From positions 45,026 through 109,025 of the forward strand of contig JAAYIE010000060.1 in the NCBI GenBank assembly GCA_012744275.1: a DNA stretch of 64,000 nt, written 5' to 3'. The notes under the pieces were generated by a model, which saw nothing but the letters and a program-made list of their open reading frames with translations, had not been told where the DNA came from and did not search any database. Below, one piece after another: positions 1 through 64,000 of this stretch (the stretch's first letter is position 1; every line of letters starts with the position of its first letter). The stretch is from Desulfobulbaceae bacterium (GTDB taxonomy: Bacteria; Desulfobacterota; Desulfobulbia; Desulfobulbales; Desulfobulbaceae). Made by a program: the position numbers and the translations under genes.

Positions 1-186
1 CCCCCTGGGGTTGATCACCAGGGCGCTCCCTTCGGGAATGGTGATGGCGGGCGTGTAGAAGATGCCAAAAAATATAATCACAAGCATGCCCAGAAACACG
101 AGGTTAGCCAGAACAGTGGTGCCGGTGCGGATAAAACACCATAGAAGGCGAAAAGGGAGAAACAGAAGGACTAGAAAACGTTTCAT
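1..186 (-). CDS. sppA: Signal peptide peptidase SppA-like, N-terminal part only (truncated by window start)
   Basis: Reverse-strand reading from ATG at 186: MKRFLVLLFLPFRLLWCFIRTGTTVLANLVFLGMLVIIFFGIFYTPAITIPEGSALVINPRG; membrane anchor followed by the 'P.G.ALV..P.G' start typical of 67K-type SppA. Open to the window edge, so absent from the ORF track. Confidence 0.65.
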   Translation of the reverse strand, partial: MKRFLVLLFLPFRLLWCFIRTGTTVLANLVFLGMLVIIFFGIFYTPAITIPEGSALVINPRG

Positions 187-447
187 GTTGCTGTGCAGGT
201 GAACGGAAGTTAAGGAGCGTATCGGGGCAGTAAGGACCGTCGGCACCATACCACGCTTGTCTGGACAGGAAAACCCCGGAAATGAGAAGTGTCGATTGCT
301 TCCTGGCCGTATTATGCAAATTGTCTTGACCAGTTCCGGGCTGCTTGAGTACTTTTCAATGGCTTGCACTCCAAGTATTCTTGGCGCTAGCCGTTCGAAA
401 CGGCTGGCAGTTACAGACAAAAATTCACCTTGTCACAGGAGGAAAAT

Positions 448-795
448 ATGCTGCAAATATCAGTGACCCGCCTGGCGCTGTTGGCCCTGGCCCTTGCAGT
501 TTTTGGGCTGAGCACGGGTTGTTCACAGAAAAAATACGGCGCGGTTAAATTCGATTCATCGCCGGCCGGCGCAGAAGTTGTGAACTTGAAGGATGATGCC
601 ACCTTTGGCCTCACGCCGATACTGGTTACCTGGGAGAGCAGCAGTGGAGAGCCGGAATATGTTACGGTACAGATGCGCAAAGCCGGATACCTGGAGGAAA
701 TCACCTCGTTCTGGCTCAATACCCGCCATAGCTCAAGGGAAGCAGCCCAGGCGGAGCCGCAGCCGATCAACGTTATCCTGAAGGCGAGGAAATAA
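448..795 (+). CDS. PEGA-domain-like lipoprotein
   Basis: Lipobox LSTGC after signal peptide (MLQISVTRLALLALALAVFGLSTGC), 'VKFDSSPAGAEVV' PEGA-like motif; RBS aggaggaaaat before ATG 448 (ORF track starts at 430). Confidence 0.7.
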   Translation: MLQISVTRLALLALALAVFGLSTGCSQKKYGAVKFDSSPAGAEVVNLKDDATFGLTPILVTWESSSGEPEYVTVQMRKAGYLEEITSFWLNTRHSSREAAQAEPQPINVILKARK

Positions 796-797
796 CC

Positions 798-1199
798 ATG
801 CAGCAACAAAATTTATCTGCCATGTGCACGCAACGATATCTGTCTTTTTTGATTGCCGTACTGGTGATGCTCATGTTGAGCGCCTGCGGCAGCAGGGTGG
901 CGCCGGTGCGATTTAAGGTAAATTCCGAGCCTGAAGGGGCCTATGTGCTCTACCAGGTCCAGGGCACTGAAATCGAATGTGCCGGTAAGTGGGTGTATTT
1001 GGGCAACACCCCGTTGCAGGGGATGTACCAGTTTGATCGGAAACTGCTCCGGAATAGTGATAAAATTTCCCTCAGAGTTATGCAGCAGGGTTACATGGAT
1101 CAGACTAAGGAATGGACGGGTGCTTCCTTTTATGAGGAGTCCAAGGGCAAGGGGGTTATTTTTTGGACACCCGAAATGATTCCTGCCGGGGTCAGGTAG
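798..1199 (+). CDS. PEGA-domain-like lipoprotein (paralogue of upstream gene)
   Basis: Signal peptide with LSACG lipobox; 'VRFKVNSEPEGAYVLY'; 2 nt downstream of previous lipoprotein gene. Confidence 0.65.
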   Translation: MQQQNLSAMCTQRYLSFLIAVLVMLMLSACGSRVAPVRFKVNSEPEGAYVLYQVQGTEIECAGKWVYLGNTPLQGMYQFDRKLLRNSDKISLRVMQQGYMDQTKEWTGASFYEESKGKGVIFWTPEMIPAGVR

Positions 1200-1214
1200 A
1201 GGGGGAGGTGCATT

Positions 1215-2324
1215 ATGCTGGTTGATGGCCGGTCATACCGTTCCATATGGCTGGCAGCAGATGGGGATGGGGTTGAGATTATCGACCAGACCTTGCTGCC
1301 TTTTATCTTTCGGGTGGCGCGTTTATCTACGCTTGCCGACGCAGCCCGGGCTATCAGTGATATGCAGGTACGCGGAGCACCCCTGATCGGCGCTACCGCT
1401 GCCTACGGCGTTTGGCTGGGTTTGCGCGCCTCGGCTGCCCAGGGTGATGATGCCCTTTTACACAGTATTGCAAATGAACTGATCGCCTGCAGGCCAACGG
1501 CGGTGAATCTGCGCTGGGCAGTGGAACGAATGTTGGCTCATCTTCTGCCGCTGCCCAGGCAAGACAGGCGGGATGCCGCCCTTGCCGAGGCGGAACGAAT
1601 TTGCGAGGAAGATGTGCGTACCAACGAGGCCATTGGTGCCCATGGCCTTGCCCTGATTGAAGCTATCTGGCGTAATAAGGGTGGGCAGGATGCGGTTAAT
1701 CTGCTGACCCACTGCAACGCCGGCTGGCTTGCTACGGTGGACTGGGGCACGGCGCTCGCACCGGTGTATGCAGCTGCGGCCAAGGGTATCCCCATGCATG
1801 TTTGGGTGGATGAAACCCGACCGCGCAACCAGGGGGCCTCACTCACCGCATGGGAGTTGGGCAAGGCCGGAATCGCGCATCATCTCATTGCCGATAATGC
1901 AGGTGGCCATCTCATGCAGCACGGCATGGTTGATCTGTGCATCGTTGGTTCCGACCGTACCACCGCGACCGGAGATGTTTGTAACAAAATCGGTACCTAT
2001 CTGAAGGCCTTAGCTGCACAGGCCAATCAGGTGCCATTCTATGTGGCTTTGCCCGGTTCCACCGTGGACTGGCGCTTGCAGGACGGCCTGGCGGAAATTC
2101 CCATTGAAGAGCGGGCCGCAGACGAAGTCTTATGTATCCAGGGCAGGGATGAGGCGGGCAGGGTGCAACGGGTGGTTATTGCTCCCGAGCACACCCCGGC
2201 CCTCAACCCCGCCTTTGATGTTACCCCGGCACATCTCGTGAGTGGGTTGATTACCGAGCGCGGTGTGTGTGCAGCCAGTCCTGCGGGCTTACGCGGCCTG
2301 TACCCCGAGCATGGGCATGACTGA
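1215..2324 (+). CDS. mtnA: S-methyl-5-thioribose-1-phosphate isomerase
   Basis: MtnA/eIF2B-like motifs: IIDQTLLP, MQVRGAPLIGATAAYG, LTHCNAGWLATVDWGTAL, VWVDETRPRNQGASLTAWEL, VGSDRTTATGDVCNKIGTY. Confidence 0.95.
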   Translation: MLVDGRSYRSIWLAADGDGVEIIDQTLLPFIFRVARLSTLADAARAISDMQVRGAPLIGATAAYGVWLGLRASAAQGDDALLHSIANELIACRPTAVNLRWAVERMLAHLLPLPRQDRRDAALAEAERICEEDVRTNEAIGAHGLALIEAIWRNKGGQDAVNLLTHCNAGWLATVDWGTALAPVYAAAAKGIPMHVWVDETRPRNQGASLTAWELGKAGIAHHLIADNAGGHLMQHGMVDLCIVGSDRTTATGDVCNKIGTYLKALAAQANQVPFYVALPGSTVDWRLQDGLAEIPIEERAADEVLCIQGRDEAGRVQRVVIAPEHTPALNPAFDVTPAHLVSGLITERGVCAASPAGLRGLYPEHGHD

Positions 2325-2982
2325 AAAAGAACAGCGCCAGGCACTGTTGGAATGCGCCCTGGCCATGAACAGCCAGGGATTGAATCAGGGTTCTTCAGGC
2401 AATGTCAGCCTGCGGTTGCAGGAAGGCATGCTTATTACCCCGTCGGCGCTGCCCTACCATCGCTGCACCCCGGAGGATATGGTGCTGGTTAGCTGGGATG
2501 GCGTAGCGCAGGGGAGCCGCCAGCCCTCTTCGGAATGGCGCATGCATCATGATATCTACCTGGCCTACAAGCAGGCACAGTGTATCCTGCATGCACATGC
2601 GCCCTGGAGTTCAACCCTGGCCTGTCTGCAGCGCCCTATCCCGGCACAGCACTATATGGTTGCCCTTGCCGGCGGTGAGGATATTCGCTGTACGCCCTAC
2701 GCACCTTTCGGTACCCAAGAACTATCCGACGTGGCTGTCGCCGGTTTGCAGAGCCGCAGCGCGGTCTTGTTGGGGCATCACGGTCTGATCTGTTATGCTG
2801 AGTGCCTTGATCAGGTGCTGGTACTGGCCTGCGAGGTGGAATTTTTAGCCAGGGTATATGGGCAAAGTCTGCAAATCACCCCTGAGCCACCACTTTTATC
2901 CAGCGATGCCATCACTTCACTTTTGGAACGGTTTAGCGCCTATAAGCAGCTGGGGCAGGGTAAAGGGAACCTCGAAGAATAG
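2311..2982 (+). CDS. Class II aldolase/adducin family protein (possible methylthioribulose-phosphate dehydratase or related aldolase)
   Basis: MGMTEKEQRQALLECALAMNSQGLNQGSSGNVSLRL, metal-site 'HAHAPWS', 'GHHGL'; overlaps mtnA stop, implying translational coupling. Confidence 0.85.
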   Translation: MGMTEKEQRQALLECALAMNSQGLNQGSSGNVSLRLQEGMLITPSALPYHRCTPEDMVLVSWDGVAQGSRQPSSEWRMHHDIYLAYKQAQCILHAHAPWSSTLACLQRPIPAQHYMVALAGGEDIRCTPYAPFGTQELSDVAVAGLQSRSAVLLGHHGLICYAECLDQVLVLACEVEFLARVYGQSLQITPEPPLLSSDAITSLLERFSAYKQLGQGKGNLEE

Positions 2983-3183
2983 CCTATTCGCTCTGTTCTC
3001 GATTGTAATCCACTGGCGTTGTGTCTGTCCGGCTTTGAAATGTCGAATTGTTCAGGGTTGCCTAAAGGGTCGCGATGGTTAGCTGACCTGGGAAAAAATC
3101 CCGGCAATTGCATAGGTAATTGAAGAATGCAAGAGTCGTGCATGTGAAGCGGTTATATACTCAAGCGCACTATGCAGAAGCAT

Positions 3184-3227
3184 AAAAAAACACCCGGAGC
3201 AGCCGCAGCTGCTTCGGGTGTTTTTTT
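3184..3227. terminator. Bidirectional rho-independent terminator
   Basis: aaaaaacacccggagcagccgcagctgcttcgggtgttttttt: GC-rich stem flanked by A and T tracts, between convergent genes. Confidence 0.85.
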
Positions 3228-3248
3228 ATATGTGGTCAAAACCAGCTT

Positions 3249-3376
3249 ATTCCAGTTTCAGACCAAAGATGTTATCAAGGAGGCGAGGCAAATGCGACGC
3301 AGGCGTACATGTGGTACTCCGAGGATGCATTTGTCAAAGCCGACACTGATAGCGCGCTTTGAGATGGAAGTGGAAT
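3249..3376 (-). repeat. Dispersed ~125-bp inverted-repeat-bounded element, copy 1
   Basis: attccagtttcag...caaggaggcgaggc...gcgtacatgtggtactccgagga...agtggaat; reverse-complement homologue of 14842-14966. Confidence 0.65.
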
Positions 3377-5403
3377 TATTTGTTTTCAAAGCGGATAAGC
3401 ACATCGTCCGCCTCCACCGCCTGCCCAGCCTGCACCAACACCTCGGACACCACCCCGTCGATGGGTGAGGGTACGCCGCTTTCCATTTTCATGGATTCAA
3501 GAATCACCAGACTCTGACCACGGAAAACGCGCTCGCCCTTCTGTACCGGCACATCCACCACCAGACCAGGCATCGGACAAAGGAGCACATTGCTCTGGCC
3601 CTTGTCCTGTTTCTTCGGCATGTACTGAATCAGGTTCCACTCTCTCGGTGAGTACACCTCAAAGAGCTGGGCAATGCCGTTAAACGACATGAACATGAAG
3701 GAGTCGTCAAAGCGGATACGGAAACGGTAGGTCTGGCCATTGATGACCAGCTTGAGCCTGCGCCGGAAGAATTCAAAGTAGGGGATGCGCACGGCATAGC
3801 GTTCTTCCCCCACCCTGATCATGCAGACTTCGCCGCTGATGGGCTGGGTCTCCATGGTGATATCGAACACCTCTTCACCGCTGCGGCACTTGTAGCGTAC
3901 CTGGTGCGGCAGTTCACGGGTCGCGCCAATGCTGGAAATCAAATGCTTGAGTGATTCCCGCACCGCCACGGTGCGGGTGTGATAGATCAGGGTGGCGGCC
4001 AGGGCGGCCAGAGCCATATCTTCCTGCTTGGGCGGTCGTTTGGCGATGCCGCCGTCAAAATGCTGGGCAATAAAGCCGGTACTGAGTTCGCCTGCGGCAA
4101 ATTCCGGCAGGCAGAGCACGGTGGAGACAAAGTCAATATTGGTGGAAACGCCCTCAATGTGGTAGCCATTGAGTGACTCCAACAGCAGCCTGCGGGCTGA
4201 TTCCCGGTCCTGGCCGTAGCAGATCAGCTTGGAGAGCATGGAATCGTAGTAGACATCGATCTTACTGCCGATATTGACGCCGCTATCCACGCGCACACCC
4301 ATTCCCTTGGGAGCGGCATAGCGGGTGATCATGCCGGTGGAGGGGATGAAGCCACGGCCCGGATCTTCAGCGCAGATCCGCGCTTCAATGGCCCAGCCGC
4401 GCAGACGGATGTCCTTTTGCGTAAAGGGCAGGGGCTCGCCGCTGGCAATGCGGAGCTGCATCTCCACCAGATCAAGACCGGTGACCAGCTCCGTCACCGG
4501 GTGCTCCACCTGCAAACGGGTATTCATCTCCAGAAAGTAGAAGTTCTGGTCAGCATCCATCACGTATTCGACTGTGCCTGCATTGACATAGCCAGCCTTG
4601 CGGGCCAGATCACAGGCCGCCTTGCCCATGCGCTCGCGCAGCTCCGGCCCGACCGCTGGCGATGGTGCTTCCTCGATCACCTTTTGGTAGCGCCTTTGGA
4701 TGGAGCATTCGCGTTCGCCCAGATGCACGATGTTGCCATGAACATCGGCCAGCACCTGAATCTCGATATGGCGAGGCTGTTCGATGTAGCGCTCGACAAA
4801 GACCCTGGTATCGTTAAAGGCCTTTTGCGTTTCCTTGCGACTGGCAGCCAGCGCATCCTTCATTTCTTCGGGCTGATGAACAATGCGCATGCCCTTGCCG
4901 CCGCCGCCTGCCGCAGGTTTGAGCAGGATTGGATAGCCAATCTCGGCTGCAATTATCAGGGCCTCTTCCTCATCGGCAATGGCCTCAATATGGCCAGGGA
5001 TAACCGGTACGCCAGCATTCTTGGCCAGTTCCTTGGAGGTGATCTTGTCGCCCATGATCTGCACCGCTTCGGTGGGCGGGCCGATAAAGGCTATGCCGCA
5101 GGCAGCCGCGGCCTTGGCAAAGGCTGCATTTTCGGAAAGAAAGCCGTAGCCGGGGTGGATGGCTTCAGCCCCGGTTTCCTTGGCAGCGGCGATGATTTTT
5201 TCGATAACCAGATACGACTGCTGCGACGCCGATGGGCCGATATGCACCGCCTCATCGGCGAACTGTCGATGCAGGCTGCGGCTGTCGGCATCGGAATAGA
5301 CCGCAACCGTGCCGATACCCAGGCGATTGCAGGTGCGCATGATACGAATGGCTATTTCGCCACGGTTGGCAATCAGTACTTTTTTAAACATGGCAGGCCT
5401 CAC
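3376..5403 (-). CDS. Acyl-CoA (acetyl/propionyl) carboxylase biotin carboxylase/BCCP subunit
   Basis: MFKKVLIANRGEIAIRIMRTCNRLGI, KPAAGGGGKGMRIV, EMNTRLQVEHPVTE; C-terminal biotinylation motif ESMKM. Confidence 0.95.
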   Translation of the reverse strand: MRPAMFKKVLIANRGEIAIRIMRTCNRLGIGTVAVYSDADSRSLHRQFADEAVHIGPSASQQSYLVIEKIIAAAKETGAEAIHPGYGFLSENAAFAKAAAACGIAFIGPPTEAVQIMGDKITSKELAKNAGVPVIPGHIEAIADEEEALIIAAEIGYPILLKPAAGGGGKGMRIVHQPEEMKDALAASRKETQKAFNDTRVFVERYIEQPRHIEIQVLADVHGNIVHLGERECSIQRRYQKVIEEAPSPAVGPELRERMGKAACDLARKAGYVNAGTVEYVMDADQNFYFLEMNTRLQVEHPVTELVTGLDLVEMQLRIASGEPLPFTQKDIRLRGWAIEARICAEDPGRGFIPSTGMITRYAAPKGMGVRVDSGVNIGSKIDVYYDSMLSKLICYGQDRESARRLLLESLNGYHIEGVSTNIDFVSTVLCLPEFAAGELSTGFIAQHFDGGIAKRPPKQEDMALAALAATLIYHTRTVAVRESLKHLISSIGATRELPHQVRYKCRSGEEVFDITMETQPISGEVCMIRVGEERYAVRIPYFEFFRRRLKLVINGQTYRFRIRFDDSFMFMSFNGIAQLFEVYSPREWNLIQYMPKKQDKGQSNVLLCPMPGLVVDVPVQKGERVFRGQSLVILESMKMESGVPSPIDGVVSEVLVQAGQAVEADDVLIRFENK

Positions 5404-6953
5404 AGGGGGATGTTTCCGTGTTTGCGCTCAGGACCCTTGGCCCGTTTGCTGTCGAGCATCTGCAGGGTGCGGATGAGATGCACCCGGGTATCGCGCGGGA
5501 AGATAACGTCGTCGATATAACCCCGCCGGGCGGCCAAAAACGGGTTGGCGAAGGTGGCCCGGTATTCTTCCATCTTCTGGTTGAGCACGGCCTCCGGGTT
5601 GTCGGAACTGTAAATTTCCTTGCGGTGGATGACCTCTGCCGCACCCTTGGGCCCCATGACCGCGATTTCCGCGGTGGGCCAGGCCAGGTTGACATCGCAG
5701 TGGATGTGTTTGGAATTCATCACGATGTAAGCGCCGCCATAGGCCTTGCGCACGATCACAGAGAGGCGTGGCACCGTGGCCTCGGTAAAGGCGTAAAGCA
5801 GTTTGGCGCCATGGCGGATGATGCCGCCGTGCTCCTGATCCGGACCGGGCATGAAGCCGGGCACATCCACCAGTGAAATGAGCGGGATATTGAAGGCATC
5901 GCAGAAGCGCACAAAACGCCCGGCCTTAAAGGAGGCGTCGTTGTCAAGCACGCCCGCCAGAACCGCAGGCTGGTTGGCCACCAGACCAACAGTCCGTCCG
6001 CCCAGGCGGCCGAAGCCGCAGATGATGTTACGGGCAAAACCGGCATGCACCTCCATGAATTCCGCACCATCGAGAATGCTGTGGATGAGCACGTTCATGT
6101 CGTAGGTTTGGCTGGAGTTGGCTGGTACCAGGTAGTCCAGGGCTGGGTCGGTGCGGTTGGCCGCATCGCTGAGATCATGGATGGGGCCGTGCTGGCGGTT
6201 GCTGGAGGGCAGGTAGTTGATCAGACGCCGCACCTCGCGCAGGCAGAGGATATCGTTGGCCACGGTGAAGTGGGCCACGCCGCTTTTTTTTGCATGCACG
6301 CTCGCGCCGCCCAGATCCTCGGAGGTGATGTCCTGATGGGTCACGGTTTTCACCACGCTCGGGCCGGTGACAAACATGTAGGAGGAATCCTCCACCATGA
6401 AGACAAAGTCGGTGATTGAAGGACTGTACACCGCGCCGCCCGCGCAGGGGCCCATGATGCAGGATATTTGCGGAACTACGCCGCTGGCGCGCACATTGCG
6501 GTGGAAAATTTCACCGTAGGCGGCCAGGGCGTCTATGCCTTCCTGGATGCGCGCACCGCCCGAATCGCTGAGGCCGATGATAGGCGCGCCCACCTTGACC
6601 GCAATATCCATGACCTTGCAGATTTTCTGCGCATGGGCTTCGCCGAGCGAGCCGCCTAGGACGGTGAAGTCCTGGCTGAAAACAAAGACCTCGCGGCCGT
6701 CGATGGAACCGTGTCCAGTGATAACGCCGTCACCCAGGTAGTTCTTGTCCTGGCCCAGGCTGCCGCCCCGGCTCACCTTGAGCACATCGAACTCTTCGAA
6801 GGTGTGTTCATCCAATAACAGGTTGATGCGCTCCCGCGCGGTCAGCTTGCCCTTGCGATGCTGGTCTTCCTTCCTTTGTTTACCCCCGGCGTCGATGGAT
6901 TCGGCTCGCAACCGTTCCAGGGTTTCCAGGGTCGCATTTTCTTGTGTTTCCAT
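5400..6953 (-). CDS. Acyl-CoA (propionyl-CoA type) carboxylase carboxyltransferase subunit
   Basis: GKLTARERINLLLDEHTFEEFD, FSQDFTVLGGSLGEAHAQKI, GPCAGGAVYSPSITDF, VDVPGFMPGPDQEHGGIIRHGAKLLYAF, RKAYGGAYIVM; overlaps biotin carboxylase start. Confidence 0.95.
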   Translation of the reverse strand: METQENATLETLERLRAESIDAGGKQRKEDQHRKGKLTARERINLLLDEHTFEEFDVLKVSRGGSLGQDKNYLGDGVITGHGSIDGREVFVFSQDFTVLGGSLGEAHAQKICKVMDIAVKVGAPIIGLSDSGGARIQEGIDALAAYGEIFHRNVRASGVVPQISCIMGPCAGGAVYSPSITDFVFMVEDSSYMFVTGPSVVKTVTHQDITSEDLGGASVHAKKSGVAHFTVANDILCLREVRRLINYLPSSNRQHGPIHDLSDAANRTDPALDYLVPANSSQTYDMNVLIHSILDGAEFMEVHAGFARNIICGFGRLGGRTVGLVANQPAVLAGVLDNDASFKAGRFVRFCDAFNIPLISLVDVPGFMPGPDQEHGGIIRHGAKLLYAFTEATVPRLSVIVRKAYGGAYIVMNSKHIHCDVNLAWPTAEIAVMGPKGAAEVIHRKEIYSSDNPEAVLNQKMEEYRATFANPFLAARRGYIDDVIFPRDTRVHLIRTLQMLDSKRAKGPERKHGNIPL

Positions 6954-7459
6954 TTATTCACCTCGTGACAGAGAAGGCGGCACCAGCACCGGCCTTATGC
7001 CGATACCATGCCCAAAGATCCATGGGCTGAAGCTTGATCTGGATGTTTTGCAGGTTTGGTCGCCCTTTGGAGAGGGGGCCAATGGTTTAAGGTATATAAA
7101 AAACACAAAAAACAGATGTTGCAAGGGAAAGAAATGACGAGTCCGGAAAAGATGGGCAAGATCGGGGCGAGGGGCAATAAAAAACGTGTTACAGCGACAG
7201 CAGCGGCACTTGCTATGGAATCTATTTGCCGTGGAATCTGCTCTTTGGGGTGCTTGTTATTCTTGTTGCCAGGGCCCCGGAGGACGTTGGCTTGGAAAAA
7301 GGGCGTTTTTTCTAATTTCAGACAACAGCTTAAGCAAACAGTACTGGCACTTGCTTGGCTGCCGTCAAAAAATTCCCCCATGAGGTGCCAGCTATGCGCG
7401 TGGGCGACACTATCTTCGTCTTTTGTTAGGTACCTGGCCTTATCAATCTGGAGCGGGGA

Positions 7460-7927
7460 TTACTTGGAAGGGATCATAGCAGTGTCTTTGAGCGGGCAAC
7501 GCATATCCTCACAATAGGGACAGGTTGCGGCGTTATTGAGAGTGTTCAGAATGCCGCAGCCACCATCTTGATGATCATCCGGACAGGAGTTAAGCAGGTG
7601 CTCCAGATGTGCCTTCAGGTGGATTAGGGAGGCAATTTGCTCGCTGACACCTGCAATATGACCTGCAATCATATGCTTGATCCAACTGCAGTCTGCTTGG
7701 GGATTATCTTTAAAGGCCAAAAGTTCACGAATATCAGACAGTTTCATGCCGTGATGACGGCAGTGGCGGATAAAACGCAGTCGTTCAATATCCGCTTCGC
7801 TGTAGATGCGGTAATTGCCATCGTTGCGTTCCGGTTCGGGGAGCAGGCCTTCTTTTTCATAATATCTGATGGTTACCACCCGACATCCGGCTTTTTTGGC
7901 AAGTTCACCAATTTTCATACCATCCAC
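7460..7927 (-). CDS. cadR: MerR-family Cd/Pb/Zn-responsive regulator
   Basis: MKIGELAKKAGCRVVTIRYYEKEGLLPEPERNDGNYRIY (MerR HTH) with C-terminal Cys cluster; divergent from metal P-type ATPase. Confidence 0.9.
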   Translation of the reverse strand: MDGMKIGELAKKAGCRVVTIRYYEKEGLLPEPERNDGNYRIYSEADIERLRFIRHCRHHGMKLSDIRELLAFKDNPQADCSWIKHMIAGHIAGVSEQIASLIHLKAHLEHLLNSCPDDHQDGGCGILNTLNNAATCPYCEDMRCPLKDTAMIPSK

Positions 7928-8042
7928 TCCATACGTCCGTTTTAAACAAGCCGACGATTAAGCGCTCCTGTCCTGCAAAGCCTCTTTTCACTATTGGCTT
8001 TACCTACAAACAGGAAAGGTAAAAAATTTTTTGCAGCAAAGC

Positions 8043-8073
8043 TTGACTCTATAGTCACTATAGATATTACACT
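8043..8073 (+). promoter_or_regulatory. MerR/PbrR-type operator-promoter (TTGACT - 19 bp - TACACT)
   Basis: TTGACTCTATAGTCACTATAGATATTACACT; 19-bp spacer with CTATAG repeats, the extended-spacer architecture of MerR-family promoters, in the cadR/ATPase intergenic region. Confidence 0.75.
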
Positions 8074-8134
8074 CTGCTCAGTCAAACAGAGTAGAGCAAT
8101 TTTTTGCGCACAACCCATCATATTGGAGCAGGGT

Positions 8135-10432
8135 ATGAGTATCACCGCAACCCCATGCGCTTGCAGCGGGCAGGATCCAGCAGGCTGCATTGACAGTCAT
8201 ATGGCAGTGGCACAGGAGGCAGCATGTTGCAGCCCGTGCTGTTCTGGTCAGGTTTTTACCAAACCGCTGAGTCCGTCACGTTTTCCTCAGGCCTCTGACA
8301 CCCGCGCGGTCTACCGCATAGCTAATATGGATTGCCCAACGGAAGAAACGCTCATCCGTAAAAAGCTGGGTGCCATGGCAGGAATTACCAAACTTGAGTT
8401 TAACCTCATGCAGCGGGTACTGGTGGTGGAGCATGAGCTGCCTTCGACGGAGGCCATTGAGGCGGCGCTCAAAGCTATTGACATGACGCCGGAACCGCTC
8501 GCAAACACTGTTCCTTCTGACCCTGCCATCCCGTGGAAAAAGCTGGCTCTAGGTGGTGCAGCCGCAGCCTTGTCGGAAATTTTCGAGTTGCTGCAAGCAT
8601 GGGATTTGATGCCATTTGGCCTGCACCTGCAAACTTGGCAGCTAGGCGAGGTGGAGATCGCCCATTTACCCCTGATCCTTGCCATAATCGCCATCGCCTG
8701 CACCGGTTTGGGTACCTATAAAAAAGGCTGGATCGCCCTGCGCAACCGCAATCTCAACATCAATGCGCTTATGTCAGTTGCTGTCACTGGTGCGGTGCTC
8801 ATTGGTCAGTATCCGGAGGCAGCCATGGTCATGGTGCTGTTTAATATTTCAGAAGCCATTGAGGCTCTGGCGCTTGATCGGGCCAGGAATGCCATCAAAA
8901 ATCTTTTGGCTCTGGCTCCGGAACAGGCGATGGTGCTGCAGTCTGACAATACCTGGCGTGAAATGGATATCCGGGAAATTGCCGTGGGCAGCCGGGTGCG
9001 GGTGAAACCGGGTGAGCGGGTGGCCCTGGACGGCGTTATAGTGGCCGGGCAATCAAGTATTAACCAGGCCCCGATAACCGGCGAGAGCATGCCGGTGGAA
9101 AAGGCGGTAGGTGATATAGTTTATGCGGGCACCATCAACGAGTCAGGCTCCTTTGAGTTTGAGACCAGCGCTGTGGCGACGGATACCACCTTGGCCCGTA
9201 TCATCCATGCTGTGGAGGAGGCTCAAAGCAGCCGCGCGCCCATGCAGCGTTTGGTGGATCAATTTGCCAAATACTACACCCCGGCGGTTTTTTTGACCGC
9301 TATTCTGGCAGCCCTTGTGCCGCCCCTGTTCATGGCGGCAAGCTGGATCGAATCCATTTATACTGGTTTGGTAATTCTGGTTATTGGCTGCCCCTGCGCC
9401 TTGGTTATTTCCACACCGGTGAGCATTGTTAGCGGTATGGCTGCAGCGACCCGCTATGGTATTCTAATCAAGGGAGGCATGTTTCTGGAGCAGGGCAGGA
9501 AACTGCAGTGGCTGGCTCTGGATAAGACTGGCACCATTACCCACGGTAAGCCACAACAAACCGATTTTGTCCACTTGGGCACAGAGGATGCGGCGCATAC
9601 TGTTCAACTCGCCGCCAGTCTGGCCAGTCGTTCGGATCATCCGGTTTCACGTGCCATTGCCGAAAATGCTGGAAACAAAGGTATAAGCTATCTTACGGTT
9701 GGGGAGTTTGCTGCCAGCCCCGGTCAGGGGGTAAGTGGACGTATTGATGGTGAACTATGGCGTCTGGGTAACCTGCGCATGGTGCGGAGCGTGCAACAGA
9801 GCTCAAGCAGCCTGGAAAAACAAATACGCCATCTGGAAGGGCAGGGGAAAACCGTGGTGGCCCTGACAGGCCCCCATGGCGTGCAAGGCCTTTTTGCCGT
9901 GGCTGATACGGTGAAAGCATCCAGCATCGAGGCTATACGCGAACTGAAACGGCTGGGCATCAGGACCATCATGCTGACCGGCGACAACGAGCACACGGCC
10001 AGAACAATTGCCACGCAGGCAGGGGTGGATGAGGTTCAAGCCAACCTCTTACCTGAAGATAAACTTGAGATCATCGCCCAGCTTAGCCAGAAGGGCCTGG
10101 TGGCCATGGCCGGTGATGGCATCAATGACGCACCAGCTCTGGCCAAGGCAGATATTGGCTTTGCCATGGCAGGTGCCGGTACAGACACGGCCATTGAAAC
10201 AGCAGATGTTGCCCTGATGGATGATGATCTGCGCAAGATTCCGCATTTTATTGGTCTGTCCAAATCAACCTACGCCATTTTAGTGCAAAACATCACCTTG
10301 GCCATCGGCGTGAAGGCCCTCTTTTTCGCCCTTACCTTCATGGGCCTGACAACCATGTGGATGGCGGTCTTTGCCGATGCAGGTACAGCACTTCTGGTGG
10401 TGGCCAATGGCCTTCGGGCGATACGTAAATAA
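8135..10432 (+). CDS. Heavy-metal-translocating P1B-type ATPase (Zn/Cd/Pb)
   Basis: HMA-like domain (YRIANMDCPTEE), CPC motif (VIGCPCALVIS), DKTGT phosphorylation site, GDGINDAPAL; likely start ATG 8135 (MSITATPCACSG, Cys-rich N-terminus) rather than 7994. Confidence 0.95.
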   Translation: MSITATPCACSGQDPAGCIDSHMAVAQEAACCSPCCSGQVFTKPLSPSRFPQASDTRAVYRIANMDCPTEETLIRKKLGAMAGITKLEFNLMQRVLVVEHELPSTEAIEAALKAIDMTPEPLANTVPSDPAIPWKKLALGGAAAALSEIFELLQAWDLMPFGLHLQTWQLGEVEIAHLPLILAIIAIACTGLGTYKKGWIALRNRNLNINALMSVAVTGAVLIGQYPEAAMVMVLFNISEAIEALALDRARNAIKNLLALAPEQAMVLQSDNTWREMDIREIAVGSRVRVKPGERVALDGVIVAGQSSINQAPITGESMPVEKAVGDIVYAGTINESGSFEFETSAVATDTTLARIIHAVEEAQSSRAPMQRLVDQFAKYYTPAVFLTAILAALVPPLFMAASWIESIYTGLVILVIGCPCALVISTPVSIVSGMAAATRYGILIKGGMFLEQGRKLQWLALDKTGTITHGKPQQTDFVHLGTEDAAHTVQLAASLASRSDHPVSRAIAENAGNKGISYLTVGEFAASPGQGVSGRIDGELWRLGNLRMVRSVQQSSSSLEKQIRHLEGQGKTVVALTGPHGVQGLFAVADTVKASSIEAIRELKRLGIRTIMLTGDNEHTARTIATQAGVDEVQANLLPEDKLEIIAQLSQKGLVAMAGDGINDAPALAKADIGFAMAGAGTDTAIETADVALMDDDLRKIPHFIGLSKSTYAILVQNITLAIGVKALFFALTFMGLTTMWMAVFADAGTALLVVANGLRAIRK

Positions 10433-10745
10433 TTCCACTTCCAGCCCATCGTTGTCCTGGAGCAGAAAACACTGACTAGTATGAGTATTGCTCCAGGGCA
10501 AGGAGGCTTTGTGTGGCAAGCCCATCAGGCATGTACCGTGTATTGACGATGTGTTTGCCGGTTTCCTGGCTCCACAGATACAATTGCTCCATGACGACCA
10601 TTCTGTTCTTATTCCTCGCTGCCTGGTTCCTTGCCGGCGTCTTGTTGCTGGTGATTGCCTGTGGTGGCATCTTATCCATCATACGTTCTTTGCGTATTCT
10701 GCTGAACTGATTGTTCTCCTTCCATGCCAGGGCTGGAAAAAGCAC

Positions 10746-11324
10746 ATGAAAAAATTTTGTCTTCTGTTGTTTTTGCCGTTTCTTGCAGGGTGCGCCACCC
10801 TCAGTCAGGATCAATGCCAGCAGGGCCACTGGTTTGACATCGGCCTAGAAGACGGACGCAAGGGCAGAGCCATGGCCAGGTTAGAACAACATAGTAAGGC
10901 TTGCGCCAAGTACGGCCTTGGTGTTGATGCGCAAGGCTACACCGAGGGTCGCAATCAGGGGCTGCAGATATACTGCCGCCTGGAGAACGCCGTTAGCACC
11001 GGCTTAAAGGGGGAGCGTTATCAGGGAGTCTGCCCGTCTGAACTGGACGTGCGCTTTGAAGAGCTCAATGCTGCTGCCTATGCGATCTATACTCTGCGAG
11101 AGCGGCTGGACTCCATCGATGACCAGCTGGATCGCAAGGAATACCAGTTGGATAGTACTGTCTATCAGTTGGGAAAAGATGAAAAAGCCCGCGATGCCTA
11201 TTACCGCCTCCGCCGGGACATTCGCGAACTGGATAGTGAGCGGGAGCAGGTGCAATGGGATCTCCATTCAGCCGGGCGCTATCTTGATCAGCTCACGGAA
11301 GAATACAACATTCCGGTAAGATAA
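10746..11324 (+). CDS. DUF2799-like lipoprotein
   Basis: MKKFCLLLFLPFLAGCATLSQDQCQQGHWFDIGLEDGRKG; lipobox LAGC; start ATG 10746. Confidence 0.75.
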   Translation: MKKFCLLLFLPFLAGCATLSQDQCQQGHWFDIGLEDGRKGRAMARLEQHSKACAKYGLGVDAQGYTEGRNQGLQIYCRLENAVSTGLKGERYQGVCPSELDVRFEELNAAAYAIYTLRERLDSIDDQLDRKEYQLDSTVYQLGKDEKARDAYYRLRRDIRELDSEREQVQWDLHSAGRYLDQLTEEYNIPVR

Positions 11325-11549
11325 GCTGGGCTTCTGGCCGTATCGAGTTCCGTATTGCGCCATTGCGCAGTGCGCCCTTGGCATTGTATCCTCGCTTTAC
11401 CGCGCCACACCAGCTTGGCTGTAAGGCAGCGAACAGCAGGCTGCCTGCAACAGGCTTGTATAGAGAGCGCTGCTGCACGTAATCTACCCAGTGTTTGCGG
11501 GTGCAGAGTTGGAAATCAATGGCCCCGTTAAGGGAAACTTCAGGAAGCT

Positions 11550-12326
11550 ATGATAAAAATTCGAACGGTTTGTTTTGCAGAAAGTCTGCGCTTTGCCGAC
11601 TTGTCTGAACAGGTGCTCCTTCAAGGCGATGCCGCCCTGATGCGTGATGTGCTCATTGCGCATCCTGAAGAGGATGGCCTGGTTTTTATCTTTGATTATG
11701 GGGTCTGCGTTTTTTGCAACGTTGGCTACGATGCGGAAAAACGCCTCCTGGATACCCTGCTGAAATACGCACAGCAACCTTTCGAGCCCTTTATCGAGGA
11801 AGAGTTGAGCTTTCAACCAGCAGCCGAGGGTAAGGGCTTTCAGATCCGCAATGACCTTATTGAGAGCGATAATACCAGCGAACAGGCCCTCCTTTCCCTG
11901 GGACACGCCTTGGCACAGTCCACCAAGCTGGCTTTTTTTGAAAGTTCGATTGAACAGATGATCGAGCAGACCAACTATATTCCGGTCAGTCTGGCGGAGA
12001 GGGGCAAGATAGCGCTCTCCCGCCACCGGCTTGCCAAGGAACGGGGCCGGGTTTATCTAGAAAAATCACGCATTATCCTACAGTTTAATTTGCTCGATAC
12101 CCCTGAATTTATTTGGGAATATCCCGAACTGGAACAGTATTACCTGGGCCTGGCCCGCTATTTGGAAATTACTCCCAGAGCAGAGATGCTGAAGCACCGG
12201 CTGGAAGTGATCCAGGAACTCCTGGAGATGATGGCTGATGAACAGAAGCATAATCATTCCAGCCTGTTGGAATGGATTATCATCATCTTGATTGCCATTG
12301 AGATAGTGCTTTTTTTTGTTCATTAA
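11550..12326 (+). CDS. RMD1/DUF155 family protein with C-terminal TM helix
   Basis: DGLVFIFDYGVCVFCNVG, LAQSTKLAFFESSIEQMIEQT, LDTPEFIWEYPELEQYYLGLARYLEI, C-terminal hydrophobic helix WIIIILIAIEIVLFF. Confidence 0.8.
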   Translation: MIKIRTVCFAESLRFADLSEQVLLQGDAALMRDVLIAHPEEDGLVFIFDYGVCVFCNVGYDAEKRLLDTLLKYAQQPFEPFIEEELSFQPAAEGKGFQIRNDLIESDNTSEQALLSLGHALAQSTKLAFFESSIEQMIEQTNYIPVSLAERGKIALSRHRLAKERGRVYLEKSRIILQFNLLDTPEFIWEYPELEQYYLGLARYLEITPRAEMLKHRLEVIQELLEMMADEQKHNHSSLLEWIIIILIAIEIVLFFVH

Positions 12327-12561
12327 AAAAGGACGCCGGTGTTCCATGAAGCCGGTCGAGCGAGCGAAAAAAACTGCACCCTGTACACTGTGCGTGGCAA
12401 AGCATCCTTGCCTTGAGCATCCTCTTTGTCTGATCATTCTGGCCGGGCCCGCCTTACGCGGCATCAGCTTATTTCACCAGCCTGCTCTTTATTTATGGGC
12501 TATCTTCCTTAAGGTATGGAAAAATTCATAACCCGCACCAGCCGCAAGGCCAGGAGGAGCC

Positions 12562-13464
12562 ATGAAGATACTGATCACCGGAGGCACCGGTTTTGTTGGC
12601 AGCGCCATGAGCAAGGCCCTGCTTGAAGATGGTCATGAGGTCACCATCATTGGCAGTAGTGAGAAAAGCTGCAGCCGTTATACAGGGCAGGCGAACCTGC
12701 AGTGCATCGCCGCAGATACCACCAAACCCGGGCCTTGGCAGGATAGCGTGGCCCAGCAGGATGCCCTCATTAACCTGGCGGGCAGATCGGTTTTTACCCT
12801 GTGGACGAAATCCGCCAAGGAAGCGATTCTCGATACCCGCATTAAAACCACCAGGAACCTGGTGGATGCCATTCCACAGGGCAGCAATATGGTACTCTTG
12901 AGTACCTCGGCTGCTGGTTATTACGGTAATGGCGGTGAGAGCGAGCAAACAGAGGCCAGCCCCAGTGGCAATGGCTTCCTTGCCCGGGTGTGCCGGGAAT
13001 GGGAGGCCGAGGCCCGCCGTGCCGAAGACAAGGGCGCGAGGGTAGCCATCATGCGTTTTGCCGTGGTTATGGGGGAACAGGGGGGAGCGCTTAAAACTAT
13101 GAAGCTGCCCTTTCAGCTTGGCCTGGGTGGCCCCATAGGCAGTGGCAGGCAGTGGTTCCCCTGGATTCATCTTAAAGATCTGGTTGCGGCGGCGCAGTTT
13201 CTCCTCAACTGCAGTGAGTGCCGCGGCCCCTTTAACTTCACTGCCCCCGACGCGGTGCGGCAGATCAAGTTTGCCAAAACCCTGGCGGCCCAACTTGGTC
13301 GCCCAGCCTTTTTCCCCGCGCCTGCACCATTGATGAAACTCGGCCTGGGTGAGTTTGGCGAATCACTTTTACAAGGGCAAAAGGTTCTGCCGCGAGCACT
13401 TGAAGAAAACGGTTTTGTTTTTACCTATCCCAAACTTGAGCAGGCCCTGCGTGATCTCCTTTAA
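12562..13464 (+). CDS. TIGR01777-type SDR family epimerase
   Basis: MKILITGGTGFVGSAMSKAL, NLAGRSVFTLWTKSAKEAILDTRIKTT, SAAGYYGNGG, WFPWIHLKDLVAA. Confidence 0.88.
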   Translation: MKILITGGTGFVGSAMSKALLEDGHEVTIIGSSEKSCSRYTGQANLQCIAADTTKPGPWQDSVAQQDALINLAGRSVFTLWTKSAKEAILDTRIKTTRNLVDAIPQGSNMVLLSTSAAGYYGNGGESEQTEASPSGNGFLARVCREWEAEARRAEDKGARVAIMRFAVVMGEQGGALKTMKLPFQLGLGGPIGSGRQWFPWIHLKDLVAAAQFLLNCSECRGPFNFTAPDAVRQIKFAKTLAAQLGRPAFFPAPAPLMKLGLGEFGESLLQGQKVLPRALEENGFVFTYPKLEQALRDLL

Positions 13465-14842
13465 TACTGCTCCAGGTTCCTTCAGCGCTGCCACAGTTTT
13501 TCCCTGCGGCGTGGAGGAGCTTTACAATTGGCATAGCCGCCCCGGCGCGCTCGATCGTCTGATTCCGCCCTGGGAGCGCACCACGGTAGCGGCTCGCAGT
13601 GGTGGCATTGATCCGGGCGGCCGGGTGACCATGCGCATGCATGCCGGACCCGTGCCCTATCTGTGGCGCGCGCACCATATCGAAAATGTGCCGAATGTGT
13701 ATTTTCGGGATATCCAGGCCAGCGGCCCTTTCAAACGCTGGGTGCATACCCATAGCTTTACAGAAACGTCCGAGGGTGCGCGTCTGAAGGATCATATCAA
13801 CTATGCCCTGCCACTGCATTTCCTCTTCCCTTGGGCGGGCAAACTGCTGGTGGAGCCGGTTTTGACCAGAACCTTCCGCTACCGGCATGCTACCCTGGCA
13901 GATGACCTTTTTTTACATGGCTATGCTAGTAAACGCCCCTTGCGCATCCTTATCAGCGGAGCCAGCGGGGTGCTGGGTTCGGCGCTGATTCCGCTGCTGA
14001 CCACCGGCGGTCATGAGGTCTGGCGTCTGGTACGGCGTCAGCCCAGGCGCAGCGAGCGGGAAATCTACTGGAACCCGGCCAGAGGGCTGCTCAACCTGGC
14101 TGGTTTGCCGGCCTTTGATGGGGTTATTCACCTGGCGGCCGATAACATTGGCGAGGGTCGCTGGACCGAGGAAAAAAAGCAGCGGATGATCGACAGCCGA
14201 GTGCAGGGCACCAGCCTGCTGGCCCAGGAACTGGCTCGCTGCGAGCAGAAACCGGCCGTGCTGCTCAGCGCCTCGGCCGTGGGTTTTTATGGCGATTGTC
14301 AGGATTGCTGCATTATCGAAGAAAACCAGGCAGGTTCTGCCTTTATTTCCGATGTCTGTTCCAGGTGGGAGCAGGCGGCAAGGCCTGCTGAAGATGCGGG
14401 TATCCGCACGGTGTCATTGCGTATTGGCGTGGTGCTCACGCCAAGAGGCGGTGCGCTGGCACGATTACTGTCCACGTCGGCCCTGGGTTTTAGCCGCCGT
14501 TTTGGCAGTGGTGAGCAGTACATCAGTTGGATTGGTTTGCACGATGCCGTCGGTGCAATGCTCCATGTTTTGGTAAGTCCAGAACTGCAAGGTCCGCTTA
14601 ATATTGTTGCCCCACAGCCCGTGACAAACCGCGAACTTCTTGCTACTTTGGCCCAAGTGATGCGGAGGCCGCTCCTGCCGCCCGTGCCTGCGGCGGTGGT
14701 GCGGCTTGTTTTTGGCCAAATGGGTGCAGAGGTGCTGCTGGATGGCTGTCGCGCCTCGGCCGATAAGCTCATGTCTTCGGGCTACCGTTTCCGTCATCCT
14801 GATTTGCGCACTGCGCTGGGCACCATGCTGGGCCGGGCCTGA
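13451..14842 (+). CDS. SRPBCC-domain/TIGR01777-type epimerase fusion protein
   Basis: N-terminal polyketide-cyclase-like domain then LRILISGASGVLGSALIPLL...; probable GTG start 13451 overlapping the upstream gene; the ORF-track start at 13349 lies within the preceding gene. Confidence 0.82.
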   Translation: MISFNTAPGSFSAATVFPCGVEELYNWHSRPGALDRLIPPWERTTVAARSGGIDPGGRVTMRMHAGPVPYLWRAHHIENVPNVYFRDIQASGPFKRWVHTHSFTETSEGARLKDHINYALPLHFLFPWAGKLLVEPVLTRTFRYRHATLADDLFLHGYASKRPLRILISGASGVLGSALIPLLTTGGHEVWRLVRRQPRRSEREIYWNPARGLLNLAGLPAFDGVIHLAADNIGEGRWTEEKKQRMIDSRVQGTSLLAQELARCEQKPAVLLSASAVGFYGDCQDCCIIEENQAGSAFISDVCSRWEQAARPAEDAGIRTVSLRIGVVLTPRGGALARLLSTSALGFSRRFGSGEQYISWIGLHDAVGAMLHVLVSPELQGPLNIVAPQPVTNRELLATLAQVMRRPLLPPVPAAVVRLVFGQMGAEVLLDGCRASADKLMSSGYRFRHPDLRTALGTMLGRA

Positions 14843-14966
14843 TTCCAATTCCATATAAAAGTGCCCTCTGTGTTGGCTTCGGAAAATACTCCTCGGAGTA
14901 CCTGTATGTACGCTTGCGTCGTACTTCCCTTGCCTCCTTGAAAGCAGCTTTAATCTGGAACTGGAA
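14842..14966 (+). repeat. Dispersed ~125-bp inverted-repeat-bounded element, copy 2
   Basis: attccaattccatataaaagtgcc...cttgcctccttgaaagcagctttaatctggaactggaa; homologous to 3249-3376 (inverted), 29226-29350, 49630-49755 and 53933-54057 (inverted). Confidence 0.7.
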
Positions 14967-15010
14967 GACTGGGCCTACTTTATTCTGTTATTATACGTGA
15001 CGATACAACC

Positions 15011-16156
15011 GTGAGCACCTCCCTGAAAGTTATCCTCTGGCTCATGATGACAACCGCACTGGCCTGCGGTTTTTTGCATCATGTGGTCCCGTCTGAGCAG
15101 ATCAATTTTGAGCGCCTGCATATCTTTTTATTCAACCTCTGCAGCGGTGGCACCCTCTTGGTGTACTACACGGAAGGACAAACCCATCTGACCCTACGAA
15201 CCAGGCTTTTTTTGCTGCTGGCCGTGGCCTTTGCCTTCAGTGCTTTTCTCCACTGGTATGCGGCAGCCATGGGTTTGTCGCTTGCATTGGCCTGGGTAGT
15301 AGAGCGGGCGCGGGTGAAACATTTTGGCAGTGTCGTGCCCAGGGCCCTATTTGCAGCCAGGGAATCGACGACCCGTAAGTTCCACCAGGCAGCCCTGCTT
15401 TGCCTGTCCATAGGTTTGGCCATGTCGAGTATCGTTATGCTCAACTCCGTGTATCTGCACTGGTGGCACATTGAAAAACTGAAGCTCGATACCTTTTTCC
15501 TCGGCTTTTCCTTCCCGGTCTCGCTGATATCCATGTCAGTTATCTTCAGCTTGATGCAACGGGCTCAAACTCATACCACCAAGACTTTGAAGGCAGCTTC
15601 CTTCTGGGTGATCAACCTGGGAGTGATCATTTTCTTTCTCTTCATCCTCGCCAATATGTTCGAGGCCCAGGTATTCATCGCCACCACACTCTTTGTGGCC
15701 GTAGCCTATGTGTTCTGGTTGTACTGGCGGCAAGGTATTCAGTTGCAGCAGAAGGCATTCCTCAGCTCGGGTATTCTTTTTCTGCTGATAACCTCCATCA
15801 CCGGTATTGCCTACATTGTGCTAGCCTCCTCGCCCTACTATATCCCGGAGTACAGCCAACCCCTGCTGCGGCTGCACGCCTTTACCGCCCTCTACGGCTG
15901 GAACTTGAGCGGCTTGATGGTGATTGGCCGCCATGACGATTTTCCTTTGCAGCTCCATTCCAGCAAGATCATTTTGCTCCACTGGTTTACAGTGCTGGTA
16001 CTGTGTCCGCTGGGATATTTTTTGCCACTTTTTGCTGTGTTGGCAGTGCTGGCTTATGCCTTCCTGTTGCGAATGCTCCTCTTTAATCAGGGCGCAGTGG
16101 ATGAGGCCCTGCGTAAGCGCCAGCAGGAACAGTTGCAGCCCGCACAGGCAGGATAG
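15011..16156 (+). CDS. Multi-pass integral membrane protein of unknown function
   Basis: 381 aa with many hydrophobic segments; His residues scattered in or near helices; GTG start. Confidence 0.75.
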   Translation: MSTSLKVILWLMMTTALACGFLHHVVPSEQINFERLHIFLFNLCSGGTLLVYYTEGQTHLTLRTRLFLLLAVAFAFSAFLHWYAAAMGLSLALAWVVERARVKHFGSVVPRALFAARESTTRKFHQAALLCLSIGLAMSSIVMLNSVYLHWWHIEKLKLDTFFLGFSFPVSLISMSVIFSLMQRAQTHTTKTLKAASFWVINLGVIIFFLFILANMFEAQVFIATTLFVAVAYVFWLYWRQGIQLQQKAFLSSGILFLLITSITGIAYIVLASSPYYIPEYSQPLLRLHAFTALYGWNLSGLMVIGRHDDFPLQLHSSKIILLHWFTVLVLCPLGYFLPLFAVLAVLAYAFLLRMLLFNQGAVDEALRKRQQEQLQPAQAG

Positions 16157-16221
16157 GCAGAACAGGCAGACGTCTGATCCTTCAGGAAACTGCTGCGTCT
16201 TTTTTTTACTCGGAAAGTTCT

Positions 16222-16938
16222 ATGCTTGTGTATCTGTATTGCTGCTGTGTATTTCTCTTTGCCGGTGGTGTGCAGGGCCTGACTGGCTTTGGCGCTGGCC
16301 TGGTGGCTATTCCGCTTTTGACCCTGATGATTGACATCAAGCTGGCGGTTGGGCTGTGCATCCTCCACAATATGATCATCACCACTTCCATGGCGTATGA
16401 TCTGCGCCGTCACTTTGACTGGAGCAAGATCATGCCCCTTTTTATCGGGGCAGTGCCTGGCGTGCTTTTGGGTGCATACTGGTTTAAGCATGTCAACCCG
16501 AACTGGCTGGAGGTTCTTCTGGGCTTTCTTTTGATCAGCTACAGCCTCTTCAACCTGCTGTTCCGGCCCAAGCCCCTGTATCTTTCTTCTGCCTGGGGTT
16601 ATGTTGCTGGTTTTGGCACCGGTGCGATCACCTCGATCATCAGTGCGGGCGGGCCGCCCTCCATCATTTACACTACCCTCACCGGCTGGAGAAAAGAGGA
16701 GATGAAGGCCACCCTGACCGGATTTTTTCTCTATAATGGCCTGTTCACTATGGTGGTCTACTTTTTTGGCGGTAACTTTGGCCCAGGGACCTGGCTGCTT
16801 TTTGCCATCACCGCGCCTTTTGTTTTCCTGGGCACCTTGCTTGGTTCGCGCTTGAGCCGCCGCATTAACCAGCAAACCTATCTGCGCCTGGTGTATGTCT
16901 TGCTGGTTATTATGGGCCTGCTTATGTTCTTAACTTAG
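16222..16938 (+). CDS. TauE/SafE (TSUP) family permease
   Basis: VQGLTGFGAGLVAIPLLTLMIDIKLAVGLCILHNM, GFGTGAITSIISAGGPPSIIYTTLTGW. Confidence 0.9.
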   Translation: MLVYLYCCCVFLFAGGVQGLTGFGAGLVAIPLLTLMIDIKLAVGLCILHNMIITTSMAYDLRRHFDWSKIMPLFIGAVPGVLLGAYWFKHVNPNWLEVLLGFLLISYSLFNLLFRPKPLYLSSAWGYVAGFGTGAITSIISAGGPPSIIYTTLTGWRKEEMKATLTGFFLYNGLFTMVVYFFGGNFGPGTWLLFAITAPFVFLGTLLGSRLSRRINQQTYLRLVYVLLVIMGLLMFLT

Positions 16939-16955
16939 CGTGGTGTTGAATAAAT

Positions 16956-17726
16956 ATGCACCAACCCATTGAAAACCCAAAAAAGAAGGCGGCAAATGCA
17001 GCCACCCTGCTTGCCACTGCCCGTCAAAGCGTGGCCCTGACCGGGGCAGGCATTTCCGTGCCCAGTGGCATTCCGGATTTTCGCAGTGCTGGCGGGCTAT
17101 GGAGCCATTTCCAGCCGGACGAATATGCTACCCTTGATGTTTTTTTGCAGAATCCGGCCAAGGCCTGGCAGCTATTCCGCGCCATGGCGGAGATGCTTGC
17201 GGATAAAGAGCCGAATCCCGCCCATTATGCACTGGCAACGCTGGAAGGGCATGGACGTTTAACCGCCATCATCACCCAGAATATAGACGGCCTGCATCAG
17301 GCTGCTGGCAGCAAATACGTGGTGGAGATGCATGGCGGCAGTAACATTTTGCATTGCCTGCGCTGCGGTTATGAAGAAGCCTTGGACACAACCAGGCTTA
17401 GAGAAAACACGGTGCCTGCCTGCCCGGAATGCGGTTTTAGCCTGAAGCCCAAGGTGGTGCTCTTTGGCGAGAACGTGGCGGAACTGGAAAGCGTGCATGG
17501 CCTGGCCAGCGGCTGTGATGTGCTCTTGGTGATCGGCACTTCGGCCCAAGTTTATCCGGCGGCAGCCCTGCCCGGACTGGTGAGCCGCCAGGGCGGCAGC
17601 ATTATCGAAATGAACAGGGAGCCGTCCCTTGCTGCCGCCACCGGCATTCAGCCCGATTTTTTTCTGGGCGGCGATATTAGAGAGAGCCTGCCCCGCCTAC
17701 TTAAAGAAGTGGAGCAGCAACTCTGA
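16956..17726 (+). CDS. SIR2-family NAD-dependent protein deacylase
   Basis: LTGAGISVPSGIPDFRSAGGLW, ITQNIDGLHQAAGS, EMHGG, CxxC zinc pairs (CLRC, CPEC), VIGTSAQVYPAA. Confidence 0.95.
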   Translation: MHQPIENPKKKAANAATLLATARQSVALTGAGISVPSGIPDFRSAGGLWSHFQPDEYATLDVFLQNPAKAWQLFRAMAEMLADKEPNPAHYALATLEGHGRLTAIITQNIDGLHQAAGSKYVVEMHGGSNILHCLRCGYEEALDTTRLRENTVPACPECGFSLKPKVVLFGENVAELESVHGLASGCDVLLVIGTSAQVYPAAALPGLVSRQGGSIIEMNREPSLAAATGIQPDFFLGGDIRESLPRLLKEVEQQL

Positions 17727-17746
17727 TTCGGCTGTACAGGACGGAC

Positions 17747-18157
17747 TCAATCCCTTTGGATCACCTGTTTCTTGCCATCCTCCCCTAAAGAAACATAGGT
17801 GATGGCTGCCTCTGTGACCTTGACGGCCCGAAAGGCCATGTCCCGATCCGGTAGCACCGGCAGCACCCAGACCTCGACGATAATGGTCAGCGAAGTGGTA
17901 CCAATCCGGCTGACACGGCCATAGCTACTGACCACATCACCGACCCGTACCGGCCGGATAAAGCGCATGCCCTCCACCGCTACGGTGGTGGTGCGGGTGC
18001 GGGCGGTCTGCTTGGCCAGGATGCTGCCAGCCAGATCCATCTGCGACATGATCCAGCCGCCAAAGACATCGCCATTAAAGCTGGTGTCCGTGGGCATGGG
18101 AATGGTGCGGAGCAAGAGCTCTCCCTGTGGCTCGGTGGCCTCTGCTTTGTTGCTCAT
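17747..18157 (-). CDS. Acyl-CoA thioesterase (YciA-like hotdog fold)
   Basis: MSNKAEATEPQGELLLRTIPMPTDTSFNGDVFGGWIMSQMDLAGSILA; likely start at 18157. Confidence 0.9.
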   Translation of the reverse strand: MSNKAEATEPQGELLLRTIPMPTDTSFNGDVFGGWIMSQMDLAGSILAKQTARTRTTTVAVEGMRFIRPVRVGDVVSSYGRVSRIGTTSLTIIVEVWVLPVLPDRDMAFRAVKVTEAAITYVSLGEDGKKQVIQRD

Positions 18158-18303
18158 AAGTACTCCTGTGACGGTTCCGGATTTTTCCTGCGGCTGCTTG
18201 AATTGTCCGGTACCTTTCTCTATAGTAGCGTGTTCCAATAATCAACCGGCGCTCTGCTGTCGGTATTGCTGTGACTGTCTACTGTTTCTTAGGGAGGATA
18301 ACA

Positions 18304-18657
18304 ATGCGTATTGATTGGGCCTATCTGCGTAAGGGCTGAGCATCCTGTATCAAGGCACAGGCTGTGCTGGAGGAAAGGGGTATGGCAATTGACAGTGTGG
18401 CTGATGCGCGCAAGGAAACCCTGCGCGCTGACGAGGCCTGGCAGCTTTTGGAGAAAGCCGGTGAAATTGTCATCGCTAAGGGTAAGAAGGTGCTGCATCT
18501 GGAGCCAAAGAAAGATGGCAAGGAAGCCGTGCTTGCCGAAGCGCTTGGCCGCAGCGGTACCCTGCGTGCACCCACCCTCCGTTTGGGATCGCGTTATTTA
18601 GTGGGCTGGAGCGAACCCTTGTATGCGGAATATTTCCCTGCGGATAACGATGAATAA
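18304..18657 (+). CDS. ArsC/Spx-like thioredoxin-fold selenoprotein with UxxC motif (TGA = Sec at 18337-18339)
   Basis: RBS gggagg then ATG; reading through one in-frame TGA gives MRIDWAYLRKGUASCIKAQAVLEERGMAIDSVADARKETLRADEAW...LRAPTLRLGSRYLVGWSEPLYAEYFPADNDE, a full ArsC-like fold. The TGA sits at the catalytic Cys position. A short hairpin gcaca-ggc-tgtgc starts about 15-18 nt downstream of TGA. The ORF track shows only the 3' part (18364-18657). Confidence 0.85.
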
Positions 18658-19837
18658 TTTTGTCACTGATCTGAGTGCCAGGCTGGATGAACTGCGCAGC
18701 CAGGGACAATTGCGCAACTTCATGGCAGTAGAGCATCAACCAGGTGGTGACATTACAGTGGCAGGCCGGCGCTACCTCAACCTGGCGGGTAATGATTATC
18801 TGGGCTTGGCCACGGATAGCGCCCTCTGCGCGGTCTTTTACGGTCAGCAGCACAATAAAAACCTGCTGACCAGCCATGGTCTGGGCAGTACCGCCTCCCG
18901 CCTGATGACTGGCAACACTCAGGTGTGCGCCCTGTTTGAAGAGGAGCTGGCTCGTTTTTACCAGCAGGAAGCAGCCCTATTGTTCAACTCCGGTTACCAC
19001 CTCAACGTGGGCCTTTTACCCGCGCTCAGTACCAAGGAAGACCTAATTTTGGCCGACAAGCTCTGCCATGCCAGCCTGATCGACGGCATGCGTCTGAGTC
19101 GAGCCAAGGTGCTGCGCTACCCGCATCTGGATTATGCTGCTATCGAGCGTATTCTTGCCCGGGAGCGAGAGCGTTATCGCCATGTTTTTCTGGTGAGTGA
19201 ATCCATCTTCAGCATGGATGGCGACTGTGCCGATCTTGTCGAATTGGTGCGGCTGAAGGAGAAATGGGGAGCGGTACTTTATTTGGACGAGGCGCACGGG
19301 GTGGGCATCCGGGGAGCAGGCGGCCGCGGCCTTGCCGAAGAGCAGGGTGTTCTCAAGAGCATTGATCTTTTCATCGGCACCTGCGGCAAGGCCTATGGCG
19401 GGGTGGGAGCCTTTGTCGTGGCCAAGCGCAGTGTTGTTGACTATCTTATCAATACCGCCCGGCCGCAGATCTTCAGCACTGGTCTGCCCCCGGTCAATGT
19501 GGCCTGGCTGCATTTTGTGCTGAAGCGTTTGCCAAGGCTGGCGGCAGAGCGCATACGGGTGGCGGAGCTATCTGAACGTCTGCGCCAGGCTTTGCGGGCC
19601 GAAGGCCTGGACACCATGGGGGCGAGCAATATTGTGCCGGTTTTAATTGGCGATTCCAGCCGCACCTTGGCCGTGGCTGAAGAGGTGCGCGGCCAGGGCT
19701 ATTGGGTGACAGCTATTCGTCCGCCCACGGTGCCCCAGGGCACCTCGCGTCTGCGCCTTTCCCTTAACGCCTCCATGAGCTGGGAGATGCTCGCACCATT
19801 GCCCAGGCTGATCGCCCAGGCCATGAGCAAAAGTTAG
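18650..19837 (+). CDS. bioF: 8-amino-7-oxononanoate synthase
   Basis: LNLAGNDYLGLATD, HGLGSTASRLMTGN, LYLDEAHGVGIRGAGGRGLAEEQG, GTCGKAYGGVGAFV; start overlaps the selenoprotein stop codon. Confidence 0.92.
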   Translation: MNNFVTDLSARLDELRSQGQLRNFMAVEHQPGGDITVAGRRYLNLAGNDYLGLATDSALCAVFYGQQHNKNLLTSHGLGSTASRLMTGNTQVCALFEEELARFYQQEAALLFNSGYHLNVGLLPALSTKEDLILADKLCHASLIDGMRLSRAKVLRYPHLDYAAIERILARERERYRHVFLVSESIFSMDGDCADLVELVRLKEKWGAVLYLDEAHGVGIRGAGGRGLAEEQGVLKSIDLFIGTCGKAYGGVGAFVVAKRSVVDYLINTARPQIFSTGLPPVNVAWLHFVLKRLPRLAAERIRVAELSERLRQALRAEGLDTMGASNIVPVLIGDSSRTLAVAEEVRGQGYWVTAIRPPTVPQGTSRLRLSLNASMSWEMLAPLPRLIAQAMSKS

Positions 19838-19859
19838 CATCTAGACTCAGGCGCTGGAA

Positions 19860-20576
19860 TCATTCGTGGGCATGGGGCATATCCCCCAGGGGATGCGCAT
19901 GCACATGCTGATGCAGATGCAGGCTCTCGCTGCGCCTGAGCCGCTGACCTTCAATGCTCATAAAGCCAGTGCAGGTATCACGTAAAAAATCAAAGTCGTG
20001 CGAGACGATAATCCATCCGGTCTGAAGCTCATGCAAAATCTGCATGAGCTTTTTTTTATGCGTTGGATCAAGGTCGTTGGTGGGTTCATCCAGAAGAAGC
20101 ACCTTGGGTTGCATGGCCAGGATTGAGGCCAGTGCGATCAGCCGCTTTTCGCCGCCAGAGAGTTGGTGGGTCAGCCGGTCGCGCAGATTACTCAGACCGA
20201 GCTGTGCCAGGGTCTGCTCGGCCCGTTTTTTTGCCTCAGCCGGAGACAAACCCAGGTTGAGCGGGCCAAAGGCCAAGTCTTCCAGCACGGTGGCATGAAA
20301 GAGCTGGTCATCCGCATTTTGCAGCACCAGCCCCACTTCCCGCCGCAGTGCCCGGAATTCCTTTTCCTTACTGATAATGCAGTCATAGAAGCGGATATGG
20401 CCGCTCTTTGGCTTGAGCAGCCCGGTCACCAGGAGGAAAAAGGTGCTTTTGCCGCAGCCGTTCGGCCCGTGGAAGCCGATCTTTTCGGTGGCATGGAAGG
20501 CAAAAGATGTATCCTGCAAAAGTTCTGGCCCCTGCGGGTAGGCAAAGGAGATGTGGTCCAGAGCAAAGAGAGGCAT
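19860..20576 (-). CDS. nikO: Ni/Co ECF transporter ATPase
   Basis: ABC ATPase: GPNGCGKSTFFLLVTGLL, LSGGEKRLIALASIL, LLLDEPTNDLDP; adjacent to CbiQ/CbiM-like genes. Confidence 0.88.
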   Translation of the reverse strand: MPLFALDHISFAYPQGPELLQDTSFAFHATEKIGFHGPNGCGKSTFFLLVTGLLKPKSGHIRFYDCIISKEKEFRALRREVGLVLQNADDQLFHATVLEDLAFGPLNLGLSPAEAKKRAEQTLAQLGLSNLRDRLTHQLSGGEKRLIALASILAMQPKVLLLDEPTNDLDPTHKKKLMQILHELQTGWIIVSHDFDFLRDTCTGFMSIEGQRLRRSESLHLHQHVHAHPLGDMPHAHE

Positions 20577-20582
20577 TGTTGT

Positions 20583-21326
20583 CTAGAAAAGGGTGAAATA
20601 CAAGAGTAGCAGCGCAAGGGCTGCGACGGTAAATTTACCATCCCTACGGGTGAAGCGGAATTCGGCCAGCGAGGTAAAGTGGCCGCTAAAACCGCGCAGC
20701 AGCATGGCCTGATGGATACGCCCGGCTCGGTCGATACTGCGCAACAGGGTCAGGCCCACCAGGGTACCCAGGGTACGGTAACTGTGCAGACTGCTCGTGG
20801 CGACAAAATTATGCAGGCGCAGGGCTGTGTTGAGGCGCTGCCATTCATCGGCCAGAAGGAAGATGGCACGGTAGGTAAAGAGCAACAGAAAGACAAACTT
20901 TCCCGGCAGGCGCAGGGCATGGAGTGCATGGCCAAAATACGCCACCGGCATTGTAGCCACGCAGGCAATAAAAAGCAGGCTGATGGCATTGGCTTTCAGG
21001 GTAATCAGCCACACCAGGTGCAAACCAGCCAGGCTGCAACTGAGGCTGCCTAGATGGAAGGCCGCCGGGCCAGGCATGGTGCAGGGCACAGTCAGCCATA
21101 GAAAAAGCACAAAGATATTGACCGCAGCCAAGCGCCGCAGCAGTGGCCGCAGGGGCGGGCGGCTGCAGATAAGGAGCAGGCAGGCGGCAATAAGGCCGAA
21201 TTTAGCCTGTTGCCAGGTAGTTGCCACGGCCAGTACGCAGGAAAAAATGAAGGCGACGCCAATGCGCAGGCGAGCATCGAGTGCATGTACCCAGCTGTTC
21301 CCATGAGCAAAGGGTTCAGAAAACAC
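20583..21326 (-). CDS. nikQ: Ni/Co ECF transporter transmembrane component (CbiQ/NikQ)
   Basis: CbiQ-like: LDARLRIGVAFIFSCVLAVATTWQQAKFGLIAAC..., 'MLLRGFSG' signature. Confidence 0.87.
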   Translation of the reverse strand: MFSEPFAHGNSWVHALDARLRIGVAFIFSCVLAVATTWQQAKFGLIAACLLLICSRPPLRPLLRRLAAVNIFVLFLWLTVPCTMPGPAAFHLGSLSCSLAGLHLVWLITLKANAISLLFIACVATMPVAYFGHALHALRLPGKFVFLLLFTYRAIFLLADEWQRLNTALRLHNFVATSSLHSYRTLGTLVGLTLLRSIDRAGRIHQAMLLRGFSGHFTSLAEFRFTRRDGKFTVAALALLLLYFTLF

Positions 21327-21331
21327 CAGAT

Positions 21332-21988
21332 TTATTCCGTTTTTTTTCGGTTTTTCCAGACCAGAAGCAGGGCTAAGATGCCGAAAATCCAGCCAATACC
21401 GCCAATAATTTCAATAAAGCCCGGCCCTTTGGCTTGCTCGGCAGCCAGCATGGCCTTGATCGGGCCAAGACGGGCATCAAGCGAACGGTTGATCATGGCC
21501 TCAAGCTCCTGCACGCTTATGCTGACCTGAGCAGAGGTATTGGCTGTCGCTGGTAAGACAGGCGCAGACGGCGTTTTTTCTACGGCAGAATGCGGTGCAG
21601 GAGTTGTCTCCGGCGATGGCGGCAAGGCGGCTGTCTGCGAATTCAGTTCTGCTGCAGGCAGTATCCATTCGCCCTGATGGCCTTCGCCAGCTTTGATGGT
21701 GAGGCGCAGGTCAACAGGCTGCTCTGCAATCTCGGCGGGAATGGCAAAGCGGGCCGCGCCCTGGCTATCGGTTTTGCCCTGGACAAGCGGTTTGCCGCTC
21801 TCTGCCTCAACAATTTCAATGATGCCGTTCTGTACCGGTTTTGCCTTGCTGAAGCGGCCATCAACCACAATCTGCCCCTGTTCCACATAGGCAAAGAGAT
21901 GCACCCGGTGGGCCAGAGCTGGTGTGGCTGGGCAAAGCAGGCTGAGTATGAGGAGGCAGGGAGTGATAAGACGGAGCATGGTTTTCAC
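21332..21988 (-). CDS. nikL: Ni/Co transporter auxiliary component (NikL/CbiL-like, one TM)
   Basis: Signal peptide, HRVHLFAYVEQGQIVVDGRFS, proline-rich linker, C-terminal TM; position in the operon. Confidence 0.75.
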   Translation of the reverse strand: MKTMLRLITPCLLILSLLCPATPALAHRVHLFAYVEQGQIVVDGRFSKAKPVQNGIIEIVEAESGKPLVQGKTDSQGAARFAIPAEIAEQPVDLRLTIKAGEGHQGEWILPAAELNSQTAALPPSPETTPAPHSAVEKTPSAPVLPATANTSAQVSISVQELEAMINRSLDARLGPIKAMLAAEQAKGPGFIEIIGGIGWIFGILALLLVWKNRKKTE

Positions 21989-21991
21989 CCG

Positions 21992-22603
21992 TTATACACT
22001 GTGATGAGGTCGCTGGAGCAATGCTGGGCGTACTTTAGCGAGAAAGGCAACGGCCGAGGCAGTCACCAGGCCTTCCGCCACGGCCACGGGCAGATGCCCG
22101 AACATCAGGACTTTGGCGGCAGTAGCAAAACCCTCATCCGTAAAGCCGAGACTCAGGGCGGTGAGGATGGCCGCCCCTGCTACGCCACACATGCCGCAGC
22201 AGAAGGCGGAGAAAAATCTTGGCCAGCCCTCGCGGTTCAACCAGGGGCGCGCCAGATAGCCGGCCAGAATGGCGGGCAGGGCCATGTTCAAGGTATTGAC
22301 CCCCAGGGTGGTCAGACCGCCATATTGAAAGAGCAGGGCTTGCAAAAGAAGCGCCACTGCAATGGCGGGAAAGGCGGCCCAGCCCAGGAGCACGCCTAAT
22401 AGACCGTTGAGGATCAGATGTGCGCTCACCGGGCCAATGGGCACATGCACAAGCGAGGCGGTAAAAAAGGCGGCGGAGAGTAGGGCCACCGGGATGATCC
22501 GGTTTTCATCCAGACGGCGCAAACCAAGGGCGCAGCCTGCCAGACTCAGCGCGCCGCCCAGAGCAAGAATAGGTGGCCCGAGTACTCCTTCGGCAATGTG
22601 CAT
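21992..22603 (-). CDS. nikM: Substrate-capture component CbiM/NikM
   Basis: MHIAEGVLGPPILALGGALSLAGCALGLRRL: 'MHI.EG.L' metal-binding N-terminus typical of CbiM/NikM. Confidence 0.9.
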   Translation of the reverse strand: MHIAEGVLGPPILALGGALSLAGCALGLRRLDENRIIPVALLSAAFFTASLVHVPIGPVSAHLILNGLLGVLLGWAAFPAIAVALLLQALLFQYGGLTTLGVNTLNMALPAILAGYLARPWLNREGWPRFFSAFCCGMCGVAGAAILTALSLGFTDEGFATAAKVLMFGHLPVAVAEGLVTASAVAFLAKVRPALLQRPHHSV

Positions 22604-22614
22604 GTAGTTCGCCT

Positions 22615-23388
22615 CTATTTACGCTGCGGGTCAACAAAGTGCGACCAGAGCACCGCCCCGAGTTCCACCTCCTTGAGGCTGCCCTCATGCGTGATTTTTT
22701 CTGTAGCCGTGCTCAAAGCGGCAAAACCCCACCAGCCGGCAAAGGGGATGGCATAGGAAAACACCCCGTTGGCATCCGCCTTGACCGCTTGGGTGATGAA
22801 AGCATCCTCCGGTGGCAGGTAGTTTTGATTCTGATTAAAATACTCCACCTCAACCAGCGCGCCCGCTACTGGTTTGCCATCCAAAAGCACCTGTCCCTGG
22901 AACAGATTACCCGTATAGTTGCCAAAGGGGCGGGTGAGGGGTACGATTTCTGTTTTTAGGCCAACAGGCTCGTCCCAGCCCTCTTCCCCACCAAAGGCGG
23001 TGACATAGGTTTTGGTGTAGTGGATGATGAAGCAGTCTTCCGCCGGTTCCCAGTAGGGCGCAGGCTCCATGACAAACTGGTAGAGACCTGGTCGGGCAAA
23101 AGTATAATCAGCGCTCCAGGCCTGCTGACCAAAAGCAGTAGCTGGTTGCAGGCTGCTGTTGAGATCTTTTTTTTCACCGTCTGCTACTACGTAAAAGGCA
23201 GCCGGTTTATCCTGCGCCATGCCGACCGCTTCCATAGGATGGGAAAAGGAAAGGTTGAGGCGTATATTGGCCTGTTGCCTGTCTGCTACTATGTCCCGGC
23301 TGGGAATGACCATGCCAAAGTGGGCATGAGCGGTATTGCATAAGATGAAAAAGGCCAAGGGCAGGGTAAGTGCGGGAACGCAGAACAT
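22615..23388 (-). CDS. nikK: DUF4198/NikK-like periplasmic component
   Basis: Signal peptide then [12 protein letters not shown]...; start ATG at 23388 with RBS caggaggttgat; operon with nikMLQO. Confidence 0.75.
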
Positions 23389-23521
23389 ATCAACCTCCTG
23401 GAAAGTATTGCACACGAAAAAAATAATAATAACACATAATCACATTGTGTACTGACCGGATATAGGGCTGTCAAGCAGAAGTTGATTGGTAGGGCTCACG
23501 AACTACGGAAAAGGAGAAGAA

Positions 23522-24244
23522 ATGCTTCTTAAAGAAAATACAATGGGAGATGGAACAGGAGCTGTTTGTACCTGGCTGCACCGGCGTCAGGAACCGGTAT
23601 GCCTGCTCTTCTTTGCCGGCTGGGGCATGGATGCCGAGCCCTTTTCTCCTCTGCTGGCTGGCGGGGTGGATGTGTGCATGCTCAGCCATTACCAAAGTCT
23701 GGAACCGCCGCAACTGGCAGAATTGCATCAGTATGAGGAAATCGTGCTTGTTGCCTGGTCTTTTGGAGTGTGGATGGCAGCGCAGGTCTGTGCCTGGCCG
23801 CTCAGAGCGGCCTGCAACGAGGTCATTGCCCTGGGCGGTACTTTGCAGCCAGTGGATGCGCGCTTTGGTCTTGCACCGGAGCAATTCGAAAGCATGCTCG
23901 CCGATTTTGGCCAGGAAAAACTGCACGCCTTTTATCGGGCCATGTTTGATGAGCCAGCCCATAGAGAACTTTTTCTGGCGAACACACCCAGCCGCAGCTT
24001 GGAAGATTTGCGCCACGAGTTGGCGTTTTTGCACCAGGGCAGCGTGCAGGCTAAAACTGCGCTGGATATTTTCAGCCACCATGTCATTACCGGTCGCGAT
24101 CGCATCTTTTCCGGCCGCAATCAGGCGCGGGCTTGGGGCCGGCAGACGGAGTGCCAAATCATGCCCTGGCCGCATTTCCCCTTTTATCATTTTGAGACCT
24201 GGGGAGATTTTTTGACTGCGCTCCGCCCTTATCAAGGCAGTTAA
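23522..24244 (+). CDS. bioG: DUF452 family/BioG-like pimeloyl-ACP methyl ester esterase
   Basis: LLFFAGWGMDAEPFSPL, VAWSFGVWMAA (WSFG nucleophile elbow), C-terminal PHFPFYHFETW. Confidence 0.82.
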   Translation: MLLKENTMGDGTGAVCTWLHRRQEPVCLLFFAGWGMDAEPFSPLLAGGVDVCMLSHYQSLEPPQLAELHQYEEIVLVAWSFGVWMAAQVCAWPLRAACNEVIALGGTLQPVDARFGLAPEQFESMLADFGQEKLHAFYRAMFDEPAHRELFLANTPSRSLEDLRHELAFLHQGSVQAKTALDIFSHHVITGRDRIFSGRNQARAWGRQTECQIMPWPHFPFYHFETWGDFLTALRPYQGS

Positions 24245-24257
24245 AGGCTCAATCGTT

Positions 24258-25115
24258 CTAGGTTCGTGTGCCGCGGGCAAAAAGCAGGCTGCAGGCAAAC
24301 CAGCAGCAGGCTATGAGGATGATGGTGGCACCGGTGGCGGTGCGGGCCCAGTCTTGGGCTGAGACGATCAGGCCCAGTATGGCAGAGCTGGTACTGATGA
24401 GGAGTGTCCACCAGAACATGGTCCCCGCGTTCCGAGACAGATTACGGGCGCTGGCTGCTGGAACTACCAAGAGGGCCGTCACCAGGAAGACACCGATGGC
24501 CTGTACGGCCAGCATGACAATGAGGGCAAGCAAGCCCGCAAATACATACTGCAGGGGCGGTACCCGAACCCGGTGAGTACGGGCCAGGGTGGTATTGATG
24601 CCCACATACAGCAGCCGGTTATAGGTGCGGGCAAGGAAGATCAGCACAAAGAAGAGCAGCAGCAAAAGTACCCAGATCTCGGTTTCACTAATGGTGAGGA
24701 TATCACCATAGAGAAAACGTTGCATGTCGCGCGCCAGCGAGCGATCCCGGCTGACCATGGCCAGACCAAAGGCGATCATGCCGGAGAAAAAAACGCCGAT
24801 AACGGTATCACTGGCCAGATCACTGTGGCGTTGGGCTGCGGTAATACCCAAACCCACTGCCAGTCCGAACAGGGGCATGGTCCAATCGGGCGAAATGGCG
24901 AGCAGCATGCCCAGAGCCACACCGGTAAAGGCAGAATGGCTGATGGCCTCGGCATAGAAGGCCATGCGGAAGTTGACCATGATAATACCCATGGCCGCAG
25001 TCATGGGGGCAAGCAACAAGAGCGCCACCAGCGCCTGTTGCATGAAGCGCGCCTGCATACAGGGCAGGGGCAGTGCCTGGGCAACAAAGGCGTACAGCCA
25101 GGAAAGATCAGGCAT
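24258..25115 (-). CDS. znuB: Zinc/manganese ABC transporter permease
   Basis: ABC-3 permease: MGIIMVNFRMAFYAEAISHSAFTGVALG, LLVVPAASARNLSRN. Confidence 0.9.
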   Translation of the reverse strand: MPDLSWLYAFVAQALPLPCMQARFMQQALVALLLLAPMTAAMGIIMVNFRMAFYAEAISHSAFTGVALGMLLAISPDWTMPLFGLAVGLGITAAQRHSDLASDTVIGVFFSGMIAFGLAMVSRDRSLARDMQRFLYGDILTISETEIWVLLLLLFFVLIFLARTYNRLLYVGINTTLARTHRVRVPPLQYVFAGLLALIVMLAVQAIGVFLVTALLVVPAASARNLSRNAGTMFWWTLLISTSSAILGLIVSAQDWARTATGATIILIACCWFACSLLFARGTRT

Positions 25116-25962
25116 CGGCCGTGTTCTCAGCTTGTGGTTGACAGCATGGGGCGGTACAGCCCGCTTGGGCCATGGGCATGGACTTCAGGCTGACCATTCC
25201 CATGTGTAAACCGAAAATGGCGCTCAGGTTTTCTGGAGTCAGTACCCGCTGCGGCGGCCCCTCGGCCACAACCCGGTGATTGAGGCAGATAACGTGGGTG
25301 GCATGGTGGGTGACGGTGGGGAGATCATGGCTGACCATAAGCTGGGTAAAGCCCCAACTGCAACGCAGGTTATCCAGCAGATCACAAAAGACGTATTCGC
25401 CCTGAAAATCGACCCCTGCAGCAGGTTCATCCAGCACCAGCAGTTCCGGCTCCTGCTGCAATGCCAAGGCCAGGAGCACTCGCTGCAGTTCCCCACCGGA
25501 AAGTGCACCCAGACGACGGCGAAGCAGATGTTCTGCCTGTACCTGTGCCAGCATTGTCTTAGCTTTTTTTTGTACACGTGGTGACACACCAAACCAGAGC
25601 GGACGAGTTTGAAAACCCAGGGCTAAAAACTCGCCCACCGTTAGTGGCAGGCCACGGTCAAAAGTGAATCGTTGGGGTACATAACCGATGCGGGGGCGTT
25701 CGCCGCCGTAGCCGGGAAAACTGATCTGGCCCTGATGGGATAATTCTCCCAGTAGGGCCAGGAGCAAGGAGGTTTTACCCGAGCCATTGGGGCCGACGAT
25801 GGCGGTGCAACTACCGATGGGCACTGTAGCGCGAACAGCATCCAGAACAGGGATGCCGCCACGCACCACGGTAACTTCTTCAAAAAGAAGCGCTGGCTTG
25901 GAGTCGCATAGTACCGGTGGGGCAGCCACTGCAACCTTATTTGGTTCCAAGAGTCTCCGCAA
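25108..25962 (-). CDS. znuC: Zinc ABC transporter ATP-binding protein
   Basis: GPNGSGKTSLLLALLG, LSGGELQRVLLALAL, LLVLDEPAAGVD. Confidence 0.9.
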   Translation of the reverse strand: MRRLLEPNKVAVAAPPVLCDSKPALLFEEVTVVRGGIPVLDAVRATVPIGSCTAIVGPNGSGKTSLLLALLGELSHQGQISFPGYGGERPRIGYVPQRFTFDRGLPLTVGEFLALGFQTRPLWFGVSPRVQKKAKTMLAQVQAEHLLRRRLGALSGGELQRVLLALALQQEPELLVLDEPAAGVDFQGEYVFCDLLDNLRCSWGFTQLMVSHDLPTVTHHATHVICLNHRVVAEGPPQRVLTPENLSAIFGLHMGMVSLKSMPMAQAGCTAPCCQPQAENTADA

Positions 25963-26959
25963 GGGTGCGTAAATTGGTGCGCATGATGGTTTCGTAGTAG
26001 TCTAAAGGTGTCAGTCCTCGTGGACCATTGGCAACCGGATCCAGCATGGCAAGTTGGACGCCGCTTTCCCTGGCGACAGTATTACCAATGCTGTCTGGAT
26101 ACTGTGGTTCGGTGAAAATAGCACCTGCTTTTTTCTCCCGTATGATTCGTACCAGATTCAGCGCCTCGGCCGCCGAGGGATCTTGTCCCGGAACTGTTGC
26201 TATAACCGCCACAATCTCAAGGCTTGTATCGCGGGCCAGGTAGTCGAATACGCCATGTTGGGTAACGATGCGGGTATTGGCCAATTTTTTCCCCAGCTGC
26301 TGAAATTCACTATCCAGTTCAGCAAGTTTTTGCTGATACGCTAAGGCGTTGCGGGTAAACAGCTCTTTTTCTGCAGGCACAACTTCAGCCAGGGCCTTGG
26401 CGATGTTGCCTGCCTGGAGCGCTGCCATGCGCGGGCTGGCAAAGATGTGCGGATTTGGGCCGCTGCCATGGCTATGCGGGGTATGTGCCTCCTCTGCATG
26501 CCCGTCATGATCGTGGTTATGATTATGGCCATCGTGGTGCGCATGTGCTTCTTCGCTGGCCTCTTCACCCTCGTAGTTGAGGATATCTTCGATGCCTTTG
26601 CTGCTGTCTATCAGCTGCAGATTGGGATTGGCCTGTTTGAGAGGCGCTCCCAAAAATTCCTCCATGCCCAGGCCATTGATGATAAAAATTTGTGCTTCAC
26701 CAAGTTTTTGCATGTCTTGGGGGGTGAGGGCGTAGTCATGCGGGCAGCCGAGTTGGGCCGGGATCATCAAATCCACCTGGAGCAGCTTGCTACCTGCGGT
26801 AATGTTGCGAGTAAACTGATAGATGGGGAAGGTGCTGACCAGCACTTTGATAGGCTGTACTTCTGCAGCGACCACCCTGTGGGGCAGTGCTAAACCGGCA
26901 GCCGATACACACATAACGAGCATGAGCAGTGTAAAAAAGGCAGAACGTGCATATTTCAT
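25937..26959 (-). CDS. znuA: Zinc ABC transporter substrate-binding protein with His-rich loop
   Basis: Signal peptide; QLGCPHDYALTPQDMQKL; His-rich loop HAHHDGHNHNHDHDGHAEEAHTPHSHG; GPNPHIFASP. Confidence 0.93.
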   Translation of the reverse strand: MKYARSAFFTLLMLVMCVSAAGLALPHRVVAAEVQPIKVLVSTFPIYQFTRNITAGSKLLQVDLMIPAQLGCPHDYALTPQDMQKLGEAQIFIINGLGMEEFLGAPLKQANPNLQLIDSSKGIEDILNYEGEEASEEAHAHHDGHNHNHDHDGHAEEAHTPHSHGSGPNPHIFASPRMAALQAGNIAKALAEVVPAEKELFTRNALAYQQKLAELDSEFQQLGKKLANTRIVTQHGVFDYLARDTSLEIVAVIATVPGQDPSAAEALNLVRIIREKKAGAIFTEPQYPDSIGNTVARESGVQLAMLDPVANGPRGLTPLDYYETIMRTNLRTLAETLGTK

Positions 26960-27131
26960 GAAAAATACCTCCGGGCTTGTATGAGTATTTGAGGGAGAGT
27001 GTTGCTATTGCAAACGCAGTCGCATTATGCTTTTACCACTTTGCATGCAGCTGTCAAGCTTGGGTACAAGATGTTTTGCAATTTTGCCCCATGGGCGATA
27101 CAAAGTTAAAGAGGAACAAGGAGACCAGAGT

Positions 27132-27500
27132 ATGCAGCGAAGAACAGTACAACGCGAGGCGATTCAGGAGGTTTTCCGCAACGCTGGACGGCCGCTTCGC
27201 CTGGAAGACATCCTTGAACTTGGCCGCCTCCTGGTGCCCAGCCTGAACCAAGCCACCGTATACCGCAATTTGAAGCTGCTGGTGGAGGCTGGATGGCTGG
27301 AGCAGGTACAGCACCCCACCTTGGGCACTATTTATGAGCGCTCCGGCCGTGGCCATCACCACCATTTTCATTGCAACAGCTGCGACCGCATCTATGAGCT
27401 GCCAGGCTGCGCCCTCAATCCAGCGGCCACACCAGAGGGCTTTGTCGTCGAGGCCCACGAGATCTTTTTAAGCGGCACCTGCCCGGCCTGCGTGCGCTAG
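27132..27500 (+). CDS. zur: Fur-family regulator, probable Zur
   Basis: [63 protein letters not shown]; divergent from znuACB. Confidence 0.82.
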
Positions 27501-27542
27501 CGGTCACAGTACCGGGTGAACCTTGCCACCAGATAACGTGCT

Positions 27543-27986
27543 ATGATAAAATTTGACAAGGGAGTGGTTGTCCAGCTTGCGGGCTGTTCCGGCTATTTTC
27601 CCACTCGCCATTTCCGTCTGTTCCTGTCCAAAATTTCCGCAGGCTTCCCATCGCCAGCAGACGACTATATTGACCGTGCCCTGGATCTCAACGAACTCTT
27701 GGTGACCAATCCGCCTGCCACCTTTTTTGTGCGGGTGGATGGCCCTTCGCTCATTGAAGACGGGGTGTTTCCCGGCGATATCCTCTCGGTTGACCGCTCC
27801 ATGCAGCCGGTGCAGGGCGACAAGGTGGTGGCGGTGGTCAATGGCGAACTGACCGTAAAAGAGCTGTCCCTGTCGCCCCTGCGGCTTTTACCCAGGAACA
27901 AGGATTTTAAGCCCATTGATCTGCACGAGCATGACGATTTTGAAATTATCGGCGTGGTCAAGGGGCTGGTGAGGGTGTTCAGATGA
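27543..27986 (+). CDS. umuD: UmuD-like S24 peptidase
   Basis: [52 protein letters not shown]; downstream coupled umuC. Confidence 0.9.
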
Positions 27987-29227
27987 TTGCCTTGGTGGAC
28001 TGCAACAGCTTTTACGCCTCCTGCGAAACAATTTTCCGCCCTGATCTCAGGGGCAAGCCCGTGGTGGTGCTGTCCAACAACGATGGCTGTGTGGTGGCCC
28101 GCTCCGCCGAGGCCAAGGCTTTAGGCATCGCCATGGCCGTACCCTTTTTCAAGGTTGCTCCCATTATCCGTCGTCACAATGTGGCGGTGTTCTCCTCAAA
28201 CTACGCCCTGTACGCAGACATGTCGCAGCGGGTGATGCGCATCCTTGCCATGCTCTGCCCGGCGGTTGAGCAGTACTCCATTGACGAGGCCTTTGCCGAT
28301 CTGCGGGGTATACAGAATTTACCTGAGTTTGCCAGTGAATTGCGGCGCACTATTCGGCAATGGACCGGTATTCCCGTGTCAGTCGGGGTTGCTCCCAGCA
28401 AGACTCTGGCCAAACTGGCGGCAGATGCGTGTAAAAAATACCCTAAAACTGACGGCGTGGTGGTGCTGAAGGATGAAGAACGGTGTCAGCGTTTACTTAA
28501 GCTGACTCCGGTGGAGGATATCTGGGGCGTAGGGCGCAGACTGGCGCCCCGGTTGCAGGCGCTGGGCATCCACAACGCCAACGATCTTGCTCAAACAGAG
28601 GGCGCCTTGCTGCGACGGCGCTTTTCCGTGATCATGGTACGCATTGCCGAAGAACTGCGCGGTCATTCCTGTTTACCCCTGGAAGATTTGCCTGCGACAA
28701 GAAAACAGATTATCCGTTCCCGATCCTTTGGCAGCCCTGTTACGACGTTTACAGAAATGCGCGAGGCCATCAGTACCTTTATAGAAATTGCCTGCGCCCG
28801 CCTGCGCTACGAAGGCCTGTACGCCAGCAGTCTCTCCGTGTTTGTGCAGACCAGCCCTTTTGCTAAAGAGGCTGCTTTCTATGCCAATGCCAGCCATGGC
28901 GCGCTCCCCCGCCCCTTGAACGACACCCTGCACTGCAACCGCCTGTCCCAGCGTTTGCTTGCCAAGATCTGGAAAGAAGGTCATCGTTATATCAAGGCCG
29001 GGGTGATGCTGGGCGAACTCAGCCGCAGCGCCCGCTGGCAGAGCAGTTTTTTCGATCCACCCATGCGCGACAACACCCGGTTGATGGCCGCGATTGATGG
29101 CATCAACCACAAGATTGGCACCGTACAACTGGCTGCAAGCGGGCTCAAACCCGCATGGGCCATACGGCGGCAGCATCTGTCTCCGGCTTATACCACCAGG
29201 TGGGCGGATCTGCCCAGGGTGATTTAG
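27983..29227 (+). CDS. umuC: Y-family DNA polymerase UmuC
   Basis: [51 protein letters not shown]; overlaps umuD stop. Confidence 0.95.
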
Positions 29228-29350
29228 CTCCAACTCTACCCCAAAGCGTTGGTAAGCGTCTGACTTTGGCAAATGCAAATGCTCGCAGGACCTGCGTGTG
29301 GCCCGCGCCGTATTTCCCTCGCCTGCTTGAGAGCAGATATCTGGCCTGGT
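29226..29350 (+). repeat. Dispersed ~125-bp element, copy 3 (divergent)
   Basis: gctccaactctaccccaaag...tctgactttggcaaatgc...ccctcgcctgcttgagagcagatatctggcctgg aligns to the 14842-14966 copy over its length. Confidence 0.55.
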
Positions 29351-29417
29351 AGCGGCGTAACACAGTCAAAAAAGCACGAAATTTTCATCACAAAATTGGT
29401 GTACAATGAGGTGCGTT

Positions 29418-29768
29418 ATGCCAGATCTGAACAGGCAATGGTGTATTGCCGATGTGGCAGGGGACGAAGGCTTGGCGCTCAGCCGTGAACAGCCTCTTTA
29501 CTGTGAAGGCACGGTTCCGACCCTGTAAGATGGTAGCGTCCTGATCCGCAATATCTGTTTCTTCTGCAACTCCATAGACTCCATACCCAGGTAACAAATT
29601 CTCGGTGTGGATGCTGTCATTGTTACTCTTGATCACCCGGATCCCTGTGACGACGCAACCAAAGAAAATAATGCCAAGGCCAAGCCCGTTGTTGTGCAGA
29701 ACCGGCGCGATCAGGAAAACATCCAGGCGAAAAAATGCTTTACCTGGCCAGAGATACGCCTTGAATGA
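29418..29768 (+). pseudogene. Probable decayed small gene with two in-frame TAA stops
   Basis: Continuous frame except TAA at 29526-29528 and 29592-29594: MPDLNRQWCIADVAGDEGLALSREQPLYCEGTVPTL*DGSVLIRNICFFCNSIDSIPR*QILGVDAVIVTLDHPDPCDDATKENNAKAKPVVVQNRRDQENIQAKKCFTWPEIRLE*. Confidence 0.4.
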
Positions 29769-30075
29769 ACCTGTCCAACAGGTAATCACCCGGCATACAC
29801 CCGAGGCTGTCATAACCGGGCTTTTTCGCCGCGTCTGGGATAAATGCACTCCCATTTGGTAATAATCTCTTCCAATCTCCTGAAATTATTTCGACATATT
29901 GAAATATCTTCTGATTGTATTGCACGCGTAAAAATACGCAATTTTCGGCTGATATATTTAACATCTGTTGATTCGCGTACAGCTTCCTGGTAACCATCTT
30001 AATTAAGCAGCCCATTCACCAGTGCAGGTCGTAGGGATTATATCCCCGTTTCTTTCAACTTAAGGAGCGCATCTT

Positions 30076-33000
30076 ATGGAACACTTGGCCAACCAGCACC
30101 ATGCTTACAAACCCGTCCATAAAGTTCGTTTTGTTACCGCAACCTCCCTTTTTGACGGGCATGACGCCACCATCAACATCATGCGTCGTATCCTTCAGGC
30201 AAGCGGGGTGGAGGTAATCCACCTCGGTCATAACCGCTCAGTACAGGAAATTGTCAACGCTGCTCTGCAGGAAGATGTACAGGGCATTGCCATCACGTCC
30301 TACCAGGGGGGTCACGTCGAGTTTTTCAAGTATATGATCGATTTGTTACGGGAGGGGGGTGGAGAGAAAATCAAGGTGTTTGGCGGCGGTGGTGGGGTAA
30401 TCGTGCCTGAGGAACTGGAAGAACTGCATGCCTACGGTGTTACCCGCATCTATACGCCGGAAAATGGTCAGAATATGGGCCTGCAGGGGATGATTAACGA
30501 AGTGATTGCACTTGCGGATACGGATCTTTCTTCTCTGGCGCCTCAAGGCGCGGATGCGGTTGTGGCGGCGCTGCAGAGCGGCAAGAGACGGGCGTTGGCC
30601 CAGATTATCACCTCCCTGGAAAATGGTGCATACAGCGGAGAGTTGTGCCAACATCTCAAGGACACCGCCAGTACGAAGAAAACGCCTGTTTTGGGGATTA
30701 CCGGTACCGGTGGGGCCGGAAAATCGTCCCTTACTGATGAGCTGGTACGGCGTTTTCGTCTGGACCAAGACGACGGCCTCAAGCTGGCCATCATCAGCAT
30801 CGATCCTTCCCGCAAGCGCACCGGTGGCGCACTGTTGGGCGACCGCATCCGCATGAATGCCATTGAGCATCCCAACATTTTCATGCGTTCGCTTGCCACC
30901 CGTGAAACCGGCAGTGAAATTTCTGCTGCCCTGCCCGAGGTAATCGCGGCCTGTAAACTTTCCGGATTTGACCTGATCATTGTGGAAACCTCTGGTATCG
31001 GCCAGGGTAATGCCGCCATAGTCCCGCATGTGGATGTTTCCTTGTATGTGATGACCCCGGAATTCGGAGCCGCCTCGCAGCTTGAGAAAATCGACATGCT
31101 TGATTTTGCTCATTTTGTGGCGATCAATAAGTTTGACCGCAGCGGTGCCGAAGATGCACTCAGGGATGTGCGCAAGCAGTATCAGCGTAACCAGGCTGCC
31201 TTTTCCACGCCGCCTGAGCAGATGCCGGTTTTTCCCACCATTGCTGCTCGTTTCAATGATGAGGGGGTGACTGCGCTTTTTCAGGCCATGTCGCCCAAAC
31301 TGCATGAATTGGGACTGCAACTGCAGCCGGGCAAGCTTCCGCAAACCCAGGTCCCTTCCTCATCAGGGTATCGGGCCGTTGTGCCAGCTGAGCGGAGCCG
31401 CTATTTGGCAGAAATTGCAGATGAGGTGCGCGGTTACCATGCTAAGACGGAACGGCGGGTCAAAAAAATACGGGAGTTGCAAGCATTGGCTGTGGCCAGG
31501 GACGTGCTTGAGGCCGAGGGAAAAAGCACTGAAGGGTTTGCCAAGCTTATTGCTGACAGGGAAAATGATCTTGCCCCCGGAGCAAAGAAGTTGCTGAATG
31601 AATGGCAGGATTTGGCCAGCCAGTATGCCGGCGAAGAGCATGTGGTGCAAATTCGCGACAAGGAAATCCGCACCAAACTAACCCGCACCTCGCTTTCTGG
31701 CTCTACTATTCGCAAGGTCTATTTGCCGCGCTTTGAAGACCGTGGAGAACTGTACCAATTTTTGCGCAAGGAACATCTGCCTGGTTATTTTCCTTTTACG
31801 GCCGGGGTATTCCCCTTTAAGCGTGAAAATGAAGATCCTACCCGCATGTTTGCCGGTGAGGGTGATGCCTTTCGGACCAACAGGCGTTTTAAGACGGTAA
31901 GTGCGGGCATGCCGGCGCATAGGCTGTCTACAGCCTTTGATTCAGCAACCCTGTACGGTTGCGATCCGGATGAGCGCCCCGATATTTACGGCAAAATCGG
32001 CAACTCCGGGGTTTCCATTGCTACCCTGGATGACATGAAGGTGCTCTATGATGGCTTTGACCTGTGCGCGCCCAGCACATCGGTTTCCATGACCATTAAT
32101 GGGCCGGCCCCCATTATTCTAGCCTGTTTTTTTAATACCGCCTTGGATCAGCAGCTTGAGCGCTTTGCAACCCAGCACGGACGGCAGCCCACTGCCGAGG
32201 AGATTGCCGATATCCGCTGCCGGGTATTTTCCACGGTACGTGGCACAGTGCAGGCCGATATTCTCAAGGAAGATCAGGGGCAGAACACCTGCATCTTCTC
32301 CACCGAATTCGCCCTTAAAATGATGGGCGACATCCAGGAGTATTTTGTCCAGCACCAGGTGCGCAATTTTTACTCGGTCTCCATCTCCGGCTATCATATT
32401 GCCGAAGCCGGGGCTAACCCGATCTCACAGCTCGCCTTCACCCTGGCCAATGGTTTTACCTATGTGGAGGCGTATCTGGCGCGCGGTATGCACATTGATG
32501 ACTTCGCGCCCAACCTGAGCTTCTTTTTCTCCAACGGCATGGAACCTGAATATTCGGTGATTGGCCGGGTAGCACGGCGCATCTGGGCCGTGGCCATGAA
32601 GCACAAATACGGTGGTAATGAGCGCTCACAGAAACTGAAATACCATATCCAGACCTCTGGCCGCTCCCTCCATGCCCAGGAGATGGCCTTCAACGATATC
32701 CGTACCACGCTGCAGGCCCTAATTGCCATTTATGATAACTGCAACAGCCTTCATACCAATGCCTACGATGAGGCCATCACCACCCCTTCCGAGGAATCAG
32801 TGCGCAGGGCCATGGCTATTCAGTTGATCATTAACCGTGAATGGGGCCTGGCTATGACCGAAAATCCCAATCAGGGTGCCTTTGTTATCGATGAGCTGAC
32901 CGATCTGGTCGAAGAGGCGGTCCTTAAGGAATTTGAGGCCATTGCAACCCGTGGTGGTGTGCTGGGCGCCATGGAAACCGGTTATCAGCGCAGCAAAATC

Positions 33001-33336
33001 CAGGAAGAATCCCTCTACTACGAGCACAAAAAGCATGATGGCTCATACCCCATAATAGGGGTCAACACCTTCCGCAACCCCAAGGGAGAGGTGCCAATTG
33101 AAATTGAGCTTGCCCGTTCCACTGAGGAGGAAAAGCAATCTCAAATCAAGCGCTTGCGTGATTTCCAAGAACGGAACCGGGAGGCTGCCGGACCCATGCT
33201 GGAGCGGCTCAGGCAAACTGTGATCAACAATGGCAATGTCTTTGCCGATCTCATTGATGCCGTGCAGGTTTGTTCCTTAGGGCAGATCACTGCGGCGCTC
33301 TATGAGGTGGGCGGGCAATACCGGCGATCCATGTAG
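30076..33336 (+). CDS. icmF: Fused isobutyryl-CoA mutase IcmF (B12 domain - MeaB-like GTPase - mutase catalytic domain)
   Basis: B12 domain ([15 protein letters not shown]...), P-loop [18 protein letters not shown], mutase core [35 protein letters not shown]; 1086 aa with IcmF domain order. Confidence 0.92.
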
Positions 33337-33387
33337 GGTGGTTTTGCTAGCATAAACAATGAAACGCTGGTTCTGCCCGCTGTATCC

Positions 33388-34758
33388 GTGGCGAGGGCTG
33401 TTTTTTGCCTAACCCTGTTCTCCAGGGGAAAGCCACGCCCTGCACCGGGCACAACCAGCAAACAGGAACGAGCCTTGCCGATAAGCCTCTCCAGTTTTTC
33501 CGAGATCGCGGCGCGTGTTGGCCCATCTCCTGTGGTGGTCGTCCACTCGGCCTTTGCCGAGCCACAAAGGCTTTTGCAACAATTTGCCGAGGCAGCACCG
33601 CTCTTCCATGGGGCACGGCTCTACTGCCTCATGCCTATGGTAGTGCCACCCTATGCCCGGGCTGGTGCGATTCAGCATTTCAAGGTAACAACCTTCATGC
33701 CCGGCGCAGGGTTGCGGCAAGCGGTAAATAAGGGGCAGGCCCGGGTTGAACCTTGCAACTTTGCCGCAATCCCGCAGCTGTTCAGTTCCGGAAAAGTCCG
33801 TGCCAATCTCCTTTTGCTGCAGGTCTCTCCTTCCGATGCCTCCGGGCAGGTATCTTTAGGAATTTCGATTGACTATGTGGCTGCGGTGCTGGCGCAAAAA
33901 CCACTGGTGGTGGCTCAAGTCAACCCCCGCATGCCTGTCACTTCAGGCAATACTTGTCTGCCTGTATCAGCGCTTGATTATGTGCTGCACCATGAAGAGG
34001 ATTTGGTGGACACCGGCACAGCAAGTAGCGGCGATGAGGTAGACCAGGCCATTGCCAGACACGTGGCTGGGCTGATTGAACCTGGAGATGTGCTGCAGGT
34101 GGGGATTGGTACCTTGCCGGATTTGGTGCTCGGACACCTTGAGCATCTGCATAATCTGGGATGCCATACCGGTATTCTTTCTGCAGGCTGGCAAAAGCTA
34201 ATTGAAAACGGCGTAGTTAACAACAGTACGAAGAAACACTTTCGCGGCATAAGCATTGCCACCATGGCAGGCGGCAATCGCTGCTTTTACGATTTTTTGC
34301 ACCGCAATGGAGCAATCGAATTCCACCCCTGTTCCCTAACCCACAATCTAAAAACGCTGGTAACCATTGACGGTCTCTGTGCCATTAACAGTGTATTGCA
34401 GATGGATCTGGCAGGGAATTGCAACGCAGAGGGTGTTGATGGCCGTGTTATTGCTGCCCCTGGGGGATTGCCGGATTTTGCCCAGGGTGCCTCAGGGGCT
34501 GTACGCGGCAAAAGCATTATAGCGCTACGCTCCAGTTTTATTCACCGGCAGAGTGGAAAGAGGCAGGGTAATATTGTAGCTAGTTTTAACGCTAGCACAC
34601 CAATTTCCTTAAGCTGTCAGTACGTTGACTATGCCATTTCCGAATATGGGGTAGCTGCACTCCGAGGGCTGTCGCCCACGCAGCGCGCAAAAGCGCTCAT
34701 TGCCATAGCCCATCCAGAACATCGACACCAGCTGCGCCAGCAGAAGAAACAGCACTAA
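33388..34758 (+). CDS. Acetyl-CoA hydrolase/CoA-transferase family protein
   Basis: LQVSPSDASGQVSLGISIDY, PGDVLQVGIGTLPDLVLGHL, NCNAEGVDGRVIAAPGGLPDFAQGA, VDYAISEYGVAALRGLSPTQRAKALIAIAHPEHR. The start is probably internal to the ORF-track start. Confidence 0.85.
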   Translation: MARAVFCLTLFSRGKPRPAPGTTSKQERALPISLSSFSEIAARVGPSPVVVVHSAFAEPQRLLQQFAEAAPLFHGARLYCLMPMVVPPYARAGAIQHFKVTTFMPGAGLRQAVNKGQARVEPCNFAAIPQLFSSGKVRANLLLLQVSPSDASGQVSLGISIDYVAAVLAQKPLVVAQVNPRMPVTSGNTCLPVSALDYVLHHEEDLVDTGTASSGDEVDQAIARHVAGLIEPGDVLQVGIGTLPDLVLGHLEHLHNLGCHTGILSAGWQKLIENGVVNNSTKKHFRGISIATMAGGNRCFYDFLHRNGAIEFHPCSLTHNLKTLVTIDGLCAINSVLQMDLAGNCNAEGVDGRVIAAPGGLPDFAQGASGAVRGKSIIALRSSFIHRQSGKRQGNIVASFNASTPISLSCQYVDYAISEYGVAALRGLSPTQRAKALIAIAHPEHRHQLRQQKKQH

Positions 34759-34988
34759 CTAGCGAACCGTTATAATACTTGAACAGAGAAAGAAAGTGCC
34801 AGCGAAGGGAGCAGCGTTAAAGGGCAGAAAATTACAGAATTGAAGGAATCGAAAAGATGCCCTGTTGGGTAGACGAGAAAAGCGACCAAACCTACACGAG
34901 CCTTGAACGTCTGGCAGATGCATGGGAAGTGTGTGCTGGTTGGGCTAATGCAGTGAAATGGCCTGAGGTTGATAGGTAAAATAAAAAA

Positions 34989-35020
34989 CAACCCCGGCAG
35001 ATGATCTCTGCCGGGGTTTA
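34989..35020. terminator. Rho-independent terminator
   Basis: aaccccggcag-atgatct-ctgccggggttt with flanking A/T tracts. Confidence 0.75.
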
Positions 35021-35088
35021 TAATTTGGGCTTTCAGTAAATAAACTTTTACTCTATTTCCACCAATACCGATAACCACTTGATTTTAC

Positions 35089-35175
35089 TGGTGCCGGAGG
35101 TCGGAATCGAACCGACATGGGGTCGCCCCCGCTGGATTTTGAGTCCAGTGCGTCTACCAATTTCACCACTCCGGC
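35089..35175 (-). tRNA. tRNA-Leu(CAA)
   Basis: Reverse complement GCCGGAGTGGTGAAATTGGTAGACGCACTGGACTCAAAATCCAGCGGGGGCGACCCCATGTCGGTTCGATTCCGACCTCCGGCACCA; acceptor stem GCCGGAG/CTCCGGC, long variable arm, anticodon CAA, encoded CCA. Confidence 0.96.
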
Positions 35176-35315
35176 AAATTAATTACTGATCTAACCAAGG
35201 CTCCTTACCGCACCAGTGTTTTTGTTGTCAAGTCCGAAAGTGCTTAAACGACAAAAACAAAAGTTACCACCAGTCGATTGCACAGCGATGGAACTGCCTT
35301 TGCTGAACGATCGTA

Positions 35316-36140
35316 TCATTTTACATAATGGATTGGAGCATTCTCGTGCTGCACGCCCCTTTCATAGCGGACAGCCGCCTTGCCAAATAGCATAGCATAG
35401 CCTATTTGGTGATTTTCGGGCAAGGCTAGTACAGGCTGTAAACGTGACAGGAGCGTTTCAATCGCCAGATAGGCAAGTCCAGCCCAAACCGTGCCAACCT
35501 GGCAAGCCTGCGCGTACAGTTCAAAATAGCTTAGCGCAATGAGACAGTCCTGCATTGGGGTAGGCGCACCCTTGGGCGCTGAGGCAAGAACAAGATGGGG
35601 CGCATCCCGAAAGATGATGTCCTTTTTTTCCTTCTGCCATGCTTGGACAAAGGGAAGAAAACGCTCCATGTGCGCTGGCAGGGTTTTGTTCGCCCCAAGC
35701 TCTTCCAAGCCATTGAGGACGGTTTCACGGAACTGCTGCAGTTTTGCCCGGGTATCAATTACTGTAAAGCGCACCTGCCTGGCATTAACGCCAGTAGGCG
35801 CGTGCCATGCGGTTGCAAGCAGGCGGTTAATTAGCTCAGGGCTCAGATCATCCTCAGCATACTGGCGCACAGAGCGCCGACCTTTGATCAGCGCCTCCAT
35901 TTGCTCTGGAACGGGAAGCTTTGAGGCCAGGGGAACACTGTTTGCAGGGTTGAGTCCCAGGATAGACAGTGCGCCGGTGGGGCAGACTGCCAGACAGTGC
36001 TGGCAACGATAGCATAGCTCTTCCTTGTCTGCCGGGATGACAGGGCCCTTGTCTCCCATGGAGATGATTTTTGTCGGACAGTCTTCGCTACAGGCTCCGC
36101 ATTGAATGCAGGCGGCTGAATCTACGCTAAATTGTAGCAT
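35316..36140 (-). CDS. Nitroreductase-family protein with N-terminal 2x[4Fe-4S] ferredoxin domain
   Basis: CIQCGACSEDCPTKII and CYRCQHCLAVCPTGAL, then RRSVRQYAEDDLSPELINRLLATAWHAPTGVNARQVRF. Confidence 0.92.
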   Translation of the reverse strand: MLQFSVDSAACIQCGACSEDCPTKIISMGDKGPVIPADKEELCYRCQHCLAVCPTGALSILGLNPANSVPLASKLPVPEQMEALIKGRRSVRQYAEDDLSPELINRLLATAWHAPTGVNARQVRFTVIDTRAKLQQFRETVLNGLEELGANKTLPAHMERFLPFVQAWQKEKKDIIFRDAPHLVLASAPKGAPTPMQDCLIALSYFELYAQACQVGTVWAGLAYLAIETLLSRLQPVLALPENHQIGYAMLFGKAAVRYERGVQHENAPIHYVK

Positions 36141-36287
36141 GAAATTCTCTTAGGGATAAGCTTGAGTGTAGGTGTGACACTCCCACGGGGGGAGTAGGCC
36201 TGCTTCCAGGTACGCAACCAACAGCAACTGGACATAACCAAGAGCACAGTGCCGTGCTGCAGGCAAGGCGAGGGCCAAGGCGCGCCG

Positions 36288-37535
36288 TCACAGGCCTGGA
36301 ATGCCTATATGCTGCACACGTACAGCGTTAATTCCTTCCTCGTAAGGCAAAAGACGTTTTTCCACCCGGTTGATGCGAAAGGCCAGGGCATACGCCAGCA
36401 CCCGGATCGGATAGTTTCTCGGTTTTTCCTGCAGGTAGGGCTGGATGGTGGTGAAGTCTGCGGCACTGTACCGCTGCATGATATCACGTAAACCACCATT
36501 GGCCGGACCGATATTGTAGGCCAAAAGACCCAGCACCATGTTACCATTCATCTGGGCCAAATAATAGCGCAAGGTTGCGGCCGCGGCGAAGGTGTTGTGC
36601 CGGTGTACGGCCATGTCGGCGCTGTCACTTCCGAGATGCTTCTGGGCCTGATCTCTTGCCTGTACAGGAATTTTGGTGATTTGAAAGAGGCCTTGCCCTC
36701 CGTCTGCACTGGGGCGGGGATAGAATGAGGACTCCGCTGCAGCAAGTCCATGGAGGATATCCGGATCCAGCCTGAAAATACGGGCAGCTTCCTCAATATC
36801 TGCCGCATACACTTCGGCTCGCACCAGCATTTTATTCATTTCTCCGGCATCCAAACGGCGATAGGCGGCAAATATTTGATGGCGCAGGGTAATTGTGCGT
36901 ATTTCCTCCTTACCGCCGACCAGGATGCGGAATTGTGCCAAGGGCCGGACGAAATACTGTGCATGGTGCAAATAGGCGATGCAGGTCGCCAGCACCAGGG
37001 CCAGGAGCGGTGCAAGCACGATGTGTTGGCGGGCAAGGGTGTTTCGCAGTGGCCACCAGACACGCAAGAGCAATGCTCCGGCCAGAAAGGCAGCCAGCGT
37101 GGCAAGGGCAAAGGGAAGCAAATGATACCAAAAGCTTGTTCCGGTAAGATATTCGGCTGCGTACCCGAGCAGCACCATAAGGGTTAAGACACCGGCATAG
37201 AGATATGCGCCTGTTTCAATGCCGATGCGCAGAAGCCTGGCGAATAGCGGATACAGGGAAAGTCGCTTCTTTTTTGTCCTGGTGACTCGTTGTTTTTTTC
37301 TTGGAGGGGAAGTTTTGGCAAGCTTTGGCACAGATCCAGCAGGTTGCTTGTCACTCTTGGTGTTGTTTTTTGGAGAGGAGTTTTTTTTGCTCGGTGAATT
37401 CCCTGGCTTGGAGGGCTTGGCGCTTGGTCTTTTGTTAGCTGGTGCAGTAGTGGACGCGGCCTGCGGCACTATTTGTGCAGACGCTTTAGAGGGCGTTGCG
37501 GAGCACTCCAACGGGATCTTTTTTTTAGTCGCCAA
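36288..37535 (-). CDS. Membrane-anchored lytic transglycosylase (SLT domain)
   Basis: Lys/Pro/Ser-rich N-terminus, two TM segments, SLT-like ILHGLAAAESSFYPRPSADGGQGLFQI...HNTFAAAATLRYYLAQMNGNMVLGLLAYNIGP. Confidence 0.82.
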   Translation of the reverse strand: MATKKKIPLECSATPSKASAQIVPQAASTTAPANKRPSAKPSKPGNSPSKKNSSPKNNTKSDKQPAGSVPKLAKTSPPRKKQRVTRTKKKRLSLYPLFARLLRIGIETGAYLYAGVLTLMVLLGYAAEYLTGTSFWYHLLPFALATLAAFLAGALLLRVWWPLRNTLARQHIVLAPLLALVLATCIAYLHHAQYFVRPLAQFRILVGGKEEIRTITLRHQIFAAYRRLDAGEMNKMLVRAEVYAADIEEAARIFRLDPDILHGLAAAESSFYPRPSADGGQGLFQITKIPVQARDQAQKHLGSDSADMAVHRHNTFAAAATLRYYLAQMNGNMVLGLLAYNIGPANGGLRDIMQRYSAADFTTIQPYLQEKPRNYPIRVLAYALAFRINRVEKRLLPYEEGINAVRVQHIGIPGL

Positions 37536-37686
37536 AAATCTGTGTATCAGTTTATCAGTGTACGCAAATTATGTGCACGCCCTGTGCTTCCAATTCCATA
37601 GCAAAGATGTTGCCAGGCGTGTGCCCATACCGAATCAGATAGCGCATTGGGGTAAAGTAGGCATAAAGGATATACCGCTGCACTAT

Positions 37687-38223
37687 TCAGGATTGATTGC
37701 GATCGGGGAAAAAGGCCTGCTTCAGGCGTACCAGAAAACCCGGCTGCCGTTGCGCCTGAATTTCCAGGATTGCTGCCTGAACATTATTTTTATAAGCTTT
37801 GGGGCTCTGGGCGTGCGCCTTCGTATCTTCTAAAAATTTCTTCACCGATTCGACATAACCCCGGTCATCACCACGGACATGATTGTAGAGCCAGCGAACC
37901 AGCGTGGTGTGCAGTTCGTTGGAGATATCTTCATCAGCTTCAAAGCGCGCCTGAAATTCCGGAATTTTTTTGGCGAACAGTTCGTGTACACGCCGGTGTG
38001 GGCCCAGGAAGCGATAACGGGCATCTTCCATTAAAGCTTCTTCAAAAGTAAAATGCGAAAGGATGCAGTCTACCACTTCGGTGAAAACCGTGGCAACCGT
38101 ATCCTTGTCCTTGCGCATCCTGGCTTCCTGCATCTGATTCACCAGGTGGACAATGCGCTTATGCTGCGTGTCTATTTCGAGTATACCGGTTTCTAATTCC
38201 GGTCCCCATTCCATTTTTTCCAT
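37687..38223 (-). CDS. Bacteriohemerythrin-like protein
   Basis: WGPELETGILEIDTQHKRIVHLVNQM, HFTFEEALMEDARY, HRRVHELF (hemerythrin ligand pattern); start ATG 38223. Confidence 0.88.
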   Translation of the reverse strand: MEKMEWGPELETGILEIDTQHKRIVHLVNQMQEARMRKDKDTVATVFTEVVDCILSHFTFEEALMEDARYRFLGPHRRVHELFAKKIPEFQARFEADEDISNELHTTLVRWLYNHVRGDDRGYVESVKKFLEDTKAHAQSPKAYKNNVQAAILEIQAQRQPGFLVRLKQAFFPDRNQS

Positions 38224-38381
38224 TGGCCTTCCTTTTGAGTGCTGTGTTGGTTGGACAGGTTTGGTGGTTATGATAAATAACAGATAGTTTAAACAGGGTA
38301 AATGTGATCTTTTATAAAAATCATACAAAATATTTTCCTTAGGCGTGATACAAAAAATTGATATCAGAAAAATTATATTAA

Positions 38382-38440
38382 ATATCAGTGCTGTCTCACA
38401 GATTTTTCCATAGGGAAAATCTGTGAGACAGCACTGATAT
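38382..38440. repeat. 59-nt near-perfect palindrome (~28-bp stem)
   Basis: atatcagtgctgtctcacagatttttccatagggaaaatctgtgagacagcactgatat; arms complementary throughout apart from one T/G pair, tiny loop. Confidence 0.9.
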
Positions 38441-38656
38441 GGTTCCCAAGGTTGACTTCATCGTGTCGCAGCTATACTTATACATAAACGCCGCACAAAA
38501 AAAATTAAGAAAACTGATGGTTAGCATGTTGACCTGTGAACGGGATTGAGCAGTCAGCATATGTTAGCTTGATTGAATATGCGGGCTGTTCTTGACTATG
38601 TTAAGCACGTTGATGTGCTGCGGCACCATGCATCGAACTTCAATCAGGAGGAAAAC

Positions 38657-38866
38657 ATGGCAGCACCGGAAGAAATGTATCAGTGCCAGATAAGCAACTG
38701 TAACTGGATTTATGACCCGGACAAGGGCGACCCCAAGGGCGGAATCAAGCCGGGCGTGGCCTTTAAAGACCTGCCCGATACCTGGGTCTGCCCAAGTTGC
38801 GGGGCCACCAAAAAAAGCTTCCGGCCCCTGGCTGGCCCGGGCTCAGTAGTGGCAGAAGGAATCTAA
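38657..38866 (+). CDS. Rubredoxin with CX4C N-terminal motif
   Basis: [61 protein letters not shown] aggaggaaaac. Confidence 0.92.
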
Positions 38867-38981
38867 ACTTGTGCATTGCCTTCCCAGCTCTGGCGGTATC
38901 GCCGGGGCTGGGATAAGGATGCTTGAAAATGAACGCTGTAACGAAAAGTAGGAACAGTTGGTCCTGATAGTGCTGTAATTT

Positions 38982-40334
38982 TTAGCGACGTTCCGCCCGC
39001 AGGATCACATTACACAGATTTTGGGCAAGTTCATCAATCAGTTTCGCATCTTCCCCCTCCACCATCACACGAATCACCGGTTCGGTGCCCGAAGGCCGCA
39101 CCAGGACGCGTCCATTAGCACCTAGTTGCGCCTGTGCCGCTTGCATGGCCTCGGAAAAATCCGGTATATCGTCTGGAGCAACACGCTTTGCCATGCGCAC
39201 ATTGTGCAGTACCTGGGGGTAGGGGGTCATGACAGAGGCGAGCTCAGAGAGTCGCTTCTCCTTCCGGATCATGATGGCCAAGAGTTGCAGAGCAGCGAGA
39301 ACACCATCACCAGTGGTGTTGTGGTCAAGAAAGATAAGGTGGCCCGACTGCTCGCCGCCGAAGTTGCAGCGCTGCTTACGCAGCGTTTCCACCACATAGC
39401 GATCGCCCACCTGGCAGCGGCACAAGTAGCCACCCATCTGCTGCATGGCCAGTTCCAGGCCCACATTACTCATAACCGTGGCTACCAGGGTTCTTTTGCG
39501 CAATTTACGCTGATGCAGCAACTCCTGCGCGCAAATGGCCATGATCTGGTCGCCGTTAACGATGTTACCTTTTTCGTCGCAGACAATGAGCCGGTCGGCG
39601 TCGCCATCCAGGGCAAGGCCGATATCCGCTCCCAGTTCCCGTACCTTTTGCGCCATATGCTCCGGATGGAGCGCACCGCATTGGTGGTTGATATTGATCC
39701 CGTCGGGAGCAGTGCCCAGGGTGCTTACCTTGGCACCCAGCTCAGTGAATACGTGTGGGGCAACCTTGTAAGCCGCGCCGTGGGCACAGTCGAGTACAAT
39801 GTGAAAATCGTCCAGCGTATATTTTTTAGGAAAGGTATTTTTGAGTGCGACAATGTAGCGGCCACTGGCATCATCCACCCGAATGGCCCGGCCTACCTCC
39901 TCGGCAACTGGCCTGAGCGCCGCCATTTTTTGTGAGAAAATAAGTTTCTCGATCTCAAGCTCCACATGATCTGGCAGTTTAAAGCCGTCTGCGGAAAATA
40001 TTTTGATCCCGTTGTCCTGGAAGGGATTGTGTGAAGCGGAAATAACCACTCCGGCATCGGCACGCATGGAGGTGGTGATAAAGGCTATACCCGGCGTGGG
40101 TAAAGGGCCCACCAAGAGCACATTTACCCCCATGGAGCAAATACCGGCGGCCAGGGCGTTTTCCAGCATATAGCCGGAGAGCCGTGTGTCTTTGCCGATA
40201 ACAATCCTGTTGCTCCTGCTGTTGTCCTTAACGATAAAGGCGATGGCCCGCCCGATCTGCATGGCGATTTCCGTGGTCATTGGCTCGATGTTGGCCACAC
40301 CGCGCACGCCGTCTGTGCCGAAGAGTTTTCTCAT
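38982..40334 (-). CDS. glmM: Phosphoglucosamine mutase
   Basis: [59 protein letters not shown]; start 40334. Confidence 0.96.
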
Positions 40335-40347
40335 GGAATATCCTGCG

Positions 40348-41292
40348 TTAATTTGCCCTGCTGAGACGCGCCTGCTCGGGCCGTACGGAAAGAATGTTGA
40401 TCGCCGTGTGATTGGGCAGGCTAACGGCCTCAACCCGCACCGGCGCGTTACCCTGTTCATCCGCCTCAATGGCGCTGGCCGAGGCACGAAACAGCATGTT
40501 TAACTCCGGGGTTTCCCGCGCCACCCTGGAGGGAATTTCAGCCTCCACACTTACCATGGTCGGCTCCACTTGGGTATTTTTATCAGCCTGTTTCAGATTG
40601 ATGGGGATATAGTGTACAGTACGCCGGGTCATCGGTTCCTTAATGAGGATCTCTGCCCCCACCACGGTTTCACCGATGAGCTGCAGCAGGACGTCACTCA
40701 AGACCAGGCGAACAGGTACCTGGCTCGTCTGGGTGAGTCCGCCCACATCAATGGTAGTGGTGTTGATGGATTGCACCTTGTTGAGCAGGGTGCTTGGCCC
40801 ATTAACCCTGATGACTTCAGGACTCAGCCGTATCCCCTCCAAAGAAAAGCCGCTGGCCGGTTCGCCCGTAGTCTTGGCTACAATCGGAATGTTCTTTTCC
40901 ATGAGCTTGTCTACCAGCAGGGTGATATTGGCGGGTTGCACCCGCTGCACAGTTATACTGCGAGGGAAGGGGATCGATTCGGGGGGGTTTTGGATGACCA
41001 CCGGGCCGGGCTGGGTGTCTGCCAGATTCACCGGCCGTGAGATGTTTTGCTGCTGCATCTCCTGCAAAAGCCGCTTAGGCCCCCGCACTGACACTTCCAA
41101 ATCTTTTCGGAACTGATTGGCAATAACCATGTTAGGTGGCAGATTGCGCATTTCCAGCGGCACAGTCAGAACCATGTCAACCTGATCTTCAGCAACAATG
41201 CCGTACCACAAGGTAATGCCGATGAAAAGAGCGAGTAGCTTGAGCGGCCAATTTTGGACGATCAGGCTGTAATCAGGCGTTTTATGCTGCAT
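40348..41292 (-). CDS. cdaR: YbbR-domain protein CdaR-like regulator of diadenylate cyclase
   Basis: N-terminal TM, repeated YbbR-like segments; between glmM and cdaA in the conserved cdaA-cdaR-glmM order. Confidence 0.85.
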
Positions 41293-42085
41293 CTTTCACT
41301 CCGCTCCTGGGCGACCTGGGCCGGCGACTGGCTTTTTTCCCAGGGAAAAATATGGCCTTCAGGGTGGATAGCAGTTGGGCCTCATCCTTGAAAGGGGTAA
41401 GCCGCCCGTTACGCGCCAAGGAAATAGTTTGGGTTTCCTCGGAAACTACGATAACAATAGCGTCTGTCTCTTCGGAAAGACCAAGGGCGGCACGGTGACG
41501 GGTACCGTAACGCTTGTCGATGTTCGGGTTTTGCGAAAGTGGCAGAAGGCACCCGGAGGAGTGGATGCGTTGCTTGTGGATAATGACACCACCGTCATGC
41601 ATGGGTGAGGAGGTCTGGAAGATAGCCAGCAGCAACTCCGCCTGAATGCGGGCATCCAGACGAAAACCGCCTTCCAGAAAGTCGCGCAGACCGTTGTCCC
41701 GCTCCAGCACGATCAGGGCACCCAAGTGCCGTCGTGCCAGCAGCGAAGCCGCCCGGACGATTTCTTCCAGGTCGTTGTCTGAAGACTGTTTGGTATGGAA
41801 GAAACGGGGTTTACCCATGCGCGCCAGGCCTCGGCGGATTTCTGCCTGGAACAGGATGACAATCACCACCAGCAGGGAGCCCAGGAATGTTTTGAGTAAG
41901 ACTCGCAGAGTTTGCAGCTCAAAATAGGCGGAAACGAAGTAGAGCAGCAAAATGGAGGTAATGCCCAGCACCATCTGCACGGCGCGGGTGCCTCGGATAA
42001 GCAGCAGGGTGCGGTAGATAAGGTAGGAGACAATCAGGATATCGACAATATCCAGAGGTCGTATGGAACGTATGGTTTCGATCAT
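41282..42085 (-). CDS. cdaA: Diadenylate cyclase CdaA
   Basis: N-terminal TM helices, DisA_N motifs: SPMHDGGVIIHKQRIHSSGCLLPLS, YGTRHRAALGLSEETDAIVIVVSEETQTISLARNG. Confidence 0.95.
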   Translation of the reverse strand: MIETIRSIRPLDIVDILIVSYLIYRTLLLIRGTRAVQMVLGITSILLLYFVSAYFELQTLRVLLKTFLGSLLVVIVILFQAEIRRGLARMGKPRFFHTKQSSDNDLEEIVRAASLLARRHLGALIVLERDNGLRDFLEGGFRLDARIQAELLLAIFQTSSPMHDGGVIIHKQRIHSSGCLLPLSQNPNIDKRYGTRHRAALGLSEETDAIVIVVSEETQTISLARNGRLTPFKDEAQLLSTLKAIFFPGKKASRRPRSPRSGVKDAA

Positions 42086-42283
42086 GTCGCCTATCGGGAA
42101 AAAGATGAGATTATCTTCTTTTTTTATGTAGCATGCTTAAGGTTGAATGCAAAAATATAATTACATAACACGATGAATATATATTCTTTTACCCGGAATA
42201 TTTTTCTTGGCCCCAATGTGTGCCACTTTGTGCACCCGATACTGTCGCCGGTGCGAATAACCTGAATCACTGGGGAACACTGC

Positions 42284-42880
42284 ATGCATATGCCGCAATT
42301 GGTCGCCGCAACCCGCACAGTGCGTCGTTTTCAGCAAAATCGTGCTTTAACTGAGCGGGTATTGCATGGTTTGATTGATCTGGCCCGTTTGAGTGGCTCC
42401 GCCCGCAATGCCCAAGTGCTCCAGTATATGCCGGTGCTGGAGCCAGCTCTGTGCGAACGCATTTTTCATAACCTGACCTGGGCCGGTTACCTGACTGCTT
42501 GGAGCGGGCCTGAGCCAGGAGAACGTCCCCCGGGATACATCATCTGCCTTGCGAACCGGGATTGGCAGAAGGGGCCGGATACGGAGCTCTATTGCGATGT
42601 CGGTATTGCCAGTCAGTCCATGCTGCTGGCTGCGGCGGAAAAAGGTGTTTTCGGGTGCCGGATCGGAGCGTTCAAACCCACCCTGCACGCGCAGTTGCAA
42701 CTTGAAGAGCGACACCGTATTTTCTTGGTTCTTGCCCTGGGCTATCCAGCAGAGGAAGTTGTGTTGGAGGATGTGGGGGCCGAGGGCGACATCCGCTACT
42801 GGCGAGATGAAGAAAGGGTGCACCATGTGCCCAAAAGGTCTTTGCAGGATGTGATGCTGCCGCCACCAACTGTTTTTTAA
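42284..42880 (+). CDS. Nitroreductase-family protein
   Basis: ATRTVRRFQQNRALTERVLHGLIDLARLSGSARNAQVLQYMPV; YCDVGIASQSMLLAAAEKGVFGCRIGAF; LALGYPAEEVVLE. Confidence 0.87.
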   Translation: MHMPQLVAATRTVRRFQQNRALTERVLHGLIDLARLSGSARNAQVLQYMPVLEPALCERIFHNLTWAGYLTAWSGPEPGERPPGYIICLANRDWQKGPDTELYCDVGIASQSMLLAAAEKGVFGCRIGAFKPTLHAQLQLEERHRIFLVLALGYPAEEVVLEDVGAEGDIRYWRDEERVHHVPKRSLQDVMLPPPTVF

Positions 42881-42899
42881 CTACGAGTTGCAGTCTGCC

Positions 42900-43283
42900 A
42901 TGGTCATTTTTGCGTTCCTGTTTTCCCTGCTTACTTTTGTGGGCTCCTTAATCGCCATCCCCTGGCTGGTTGCTCGCTTGGATAGTGCGTATTTTCGGGC
43001 GTTTACCCCGCAAGCGGCAACGGGTGTGGTCAGAGGAAGGAGAGGCGCCTTTCTGCTGTGGGCGCTGATGCGCAATACCTGCGGCCTGGTGCTGGCGGTA
43101 TTGGGCGTGCTGATGCTGGTTCTGCCTGGTCAGGGTATCATCACCCTCGTACTGGGTTTGTCACTTTTGGATTTTCCAGGAAAGAGTCTGCTTTTAGCCT
43201 GGATTCTGCAAAGAAAAGCCGTACAGAGAGCTCTGAACTGGCTTCGTCGCAAGCAGGGCAAGGAAGAGTTCCTGTTTTCCTGA
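42900..43283 (+). CDS. Small integral membrane protein (PGPGW-like)
   Basis: Two hydrophobic segments, 'LVLPGQGIITLVLGLSLLDFPGK'. Confidence 0.65.
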   Translation: MVIFAFLFSLLTFVGSLIAIPWLVARLDSAYFRAFTPQAATGVVRGRRGAFLLWALMRNTCGLVLAVLGVLMLVLPGQGIITLVLGLSLLDFPGKSLLLAWILQRKAVQRALNWLRRKQGKEEFLFS

Positions 43284-43332
43284 AACGATATACTTTTGTC
43301 CACATCGTTTGTATTGCTTCGAACGCCAAGTA

Positions 43333-43370
43333 ATTCCAGTCCCAGGCCATCTTTGTTCTGGAACTGGAAT
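43333..43370. repeat. Short inverted-repeat hairpin matching termini of the ~125-bp dispersed element
   Basis: attccagtcccag-gccatctttgtt-ctggaactggaat, 13-bp arms with one mismatch. Confidence 0.55.
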
Positions 43371-43477
43371 CAACCGGGTATCGCTTGCTGCATCAGGGCC
43401 TTTTTGAAGGAATACATGCAGTGATGTTTTGCAGCCTGGCAGCATGTAGTGCCAGCAGAAGGAAACAAGCAGGTCCC

Positions 43478-44869
43478 ATGGAAGATAGCCGTATCCTCAA
43501 AGTAAGTGAGCTGACCGCCAACATTCGCAGTCTGCTGGAAGGGCGTTACTCTTTTATTCGTGTTGCAGGAGAGATATCCAACCTTAGTCGGCCAGCCTCG
43601 GGTCACCTCTATTTCACCCTGAAGGACAGCCAGGCCCAGCTCCGGGTGGTGCTCTTCAAGATGCAGCGGCGTTATCTGGCCAAAGAGCTGCAAAACGGCA
43701 TGGAGGTGGTGTGCCTGGGGCGTATTTCGGTGTACGAACCGCGGGGTGAGTATCAGCTCATTGTCGATACCGTGGATTTTCGTGGTGCCGGTGCCTTGCA
43801 GCAGTCCTTTGAGGCACTGAAGGAGCAACTGGCTGCGGAAGGGCTTTTTGACAGTACCGTCAAACGACCGTTGCCCTTTCTGCCCAAGCACATCACTTTG
43901 CTCACCTCGCCCCAGGGGGCGGCTCTGCACGACTTTATCCGGGTGGCCAGGCGACGTTTTTCCGGAGTGACCATTGCTATTTATCCAGTACCGGTACAGG
44001 GGGAGCAGGCGGCTGCAGCCATGGTTGCGGCTCTTGAGCAGGTACGTAGCCAGCTGCAAACCGATGTGCTGGTTTTATGCCGGGGCGGCGGTTCCATGGA
44101 AGACCTTTGGGCCTTTAATGATGAAGGACTGGCCCGGGCTATCCGGCGGGGTACGGTGCCAGTGGTGAGTGCGGTGGGTCATGAAATTGATTTTACCATT
44201 GCGGATTTTGCTGCAGACCTGCGTGCCCCTACACCCAGTGCTGCTGCCGAGTTGCTGGTGCCGGAACTACTGGGGCTAAAAAAAATAATAGCCGTCCAGC
44301 AGGCCCGCCTGCAGCGCCGGATGGAAGAGCATTTGCACAGTGCTGCCCAAAGACTCCGCTTTGCCCACCACAAGTTACGCTCCAGGCCCCATCCGGTCAA
44401 TAGCCTGCTCTTGAAGGTGGATCAGCTCGCAGGCAGCCTGCAATGGAGCCTCCTCCGGAAGCTGGAACAGCATGGCCTGCACCTGTCTCGGCTGGAGCAG
44501 CGTTTGCAACTCTGCAACCCAAGGTTGCGGGTGGCCCGGCAGGAACAGGTGCTTGCCACTCTGACCAATCGGCTTGTCCAGGCCGGCAGAGAGGCGCTGC
44601 AGCAAAGGGAAGGCCGTTTCTTGCAGGCTGCGGCTGTACTCAGAGCAGTGAGCCCGCTGGCGACCTTAACCAGGGGTTATGCCATTGCCCGCAGGCGCAA
44701 CGCGGCCCAAAGCATTATCCGCAGCGCTGCGCAGGTAGAAGTTGGGGAGACGGTGGATGTGCTCCTGGCCAGCGGTACGCTTGGGTGTAGGGTGGATGAA
44801 GTAGTGGTAGAGGAGGGGCTGCCCTTGCCGGATGCAGGTGAAAGAGCACACGGCAAGGCAAGACAGTAG
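43478..44869 (+). CDS. xseA: Exodeoxyribonuclease VII large subunit
   Basis: KVSELTANIRSLLEGRYSFIRVAGEISNLSRPASGHLYFTLKD, LCRGGGSMEDLWAFNDEGLARAI, VGHEIDFTIADFAADLRAPTPSAAAEL. Confidence 0.95.
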   Translation: MEDSRILKVSELTANIRSLLEGRYSFIRVAGEISNLSRPASGHLYFTLKDSQAQLRVVLFKMQRRYLAKELQNGMEVVCLGRISVYEPRGEYQLIVDTVDFRGAGALQQSFEALKEQLAAEGLFDSTVKRPLPFLPKHITLLTSPQGAALHDFIRVARRRFSGVTIAIYPVPVQGEQAAAAMVAALEQVRSQLQTDVLVLCRGGGSMEDLWAFNDEGLARAIRRGTVPVVSAVGHEIDFTIADFAADLRAPTPSAAAELLVPELLGLKKIIAVQQARLQRRMEEHLHSAAQRLRFAHHKLRSRPHPVNSLLLKVDQLAGSLQWSLLRKLEQHGLHLSRLEQRLQLCNPRLRVARQEQVLATLTNRLVQAGREALQQREGRFLQAAAVLRAVSPLATLTRGYAIARRRNAAQSIIRSAAQVEVGETVDVLLASGTLGCRVDEVVVEEGLPLPDAGERAHGKARQ

Positions 44870-44905
44870 CGATTAACAGCAGCGATTAAAGGACTAAATT
44901 AGGGA

Positions 44906-45352
44906 CTAATAACGCAGGATAGTATCCACCTGGCGGTCGATATCCGTAATGGCTGCAGTAAGGGCCTCAGGATTTTTTTTGGAAGCATCTTTGAGCGCCT
45001 GGCCCCATTTTTTCAACATATCAGTATTGATTTTGCGGGTTTTATTGTGTTTTGCCCATTCCCGGCCGATTTTATCGCCAAGTTGCAACAGGTTCTCCTG
45101 CTGCTTCGTATGATGCTCTGTCGGGAGGCGAGCCAGGATATCCTTGGAAATATCCACCCAGCCATCGGCGAGCAGGTTACCTTCCTGGAAAGTTTTATAC
45201 CATTTTTTCTCTTCTTCTGTGATGTTGCCGGGAATTTGATAGGTTACGCTAATGGCGGGCGCTTCTGCTGCCGGTACCAGACTGGCTGTATGGAATAATC
45301 CGGCCAGGGTAAGGGAGGCCGCGACGATGCAGGTGGAGAAAGTGTATCTCAT
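44906..45352 (-). CDS. Hypothetical secreted protein
   Basis: Signal peptide MRYTFSTCIVAASLTLAGLFHTASLVPAAEA followed by a soluble charged domain. Confidence 0.6.
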   Translation of the reverse strand: MRYTFSTCIVAASLTLAGLFHTASLVPAAEAPAISVTYQIPGNITEEEKKWYKTFQEGNLLADGWVDISKDILARLPTEHHTKQQENLLQLGDKIGREWAKHNKTRKINTDMLKKWGQALKDASKKNPEALTAAITDIDRQVDTILRY

Positions 45353-45409
45353 GGTTGTACTCCTGAGCTATGATTCAGGTTGTAATATTTAAAACGTGCA
45401 GGACTGGTG

Positions 45410-46579
45410 TCAAGTGGAGGGCGTGGCCTTTTCCGGTACCGAATCTGGCATGGTATTAGAGCAAGACGCTTCGCCTGGCATCTGGTCTGCGGTGCTGACG
45501 CCCGCCTCCGTAAAAGTGGCCACTTCCGTCAGTACTGCCACGGCTGCTTCCACAATGTTCATGGCCAAGGCGGCTCCGGTGCCCTCGCCCAGGCGCATGT
45601 TGAGCTGCAAAAGCGGTTTTCGCTGCAAGCGTTCAAGCACGACGGCATGGCCGGGTTCCACGCTGGCATGGCCGCAGATGATGTAGTCGCGTACAAAGGG
45701 TTCCAGGGTGTAGGCGATAAGCGCACCTGCGGTTGATATGAAGCCATCCACTAAAACCGGTTTTTTGTTTGCGGCTGCCCCTAGTATAAGGCCGGCAATC
45801 GCACCTATTTCAAAACCGCCCACCTTGGCAAGCACATCGAGCGCATCACTGGCATCTGGCTGATTGCGTGCAACTGCCTGTTCAATTACCCGAATTTTGT
45901 GCCTGAGTTGTTCGTCGCCAATGCCTGCTCCCCGGCCGGTTAACTCTGCCACTGGTCTACCGGTGATGACCGCACTGATGGCGGTACTTGGGCTGGTATT
46001 GGCGATGCCCATTTCACCGGTGGCAAAAATATCGACCTCTGCAGCCAGAGCATTGGCCAATTCAATGCCGGCCTCTACCGCCATAACCGCATGGGTGCGG
46101 CTCATAGCAGGACCGTGCAGCATGTTGGCGGTGCCTCGGCCGATTTTCTTGGCAAGCACAGAGCCGTTTTGTACCAGATCCTGGAAGTCATCTTTAGCAC
46201 CGACATCGACCACGCAAACCTCCGCGCCTGCCTGGCGTGCTAGGGCATTGATCCCTGCACCTCCCCGCACGATGTTGTACACCATCTGGGTGGTGACCTC
46301 CGCCGGGTAGAGGGTTACGTTTTCATCGGCAATGCCATGGTCACCAACCATGAGTACCACTTTTTTTCTGGCAACCGGCGGCTGGAGGGAACGGGTGATG
46401 CCGGCCAAATCCACCGCCAGATCCATCAAATCGCCCAGGGCCCAGTACGGCATAGTTAGTCTACCCAAATGCTCCCGCGCCCTCTCACGCCATTCATTGT
46501 CCTGCGGATAGATTTTACGGAAGGTACTGTCCAGAAAGCTGGATGTGTTAAGCGTGGGCATGGGTACTCCTGTAATCAT
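45410..46579 (-). CDS. cobT: Nicotinate-nucleotide-dimethylbenzimidazole phosphoribosyltransferase
   Basis: MVGDHGIADENVTLYPAEVTTQMVYNIVRGGAGINALARQAG, ATGEMGIANTSPSTAISAVITG, VLVDGFISTAGALIA. Confidence 0.95.
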   Translation of the reverse strand: MITGVPMPTLNTSSFLDSTFRKIYPQDNEWRERAREHLGRLTMPYWALGDLMDLAVDLAGITRSLQPPVARKKVVLMVGDHGIADENVTLYPAEVTTQMVYNIVRGGAGINALARQAGAEVCVVDVGAKDDFQDLVQNGSVLAKKIGRGTANMLHGPAMSRTHAVMAVEAGIELANALAAEVDIFATGEMGIANTSPSTAISAVITGRPVAELTGRGAGIGDEQLRHKIRVIEQAVARNQPDASDALDVLAKVGGFEIGAIAGLILGAAANKKPVLVDGFISTAGALIAYTLEPFVRDYIICGHASVEPGHAVVLERLQRKPLLQLNMRLGEGTGAALAMNIVEAAVAVLTEVATFTEAGVSTADQMPGEASCSNTMPDSVPEKATPST

Positions 46580-46603
46580 GGTAATATATACTTGTGACTG
46601 AGA

Positions 46604-47152
46604 TCAGAAGAAGGGCCTGTCCGGTTGTACAGGGAGCAGTCCTTTAGAGCGGAGAATATCCCGGATTTGTAAGGCAATAACACTGCTTTCCCTGCCCTCT
46701 GTCTTGAGAATATAGTGGGCATTTTTGCGGTAGAGCGGGAGGCGGTCGTAATATCGTTTTCTGGCCTGATCCGGATCCTGGAAAAGCGGGCGTTTGGCGA
46801 TTTGGCGATTACCCGGTTGGGCGAGCAGGCGTTTGTAAATGGCGTCAAAATCGGCGTCCAAGAAGAAAACATGGCCAAGGTCAAGGATGTTTTCCACCAT
46901 AAAAAAACCGCCACCGGTGGAAACAATGGTGTGGTCCACAGAAGACTCGATCCAGTTGGCCACCTGCTGCTCCAGTGCCCTGAAGGCCGGTTCACCGTGG
47001 GCGGCAAAAAAAGCGCTGATAGAGGAATGGGTAATGGATTCTATGAGGTCGTCGGTGTCCAGGGCAAAGAGTCCGGTGCTGGCAGCCAGCGCTCGGGCGG
47101 TGCGACTTTTGCCCACCCCCATAAATCCGGTGATAATGATGTTGTTTTTCAT
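46604..47152 (-). CDS. aroK: Shikimate kinase family protein
   Basis: MKNNIIITGFMGVGKSRTARALAASTGLFALDTDDLIE, VSTGGGFFM; start 47152. Confidence 0.85.
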   Translation of the reverse strand: MKNNIIITGFMGVGKSRTARALAASTGLFALDTDDLIESITHSSISAFFAAHGEPAFRALEQQVANWIESSVDHTIVSTGGGFFMVENILDLGHVFFLDADFDAIYKRLLAQPGNRQIAKRPLFQDPDQARKRYYDRLPLYRKNAHYILKTEGRESSVIALQIRDILRSKGLLPVQPDRPFF

Positions 47153-47540
47153 GCCCGCAGGGTTGATATGCAGCAATATGTATTGGTGTGTTGTCAGTAA
47201 ACACCGTTGGCATGCCTGCCCTTAAGGTTCAGCAAAGCGCACAAATGATAAGCGAAACACGCCTTATACCATATTAGCTGTTTTCTGTCCCAGAAAAGCA
47301 CTAACAACCGGTGCAGTAAACTCCATGCCTGTCCATTGGAAAAGGAGTAAGCGTTATGAAAGGGCTTGTCTGGGTATGTACTCTTGACTATGCTTTTTGG
47401 GCGTCCGATACGGGGAAGCCATCTGCTGCTTCTGCCGGGTGGGGGTTCACCAAGCAAGAACGGGGCAGGTTTGAGCTTTCCTCTTCGTTGGCCGCGCCTA
47501 ATATCACCTGATACAATCTGCACATGAAGGAGGAGAAACC

Positions 47541-47966
47541 ATGGTTGACGGGCTCTATGCGTTCTTGCAAGGTATCGGTTTTCACCATCCGCTCCACCCG
47601 GCCATGACACACCTGCCCGTGGGTCTGGTGCTGGCCTGCTTCATTTTTTCCATACTATCCTTTGCGTTCTCACGGCCAGATCTGCTCCGCACTGCTTACC
47701 ATTGTTGTCTACTGGCCGCAGCGGGGCTTGTGCTCGCCGCTGCTACGGGCCTGCTTGACTGGTTGCATCGTTATGGAGGCAATCTGGAGTCCCTGATCAT
47801 CATCAAGATGGTGCTTGCGCCGCTTCTTTTATCTACCTTGCTGGTGGCAGCCTGGCAGGCAGGTAGCGGGGCGAGGGCCGGTCGGATGGTACTCTTGTAC
47901 GGACTTGCCAGCCTCTTTGCCACGGGTTTAGGCTTTGCCGGCGGTGAACTGGTTTACGGCGGGTAG
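47541..47966 (+). CDS. DUF2231-like membrane protein
   Basis: HHPLHPAMTHLPVGLVLACFIF plus three further TM segments. Confidence 0.75.
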   Translation: MVDGLYAFLQGIGFHHPLHPAMTHLPVGLVLACFIFSILSFAFSRPDLLRTAYHCCLLAAAGLVLAAATGLLDWLHRYGGNLESLIIIKMVLAPLLLSTLLVAAWQAGSGARAGRMVLLYGLASLFATGLGFAGGELVYGG

Positions 47967-48009
47967 GCATACGCAAATTCAGTACTGATACAGGCGTTAA
48001 GCTGCATTT

Positions 48010-48942
48010 ATGCCACTGAAAAAACATTCCCTCACCCGTTATGCCTGGCTGTCCCTGGCAACGGCTTTGCTCACCATCGCCTTGAAAACAGGGGCATATA
48101 TGCTCACTGGTTCAGTCGGAATGCTTTCCGATGCGGTGGAATCTTTGGTCAATTTAGCCGGGGCGGTACTAGCCCTGATTATATTGAGCATTGCAGCGCA
48201 GCCCGCCGATGAAAAACACCCCTATGGGCACAGCAAAGCCGAATATTTTTCCAGCGCTTTTGAAGGGGTGTTGATCATCTTTGCCGCCTTCGCCATTGTT
48301 ATTACGGCAAGCATACGGCTGTTTCAGCCTCACCCGCTTGAGCAGATGGGGGTGGGACTCCTGGTTTCTCTTTTGGCTTCCTTATTTAATCTGGGTACGG
48401 CCCGTATTCTCTTGCGTGCGGGCAAGCAGTATGAGTCCATTACCCTGGAGGCGGATGGGCAGCACCTGATGACTGATGTCTGGACTTCGGCGGGGGTCTT
48501 GGGCGGGCTCGCCTGTGCCTGGCTGACCGGCTGGATTTGGCTGGATGCTGTTATAGCCCTGCTGGTGGGTCTGAATATCTTCCGCACCGGCGGCGACATT
48601 CTGCGGCGTTCCGTAGACGGTCTCATGGATACGGTGCTGCCCGCCGAGGAGATGCAGACCATTGAACAGATCATGAATACATATCGAGAGCAGGGTATCA
48701 TGTTCCACGCCCTGCGTGCCCGACGCGCTGCTTCAGAACGCTTTGTATCCGTACATATGCTCGTTCCCGGCGACTGGACGGTGCACCGGGCGCATTGTCT
48801 GGCTGAAGAATTTGAAAATGCGGTGCGCGCTCAGTTGAAAAGCACCTCCATCATCACCCATTTGGAATCTTTGGAAGACAGCAGGTCGTTCCATCATGGT
48901 ACAGACGATGGAGTAAGGCAGGGGGAAAGGAGGCTGCTCTAG
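48010..48942 (+). CDS. Cation diffusion facilitator family transporter
   Basis: GSVGMLSDAVESLVNLAGAVLAL, DEKHPYGHSKAEYFSSAFEGVLI, DGQHLMTDVWTSAGVL. Confidence 0.93.
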   Translation: MPLKKHSLTRYAWLSLATALLTIALKTGAYMLTGSVGMLSDAVESLVNLAGAVLALIILSIAAQPADEKHPYGHSKAEYFSSAFEGVLIIFAAFAIVITASIRLFQPHPLEQMGVGLLVSLLASLFNLGTARILLRAGKQYESITLEADGQHLMTDVWTSAGVLGGLACAWLTGWIWLDAVIALLVGLNIFRTGGDILRRSVDGLMDTVLPAEEMQTIEQIMNTYREQGIMFHALRARRAASERFVSVHMLVPGDWTVHRAHCLAEEFENAVRAQLKSTSIITHLESLEDSRSFHHGTDDGVRQGERRLL

Positions 48943-48991
48943 CCAGAAACTGTGCCGTCCACGTGCCACAGCACAGGCGGTGTTGCCCGGC

Positions 48992-49564
48992 TTATGGTGC
49001 AGGCATGGCCGCAAAAACGTATTCGCCAAGGATAGCGCCCATAGCTACGGCAATATCCTTATCTTTATTTTGCATTTCATTGATTGGTGCTGACAGGGCG
49101 GTAGAGGACAGCTGTTTTTGCTGTAGCACCTTTTCCGTGGTGGCATCAACCAGTTGCACATCAAGATTGAGGTAGGTGTTTCCAGCTGTTGCGCCGCCCC
49201 TTGGTCCACTGCTTTTTGTGGCCAGTCGCATGTCTGTGATCTTGCTACGCACGAGCAGGGCCGTTGAACCGGGTTGGTCCGGTTTGGTGTGATGGACCAG
49301 TTCAAAGGCCTTTTTGGCTTTGAGGGTGTTGATTGCACTGCTTTGACAGGAGCGCGCCGCCAACGGATATGCCTTGGCCATGTCAACAGAAATGGCCACG
49401 GGCTCTACCACGATAATCGGGTACCGTTGAGCAAGGAGCTGAGCTTGGCGTGCATTTGTCCCCTGTGTCACCGCAGCTCTTCTCTCTTCCTGCCTGAGAG
49501 TACACGCAGGCAGAACCAGCAACAGCGCCAGCAACAGCGCTGCGCCTGATCGTATGTACAGCAT
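48992..49564 (-). CDS. DUF4410-like lipoprotein
   Basis: Signal peptide with LPACT lipobox; YPIIVVEPVAISVD; start 49564. Confidence 0.65.
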   Translation of the reverse strand: MLYIRSGAALLLALLLVLPACTLRQEERRAAVTQGTNARQAQLLAQRYPIIVVEPVAISVDMAKAYPLAARSCQSSAINTLKAKKAFELVHHTKPDQPGSTALLVRSKITDMRLATKSSGPRGGATAGNTYLNLDVQLVDATTEKVLQQKQLSSTALSAPINEMQNKDKDIAVAMGAILGEYVFAAMPAP

Positions 49565-49629
49565 TGTTTCCTCCGCACAGGGTTTGCATGTTGTCATGCA
49601 AACCGGGTCTCCCTCCCTCCTGGCAGATA

Positions 49630-49755
49630 ATTCCAAGTATTATATAAAAACTGGGCACAAGGGTAAACAGAAAGAGGGAAAAAACAGCATTTTGTCTGTT
49701 TGCCGGCGTCTGTCCTCTCCTCCTTCCTGAAAGCAGCGGCGAATCTTTAGGGTTT
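49630..49755 (+). repeat. Dispersed ~125-bp element, copy 4 (divergent)
   Basis: attccaagtattatataaaaactgggcac...ctccttcctgaaagcagcggcgaatctttag resembles 14842-14966 (attccaattccatataaaagtgcc...cctccttgaaagcagctttaatctgg). Confidence 0.45.
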
Positions 49756-49962
49756 GCTGTATCAGATCGCCCCTGTCCGAAAGCGATTGCCATTTAGCCG
49801 AGATTTTTTTGTTAAGGCAGTATAACACGTTGTTTTTTCATGGTTTATTTCAATATTTTTTCTTTGCTTTTTGTCTAGAAGTTCCTATATTTGCGCTGCT
49901 TAAACTACAGTTTTAGCAACTGCTGTTTTGCTTTTCCCCAAACCTCTATCAGGTGCAACAAC

Positions 49963-51288
49963 ATGCTGATAACCACCCAGGCAGTCGATGAACTGGCCTT
50001 TACCTCGGCTCTGCCCCCCGAGGAAGAAGATGAACCTCCAAGTACAGCGCAACTTACTCCTGTTTTAGCCCCGCTGAGGGTGTCCATGCCAGCGCCCACT
50101 CCAAGTGGTGCGCCGATTTTTTTTCCTGTTCCATCCAATCACTTAACTCATTTAAAGAAGACGGTTCCTTCGCGGAGCTGCAGATTTCGCAAACGCTTTT
50201 TTCCCGACGCCTCCGTCAAGCTCTGGAATAACTGGCATTGGCAGGTGGCCCAGCGCGTTCGCACCCCGGAAAAATTGCGCAGCATACTGCACCTGTCTGC
50301 ACAGGAGGAAGCAGCCTTAACCGATGCCACCTCTGCGCTGCCGCTGGCCATCACCCCCTACTACCTGAGCCTGCTTGACCCGGACAACCCGAATCAGCCC
50401 CTGCGTCGTACAGTTGTGCCCACAGTGCTGGAAAGCCAGCGCAGCAAGGGTGAGGCGGATGATCCTCTGGATGAGGCCCGGCAAAGTCCGATTCCCGGTC
50501 TGGTGCATCGCTATCCTGATCGGGTTTTACTGCTGCTCACCTCGTTTTGTTCAACCTACTGCCGCTATTGCACCCGTTCACGGGTGGTGGGGCACAATAG
50601 TATCCATCCCGGCAGGCAGCGGCTGGAGGCAGCTTTTGCCTATATTGCAGCCCATCCCGAAATTCGTGATGTGCTTCTTTCCGGCGGTGACCCACTCTTG
50701 CTCAGCGATGAACAGCTGAACTGGGTACTTAGCCGTCTGCGTCGGGTTCCCCATGTGGAGATTATCCGTATTGGCAGCAAGGTGCCGGCGGTCTTGCCAC
50801 AACGGATAACTTCTGCCCTGGTACGGATGCTGCACAAGCACCATCCGCTCATGCTCAGCCTGCACTTTGCCCACCCTGATGAATGCACGCCTGAAACCAG
50901 CAAGGCCTGTGCCCGCCTGGCTGATGCCGGTATCCCGCTCGGTTCGCAAACTGTGCTTCTTGCTGGGGTTAATGACGACGCCTCCACCATGGCAAAACTG
51001 ATGCATGGTCTGTTGAAAATGCGGGTGCGTCCCTACTATCTGTACCAGTGTGATCCCATCAGTGGTTCAGTCCATTTTCGTACGCCGGTGGATAAAGGCT
51101 TAGACATCCTCCGTGCCCTGCGTGGTCATACCAGTGGCTATGCAGTACCCACCTATGTAATTGACGCCCCTGGCGGTGGCGGCAAGATCCCACTTATGCC
51201 CGAGTCGGTGTTGGGGCGCGATACAGATGGACTGGCCCTTCGTAACTACGAAGGCGGTCTGTATCACTATCCTGATTTTTGCCGCTGA
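49963..51288 (+). CDS. KamA-family radical SAM aminomutase (lysine/glutamate 2,3-aminomutase-like)
   Basis: Radical-SAM cluster CSTYCRYCTRS, DVLLSGGDPLLLSDEQL, YYLYQCDPISGSVHFRTPVDKGL, YVIDAPGGGGKIPL. Confidence 0.9.
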   Translation: MLITTQAVDELAFTSALPPEEEDEPPSTAQLTPVLAPLRVSMPAPTPSGAPIFFPVPSNHLTHLKKTVPSRSCRFRKRFFPDASVKLWNNWHWQVAQRVRTPEKLRSILHLSAQEEAALTDATSALPLAITPYYLSLLDPDNPNQPLRRTVVPTVLESQRSKGEADDPLDEARQSPIPGLVHRYPDRVLLLLTSFCSTYCRYCTRSRVVGHNSIHPGRQRLEAAFAYIAAHPEIRDVLLSGGDPLLLSDEQLNWVLSRLRRVPHVEIIRIGSKVPAVLPQRITSALVRMLHKHHPLMLSLHFAHPDECTPETSKACARLADAGIPLGSQTVLLAGVNDDASTMAKLMHGLLKMRVRPYYLYQCDPISGSVHFRTPVDKGLDILRALRGHTSGYAVPTYVIDAPGGGGKIPLMPESVLGRDTDGLALRNYEGGLYHYPDFCR

Positions 51289-51366
51289 AACCATATGCTC
51301 TCCCTTGCCCAGGGCGGGTCAGCCCTGGGTTCCCCTTGTGATCCACCACCACTGGCAAGATTCATC

Positions 51367-52356
51367 ATGTCTTTCAATATAGGGCTGTGTTTTGATTTGC
51401 GTTCCACCTATCTCGCCGAGGGATACAGCGAGGAGGAATGCGCCGAGTTTGATCAGGAAGAAACCATAGTCGCGCTGGAAACAGCTTTACAGCGCCTGGG
51501 GCATCGCACCGAGCGCATTGGCCATGCCCGGCACCTGGCAGCAGCACTGGTTGCGGGCAGGCGCTGGCATCTGGTTTTCAATATAGCCGAGGGCCTGCAC
51601 GGGCCAGGTCGGGAAGCCCAGGTGCCAACTCTGCTGGATCTCTACCGTATTCCGTACACTTTTTCCGATCCGCTGGTCATGTGCCTGACCCTGCACAAAG
51701 GCATGTGCAAGGCTGTGTTGCGGGATGCTGGGGTGCCAACGGCAGCGTCATTGGTCGTGCAGAAGGGAGATTCCCCGCCGCAACCTGCCTTTCCCGGGCC
51801 GTACTTTGTCAAACCCGTGGCCGAGGGTACTGGCAAGGGCGTCAGCGCAGAGTCGATTGTGGCTGGCATTGAGAGCTTGCCCCGGGTATGCGGGCATTTA
51901 ATCGCCCAATTCCAGCAACCGGTACTGATAGAACCATTTTTACCGGGCCGGGAGTTTACCACCGGCATTATTGGCACCGGAGCAGAGGCAGAGGTATTGG
52001 GTACCATGGAGGTGCTGTTGAATGTGCAGGCAGAGCAGGGGGTATATTCTTACAATAATAAGGAAAACTGGCAAAGCCGGGTGCAGTATCGTTTAATCCG
52101 ACCAGAAGAAGATGCCGTGGTGGCCGAGGCCGAAGCTGTGGCTTTTGCTGCCTGGCGGGTTTTGGGCTGCCGCGATGGTGGCCGGGTGGATTTGCGGTGC
52201 AGTGCTGCAGGTCAGCCGCTCTTTATGGAGGTGAACCCCCTGGCTGGTCTGCATCCAAGCCATTCTGATTTGCCCATTCTTTGCGGCTTGGCTGGTATCT
52301 CCTATCAGGACCTCATCAGCCGCATTGTTGCTTCTGCCCTGACCAGGAGCGTTTAG
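51367..52356 (+). CDS. ATP-grasp / D-Ala-D-Ala ligase-like protein 1
   Basis: MSFNIGLCFDLRSTYLAEGYSEEECAEFDQEETIVALETALQRLGH, VFNIAEGLHGPGREAQVPTLLDLYRIPYTFSDPL, PYFVKPVAEGTGKGVS, FMEVNPLAGLHPSHSDL. Confidence 0.88.
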   Translation: MSFNIGLCFDLRSTYLAEGYSEEECAEFDQEETIVALETALQRLGHRTERIGHARHLAAALVAGRRWHLVFNIAEGLHGPGREAQVPTLLDLYRIPYTFSDPLVMCLTLHKGMCKAVLRDAGVPTAASLVVQKGDSPPQPAFPGPYFVKPVAEGTGKGVSAESIVAGIESLPRVCGHLIAQFQQPVLIEPFLPGREFTTGIIGTGAEAEVLGTMEVLLNVQAEQGVYSYNNKENWQSRVQYRLIRPEEDAVVAEAEAVAFAAWRVLGCRDGGRVDLRCSAAGQPLFMEVNPLAGLHPSHSDLPILCGLAGISYQDLISRIVASALTRSV

Positions 52357-52395
52357 GCTCTCTCGCTTAAACCAGAAGACAGGCCGAGGATAGCC

Positions 52396-53433
52396 ATGCA
52401 AATTGTTCTTGTGCACGACAGCGTGGGTGCTGTTGATGCGGCAGATGCCCAGGATGTACTGGTGCAGGCTGAAGCGGTTACCCAGGCCTTGCATCTGCTG
52501 GGGCACAATTGCAGCAGTTTTGCCTGCACCCTCAATCTGGAAGCCACCTTGGCCACACTGCAGGAGCGCCGGGCCGAACTGGTGTTCAACCTGGTTGAAT
52601 CCCTGGCCGGTCAGGGGCGTCTCATCCACCTGCTCCCCTCCTGCCTGGAGGCTTGGGGTATTCCCTATACCGGCAGCTCTGCTACGGCTCTCTTTCTGAG
52701 CTCCAACAAGATTTTGACCAAACAGCGCCTGCAACAGGCTGGCGTGGCGACTCCTCCCTGGATTGGCCTGCATGAAGAGGGGGCTGCAGCTGCGCTGGCT
52801 CATCTGGAACTTGGCGGTGCATGGATTATCAAATCAGTGTGGGAACATGCTTCCATTGGTATGGCTGGCGACAGCGTACTTAAGCCTCACAGCATAGACG
52901 GCATGGCCGCCTTGCAGGCCCTTTTGCAAAAACGTTCCCGCATGGTGGCCGGGCCCTTTTTTGCCGAGGCCTTTATTGACGGTCGCGAGTTTAATCTGGG
53001 TTTGCTTGCACATGCCGATGCCGAAGCCGGGGTGGAGGTGTTGCCTGCGGCAGAAATTATTTTTGATCAATTTCCCGAAGGGATGCCAAAAATTGTAGAC
53101 TATGCGGCCAAATGGGATACGGATTCCTTTGCCTATCAGCATACCTGCCGCCATTTTCCAGGCAATGCAGATAGTGCCCTCATTACCCGGATGGAAACAA
53201 TTGCGCGCCAATGCTGGCAGACCTTGCGCCTGCAGGGCTATGCCCGGGTGGATTTTCGGGTGGATGCGGCCGGAGCACCCTGGGTGCTGGAGGTGAACAG
53301 TAACCCCTGTCTGGCTCCGGATGCTGGTTTCGCCGCAGCCCTGGCCCAGGCAGGCATTCCCTTTCATCGGGCTGTGGCCCGCATTGTTCAGGCTGCCCGT
53401 GTCGAGGGTGCCTGCACCGGGAGACTGTGCTGA
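52396..53433 (+). CDS. ATP-grasp / D-Ala-D-Ala ligase-like protein 2
   Basis: LVFNLVESLAGQGRLIHLLPSCLEAWGIPYTGSSATALFLSSNKILTKQRLQQAGVATPPW, WIIKSVWEHASIGM, VLEVNSNPCLAPDAGF. Confidence 0.88.
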   Translation: MQIVLVHDSVGAVDAADAQDVLVQAEAVTQALHLLGHNCSSFACTLNLEATLATLQERRAELVFNLVESLAGQGRLIHLLPSCLEAWGIPYTGSSATALFLSSNKILTKQRLQQAGVATPPWIGLHEEGAAAALAHLELGGAWIIKSVWEHASIGMAGDSVLKPHSIDGMAALQALLQKRSRMVAGPFFAEAFIDGREFNLGLLAHADAEAGVEVLPAAEIIFDQFPEGMPKIVDYAAKWDTDSFAYQHTCRHFPGNADSALITRMETIARQCWQTLRLQGYARVDFRVDAAGAPWVLEVNSNPCLAPDAGFAAALAQAGIPFHRAVARIVQAARVEGACTGRLC

Positions 53434-53933
53434 TGCTTTTTCGTGAAGACATACTGGATACCGATCCCGACCAGATAGAAACACTGGTGCGGGCTACCGG
53501 TTTTTTTAACAGTGAAGAAATCGCCATTGCCCGGGAGCTGGCGGAAGAGCGGTTGGAGCAGGGTGTTGCCAGCGGCTATTTTTTTATCTGTGCCGAACAG
53601 GATGAAGGGGCGCCACAACTCGCCTTGGCGGGTTATGCCTGCTATGGCCCCATTCCTGGCACGAAGAGCAGCTTTGATCTGTACTGGCTTGCAGTGCATC
53701 CTGGCGAACAGGGCAGGGGGTTGGGACGCCGGCTGCTACACCTAGTAGAAGTGGCAGTACAAGGCATGGGCGGTACCCGTATCTACATCGATACTTCAAG
53801 CCGTGATCAGTATGCACCCACCCGCACCTTTTATCGGCACTGCGGTTACCAACAGACAGCCCTTCTGCCTGATTTTTATGCACCACGTGATGGTAAGATA
53901 ATTTTTTGTAAAAAAATACCTTTTTGTGCATAA
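53433..53933 (+). CDS. GNAT-family N-acetyltransferase
   Basis: LYWLAVHPGEQGRGLGRRLLHLVEVAVQGMGGTRIYIDTSSRDQYAPTRTFYRHCGY; start overlaps the upstream ATP-grasp stop (TGATG). Confidence 0.9.
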   Translation: MLFREDILDTDPDQIETLVRATGFFNSEEIAIARELAEERLEQGVASGYFFICAEQDEGAPQLALAGYACYGPIPGTKSSFDLYWLAVHPGEQGRGLGRRLLHLVEVAVQGMGGTRIYIDTSSRDQYAPTRTFYRHCGYQQTALLPDFYAPRDGKIIFCKKIPFCA

Positions 53934-54057
53934 TTCCAATAGCAGAGCAAAGACGCTATCAGGGCAGCAAGGGCAATGCCATGCGGGCGAACATCGAGCT
54001 ACATCCTGCAGGTATGTCCAGAAACCGGCACAGCTAGAGCTTGATGTGAATTGGAAT
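53933..54057 (-). repeat. Dispersed ~125-bp element, copy 5
   Basis: attccaatagcagagcaaagacgctatcagggcagcaagggc...gcttgatgtgaattggaat; aligns to 3249-3376 in the same orientation; termini are inverted repeats. Confidence 0.6.
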
Positions 54058-54366
54058 AATAATCCCTCATCCAGATAAACCTGGCCCCATCTCATGCTGT
54101 ACCGCCTCTCCTGAAACGTCAGATTGCGTTTTTGTTCCATCGGCAAACACTTTGCCTGGAGCCTCAAATAAGGCTCGCGCCAATCCAAGCAGTTCTTGTT
54201 TTTACCGATGATGGGCAATTATGCCTCGTTGACGGCCAATAACAACCTGATATGCCGACCAGATGGCCTGCCTGGATATCTCGTTCTTTGTTTGGAAGCG
54301 CAATAACTGCCGGGCTGCTGGCCCAAGCCAATCAAGAAAAAAGCCTGAACCAATCCACGCTAGAAC

Positions 54367-56553
54367 ATGACACAATATTACGCCCATTCAACGAGTAACC
54401 CCGATAAATCCGATTGGCAGCCGTTGGAAGAACATTTGCTTGCGGTGGCCCAGCGAGCAGAGGAATTTGCCGCCGCCTTTAATGCCGGTAAATGGGGTCG
54501 ATGCGCTGGCTTGCTCCACGATGCTGGCAAGGCCTGTACCGATTTTATTGCTCGATTAGAAGGAAAACCTGGCCGGGTGGATCACATCACCTTTGGCGCC
54601 CGTCAGGCCTTACATGTGCATAAAGCCTGCGGTGTTTTGCTTGCCTATGCCATTTGCGGGCATCATGGCGGCCTGCCTGATGGGGGCGTGCAGGAAAAGC
54701 AGTTGGGCTACCGGCTCAAAAACGGCAAGGTTGCCGAGGAGGCAGCTTTTTTGCCCGGCCTGGAATGCGCTCCTCTGCTGGATTTTCCTTTCCAGCTTCA
54801 AAAGAAAAACGCTACCTTCAGCCTCGCCTTTTTCACGCGTATGCTTTTTTCCTGCCTGGTTGATGCTGATTTTCTGGATACAGAAAAATTTTGTAACGAG
54901 GAAAAATTCGGGTATCGCAGCTCTATGCAGCCATCATCCATATCTGGTCTGAATACCTTGCTGCATAATTTTATAAAGGAAAAGCAACAAACAGCAAGAT
55001 CGGGCAAGGTGAATGACATCCGTCAGAATGTCCTGCAACAATGCCTGAACAAAGCCCTTGAAGCGCAAGGCCTGTACACCCTCACCGTGCCGACTGGCGG
55101 CGGCAAAACCCTTTCCTCCCTTGCCTTTGCCCTGAAACATGCGGAAACGCACGGTTTATCGCGGGTGATTTACGCTATCCCCTTTACTTCTATTATTGAA
55201 CAGAATGCGCAGGTTTTTCGTGATGCCCTGGGGGAAAACAATGTTCTGGAGCATCAGAGTAATTATCACGAAAAGGAAGAAACAAGCGGGTACAACAAAT
55301 GGCGCAGCCTGGCCTCAGAAAACTGGGATGCTCCGGTAGTAGTGACGACCAATGTGCAGTTTTTTGAGAGTTTATACAGCCACAAAACATCCCGTTGCCG
55401 CAAACTGCACAACATTGCCGGTAGTGTCATTGTTCTGGATGAGGCCCAGGCCATTCCTACTGAATATCTGGAACCATGCCTGGCAGCTTTAAGGGAACTG
55501 GTGCAGCATTACCGTTGCACCATTGTTCTTTGCACTGCGACACAACCAGCCCTGGATGATAGCAGCTTAGGTACGGCATTGCCCAATCCTCGCGAAATTA
55601 TTGATAATCCGGGTGAACTCTTTCGCGATTTACGCCGTACAAAAATTGAATTCATCGGCACAGTAAGCAATCTGGAGCTTGCAGCCCGACTGGATACACA
55701 CGAGCAGGTGCTCTGTGTTGTGGCAACCAAGAAGCAGGCGCAGCAGGTTTTTACTCATCTCAACGACAAAGAAGGCGCATTTCATCTGACCACCAATCTG
55801 TATCCTGCCCACAGATTACGTGTACTGGCAACTATCCGCGAGCGGCTTGATGCAGGCTTGCCCTGCCGGGTGGTGTCGACATCTTTGATTGAGGCCGGGG
55901 TGGATGTGGATTTTCCCTTTGTGTACCGGGCAATGGCAGGGCTGGATTCCATTGCCCAGGCCGCAGGCCGTTGTAACCGGGAAGGCAAGTTAGCCCTCGG
56001 CATGGTGTATGTGTACGAACCGGACGAGTTGCCCGCCATGCCCTGGTTGCGCCGCCGGGTTTCCCGAGCAAAGGAAACCTTGCGCGCCTTACCAGGCAAA
56101 GATTGTTTGACCGATCTGGAACCGATGCGCCGCTACTTTGAACTGCTCTACGACGTGGAGACCTTGGACAAAGACAACATTGTTACTCGGCTCACACCAC
56201 CCTTGAGCAAAGAACTCATCTTCCCTTTCAGGGAGGTGTCTGAGGATTTCCGGCTCATTGCCGATGAAGGCCTTGGGCTGATTATACCCGGGCTTGCCGA
56301 TGATCGGGATGCAGTGGCAAAGCACCTTGAACAACTTCGCACCGATCCCTTTCCCCATACCGCGCAAAGAAAACTGCAACACTATGCCGTGACTGTTCGC
56401 ACTTCCACCCTCAGCACATTGCAGCGTGCAGGGGCAGTGGAAATGATTCGGGACCGGTATCCGGTACTGGCTAATATGGCAGCCTATGATGAGCAATTGG
56501 GCCTGGTAACGGAAAAAGGGGAAGTTTGGGAGGTGGAGAATTTAATGCTATAG
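54367..56553 (+). CDS. cas3: Type I-C Cas3 (HD nuclease-helicase)
   Basis: HD motif LLHDAGK, HHGG; helicase TVPTGGGKTLSSLAFAL, VLDEAQAIP, STSLIEAGVDVDFPFVYRAMAGLDSIAQAAGRCNREGK. Confidence 0.96.
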   Translation: MTQYYAHSTSNPDKSDWQPLEEHLLAVAQRAEEFAAAFNAGKWGRCAGLLHDAGKACTDFIARLEGKPGRVDHITFGARQALHVHKACGVLLAYAICGHHGGLPDGGVQEKQLGYRLKNGKVAEEAAFLPGLECAPLLDFPFQLQKKNATFSLAFFTRMLFSCLVDADFLDTEKFCNEEKFGYRSSMQPSSISGLNTLLHNFIKEKQQTARSGKVNDIRQNVLQQCLNKALEAQGLYTLTVPTGGGKTLSSLAFALKHAETHGLSRVIYAIPFTSIIEQNAQVFRDALGENNVLEHQSNYHEKEETSGYNKWRSLASENWDAPVVVTTNVQFFESLYSHKTSRCRKLHNIAGSVIVLDEAQAIPTEYLEPCLAALRELVQHYRCTIVLCTATQPALDDSSLGTALPNPREIIDNPGELFRDLRRTKIEFIGTVSNLELAARLDTHEQVLCVVATKKQAQQVFTHLNDKEGAFHLTTNLYPAHRLRVLATIRERLDAGLPCRVVSTSLIEAGVDVDFPFVYRAMAGLDSIAQAAGRCNREGKLALGMVYVYEPDELPAMPWLRRRVSRAKETLRALPGKDCLTDLEPMRRYFELLYDVETLDKDNIVTRLTPPLSKELIFPFREVSEDFRLIADEGLGLIIPGLADDRDAVAKHLEQLRTDPFPHTAQRKLQHYAVTVRTSTLSTLQRAGAVEMIRDRYPVLANMAAYDEQLGLVTEKGEVWEVENLML

Positions 56554-56643
56554 AAGATATAACCTCATATTATCAGAATTATTTTGATAGGAAATCCTTT
56601 TTATGATACCAATCTAGTAACTCATAAAAAGGAGGCGATAAAA

Positions 56644-56718
56644 ATGCGCTTCAGACTGAAATTGAAGGTATGGGGTACCAACGTGCTTGATCTTGAAGTA
56701 AGCATCGAACCACCATAG
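56644..56718 (+). CDS. Candidate 24-aa microprotein in the cas3-cas5c gap
   Basis: RBS aaaaaggaggcgataaaa then ATG: MRFRLKLKVWGTNVLDLEVSIEPP*; not in the ORF track because of length; followed by a perfect 15-bp hairpin. Confidence 0.45.
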   Translation: MRFRLKLKVWGTNVLDLEVSIEPP

Positions 56719-56735
56719 TTATTCTAGGTTGTTTT

Positions 56736-56770
56736 CCTCCTTCTTGCAAGACCATCTTGCAAGAAGGAGG
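56736..56770. terminator. Perfect 15-bp stem-loop (possible terminator/RNA processing element)
   Basis: cctccttcttgcaag-accat-cttgcaagaaggagg. Confidence 0.6.
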
Positions 56771-56798
56771 GTCGTCTTATTTTGGAAGATGTCGACTC

Positions 56799-56880
56799 AT
56801 TGCGCCCGCATGGGAGCATGGATTGAAATTCCAATACGTTGTCCGTTGTCGCGCCTCTGCACGGGTGCGTGGATTGAAAC
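56799..56880 (+). CRISPR. Degenerate two-repeat mini-CRISPR between cas3 and cas5c
   Basis: Repeat-like attgcgcccgcatgggagcatggattgaaat (56799-56829), 18-nt spacer tccaatacgttgtccgtt (56830-56847), repeat-like gtcgcgcctctgcacgggtgcgtggattgaaac (56848-56880); compare array repeat gtcgcgcccctcgcgggcgcgtggattgaaac. Confidence 0.85.
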
Positions 56881-56908
56881 TGACATTATGAAGGCTACAG
56901 CTGGTTCA

Positions 56909-56931
56909 AGGGCTGTTCTTGTAACAGCCCT
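56909..56931. other. Perfect 9-bp stem-loop downstream of the mini-CRISPR
   Basis: agggctgtt-cttgt-aacagccct, upstream of the cas5c RBS. Confidence 0.65.
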
Positions 56932-56964
56932 GCAATTTAATCAACACAGGCGAAGGGAGGACGT

Positions 56965-57630
56965 ATGAGCTATGGAGTCAAACTCCGCGTTTGGGGCGAT
57001 TACGCCTGTTTTACCAGACCCGAAATGAAGGTGGAGCGGGTCTCCTACGATGTTATGACCCCTTCGGCAGCGCGGGGCATACTGGAAGCAATTCACTGGA
57101 AGCCCGCGCTTCGCTGGGAAATAGATGCCATTCATGTGCTGCATCCCATTGTCTTTGACAATATTCGGCGCAACGAGGTGAGTTCAAAAATCTTCAAACC
57201 AAATCCCGCAACAGCCATGCGCGACCAGAAGGCGCTGTACTTTCTGGTTGATGACGGCAACAACCGCCAGCAACGGGCCACCACCCTGCTGCGCAACGTC
57301 AATTATGTGATCGAGGCGCACTTTGTGCTTACAGATAAGGCCGGGCCAGATGACAACGAAGGTAAGCACCTGGATATCTTTAACCGCCGGGCGCGCAGCG
57401 GCCAGTTTTTTCATCAACCCTGTTTGGGCTGCCGTGAATTTCCGGCTTTTTTTGAGTTGTTTGAAAATGATTTTCCCACCTCCTGCTACGCCGGTAGCAC
57501 CAAGGAGCTGGGTTACATGCTGCTGGATATTGATTTTACCAACAAAATGACGCCGCTTTTTTTTAAGGCCGTTATGCAGGACGGCGTTATCCGCCCGCCT
57601 TCACGGTTTTCCCAGGGGGTGAAGGCATGA
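56965..57630 (+). CDS. cas5c: Type I-C Cas5 (Cas5c/Cas5d, pre-crRNA processing)
   Basis: MSYGVKLRVWGDYACFTRPEMKVERVSYDVMTPSAARGILEAIHWKPALRWEIDAIHVL. Confidence 0.95.
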   Translation: MSYGVKLRVWGDYACFTRPEMKVERVSYDVMTPSAARGILEAIHWKPALRWEIDAIHVLHPIVFDNIRRNEVSSKIFKPNPATAMRDQKALYFLVDDGNNRQQRATTLLRNVNYVIEAHFVLTDKAGPDDNEGKHLDIFNRRARSGQFFHQPCLGCREFPAFFELFENDFPTSCYAGSTKELGYMLLDIDFTNKMTPLFFKAVMQDGVIRPPSRFSQGVKA

Positions 57631-59387
57631 TTTTGCAAGAACTGCATCATTTTTATGAGCGGAAAAGTGCCGAGCCTGATTCCGGTATGCCGCCCTATGG
57701 CACCAGTGTGGAAAACATCTCTTTTGCGCTGGTGCTCAATCCTGCGGGCCAGGTTGTGGCCATAGAGGATTTGCGGGAACAGGAAGGGAAAAAGATGGTG
57801 GCGCGCAAGCTGGCGGTACCTGCCGCTGTCACCAGAACCTCTGGCATCAAAGCCAATTTTTTATGGGATAAATCTGCATACGTTTTTGGGGCCGATGCTG
57901 AGGGCGCAACCGAGCAAAATCTGCTCCGCTTTAGCGCCTTTCGGGAACAATTTTCATCTGTAGCAAACCGTGTTGACGATGCGGGCCTGCTTGCGGTAAC
58001 TCGGTTTCTGGAAAACTGGGACGTCCAGCAAACGCAAGCCACCCTGGAACAATTCCTGCCCTGGGATGAGCTGGTCAATGCGAATTTTGTTTTCCGCCTT
58101 GATGGGGTGCCTGGTTTTGTCCATAGCCGCGCTGCTGTACAAACAGCATGGCAAAAACAGCTTGCCCACACAGATCCTATGCCGCCCGTACGTTGCCTGA
58201 TTACCGGAGAGGAAAACAAACCGCTTGCCCGTGTGCATACACCCATCAAGGGGGTGCAGGGTGGGCAAACATCCGGAGGCTATATCGTTTCGTTCAATGC
58301 AACGGCTTTTGTTTCATATGGGCAGGATAAGGCCTCTGTGGCTGAAGACTCTGCTTTTGCCTACACAACCGCCTTGAATTACCTCCTGCGGCGAAACAGT
58401 GGCCAGAAAATTGTTATCAGCGATATCACGGTTGCTTTCTGGGCTGCGCGCAGCAGCCCGGCGGAAGATTTGTTTGCTGGGCTGCTTGCCCCTGAAGATA
58501 CGCCGGATACCAACGATACCCTTGAAGACGATTACAACACCGCAAAAAAAATCCACGACCTGCTCCAGGCCCTGCGCAGGGGCAGATCCGTAGTAGACAT
58601 TGTGCCTGATTTGGATGAATCGGTTCGTTTCTTTGTACTGGGGCTTGCCCCCAACGCTGCCAGACTCTCCATCCGCTTTTGGCAGGCCAATGATCTGGGG
58701 ATTTTTTTGAAAAGGGTTGGCTTGCATTTCCAGCAACTGGAAATGGTACGCCAATTTGACAATGAACCTGAATTTCCCCCCTTGTGGCGCTTGCTTTGCC
58801 AAACCGCGACCTTGGGTAAAAGTGAAAATGTTTCCCCGGTTCTGGCTGGCGGCATGATTAAGGCGGTACTGACGGGCAACCCCTATCCCCACACCTTGCT
58901 TGCCAGCCTTCTTGGCCGTATTCGTGCTGAGCACATGGTCACCTATTTCAGGGCCGCCCTGCTCAAGGCTTTTCTTATTCGCAATAAACTGATGGAGGTG
59001 CCTGTGTCGCTTGATGTTAGCAGAACTGACAGACCGTATTTGCTGGGCCGCCTGTTCGCAGTACTCGAAAAGGCCCAGGAAGAGGCCATCCCAGGTGCAA
59101 ACGCCACCATTCGGGACCGATATCTTGGGTCAGCAGCAGCCACTCCTGCCCAGGTATTCAATATGCTCTTGAAAAACTCAGCCAACCATCTCGGCAAAAT
59201 TCGCAAAGATCCGGAGAAAACGAAACTTGCCTACTTCTATGACAAAATCATCGAAGGGTTGGTGAATGATTTTGATGATTTCCCCCGCACCATGTCAGCT
59301 GAAGAACAGGGCCTGTTTATGATCGGCTACTACCACCAACGCAAAGACCTTTTTGTCCCCAAAGCAGAAAGGAGAACCCAGATATGA
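57627..59387 (+). CDS. cas8c: Type I-C Cas8c
   Basis: 586 aa between cas5c and cas7c; ILQELHHFYERKSAEPDSGMPPYGTSVENISFALVLN; overlaps neighbours by 4 nt. Confidence 0.94.
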   Translation: MILQELHHFYERKSAEPDSGMPPYGTSVENISFALVLNPAGQVVAIEDLREQEGKKMVARKLAVPAAVTRTSGIKANFLWDKSAYVFGADAEGATEQNLLRFSAFREQFSSVANRVDDAGLLAVTRFLENWDVQQTQATLEQFLPWDELVNANFVFRLDGVPGFVHSRAAVQTAWQKQLAHTDPMPPVRCLITGEENKPLARVHTPIKGVQGGQTSGGYIVSFNATAFVSYGQDKASVAEDSAFAYTTALNYLLRRNSGQKIVISDITVAFWAARSSPAEDLFAGLLAPEDTPDTNDTLEDDYNTAKKIHDLLQALRRGRSVVDIVPDLDESVRFFVLGLAPNAARLSIRFWQANDLGIFLKRVGLHFQQLEMVRQFDNEPEFPPLWRLLCQTATLGKSENVSPVLAGGMIKAVLTGNPYPHTLLASLLGRIRAEHMVTYFRAALLKAFLIRNKLMEVPVSLDVSRTDRPYLLGRLFAVLEKAQEEAIPGANATIRDRYLGSAAATPAQVFNMLLKNSANHLGKIRKDPEKTKLAYFYDKIIEGLVNDFDDFPRTMSAEEQGLFMIGYYHQRKDLFVPKAERRTQI

Positions 59388-60244
59388 CCAGCTTGGCCAA
59401 TCGTTATGAATTTGTTTTGCTCTTTGATGTGGAGAATGGCAACCCTAACGGAGACCCGGATGCAGGCAATATGCCGCGCATTGACCCTGAAACCGGGCAT
59501 GGGTTAGTGACCGATGTCTGCCTTAAACGGAAAATACGCAACCATGTGGCCCTGGCCAGGGAAGGAGCCACAGGTTTTAAAATTTATATTCAGGAAAAGG
59601 CGGTATTGAACCGCACCAACGAGGAGGCCTACAAGGCTTTTTTTTTAAAGTCGGAGGCCAAAAAACTGCCTAAGAAAATTGAGGATGCGCAAAACGTAAC
59701 CGGCTGGATGTGCGCCAATTTTTATGATATTCGCGCCTTCGGCGCAGTCATGACTACCGAGGTCAACTGTGGCCAGGTGCGCGGGCCAGTGCAACTGGCC
59801 TTTGCCAAAAGTGTTGATCCCATCCTGCCCCAGGAAATCAGCATTACCCGTATGGCCGTGACCAACGAGCGGGATCTGGAAAAGGAGCGCACCATGGGGC
59901 GCAAACATATTGTTCCCTATGGTCTGTACATGGCTCAGGGCTTTATCTCCGCACCTTTGGCGGAAAAAACAGGATTTTCCGAGGAAGATTTGGATCTCCT
60001 ATGGGATGCGCTCATCAACATGTTCGAGCACGATCGTTCCGCAGCGCGCGGCCTGATGAGTAGCCGCAAACTTTTTGTTTTTAAACACGAAAACAAAATG
60101 GGAAACGCTCCGGCACACACGCTCTTTGACCTGATTAACATTGAGCGCGCTCAGGGATCGACCGGCCCGGCCCGTTCGTTCAAGGATTATGTGGTGAGAG
60201 TTGGTTCCATGCCCAACGGAGTGAGCTTGCAGGAAAAATTGTAG
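59384..60244 (+). CDS. cas7c: Type I-C Cas7 (Csd2)
   Basis: NRYEFVLLFDVENGNPNGDPDAGNMPRIDPETGHGLVTDVCLKRKIRNHV. Confidence 0.96.
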   Translation: MTSLANRYEFVLLFDVENGNPNGDPDAGNMPRIDPETGHGLVTDVCLKRKIRNHVALAREGATGFKIYIQEKAVLNRTNEEAYKAFFLKSEAKKLPKKIEDAQNVTGWMCANFYDIRAFGAVMTTEVNCGQVRGPVQLAFAKSVDPILPQEISITRMAVTNERDLEKERTMGRKHIVPYGLYMAQGFISAPLAEKTGFSEEDLDLLWDALINMFEHDRSAARGLMSSRKLFVFKHENKMGNAPAHTLFDLINIERAQGSTGPARSFKDYVVRVGSMPNGVSLQEKL

Positions 60245-60254
60245 AGAGTGTTGG

Positions 60255-60560
60255 ATGCCTTGGAGAGTCTCCAATGGATACAGCTTTTTCTCAACCGTGG
60301 CCTGGCTCTTATTGAACCAAATGGCCGAGTTGCTTGACCGGACAAGTCGGTTCTTTCCCGCCATCTTCGCAATATATTGCGGGAAGAAGAGTTGGCCAAG
60401 ACCGGCAGTTGTTGCAAAAAGCGCAACAACTGCCGCAGGCATAAAACCTACCAGATCGACTATTACAACCTGGATGCAATTATCTCCGTTGGTTACCGGA
60501 TCAATTCCAGGCGCGACCAACGGAACAGGGCGTGTTCGAATTGGGCAGGGTGCTTGATTC
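60255..60560 (+). pseudogene. Frameshifted RhuM-family (virulence protein RhuM) relic
   Basis: Frame 1: STVAWLLLNQMAELLDRTSRFFP; then shifted frame (HLRNIL)REEELAKTGSC...KTYQIDYYNLDAIISVGYRINSRR; matches the remembered RhuM pattern 'VWLsQaQMAELF...HIRNIf.EgEL...YYNLDaIISVGYRVnS.RgtqFRiWAT' across two frames. Confidence 0.7.
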
Positions 60561-60629
60561 TTTGGTCAAAGCCTCAGGCGACTATCGAAAGGGTATCCTT
60601 ATCCGCCCTGTCTGCCGGAGTAAAAGCAT

Positions 60630-61289
60630 ATGGTTGAGAGAGAGGGGGAACAATCAGCACCACGGTACAATGATGATGATCTGGCCATGATCTCTGCCCT
60701 GCAGCATCTGCTGTTCTGCGAGCGACAGTGCGCCCTGATCCATATTGAAGGGCAATGGCTGGAAAACCGCTTGACCGCCGAAGGCAGGCTTATGCATGAG
60801 CGTGTGCATAAGCCAGGGATTGAATCGCGGCGCAGGGTGCGGGTGGAATATAGCCTGCCCATCCGCTCACTTCAGCTGGGTTTGAGTGGTCAGGCTGATA
60901 TTGTTGAATTTCACCGCCAGGAAGATGGATTCTGGCAACCGCTGCCGGTGGAGTATAAACGTGGCCGGCCTAAAAAAGATGAGAGCGACCGCGTGCAGCT
61001 GTGCGCCCAGGCGCTTTGTCTGGAAGAAATGCTTTATTGCACAGTGCCCGAGGGCGCTTTGTACTACGGGCAAAAAAATCGGCGCTTCCCGGTGCTGTTT
61101 GACGCTGCTTTGCGCGAACGCACCCTGGCCACTATCCAGCGCTTGCACGCTCTGCTGACCAGTGGCCGCACACCGCCACCGCAGTTGGGGCCGCAATGCA
61201 CCAACTGTTCCCTGGTAACACTGTGCTGCCCAGCTGTGAGCGCAGGTAAAAGTGCTGCCACGTATCTGCAGCAGATGATTACGCCATGA
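60630..61289 (+). CDS. cas4: Cas4
   Basis: ISALQHLLFCERQCALIHIEGQW, GLSGQADIVEF, PVEYKRGRPKKDESDRVQLCAQALCLEEML, C-terminal CTNCSLVTLCCP cluster. Confidence 0.95.
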   Translation: MVEREGEQSAPRYNDDDLAMISALQHLLFCERQCALIHIEGQWLENRLTAEGRLMHERVHKPGIESRRRVRVEYSLPIRSLQLGLSGQADIVEFHRQEDGFWQPLPVEYKRGRPKKDESDRVQLCAQALCLEEMLYCTVPEGALYYGQKNRRFPVLFDAALRERTLATIQRLHALLTSGRTPPPQLGPQCTNCSLVTLCCPAVSAGKSAATYLQQMITP

Positions 61290-62314
61290 AAAAGCTGCTC
61301 AACACCCTTTTTGTGACCACCCAGGGAGCGTATCTGGCCAAAGACGGCGAAACTGTGGCGGTGCGCATTGAGCAGAGCACGGTCTTGCGTGTGCCCGTGC
61401 ATACGCTGCAGTCTATTGTCTGTTTTGGCAATGTGGGTTGCAGCCCTTTTCTTTTGGGCATGTGCGGGGAAAACGGGGTCGGCCTGAGCTTTCTTACCGA
61501 AAACGGGCGTTTTCTCGCCCGCGTACAGGGCCCGGTTTCCGGCAACGTCTTGCTGCGGCGCGAACAGTACCGCCGGGCAGATGATCCTGACGCATCAGCA
61601 GCCATGGCCACGGCCTGTGTCCTTGGTAAAATCGCCAATTGCCGCACCGTGTTGCAGCGTGGTCTGCGCGATCACAGTGACAAACTGGATGAAAAAGCGG
61701 TGCAGGCAGCGGTGGATCACCTCTTTGCTGTATTGCGCCGTTTACAGCAAAAGCCAAGTTTAGATCAGGTGCGCGGCCTTGAGGGTGATGCTGCGCGAGT
61801 TTATTTTCAGGCTCTGAACCATCTGATTTTGCGCGATAAAGATATTTTCTTTTTAAACAGTCGCAATCGCAGGCCACCGCTTGACCCGGTGAACTGCCTG
61901 CTCTCCTTTCTGTATACTTTGCTCAGGCATGATGTAAGCGCTGCTCTGCAAGGGGTTGGTTTAGACCCGGCTGTGGGCTTTCTTCACCGCGACCGGCCTG
62001 GCCGCCCCAGCTTGGCCCTGGATATCATGGAAGAATTTCGCCCCTTTGCCGACCGCATGGTGCTCTCGCTCATCAACCTTGGCCAGTTACGGCCGCACGA
62101 TTTTGCGCGGAGCGGCAGCGGTTCAGTCCAGCTGAGCGATGCGGCCCGCAAAACCGTATTGACCACCTACCAAAAACGCAAACAGGAGGAAATGAAACAT
62201 CCCTTTCTGGAAGAAAACATGGCCCTGGGCCTTTTCCCCCATGTACAGGCGCTCCTGCTGGCCCGGCACCTGCGGGGCGATTTTGACGGCTATCCGCCGG
62301 TTATCTGGAAATAG
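61286..62314 (+). CDS. cas1: Type I-C Cas1 integrase
   Basis: MKKLLNTLFVTTQGAYLAKDGETVAVRIE, DPVNCLLSFLYTLLRHDVSAALQGVGLDPAVGFLHRDRPGRPSLALDIMEEFRPFADRMVLSLIN. Confidence 0.97.
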   Translation: MKKLLNTLFVTTQGAYLAKDGETVAVRIEQSTVLRVPVHTLQSIVCFGNVGCSPFLLGMCGENGVGLSFLTENGRFLARVQGPVSGNVLLRREQYRRADDPDASAAMATACVLGKIANCRTVLQRGLRDHSDKLDEKAVQAAVDHLFAVLRRLQQKPSLDQVRGLEGDAARVYFQALNHLILRDKDIFFLNSRNRRPPLDPVNCLLSFLYTLLRHDVSAALQGVGLDPAVGFLHRDRPGRPSLALDIMEEFRPFADRMVLSLINLGQLRPHDFARSGSGSVQLSDAARKTVLTTYQKRKQEEMKHPFLEENMALGLFPHVQALLLARHLRGDFDGYPPVIWK

Positions 62315-62323
62315 GACGCAGCC

Positions 62324-62614
62324 ATGATGGTGTTAATCAGCTACGATGTCCGCACCAGCGATCCAGGCGGAGCCAAACGCCTGCGGCGGGTGGCCAGGGT
62401 ATGCCAGAACCACGGGCAGCGGGTACAGTTTTCTGTTTTTGAATGCCTGGTAGACCCGGCCCAGTGGGTGTCGCTGCGTGCGCAATTGCTCAGCGAGATT
62501 GATGAAGAAGTCGACAGCCTGCGCTTTTACTTCCTCGGCGCTAACTGGCGCAAGCGGGTGGAGCATGTGGGCGCAAAACCGGCTATTGATCAGGAAGGCC
62601 TGCTCATGGTGTAA
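62324..62614 (+). CDS. cas2: Cas2
   Basis: MMVLISYDVRTSDPGGAKRLRRVARVCQNHGQRVQFSVFECLVDPAQW. Confidence 0.97.
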   Translation: MMVLISYDVRTSDPGGAKRLRRVARVCQNHGQRVQFSVFECLVDPAQWVSLRAQLLSEIDEEVDSLRFYFLGANWRKRVEHVGAKPAIDQEGLLMV

Positions 62615-62820
62615 GGCCATATTGATGTGCTTTAAAACAAGTGGGCTGAATGTTCCGCGAACCCCTGGCAAACAGAATATGCCGGGAGCTTCGCGATGCA
62701 GAAAGAGACCGGCGAAAGAGATAAAAAGGGCATTTAGGAGGTGAGAAACCCTGCCCTGCATCCGCACTTCGCGGATTGTACGCCTTTTGTTGTATTAAAA
62801 CGGCATGTTGCCGTGTAACG
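62615..62820 (+). promoter_or_regulatory. CRISPR leader region
   Basis: 206 bp between cas2 stop and first repeat; contains inverted repeats atccgc-acttc-gcggat (62760-62776) and acggca-tgt-tgccgt (62800-62814), the latter ending 6 nt before the first repeat. Confidence 0.75.
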
Positions 62821-64000
62821 GTCGCGCCCCTCGCGGGCGCGTGGATTGAAACATCTCGTTCCGGCCAACACCAGCCCGACATCGGCCGTCGCGCCCCTCG
62901 CGGGCGCGTGGATTGAAACTGCGGCACTTGGCAGCATCGGCTATCCTGGCAGGTCGCGCCCCTCGCGGGCGCGTGGATTGAAACCACCCAACTGGCCCGG
63001 GATCTCACCTCGGCCCGGGTCGCGCCCCTCGCGGGCGCGTGGATTGAAACAACTAGTGCGTTTACCTGATCGTTGAAATGGCGCAGTCGCGCCCCTCGCG
63101 GGCGCGTGGATTGAAACTTTTGCACGTCAAACACGGCCGAGCCGGTTGAGGTCGCGCCCCTCGCGGGCGCGTGGATTGAAACATGAAAGCCGCGCTGGCG
63201 CTCGGCATCCTCAACGTCGCGCCCCTCGCGGGCGCGTGGATTGAAACTTCTGTATCTAGATTGATCTTGACCATGCCACGGCGGTCGCGCCCCTCGCGGG
63301 CGCGTGGATTGAAACCCGCCATTGCGCTCTTCCGTTTTTTCTCGCACAGTCGCGCCCCTCGCGGGCGCGTGGATTGAAACGAGTCAAGCATCTCGCGTCC
63401 TGCCTTATCCCAGGTCGCGCCCCTCGCGGGCGCGTGGATTGAAACGTGTCAATGACCACAACACCACACAAGTTTTTTGTCGCGCCCCTCGCGGGCGCGT
63501 GGATTGAAACCACCTATCCGGTACGATCCAGATGAAATCGTGACAGTCGCGCCCCTCGCGGGCGCGTGGATTGAAACGCCAAGCTGCAGACGCGCATGCT
63601 CAAGACGAGCGCGTCGCGCCCCTCGCGGGCGCGTGGATTGAAACTCTGGATTGCTTGTGTCGTATCGCGCCGTTGCAGGTCGCGCCCCTCGCGGGCGCGT
63701 GGATTGAAACTCTTGTGGATGCGAGCAAGGTTCTTAACAGCACGGTCGCGCCCCTCGCGGGCGCGTGGATTGAAACCCGTGCAACTCGATGTGATCCGGA
63801 TCTGCAGCGCAGTCGCGCCCCTCGCGGGCGCGTGGATTGAAACAATCGCCCTGGCATACACGGATCAGCGCACGGTGGTCGCGCCCCTCGCGGGCGCGTG
63901 GATTGAAACTTCGTGGTTACTGAAGAACCGGCAAAGCCATGCCCGTCGCGCCCCTCGCGGGCGCGTGGATTGAAACAGATGCTCAAATTGGCGCAGACCA
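62821..64000 (+). CRISPR. Type I-C CRISPR array, 18 repeats visible, continues beyond window
   Basis: Repeat GTCGCGCCCCTCGCGGGCGCGTGGATTGAAAC (32 nt) starting at 62821, 62888, 62953, 63019, 63086, 63151, 63216, 63284, 63349, 63414, 63479, 63546, 63613, 63679, 63745, 63812, 63878, 63945; 17 complete spacers of 33-36 nt, an 18th truncated at 64000. Confidence 0.99.

Follow-up and report, generated by a model that had tools for sequence, protein, structure and literature searches.

The window that we analyzed, a stretch of 64,000 nucleotides from a Desulfobulbaceae bacterium (contig JAAYIE010000060.1), contains a complete type I-C CRISPR locus with the gene order cas3–cas5c–cas8c–cas7c–cas4–cas1–cas2 and an array (Table 1). 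I-C systems are devoid of cas6 and use Cas5c as the processing enzyme, and TTC is the I-C PAM. The gap between cas3 (end 56553) and cas5c (start 56965) measures 411 bp, and a sequence-only reading of the window had placed two degenerate copies of the array repeat within it. An Rfam scan of the window returned a tRNA as its sole match. The cas7c–cas4 gap (60245–60629, ~385 bp) is unusually long and holds no convincing gene; it is perhaps a decayed gene or an insertion. A second contig (G000 contig C152, 40–1336; L003, L007, and L008) carries many copies of the window's array repeat, which are probably the continuation of the array running off the window end.

Table 1 Positions of the type I-C genes and of the features in the cas3–cas5c gap of the window
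Feature	Position	Strand	Description and basis
cas3 (I-C)	54367..56553	+	PADLOC Cas3c, E 2.5e-223
Predicted Cascade target (protospacer)	56563..56575	-	5'-TGATAATATGAGG-3'; relatives' targets at the equivalent place
PAM 5'-TTC-3'	56576..56578	-	GAA on the plus strand; directly before the target
Putative promoter	56584..56612	+	TTGATA, 17 nt, TACCAA; TG precedes the -10
Shine-Dalgarno AGGAGG of the microORF	56630..56635	+	Sequence; SD-like motifs before homologous microORFs
MicroORF, 24 aa, putative toxin peptide	56644..56718	+	MRFRLKLKVWGTNVLDLEVSIEPP*; homologues in 10 other loci
Terminator-like hairpin	56735..56771	+	17 pairs, loop 3, then TCGTCTTATT; only in the window copy
R1, extra degenerate repeat	56800..56829	+	TTGCGCCCGCATGGGAGCATGGATTGAAAT; local alignment, stem, shuffle test
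Inter-repeat spacer	56830..56847	+	18 nt between R1 and R2; no recognisable target
R2, degenerate repeat	56848..56880	+	GTCGCGCCTCTGCACGGGTGCGTGGATTGAAAC, 33 nt; 84 nt from cas5c
Guide segment	56881..56908	+	TGACATTATGAAGGCTACAGCTGGTTCA, directly after R2
9-bp hairpin 3' of the guide	56909..56931	+	Most relatives have a hairpin here, of different sequence
cas5c	56965..57630	+	PADLOC Cas5c, E 5.5e-75
cas8c	57627..59387	+	PADLOC Cas8c, E 1.5e-166
cas7c	59384..60244	+	PADLOC Cas7c, E 6.5e-123
CRISPR array	62821..63976	+	18 repeats in the window, continuing towards the window end

Degenerate repeats, guide, and target in the window

Both repeat copies stand out when the 32-nt consensus of the array is aligned locally: R2 scores 48 and R1 scores 30, as against at most 26 for any other place in the window apart from the array itself. 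None of 3000 dinucleotide shuffles of the gap reached 30, the maximum being 26. The sequence-only reading had given R2 a length of 33 nt, claimed that stem pairing is largely retained, and noted a 9-bp hairpin before cas5c; all of this agrees with our analysis, in which the stem of R2 pairs in full and that of R1 with one mismatch. As also stated there, the copies are separated by 18 nt compared with 33–36 nt in the array, and together with the divergence between R1 and R2, this spacing departs from a canonical mini-array. The sequence GGATTGAAA has no further occurrence within positions 1–62700. Between the microORF and R1 sits a near-perfect hairpin followed by a T-rich stretch, a feature absent from the list of the earlier reading. 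It resembles either a terminator or a small palindromic insertion and was not seen in the gaps of relatives. Because it precedes the repeats, expression of the guide may depend on a separate promoter; a consensus scan of the window gap found none.

The guide begins with TGACAUUAUG..., and the post-R2 sequence TGACATTATGAAGG matches TGATAATATGAGG at 56575–56563 on the minus strand. Guide positions 1–3, 5, and 7–11 match (9/10 in the seed), positions 4, 6, and 12 are unmatched, and no pairing is present at 14–17. In the 2.83-Mb genome, the target is the only site that combines TTC with at most one seed mismatch, and the shuffle P for the window pair ranges from 0.0005 (TTC only) to 0.0055 (six PAMs). 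The post-R2 sequence had been among the candidates of the earlier reading, and its proposal of a crRNA-like regulator is supported for this guide with its local, TTC-flanked partial match. It fails for the 18-nt inter-repeat spacer, which had been put forward as a processed, functional guide. The best local seed of that spacer is 4–6/10 (shuffle P ~0.9) and its matches across the genome stay at background level, so we rejected it as a guide.

The target site begins 10 nt past the cas3 stop and adjoins the putative promoter of the microORF. This promoter has 8/12 consensus matches and a poor -10, lies 5 nt from the PAM, and falls below the threshold of the consensus scanner; promoters of relatives read TTGACN-17-TANNNT and are usually 6–11 nt from the PAM. 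A target had been anticipated in the promoter of cas3, cas5c, or the microORF. The site does lie beside the putative microORF promoter, and the first gene downstream is the microORF, neither cas3 nor cas5c.

Guide–target coevolution and the 24-aa peptide in related loci

Cas5c neighbors were gathered within the genus and among public genomes. Gaps in the Desulfobacterota clade are either short and without a module or ~160–310 nt long with one repeat ~80 nt before cas5c; in about half of these relatives, cas3 and cas5c nearly abut and the module is absent. Our set of repeat-bearing loci comprises 20, of which 17, the window included, were found by the handle motif in the gap and three by peptide search (L108, L109, and L110). 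L035 was dropped as a module, as its motif lies inside an apparently disrupted cas5c start. Relatives carry a single repeat per gap, to which R2 corresponds by position, R1 being additional, and R2 is predicted to supply the 5' handle of the guide RNA. The functional unit of the earlier reading narrows to R2, followed by guide and 3' hairpin as in the one-repeat relatives, with the R1–spacer part as an extra.

A local target with at least 8/10 seed matches is present in 19 of the 20 loci, although the guide sequences differ between loci; L079 is the sole locus with a repeat and no local target. The seed scores are 10/10 in 15 loci, 9/10 in the window and L036, and 8/10 in L029 and L074. Counted over the 19 loci, guide positions 1–18 match 19, 18, 18, 18, 19, 3, 18, 17, 19, 19, 19, 3, 15, 15, 15, 17, 16, and 1 times. 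Positions 6, 12, and 18 are thus matched in only 3, 3, and 1 loci, and positions 13–17 in 15–17, as expected for the periodicity of type I Cascade, in which every sixth base is flipped out. The best site was chosen with no PAM requirement, and TTC nevertheless precedes it in 18/20 loci and TTT in one. When guides were compared with the gaps of other loci, 9 or more seed matches occurred in 7/399 pairings, several of them between related loci. Covariation across related I-C loci, which had been put forward as a check, is also evident in the repeat stems: arms from one locus pair with each other at 94% of their positions, arms taken from different loci at 74%, and compensatory types occur at pairs 2–6. 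Guide–target covariation, the TTC PAM, and stem covariation are beyond chance or array debris. On the Cas5c tree, modules have often been gained and lost, the well-supported branches requiring no fewer than 4 to 6 such changes.

Guide modules also occur outside the main clade (L050, L056, L058, L064, L074, and L082). In L050 (Methylotenera), L056 (Gastranaerophilales), and L064 (Pseudovibrio), unrelated short hydrophobic or amphipathic ORFs occupy the slot beside perfect seeds; the guide of L056 precedes the ORF, and this locus has a genuine terminator with a U-tract. L074 and L082 lack a small ORF that is clearly intact. In G671, the module is located upstream of cas3, before the whole operon, in a I-C system with about 51 repeats; the array (L119, 5–3430) contains a 200-nt tandem duplication of three spacer–repeat units (962–1161 and 1162–1361). 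L031 and L039 (same contig as L010) have perfect guide–target pairs and no peptide ORF. These two are candidates either for modules with recent peptide loss or for forms of the CreR type, the crRNA-like cas autorepressor of Liu et al. 2023, as summarized in PMC12737573 and PMC12948488. In L029, a frameshift breaks the peptide frame and the seed is down to 8/10, consistent with relaxed selection on the guide–target seed once the peptide is dead.

Across 11 loci, the 24-aa peptide has the consensus MRxRxKLxLFGRxFxDxExxLEPP. Its dN is 0.16–0.73 (JC-corrected) with dS from 0.9 to saturation, and the pooled, uncorrected pN/pS is 0.50, values that indicate purifying selection. A profile HMM searched against >900 genomes gave confident matches (E <1e-6) only beside cas genes, and nothing passes the cut-off in Pfam, NCBIfam, or PADLOC; DUF7429 was rejected as the family (E 0.098, below its cut-off). 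A likeness of the microORF to the Cas5c N terminus (KL.VWG) was likewise dropped, being absent from the homologous peptides. All 11 copies end in Pro-Pro-stop with CCA as the last codon, compared with 4–22% of proline codons in the neighboring cas genes sampled, which hints at a codon-level role. A C-terminal Pro-Pro hinders termination and causes ribosome arrest and tagging (PMC3834316), and in relatives, the peptide stop is 10–25 nt before the repeat. The peptide is probably a toxin. A more specific version, which we regard as somewhat unlikely, is a type I-C family of Cascade-repressed toxins, charge-alternating, beta-hairpin-like 24-aa peptides with a Pro-Pro(CCA)-stop end. Such a peptide would arrest ribosomes at its own stop codon, where the arrested ribosome would lie against the antitoxin repeat hairpin and couple toxin translation to guide maturation.

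Proposed mechanism and rival explanations

The likely reading, in our judgment, is that the I-C cas operon harbors a module for addiction or regulation similar to CreTA, the CRISPR-regulated toxin–antitoxin of I-B haloarchaea and I-F Acinetobacter (PMC8501985, PMC9458426, PMC10097628), in which Cascade with the guide represses a putative peptide toxin. From the module anatomy, the coevolution of guide and target, the PAM, the stem covariation, and the conservation of the peptide, we infer how transcription, RNA processing, repression, and toxicity would proceed. Transcription would start just past cas3 and run through the 24-aa microORF, the degenerate repeat, the guide, and the 3' hairpin towards cas5c–cas8c–cas7c. 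Cas5c would process the repeat into a crRNA-like RNA, whose guide would bring the I-C Cascade to the TTC-PAM site 5–11 nt upstream of the -35. Pairing would involve positions 1–5, 7–11, and often 13–17, with every sixth base unpaired; presumably, this partial pairing suffices to bind and block RNA polymerase and is too little for Cas3 cutting. An intact Cascade would thereby keep the peptide off. Once Cascade is lost or inhibited, by mutation or by an anti-CRISPR, the promoter would open and the peptide would arrest growth. Cascade expression might rise at the same time, and the guide perhaps also represses cas5–8–7.

Several observations weigh against such a CreTA-like arrangement, namely the position 4 mismatch, the poor -10, and the hairpin before the guide in the window, as well as the lack of a target in L079. 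In haloarchaeal CreTA, single seed changes abolished antitoxin activity (PMC8501985). The window copy may be weakened by its seed mismatch, the extra R1, and the inserted terminator, or the mismatch may be tolerated. A stronger form of this thought, which we consider improbable, holds that the family is a working guide-repressed module and that the window copy is a relic losing its function. The seed mismatch and the missing pairing at 14–17 would fit, as would the more degenerate R1, the orphan 18-nt spacer, the terminator-like insertion, the weak -10, and the repeated gain and loss of modules on the Cas5c tree. However, the microORF is intact with its EPP-stop and a strong SD, the R2 stem is fully paired, and the genome still offers no good site other than the target.

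The main rival to peptide repression, though an unlikely one, is a CreR-type autoregulator, in which the guide tunes Cascade through an internal cas5c–cas8c–cas7c promoter and the microORF encodes a leader, possibly an arrest, peptide. The promoter does point into cas5c, ahead of which no terminator is obvious in relatives, the module of G671 stands before the whole operon, and the Pro-Pro-stop close ahead of the repeat is a known arrest motif (PMC3834316). Because L031 and L039 retain perfect guide–target pairs with no peptide, a pattern that fits cas autoregulation better than peptide repression, a pure cas regulator remains a candidate. On the other hand, the unrelated small ORFs in the slot of other lineages are easier to see as swapped toxins than as a leader peptide, and the near-abutting cas3 and cas5c in about half of the clade imply that the operon does not need the module. 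CreR-like regulation of cas5c-8c-7c and peptide repression may also coexist. That the features are functionless remnants of a CRISPR array, or chance, we consider extremely improbable. The degenerate repeats do lie near an active array and the spacer after R1 lacks a target, but such an origin is contradicted by stem and guide–target covariation in the family and by the TTC PAM across related loci.

Comparison with known systems

Guide-repressed toxins and cas autoregulators are already known, while the I-C version and the peptide family seem to be undescribed in the literature searched. Shmakov et al. 2023 reportedly found, by computation, crRNA-like elements with standalone repeats whose spacers match only in part and which lie close to cas promoters or to toxin cargo, features that our modules, with their putative toxin, share. 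The literature searched, which did not extend to the key surveys Shmakov 2023, Liu 2023, and Shu 2025, describes neither I-C modules nor the 24-aa family. If the CreTA-like reading is true, type I-C, which is without cas6 and outside the cas6-surrounding CreTA set, would also be guarded by guide-repressed toxin-like genes, the cas3–cas5c slot would hold exchangeable small ORFs, and CRISPR loss would release the peptide. The 20-locus pattern offers a natural record of minimal Cascade pairing, in which each sixth base is left free, the pairing mostly ends by ~position 17, and TTC is kept. With this record, the point at which silencing turns into self-cleavage can be tested directly in I-C. The micropeptide family is new, its Pro-Pro(CCA)-stop end is invariant, and it provides a putative toxin that can be tested.

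As far as CreR is described in the sources that cite it, our module resembles it in that a predicted crRNA-like RNA is directed to a promoter within the cas operon, and the resemblance is closest in L031 and L039, which lack a toxin-like gene as CreR does. It differs in the conserved peptide gene that intervenes in the window and in ten relatives; in the window, the promoter is followed by the peptide gene and then by cas5c, in one orientation. In CrePA, CreA represses a protein toxin, the KilA-N-domain protein CreP (Shu et al. 2025, via PMC12737573). Judged from that account, the likeness is a predicted protein rather than RNA product under guide control, whereas the product here is a 24-aa peptide with no Pfam, NCBIfam, or PADLOC family instead of a KilA-N-type toxin.

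The closest parallel is a CreTA-type toxin–antitoxin, since the first gene past the targeted promoter is the conserved 24-aa peptide gene. Both systems have ectopic degenerate repeats in a cas intergenic region, and both have a partial guide whose PAM-flanked seed match falls at the promoter, putative in the window, of a mini-ORF that carries a Shine-Dalgarno sequence; the tested CreA likewise uses seed positions 1–5 and 7–11 and a TTC PAM (PMC8501985). In the window, the conserved ORF and its SD are directly downstream of the target, the toxin role being putative. The cas3-adjacent gap of about 400 bp is shared with I-F CreTA. However, earlier CreTA modules were described as surrounding cas6 (PMC10097628), whereas the window module belongs to a type I-C locus with no cas6. 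Its mini-ORF encodes a conserved peptide under protein-level selection, yet with the last codon fixed as CCA, whereas the toxins of CreTA are RNAs with a very short ORF, such as a tRNA-sequestering mini-ORF. Moreover, I-C modules usually consist of one repeat and a 3' hairpin, and their guide is encoded downstream of the putative toxin, just before cas5c.
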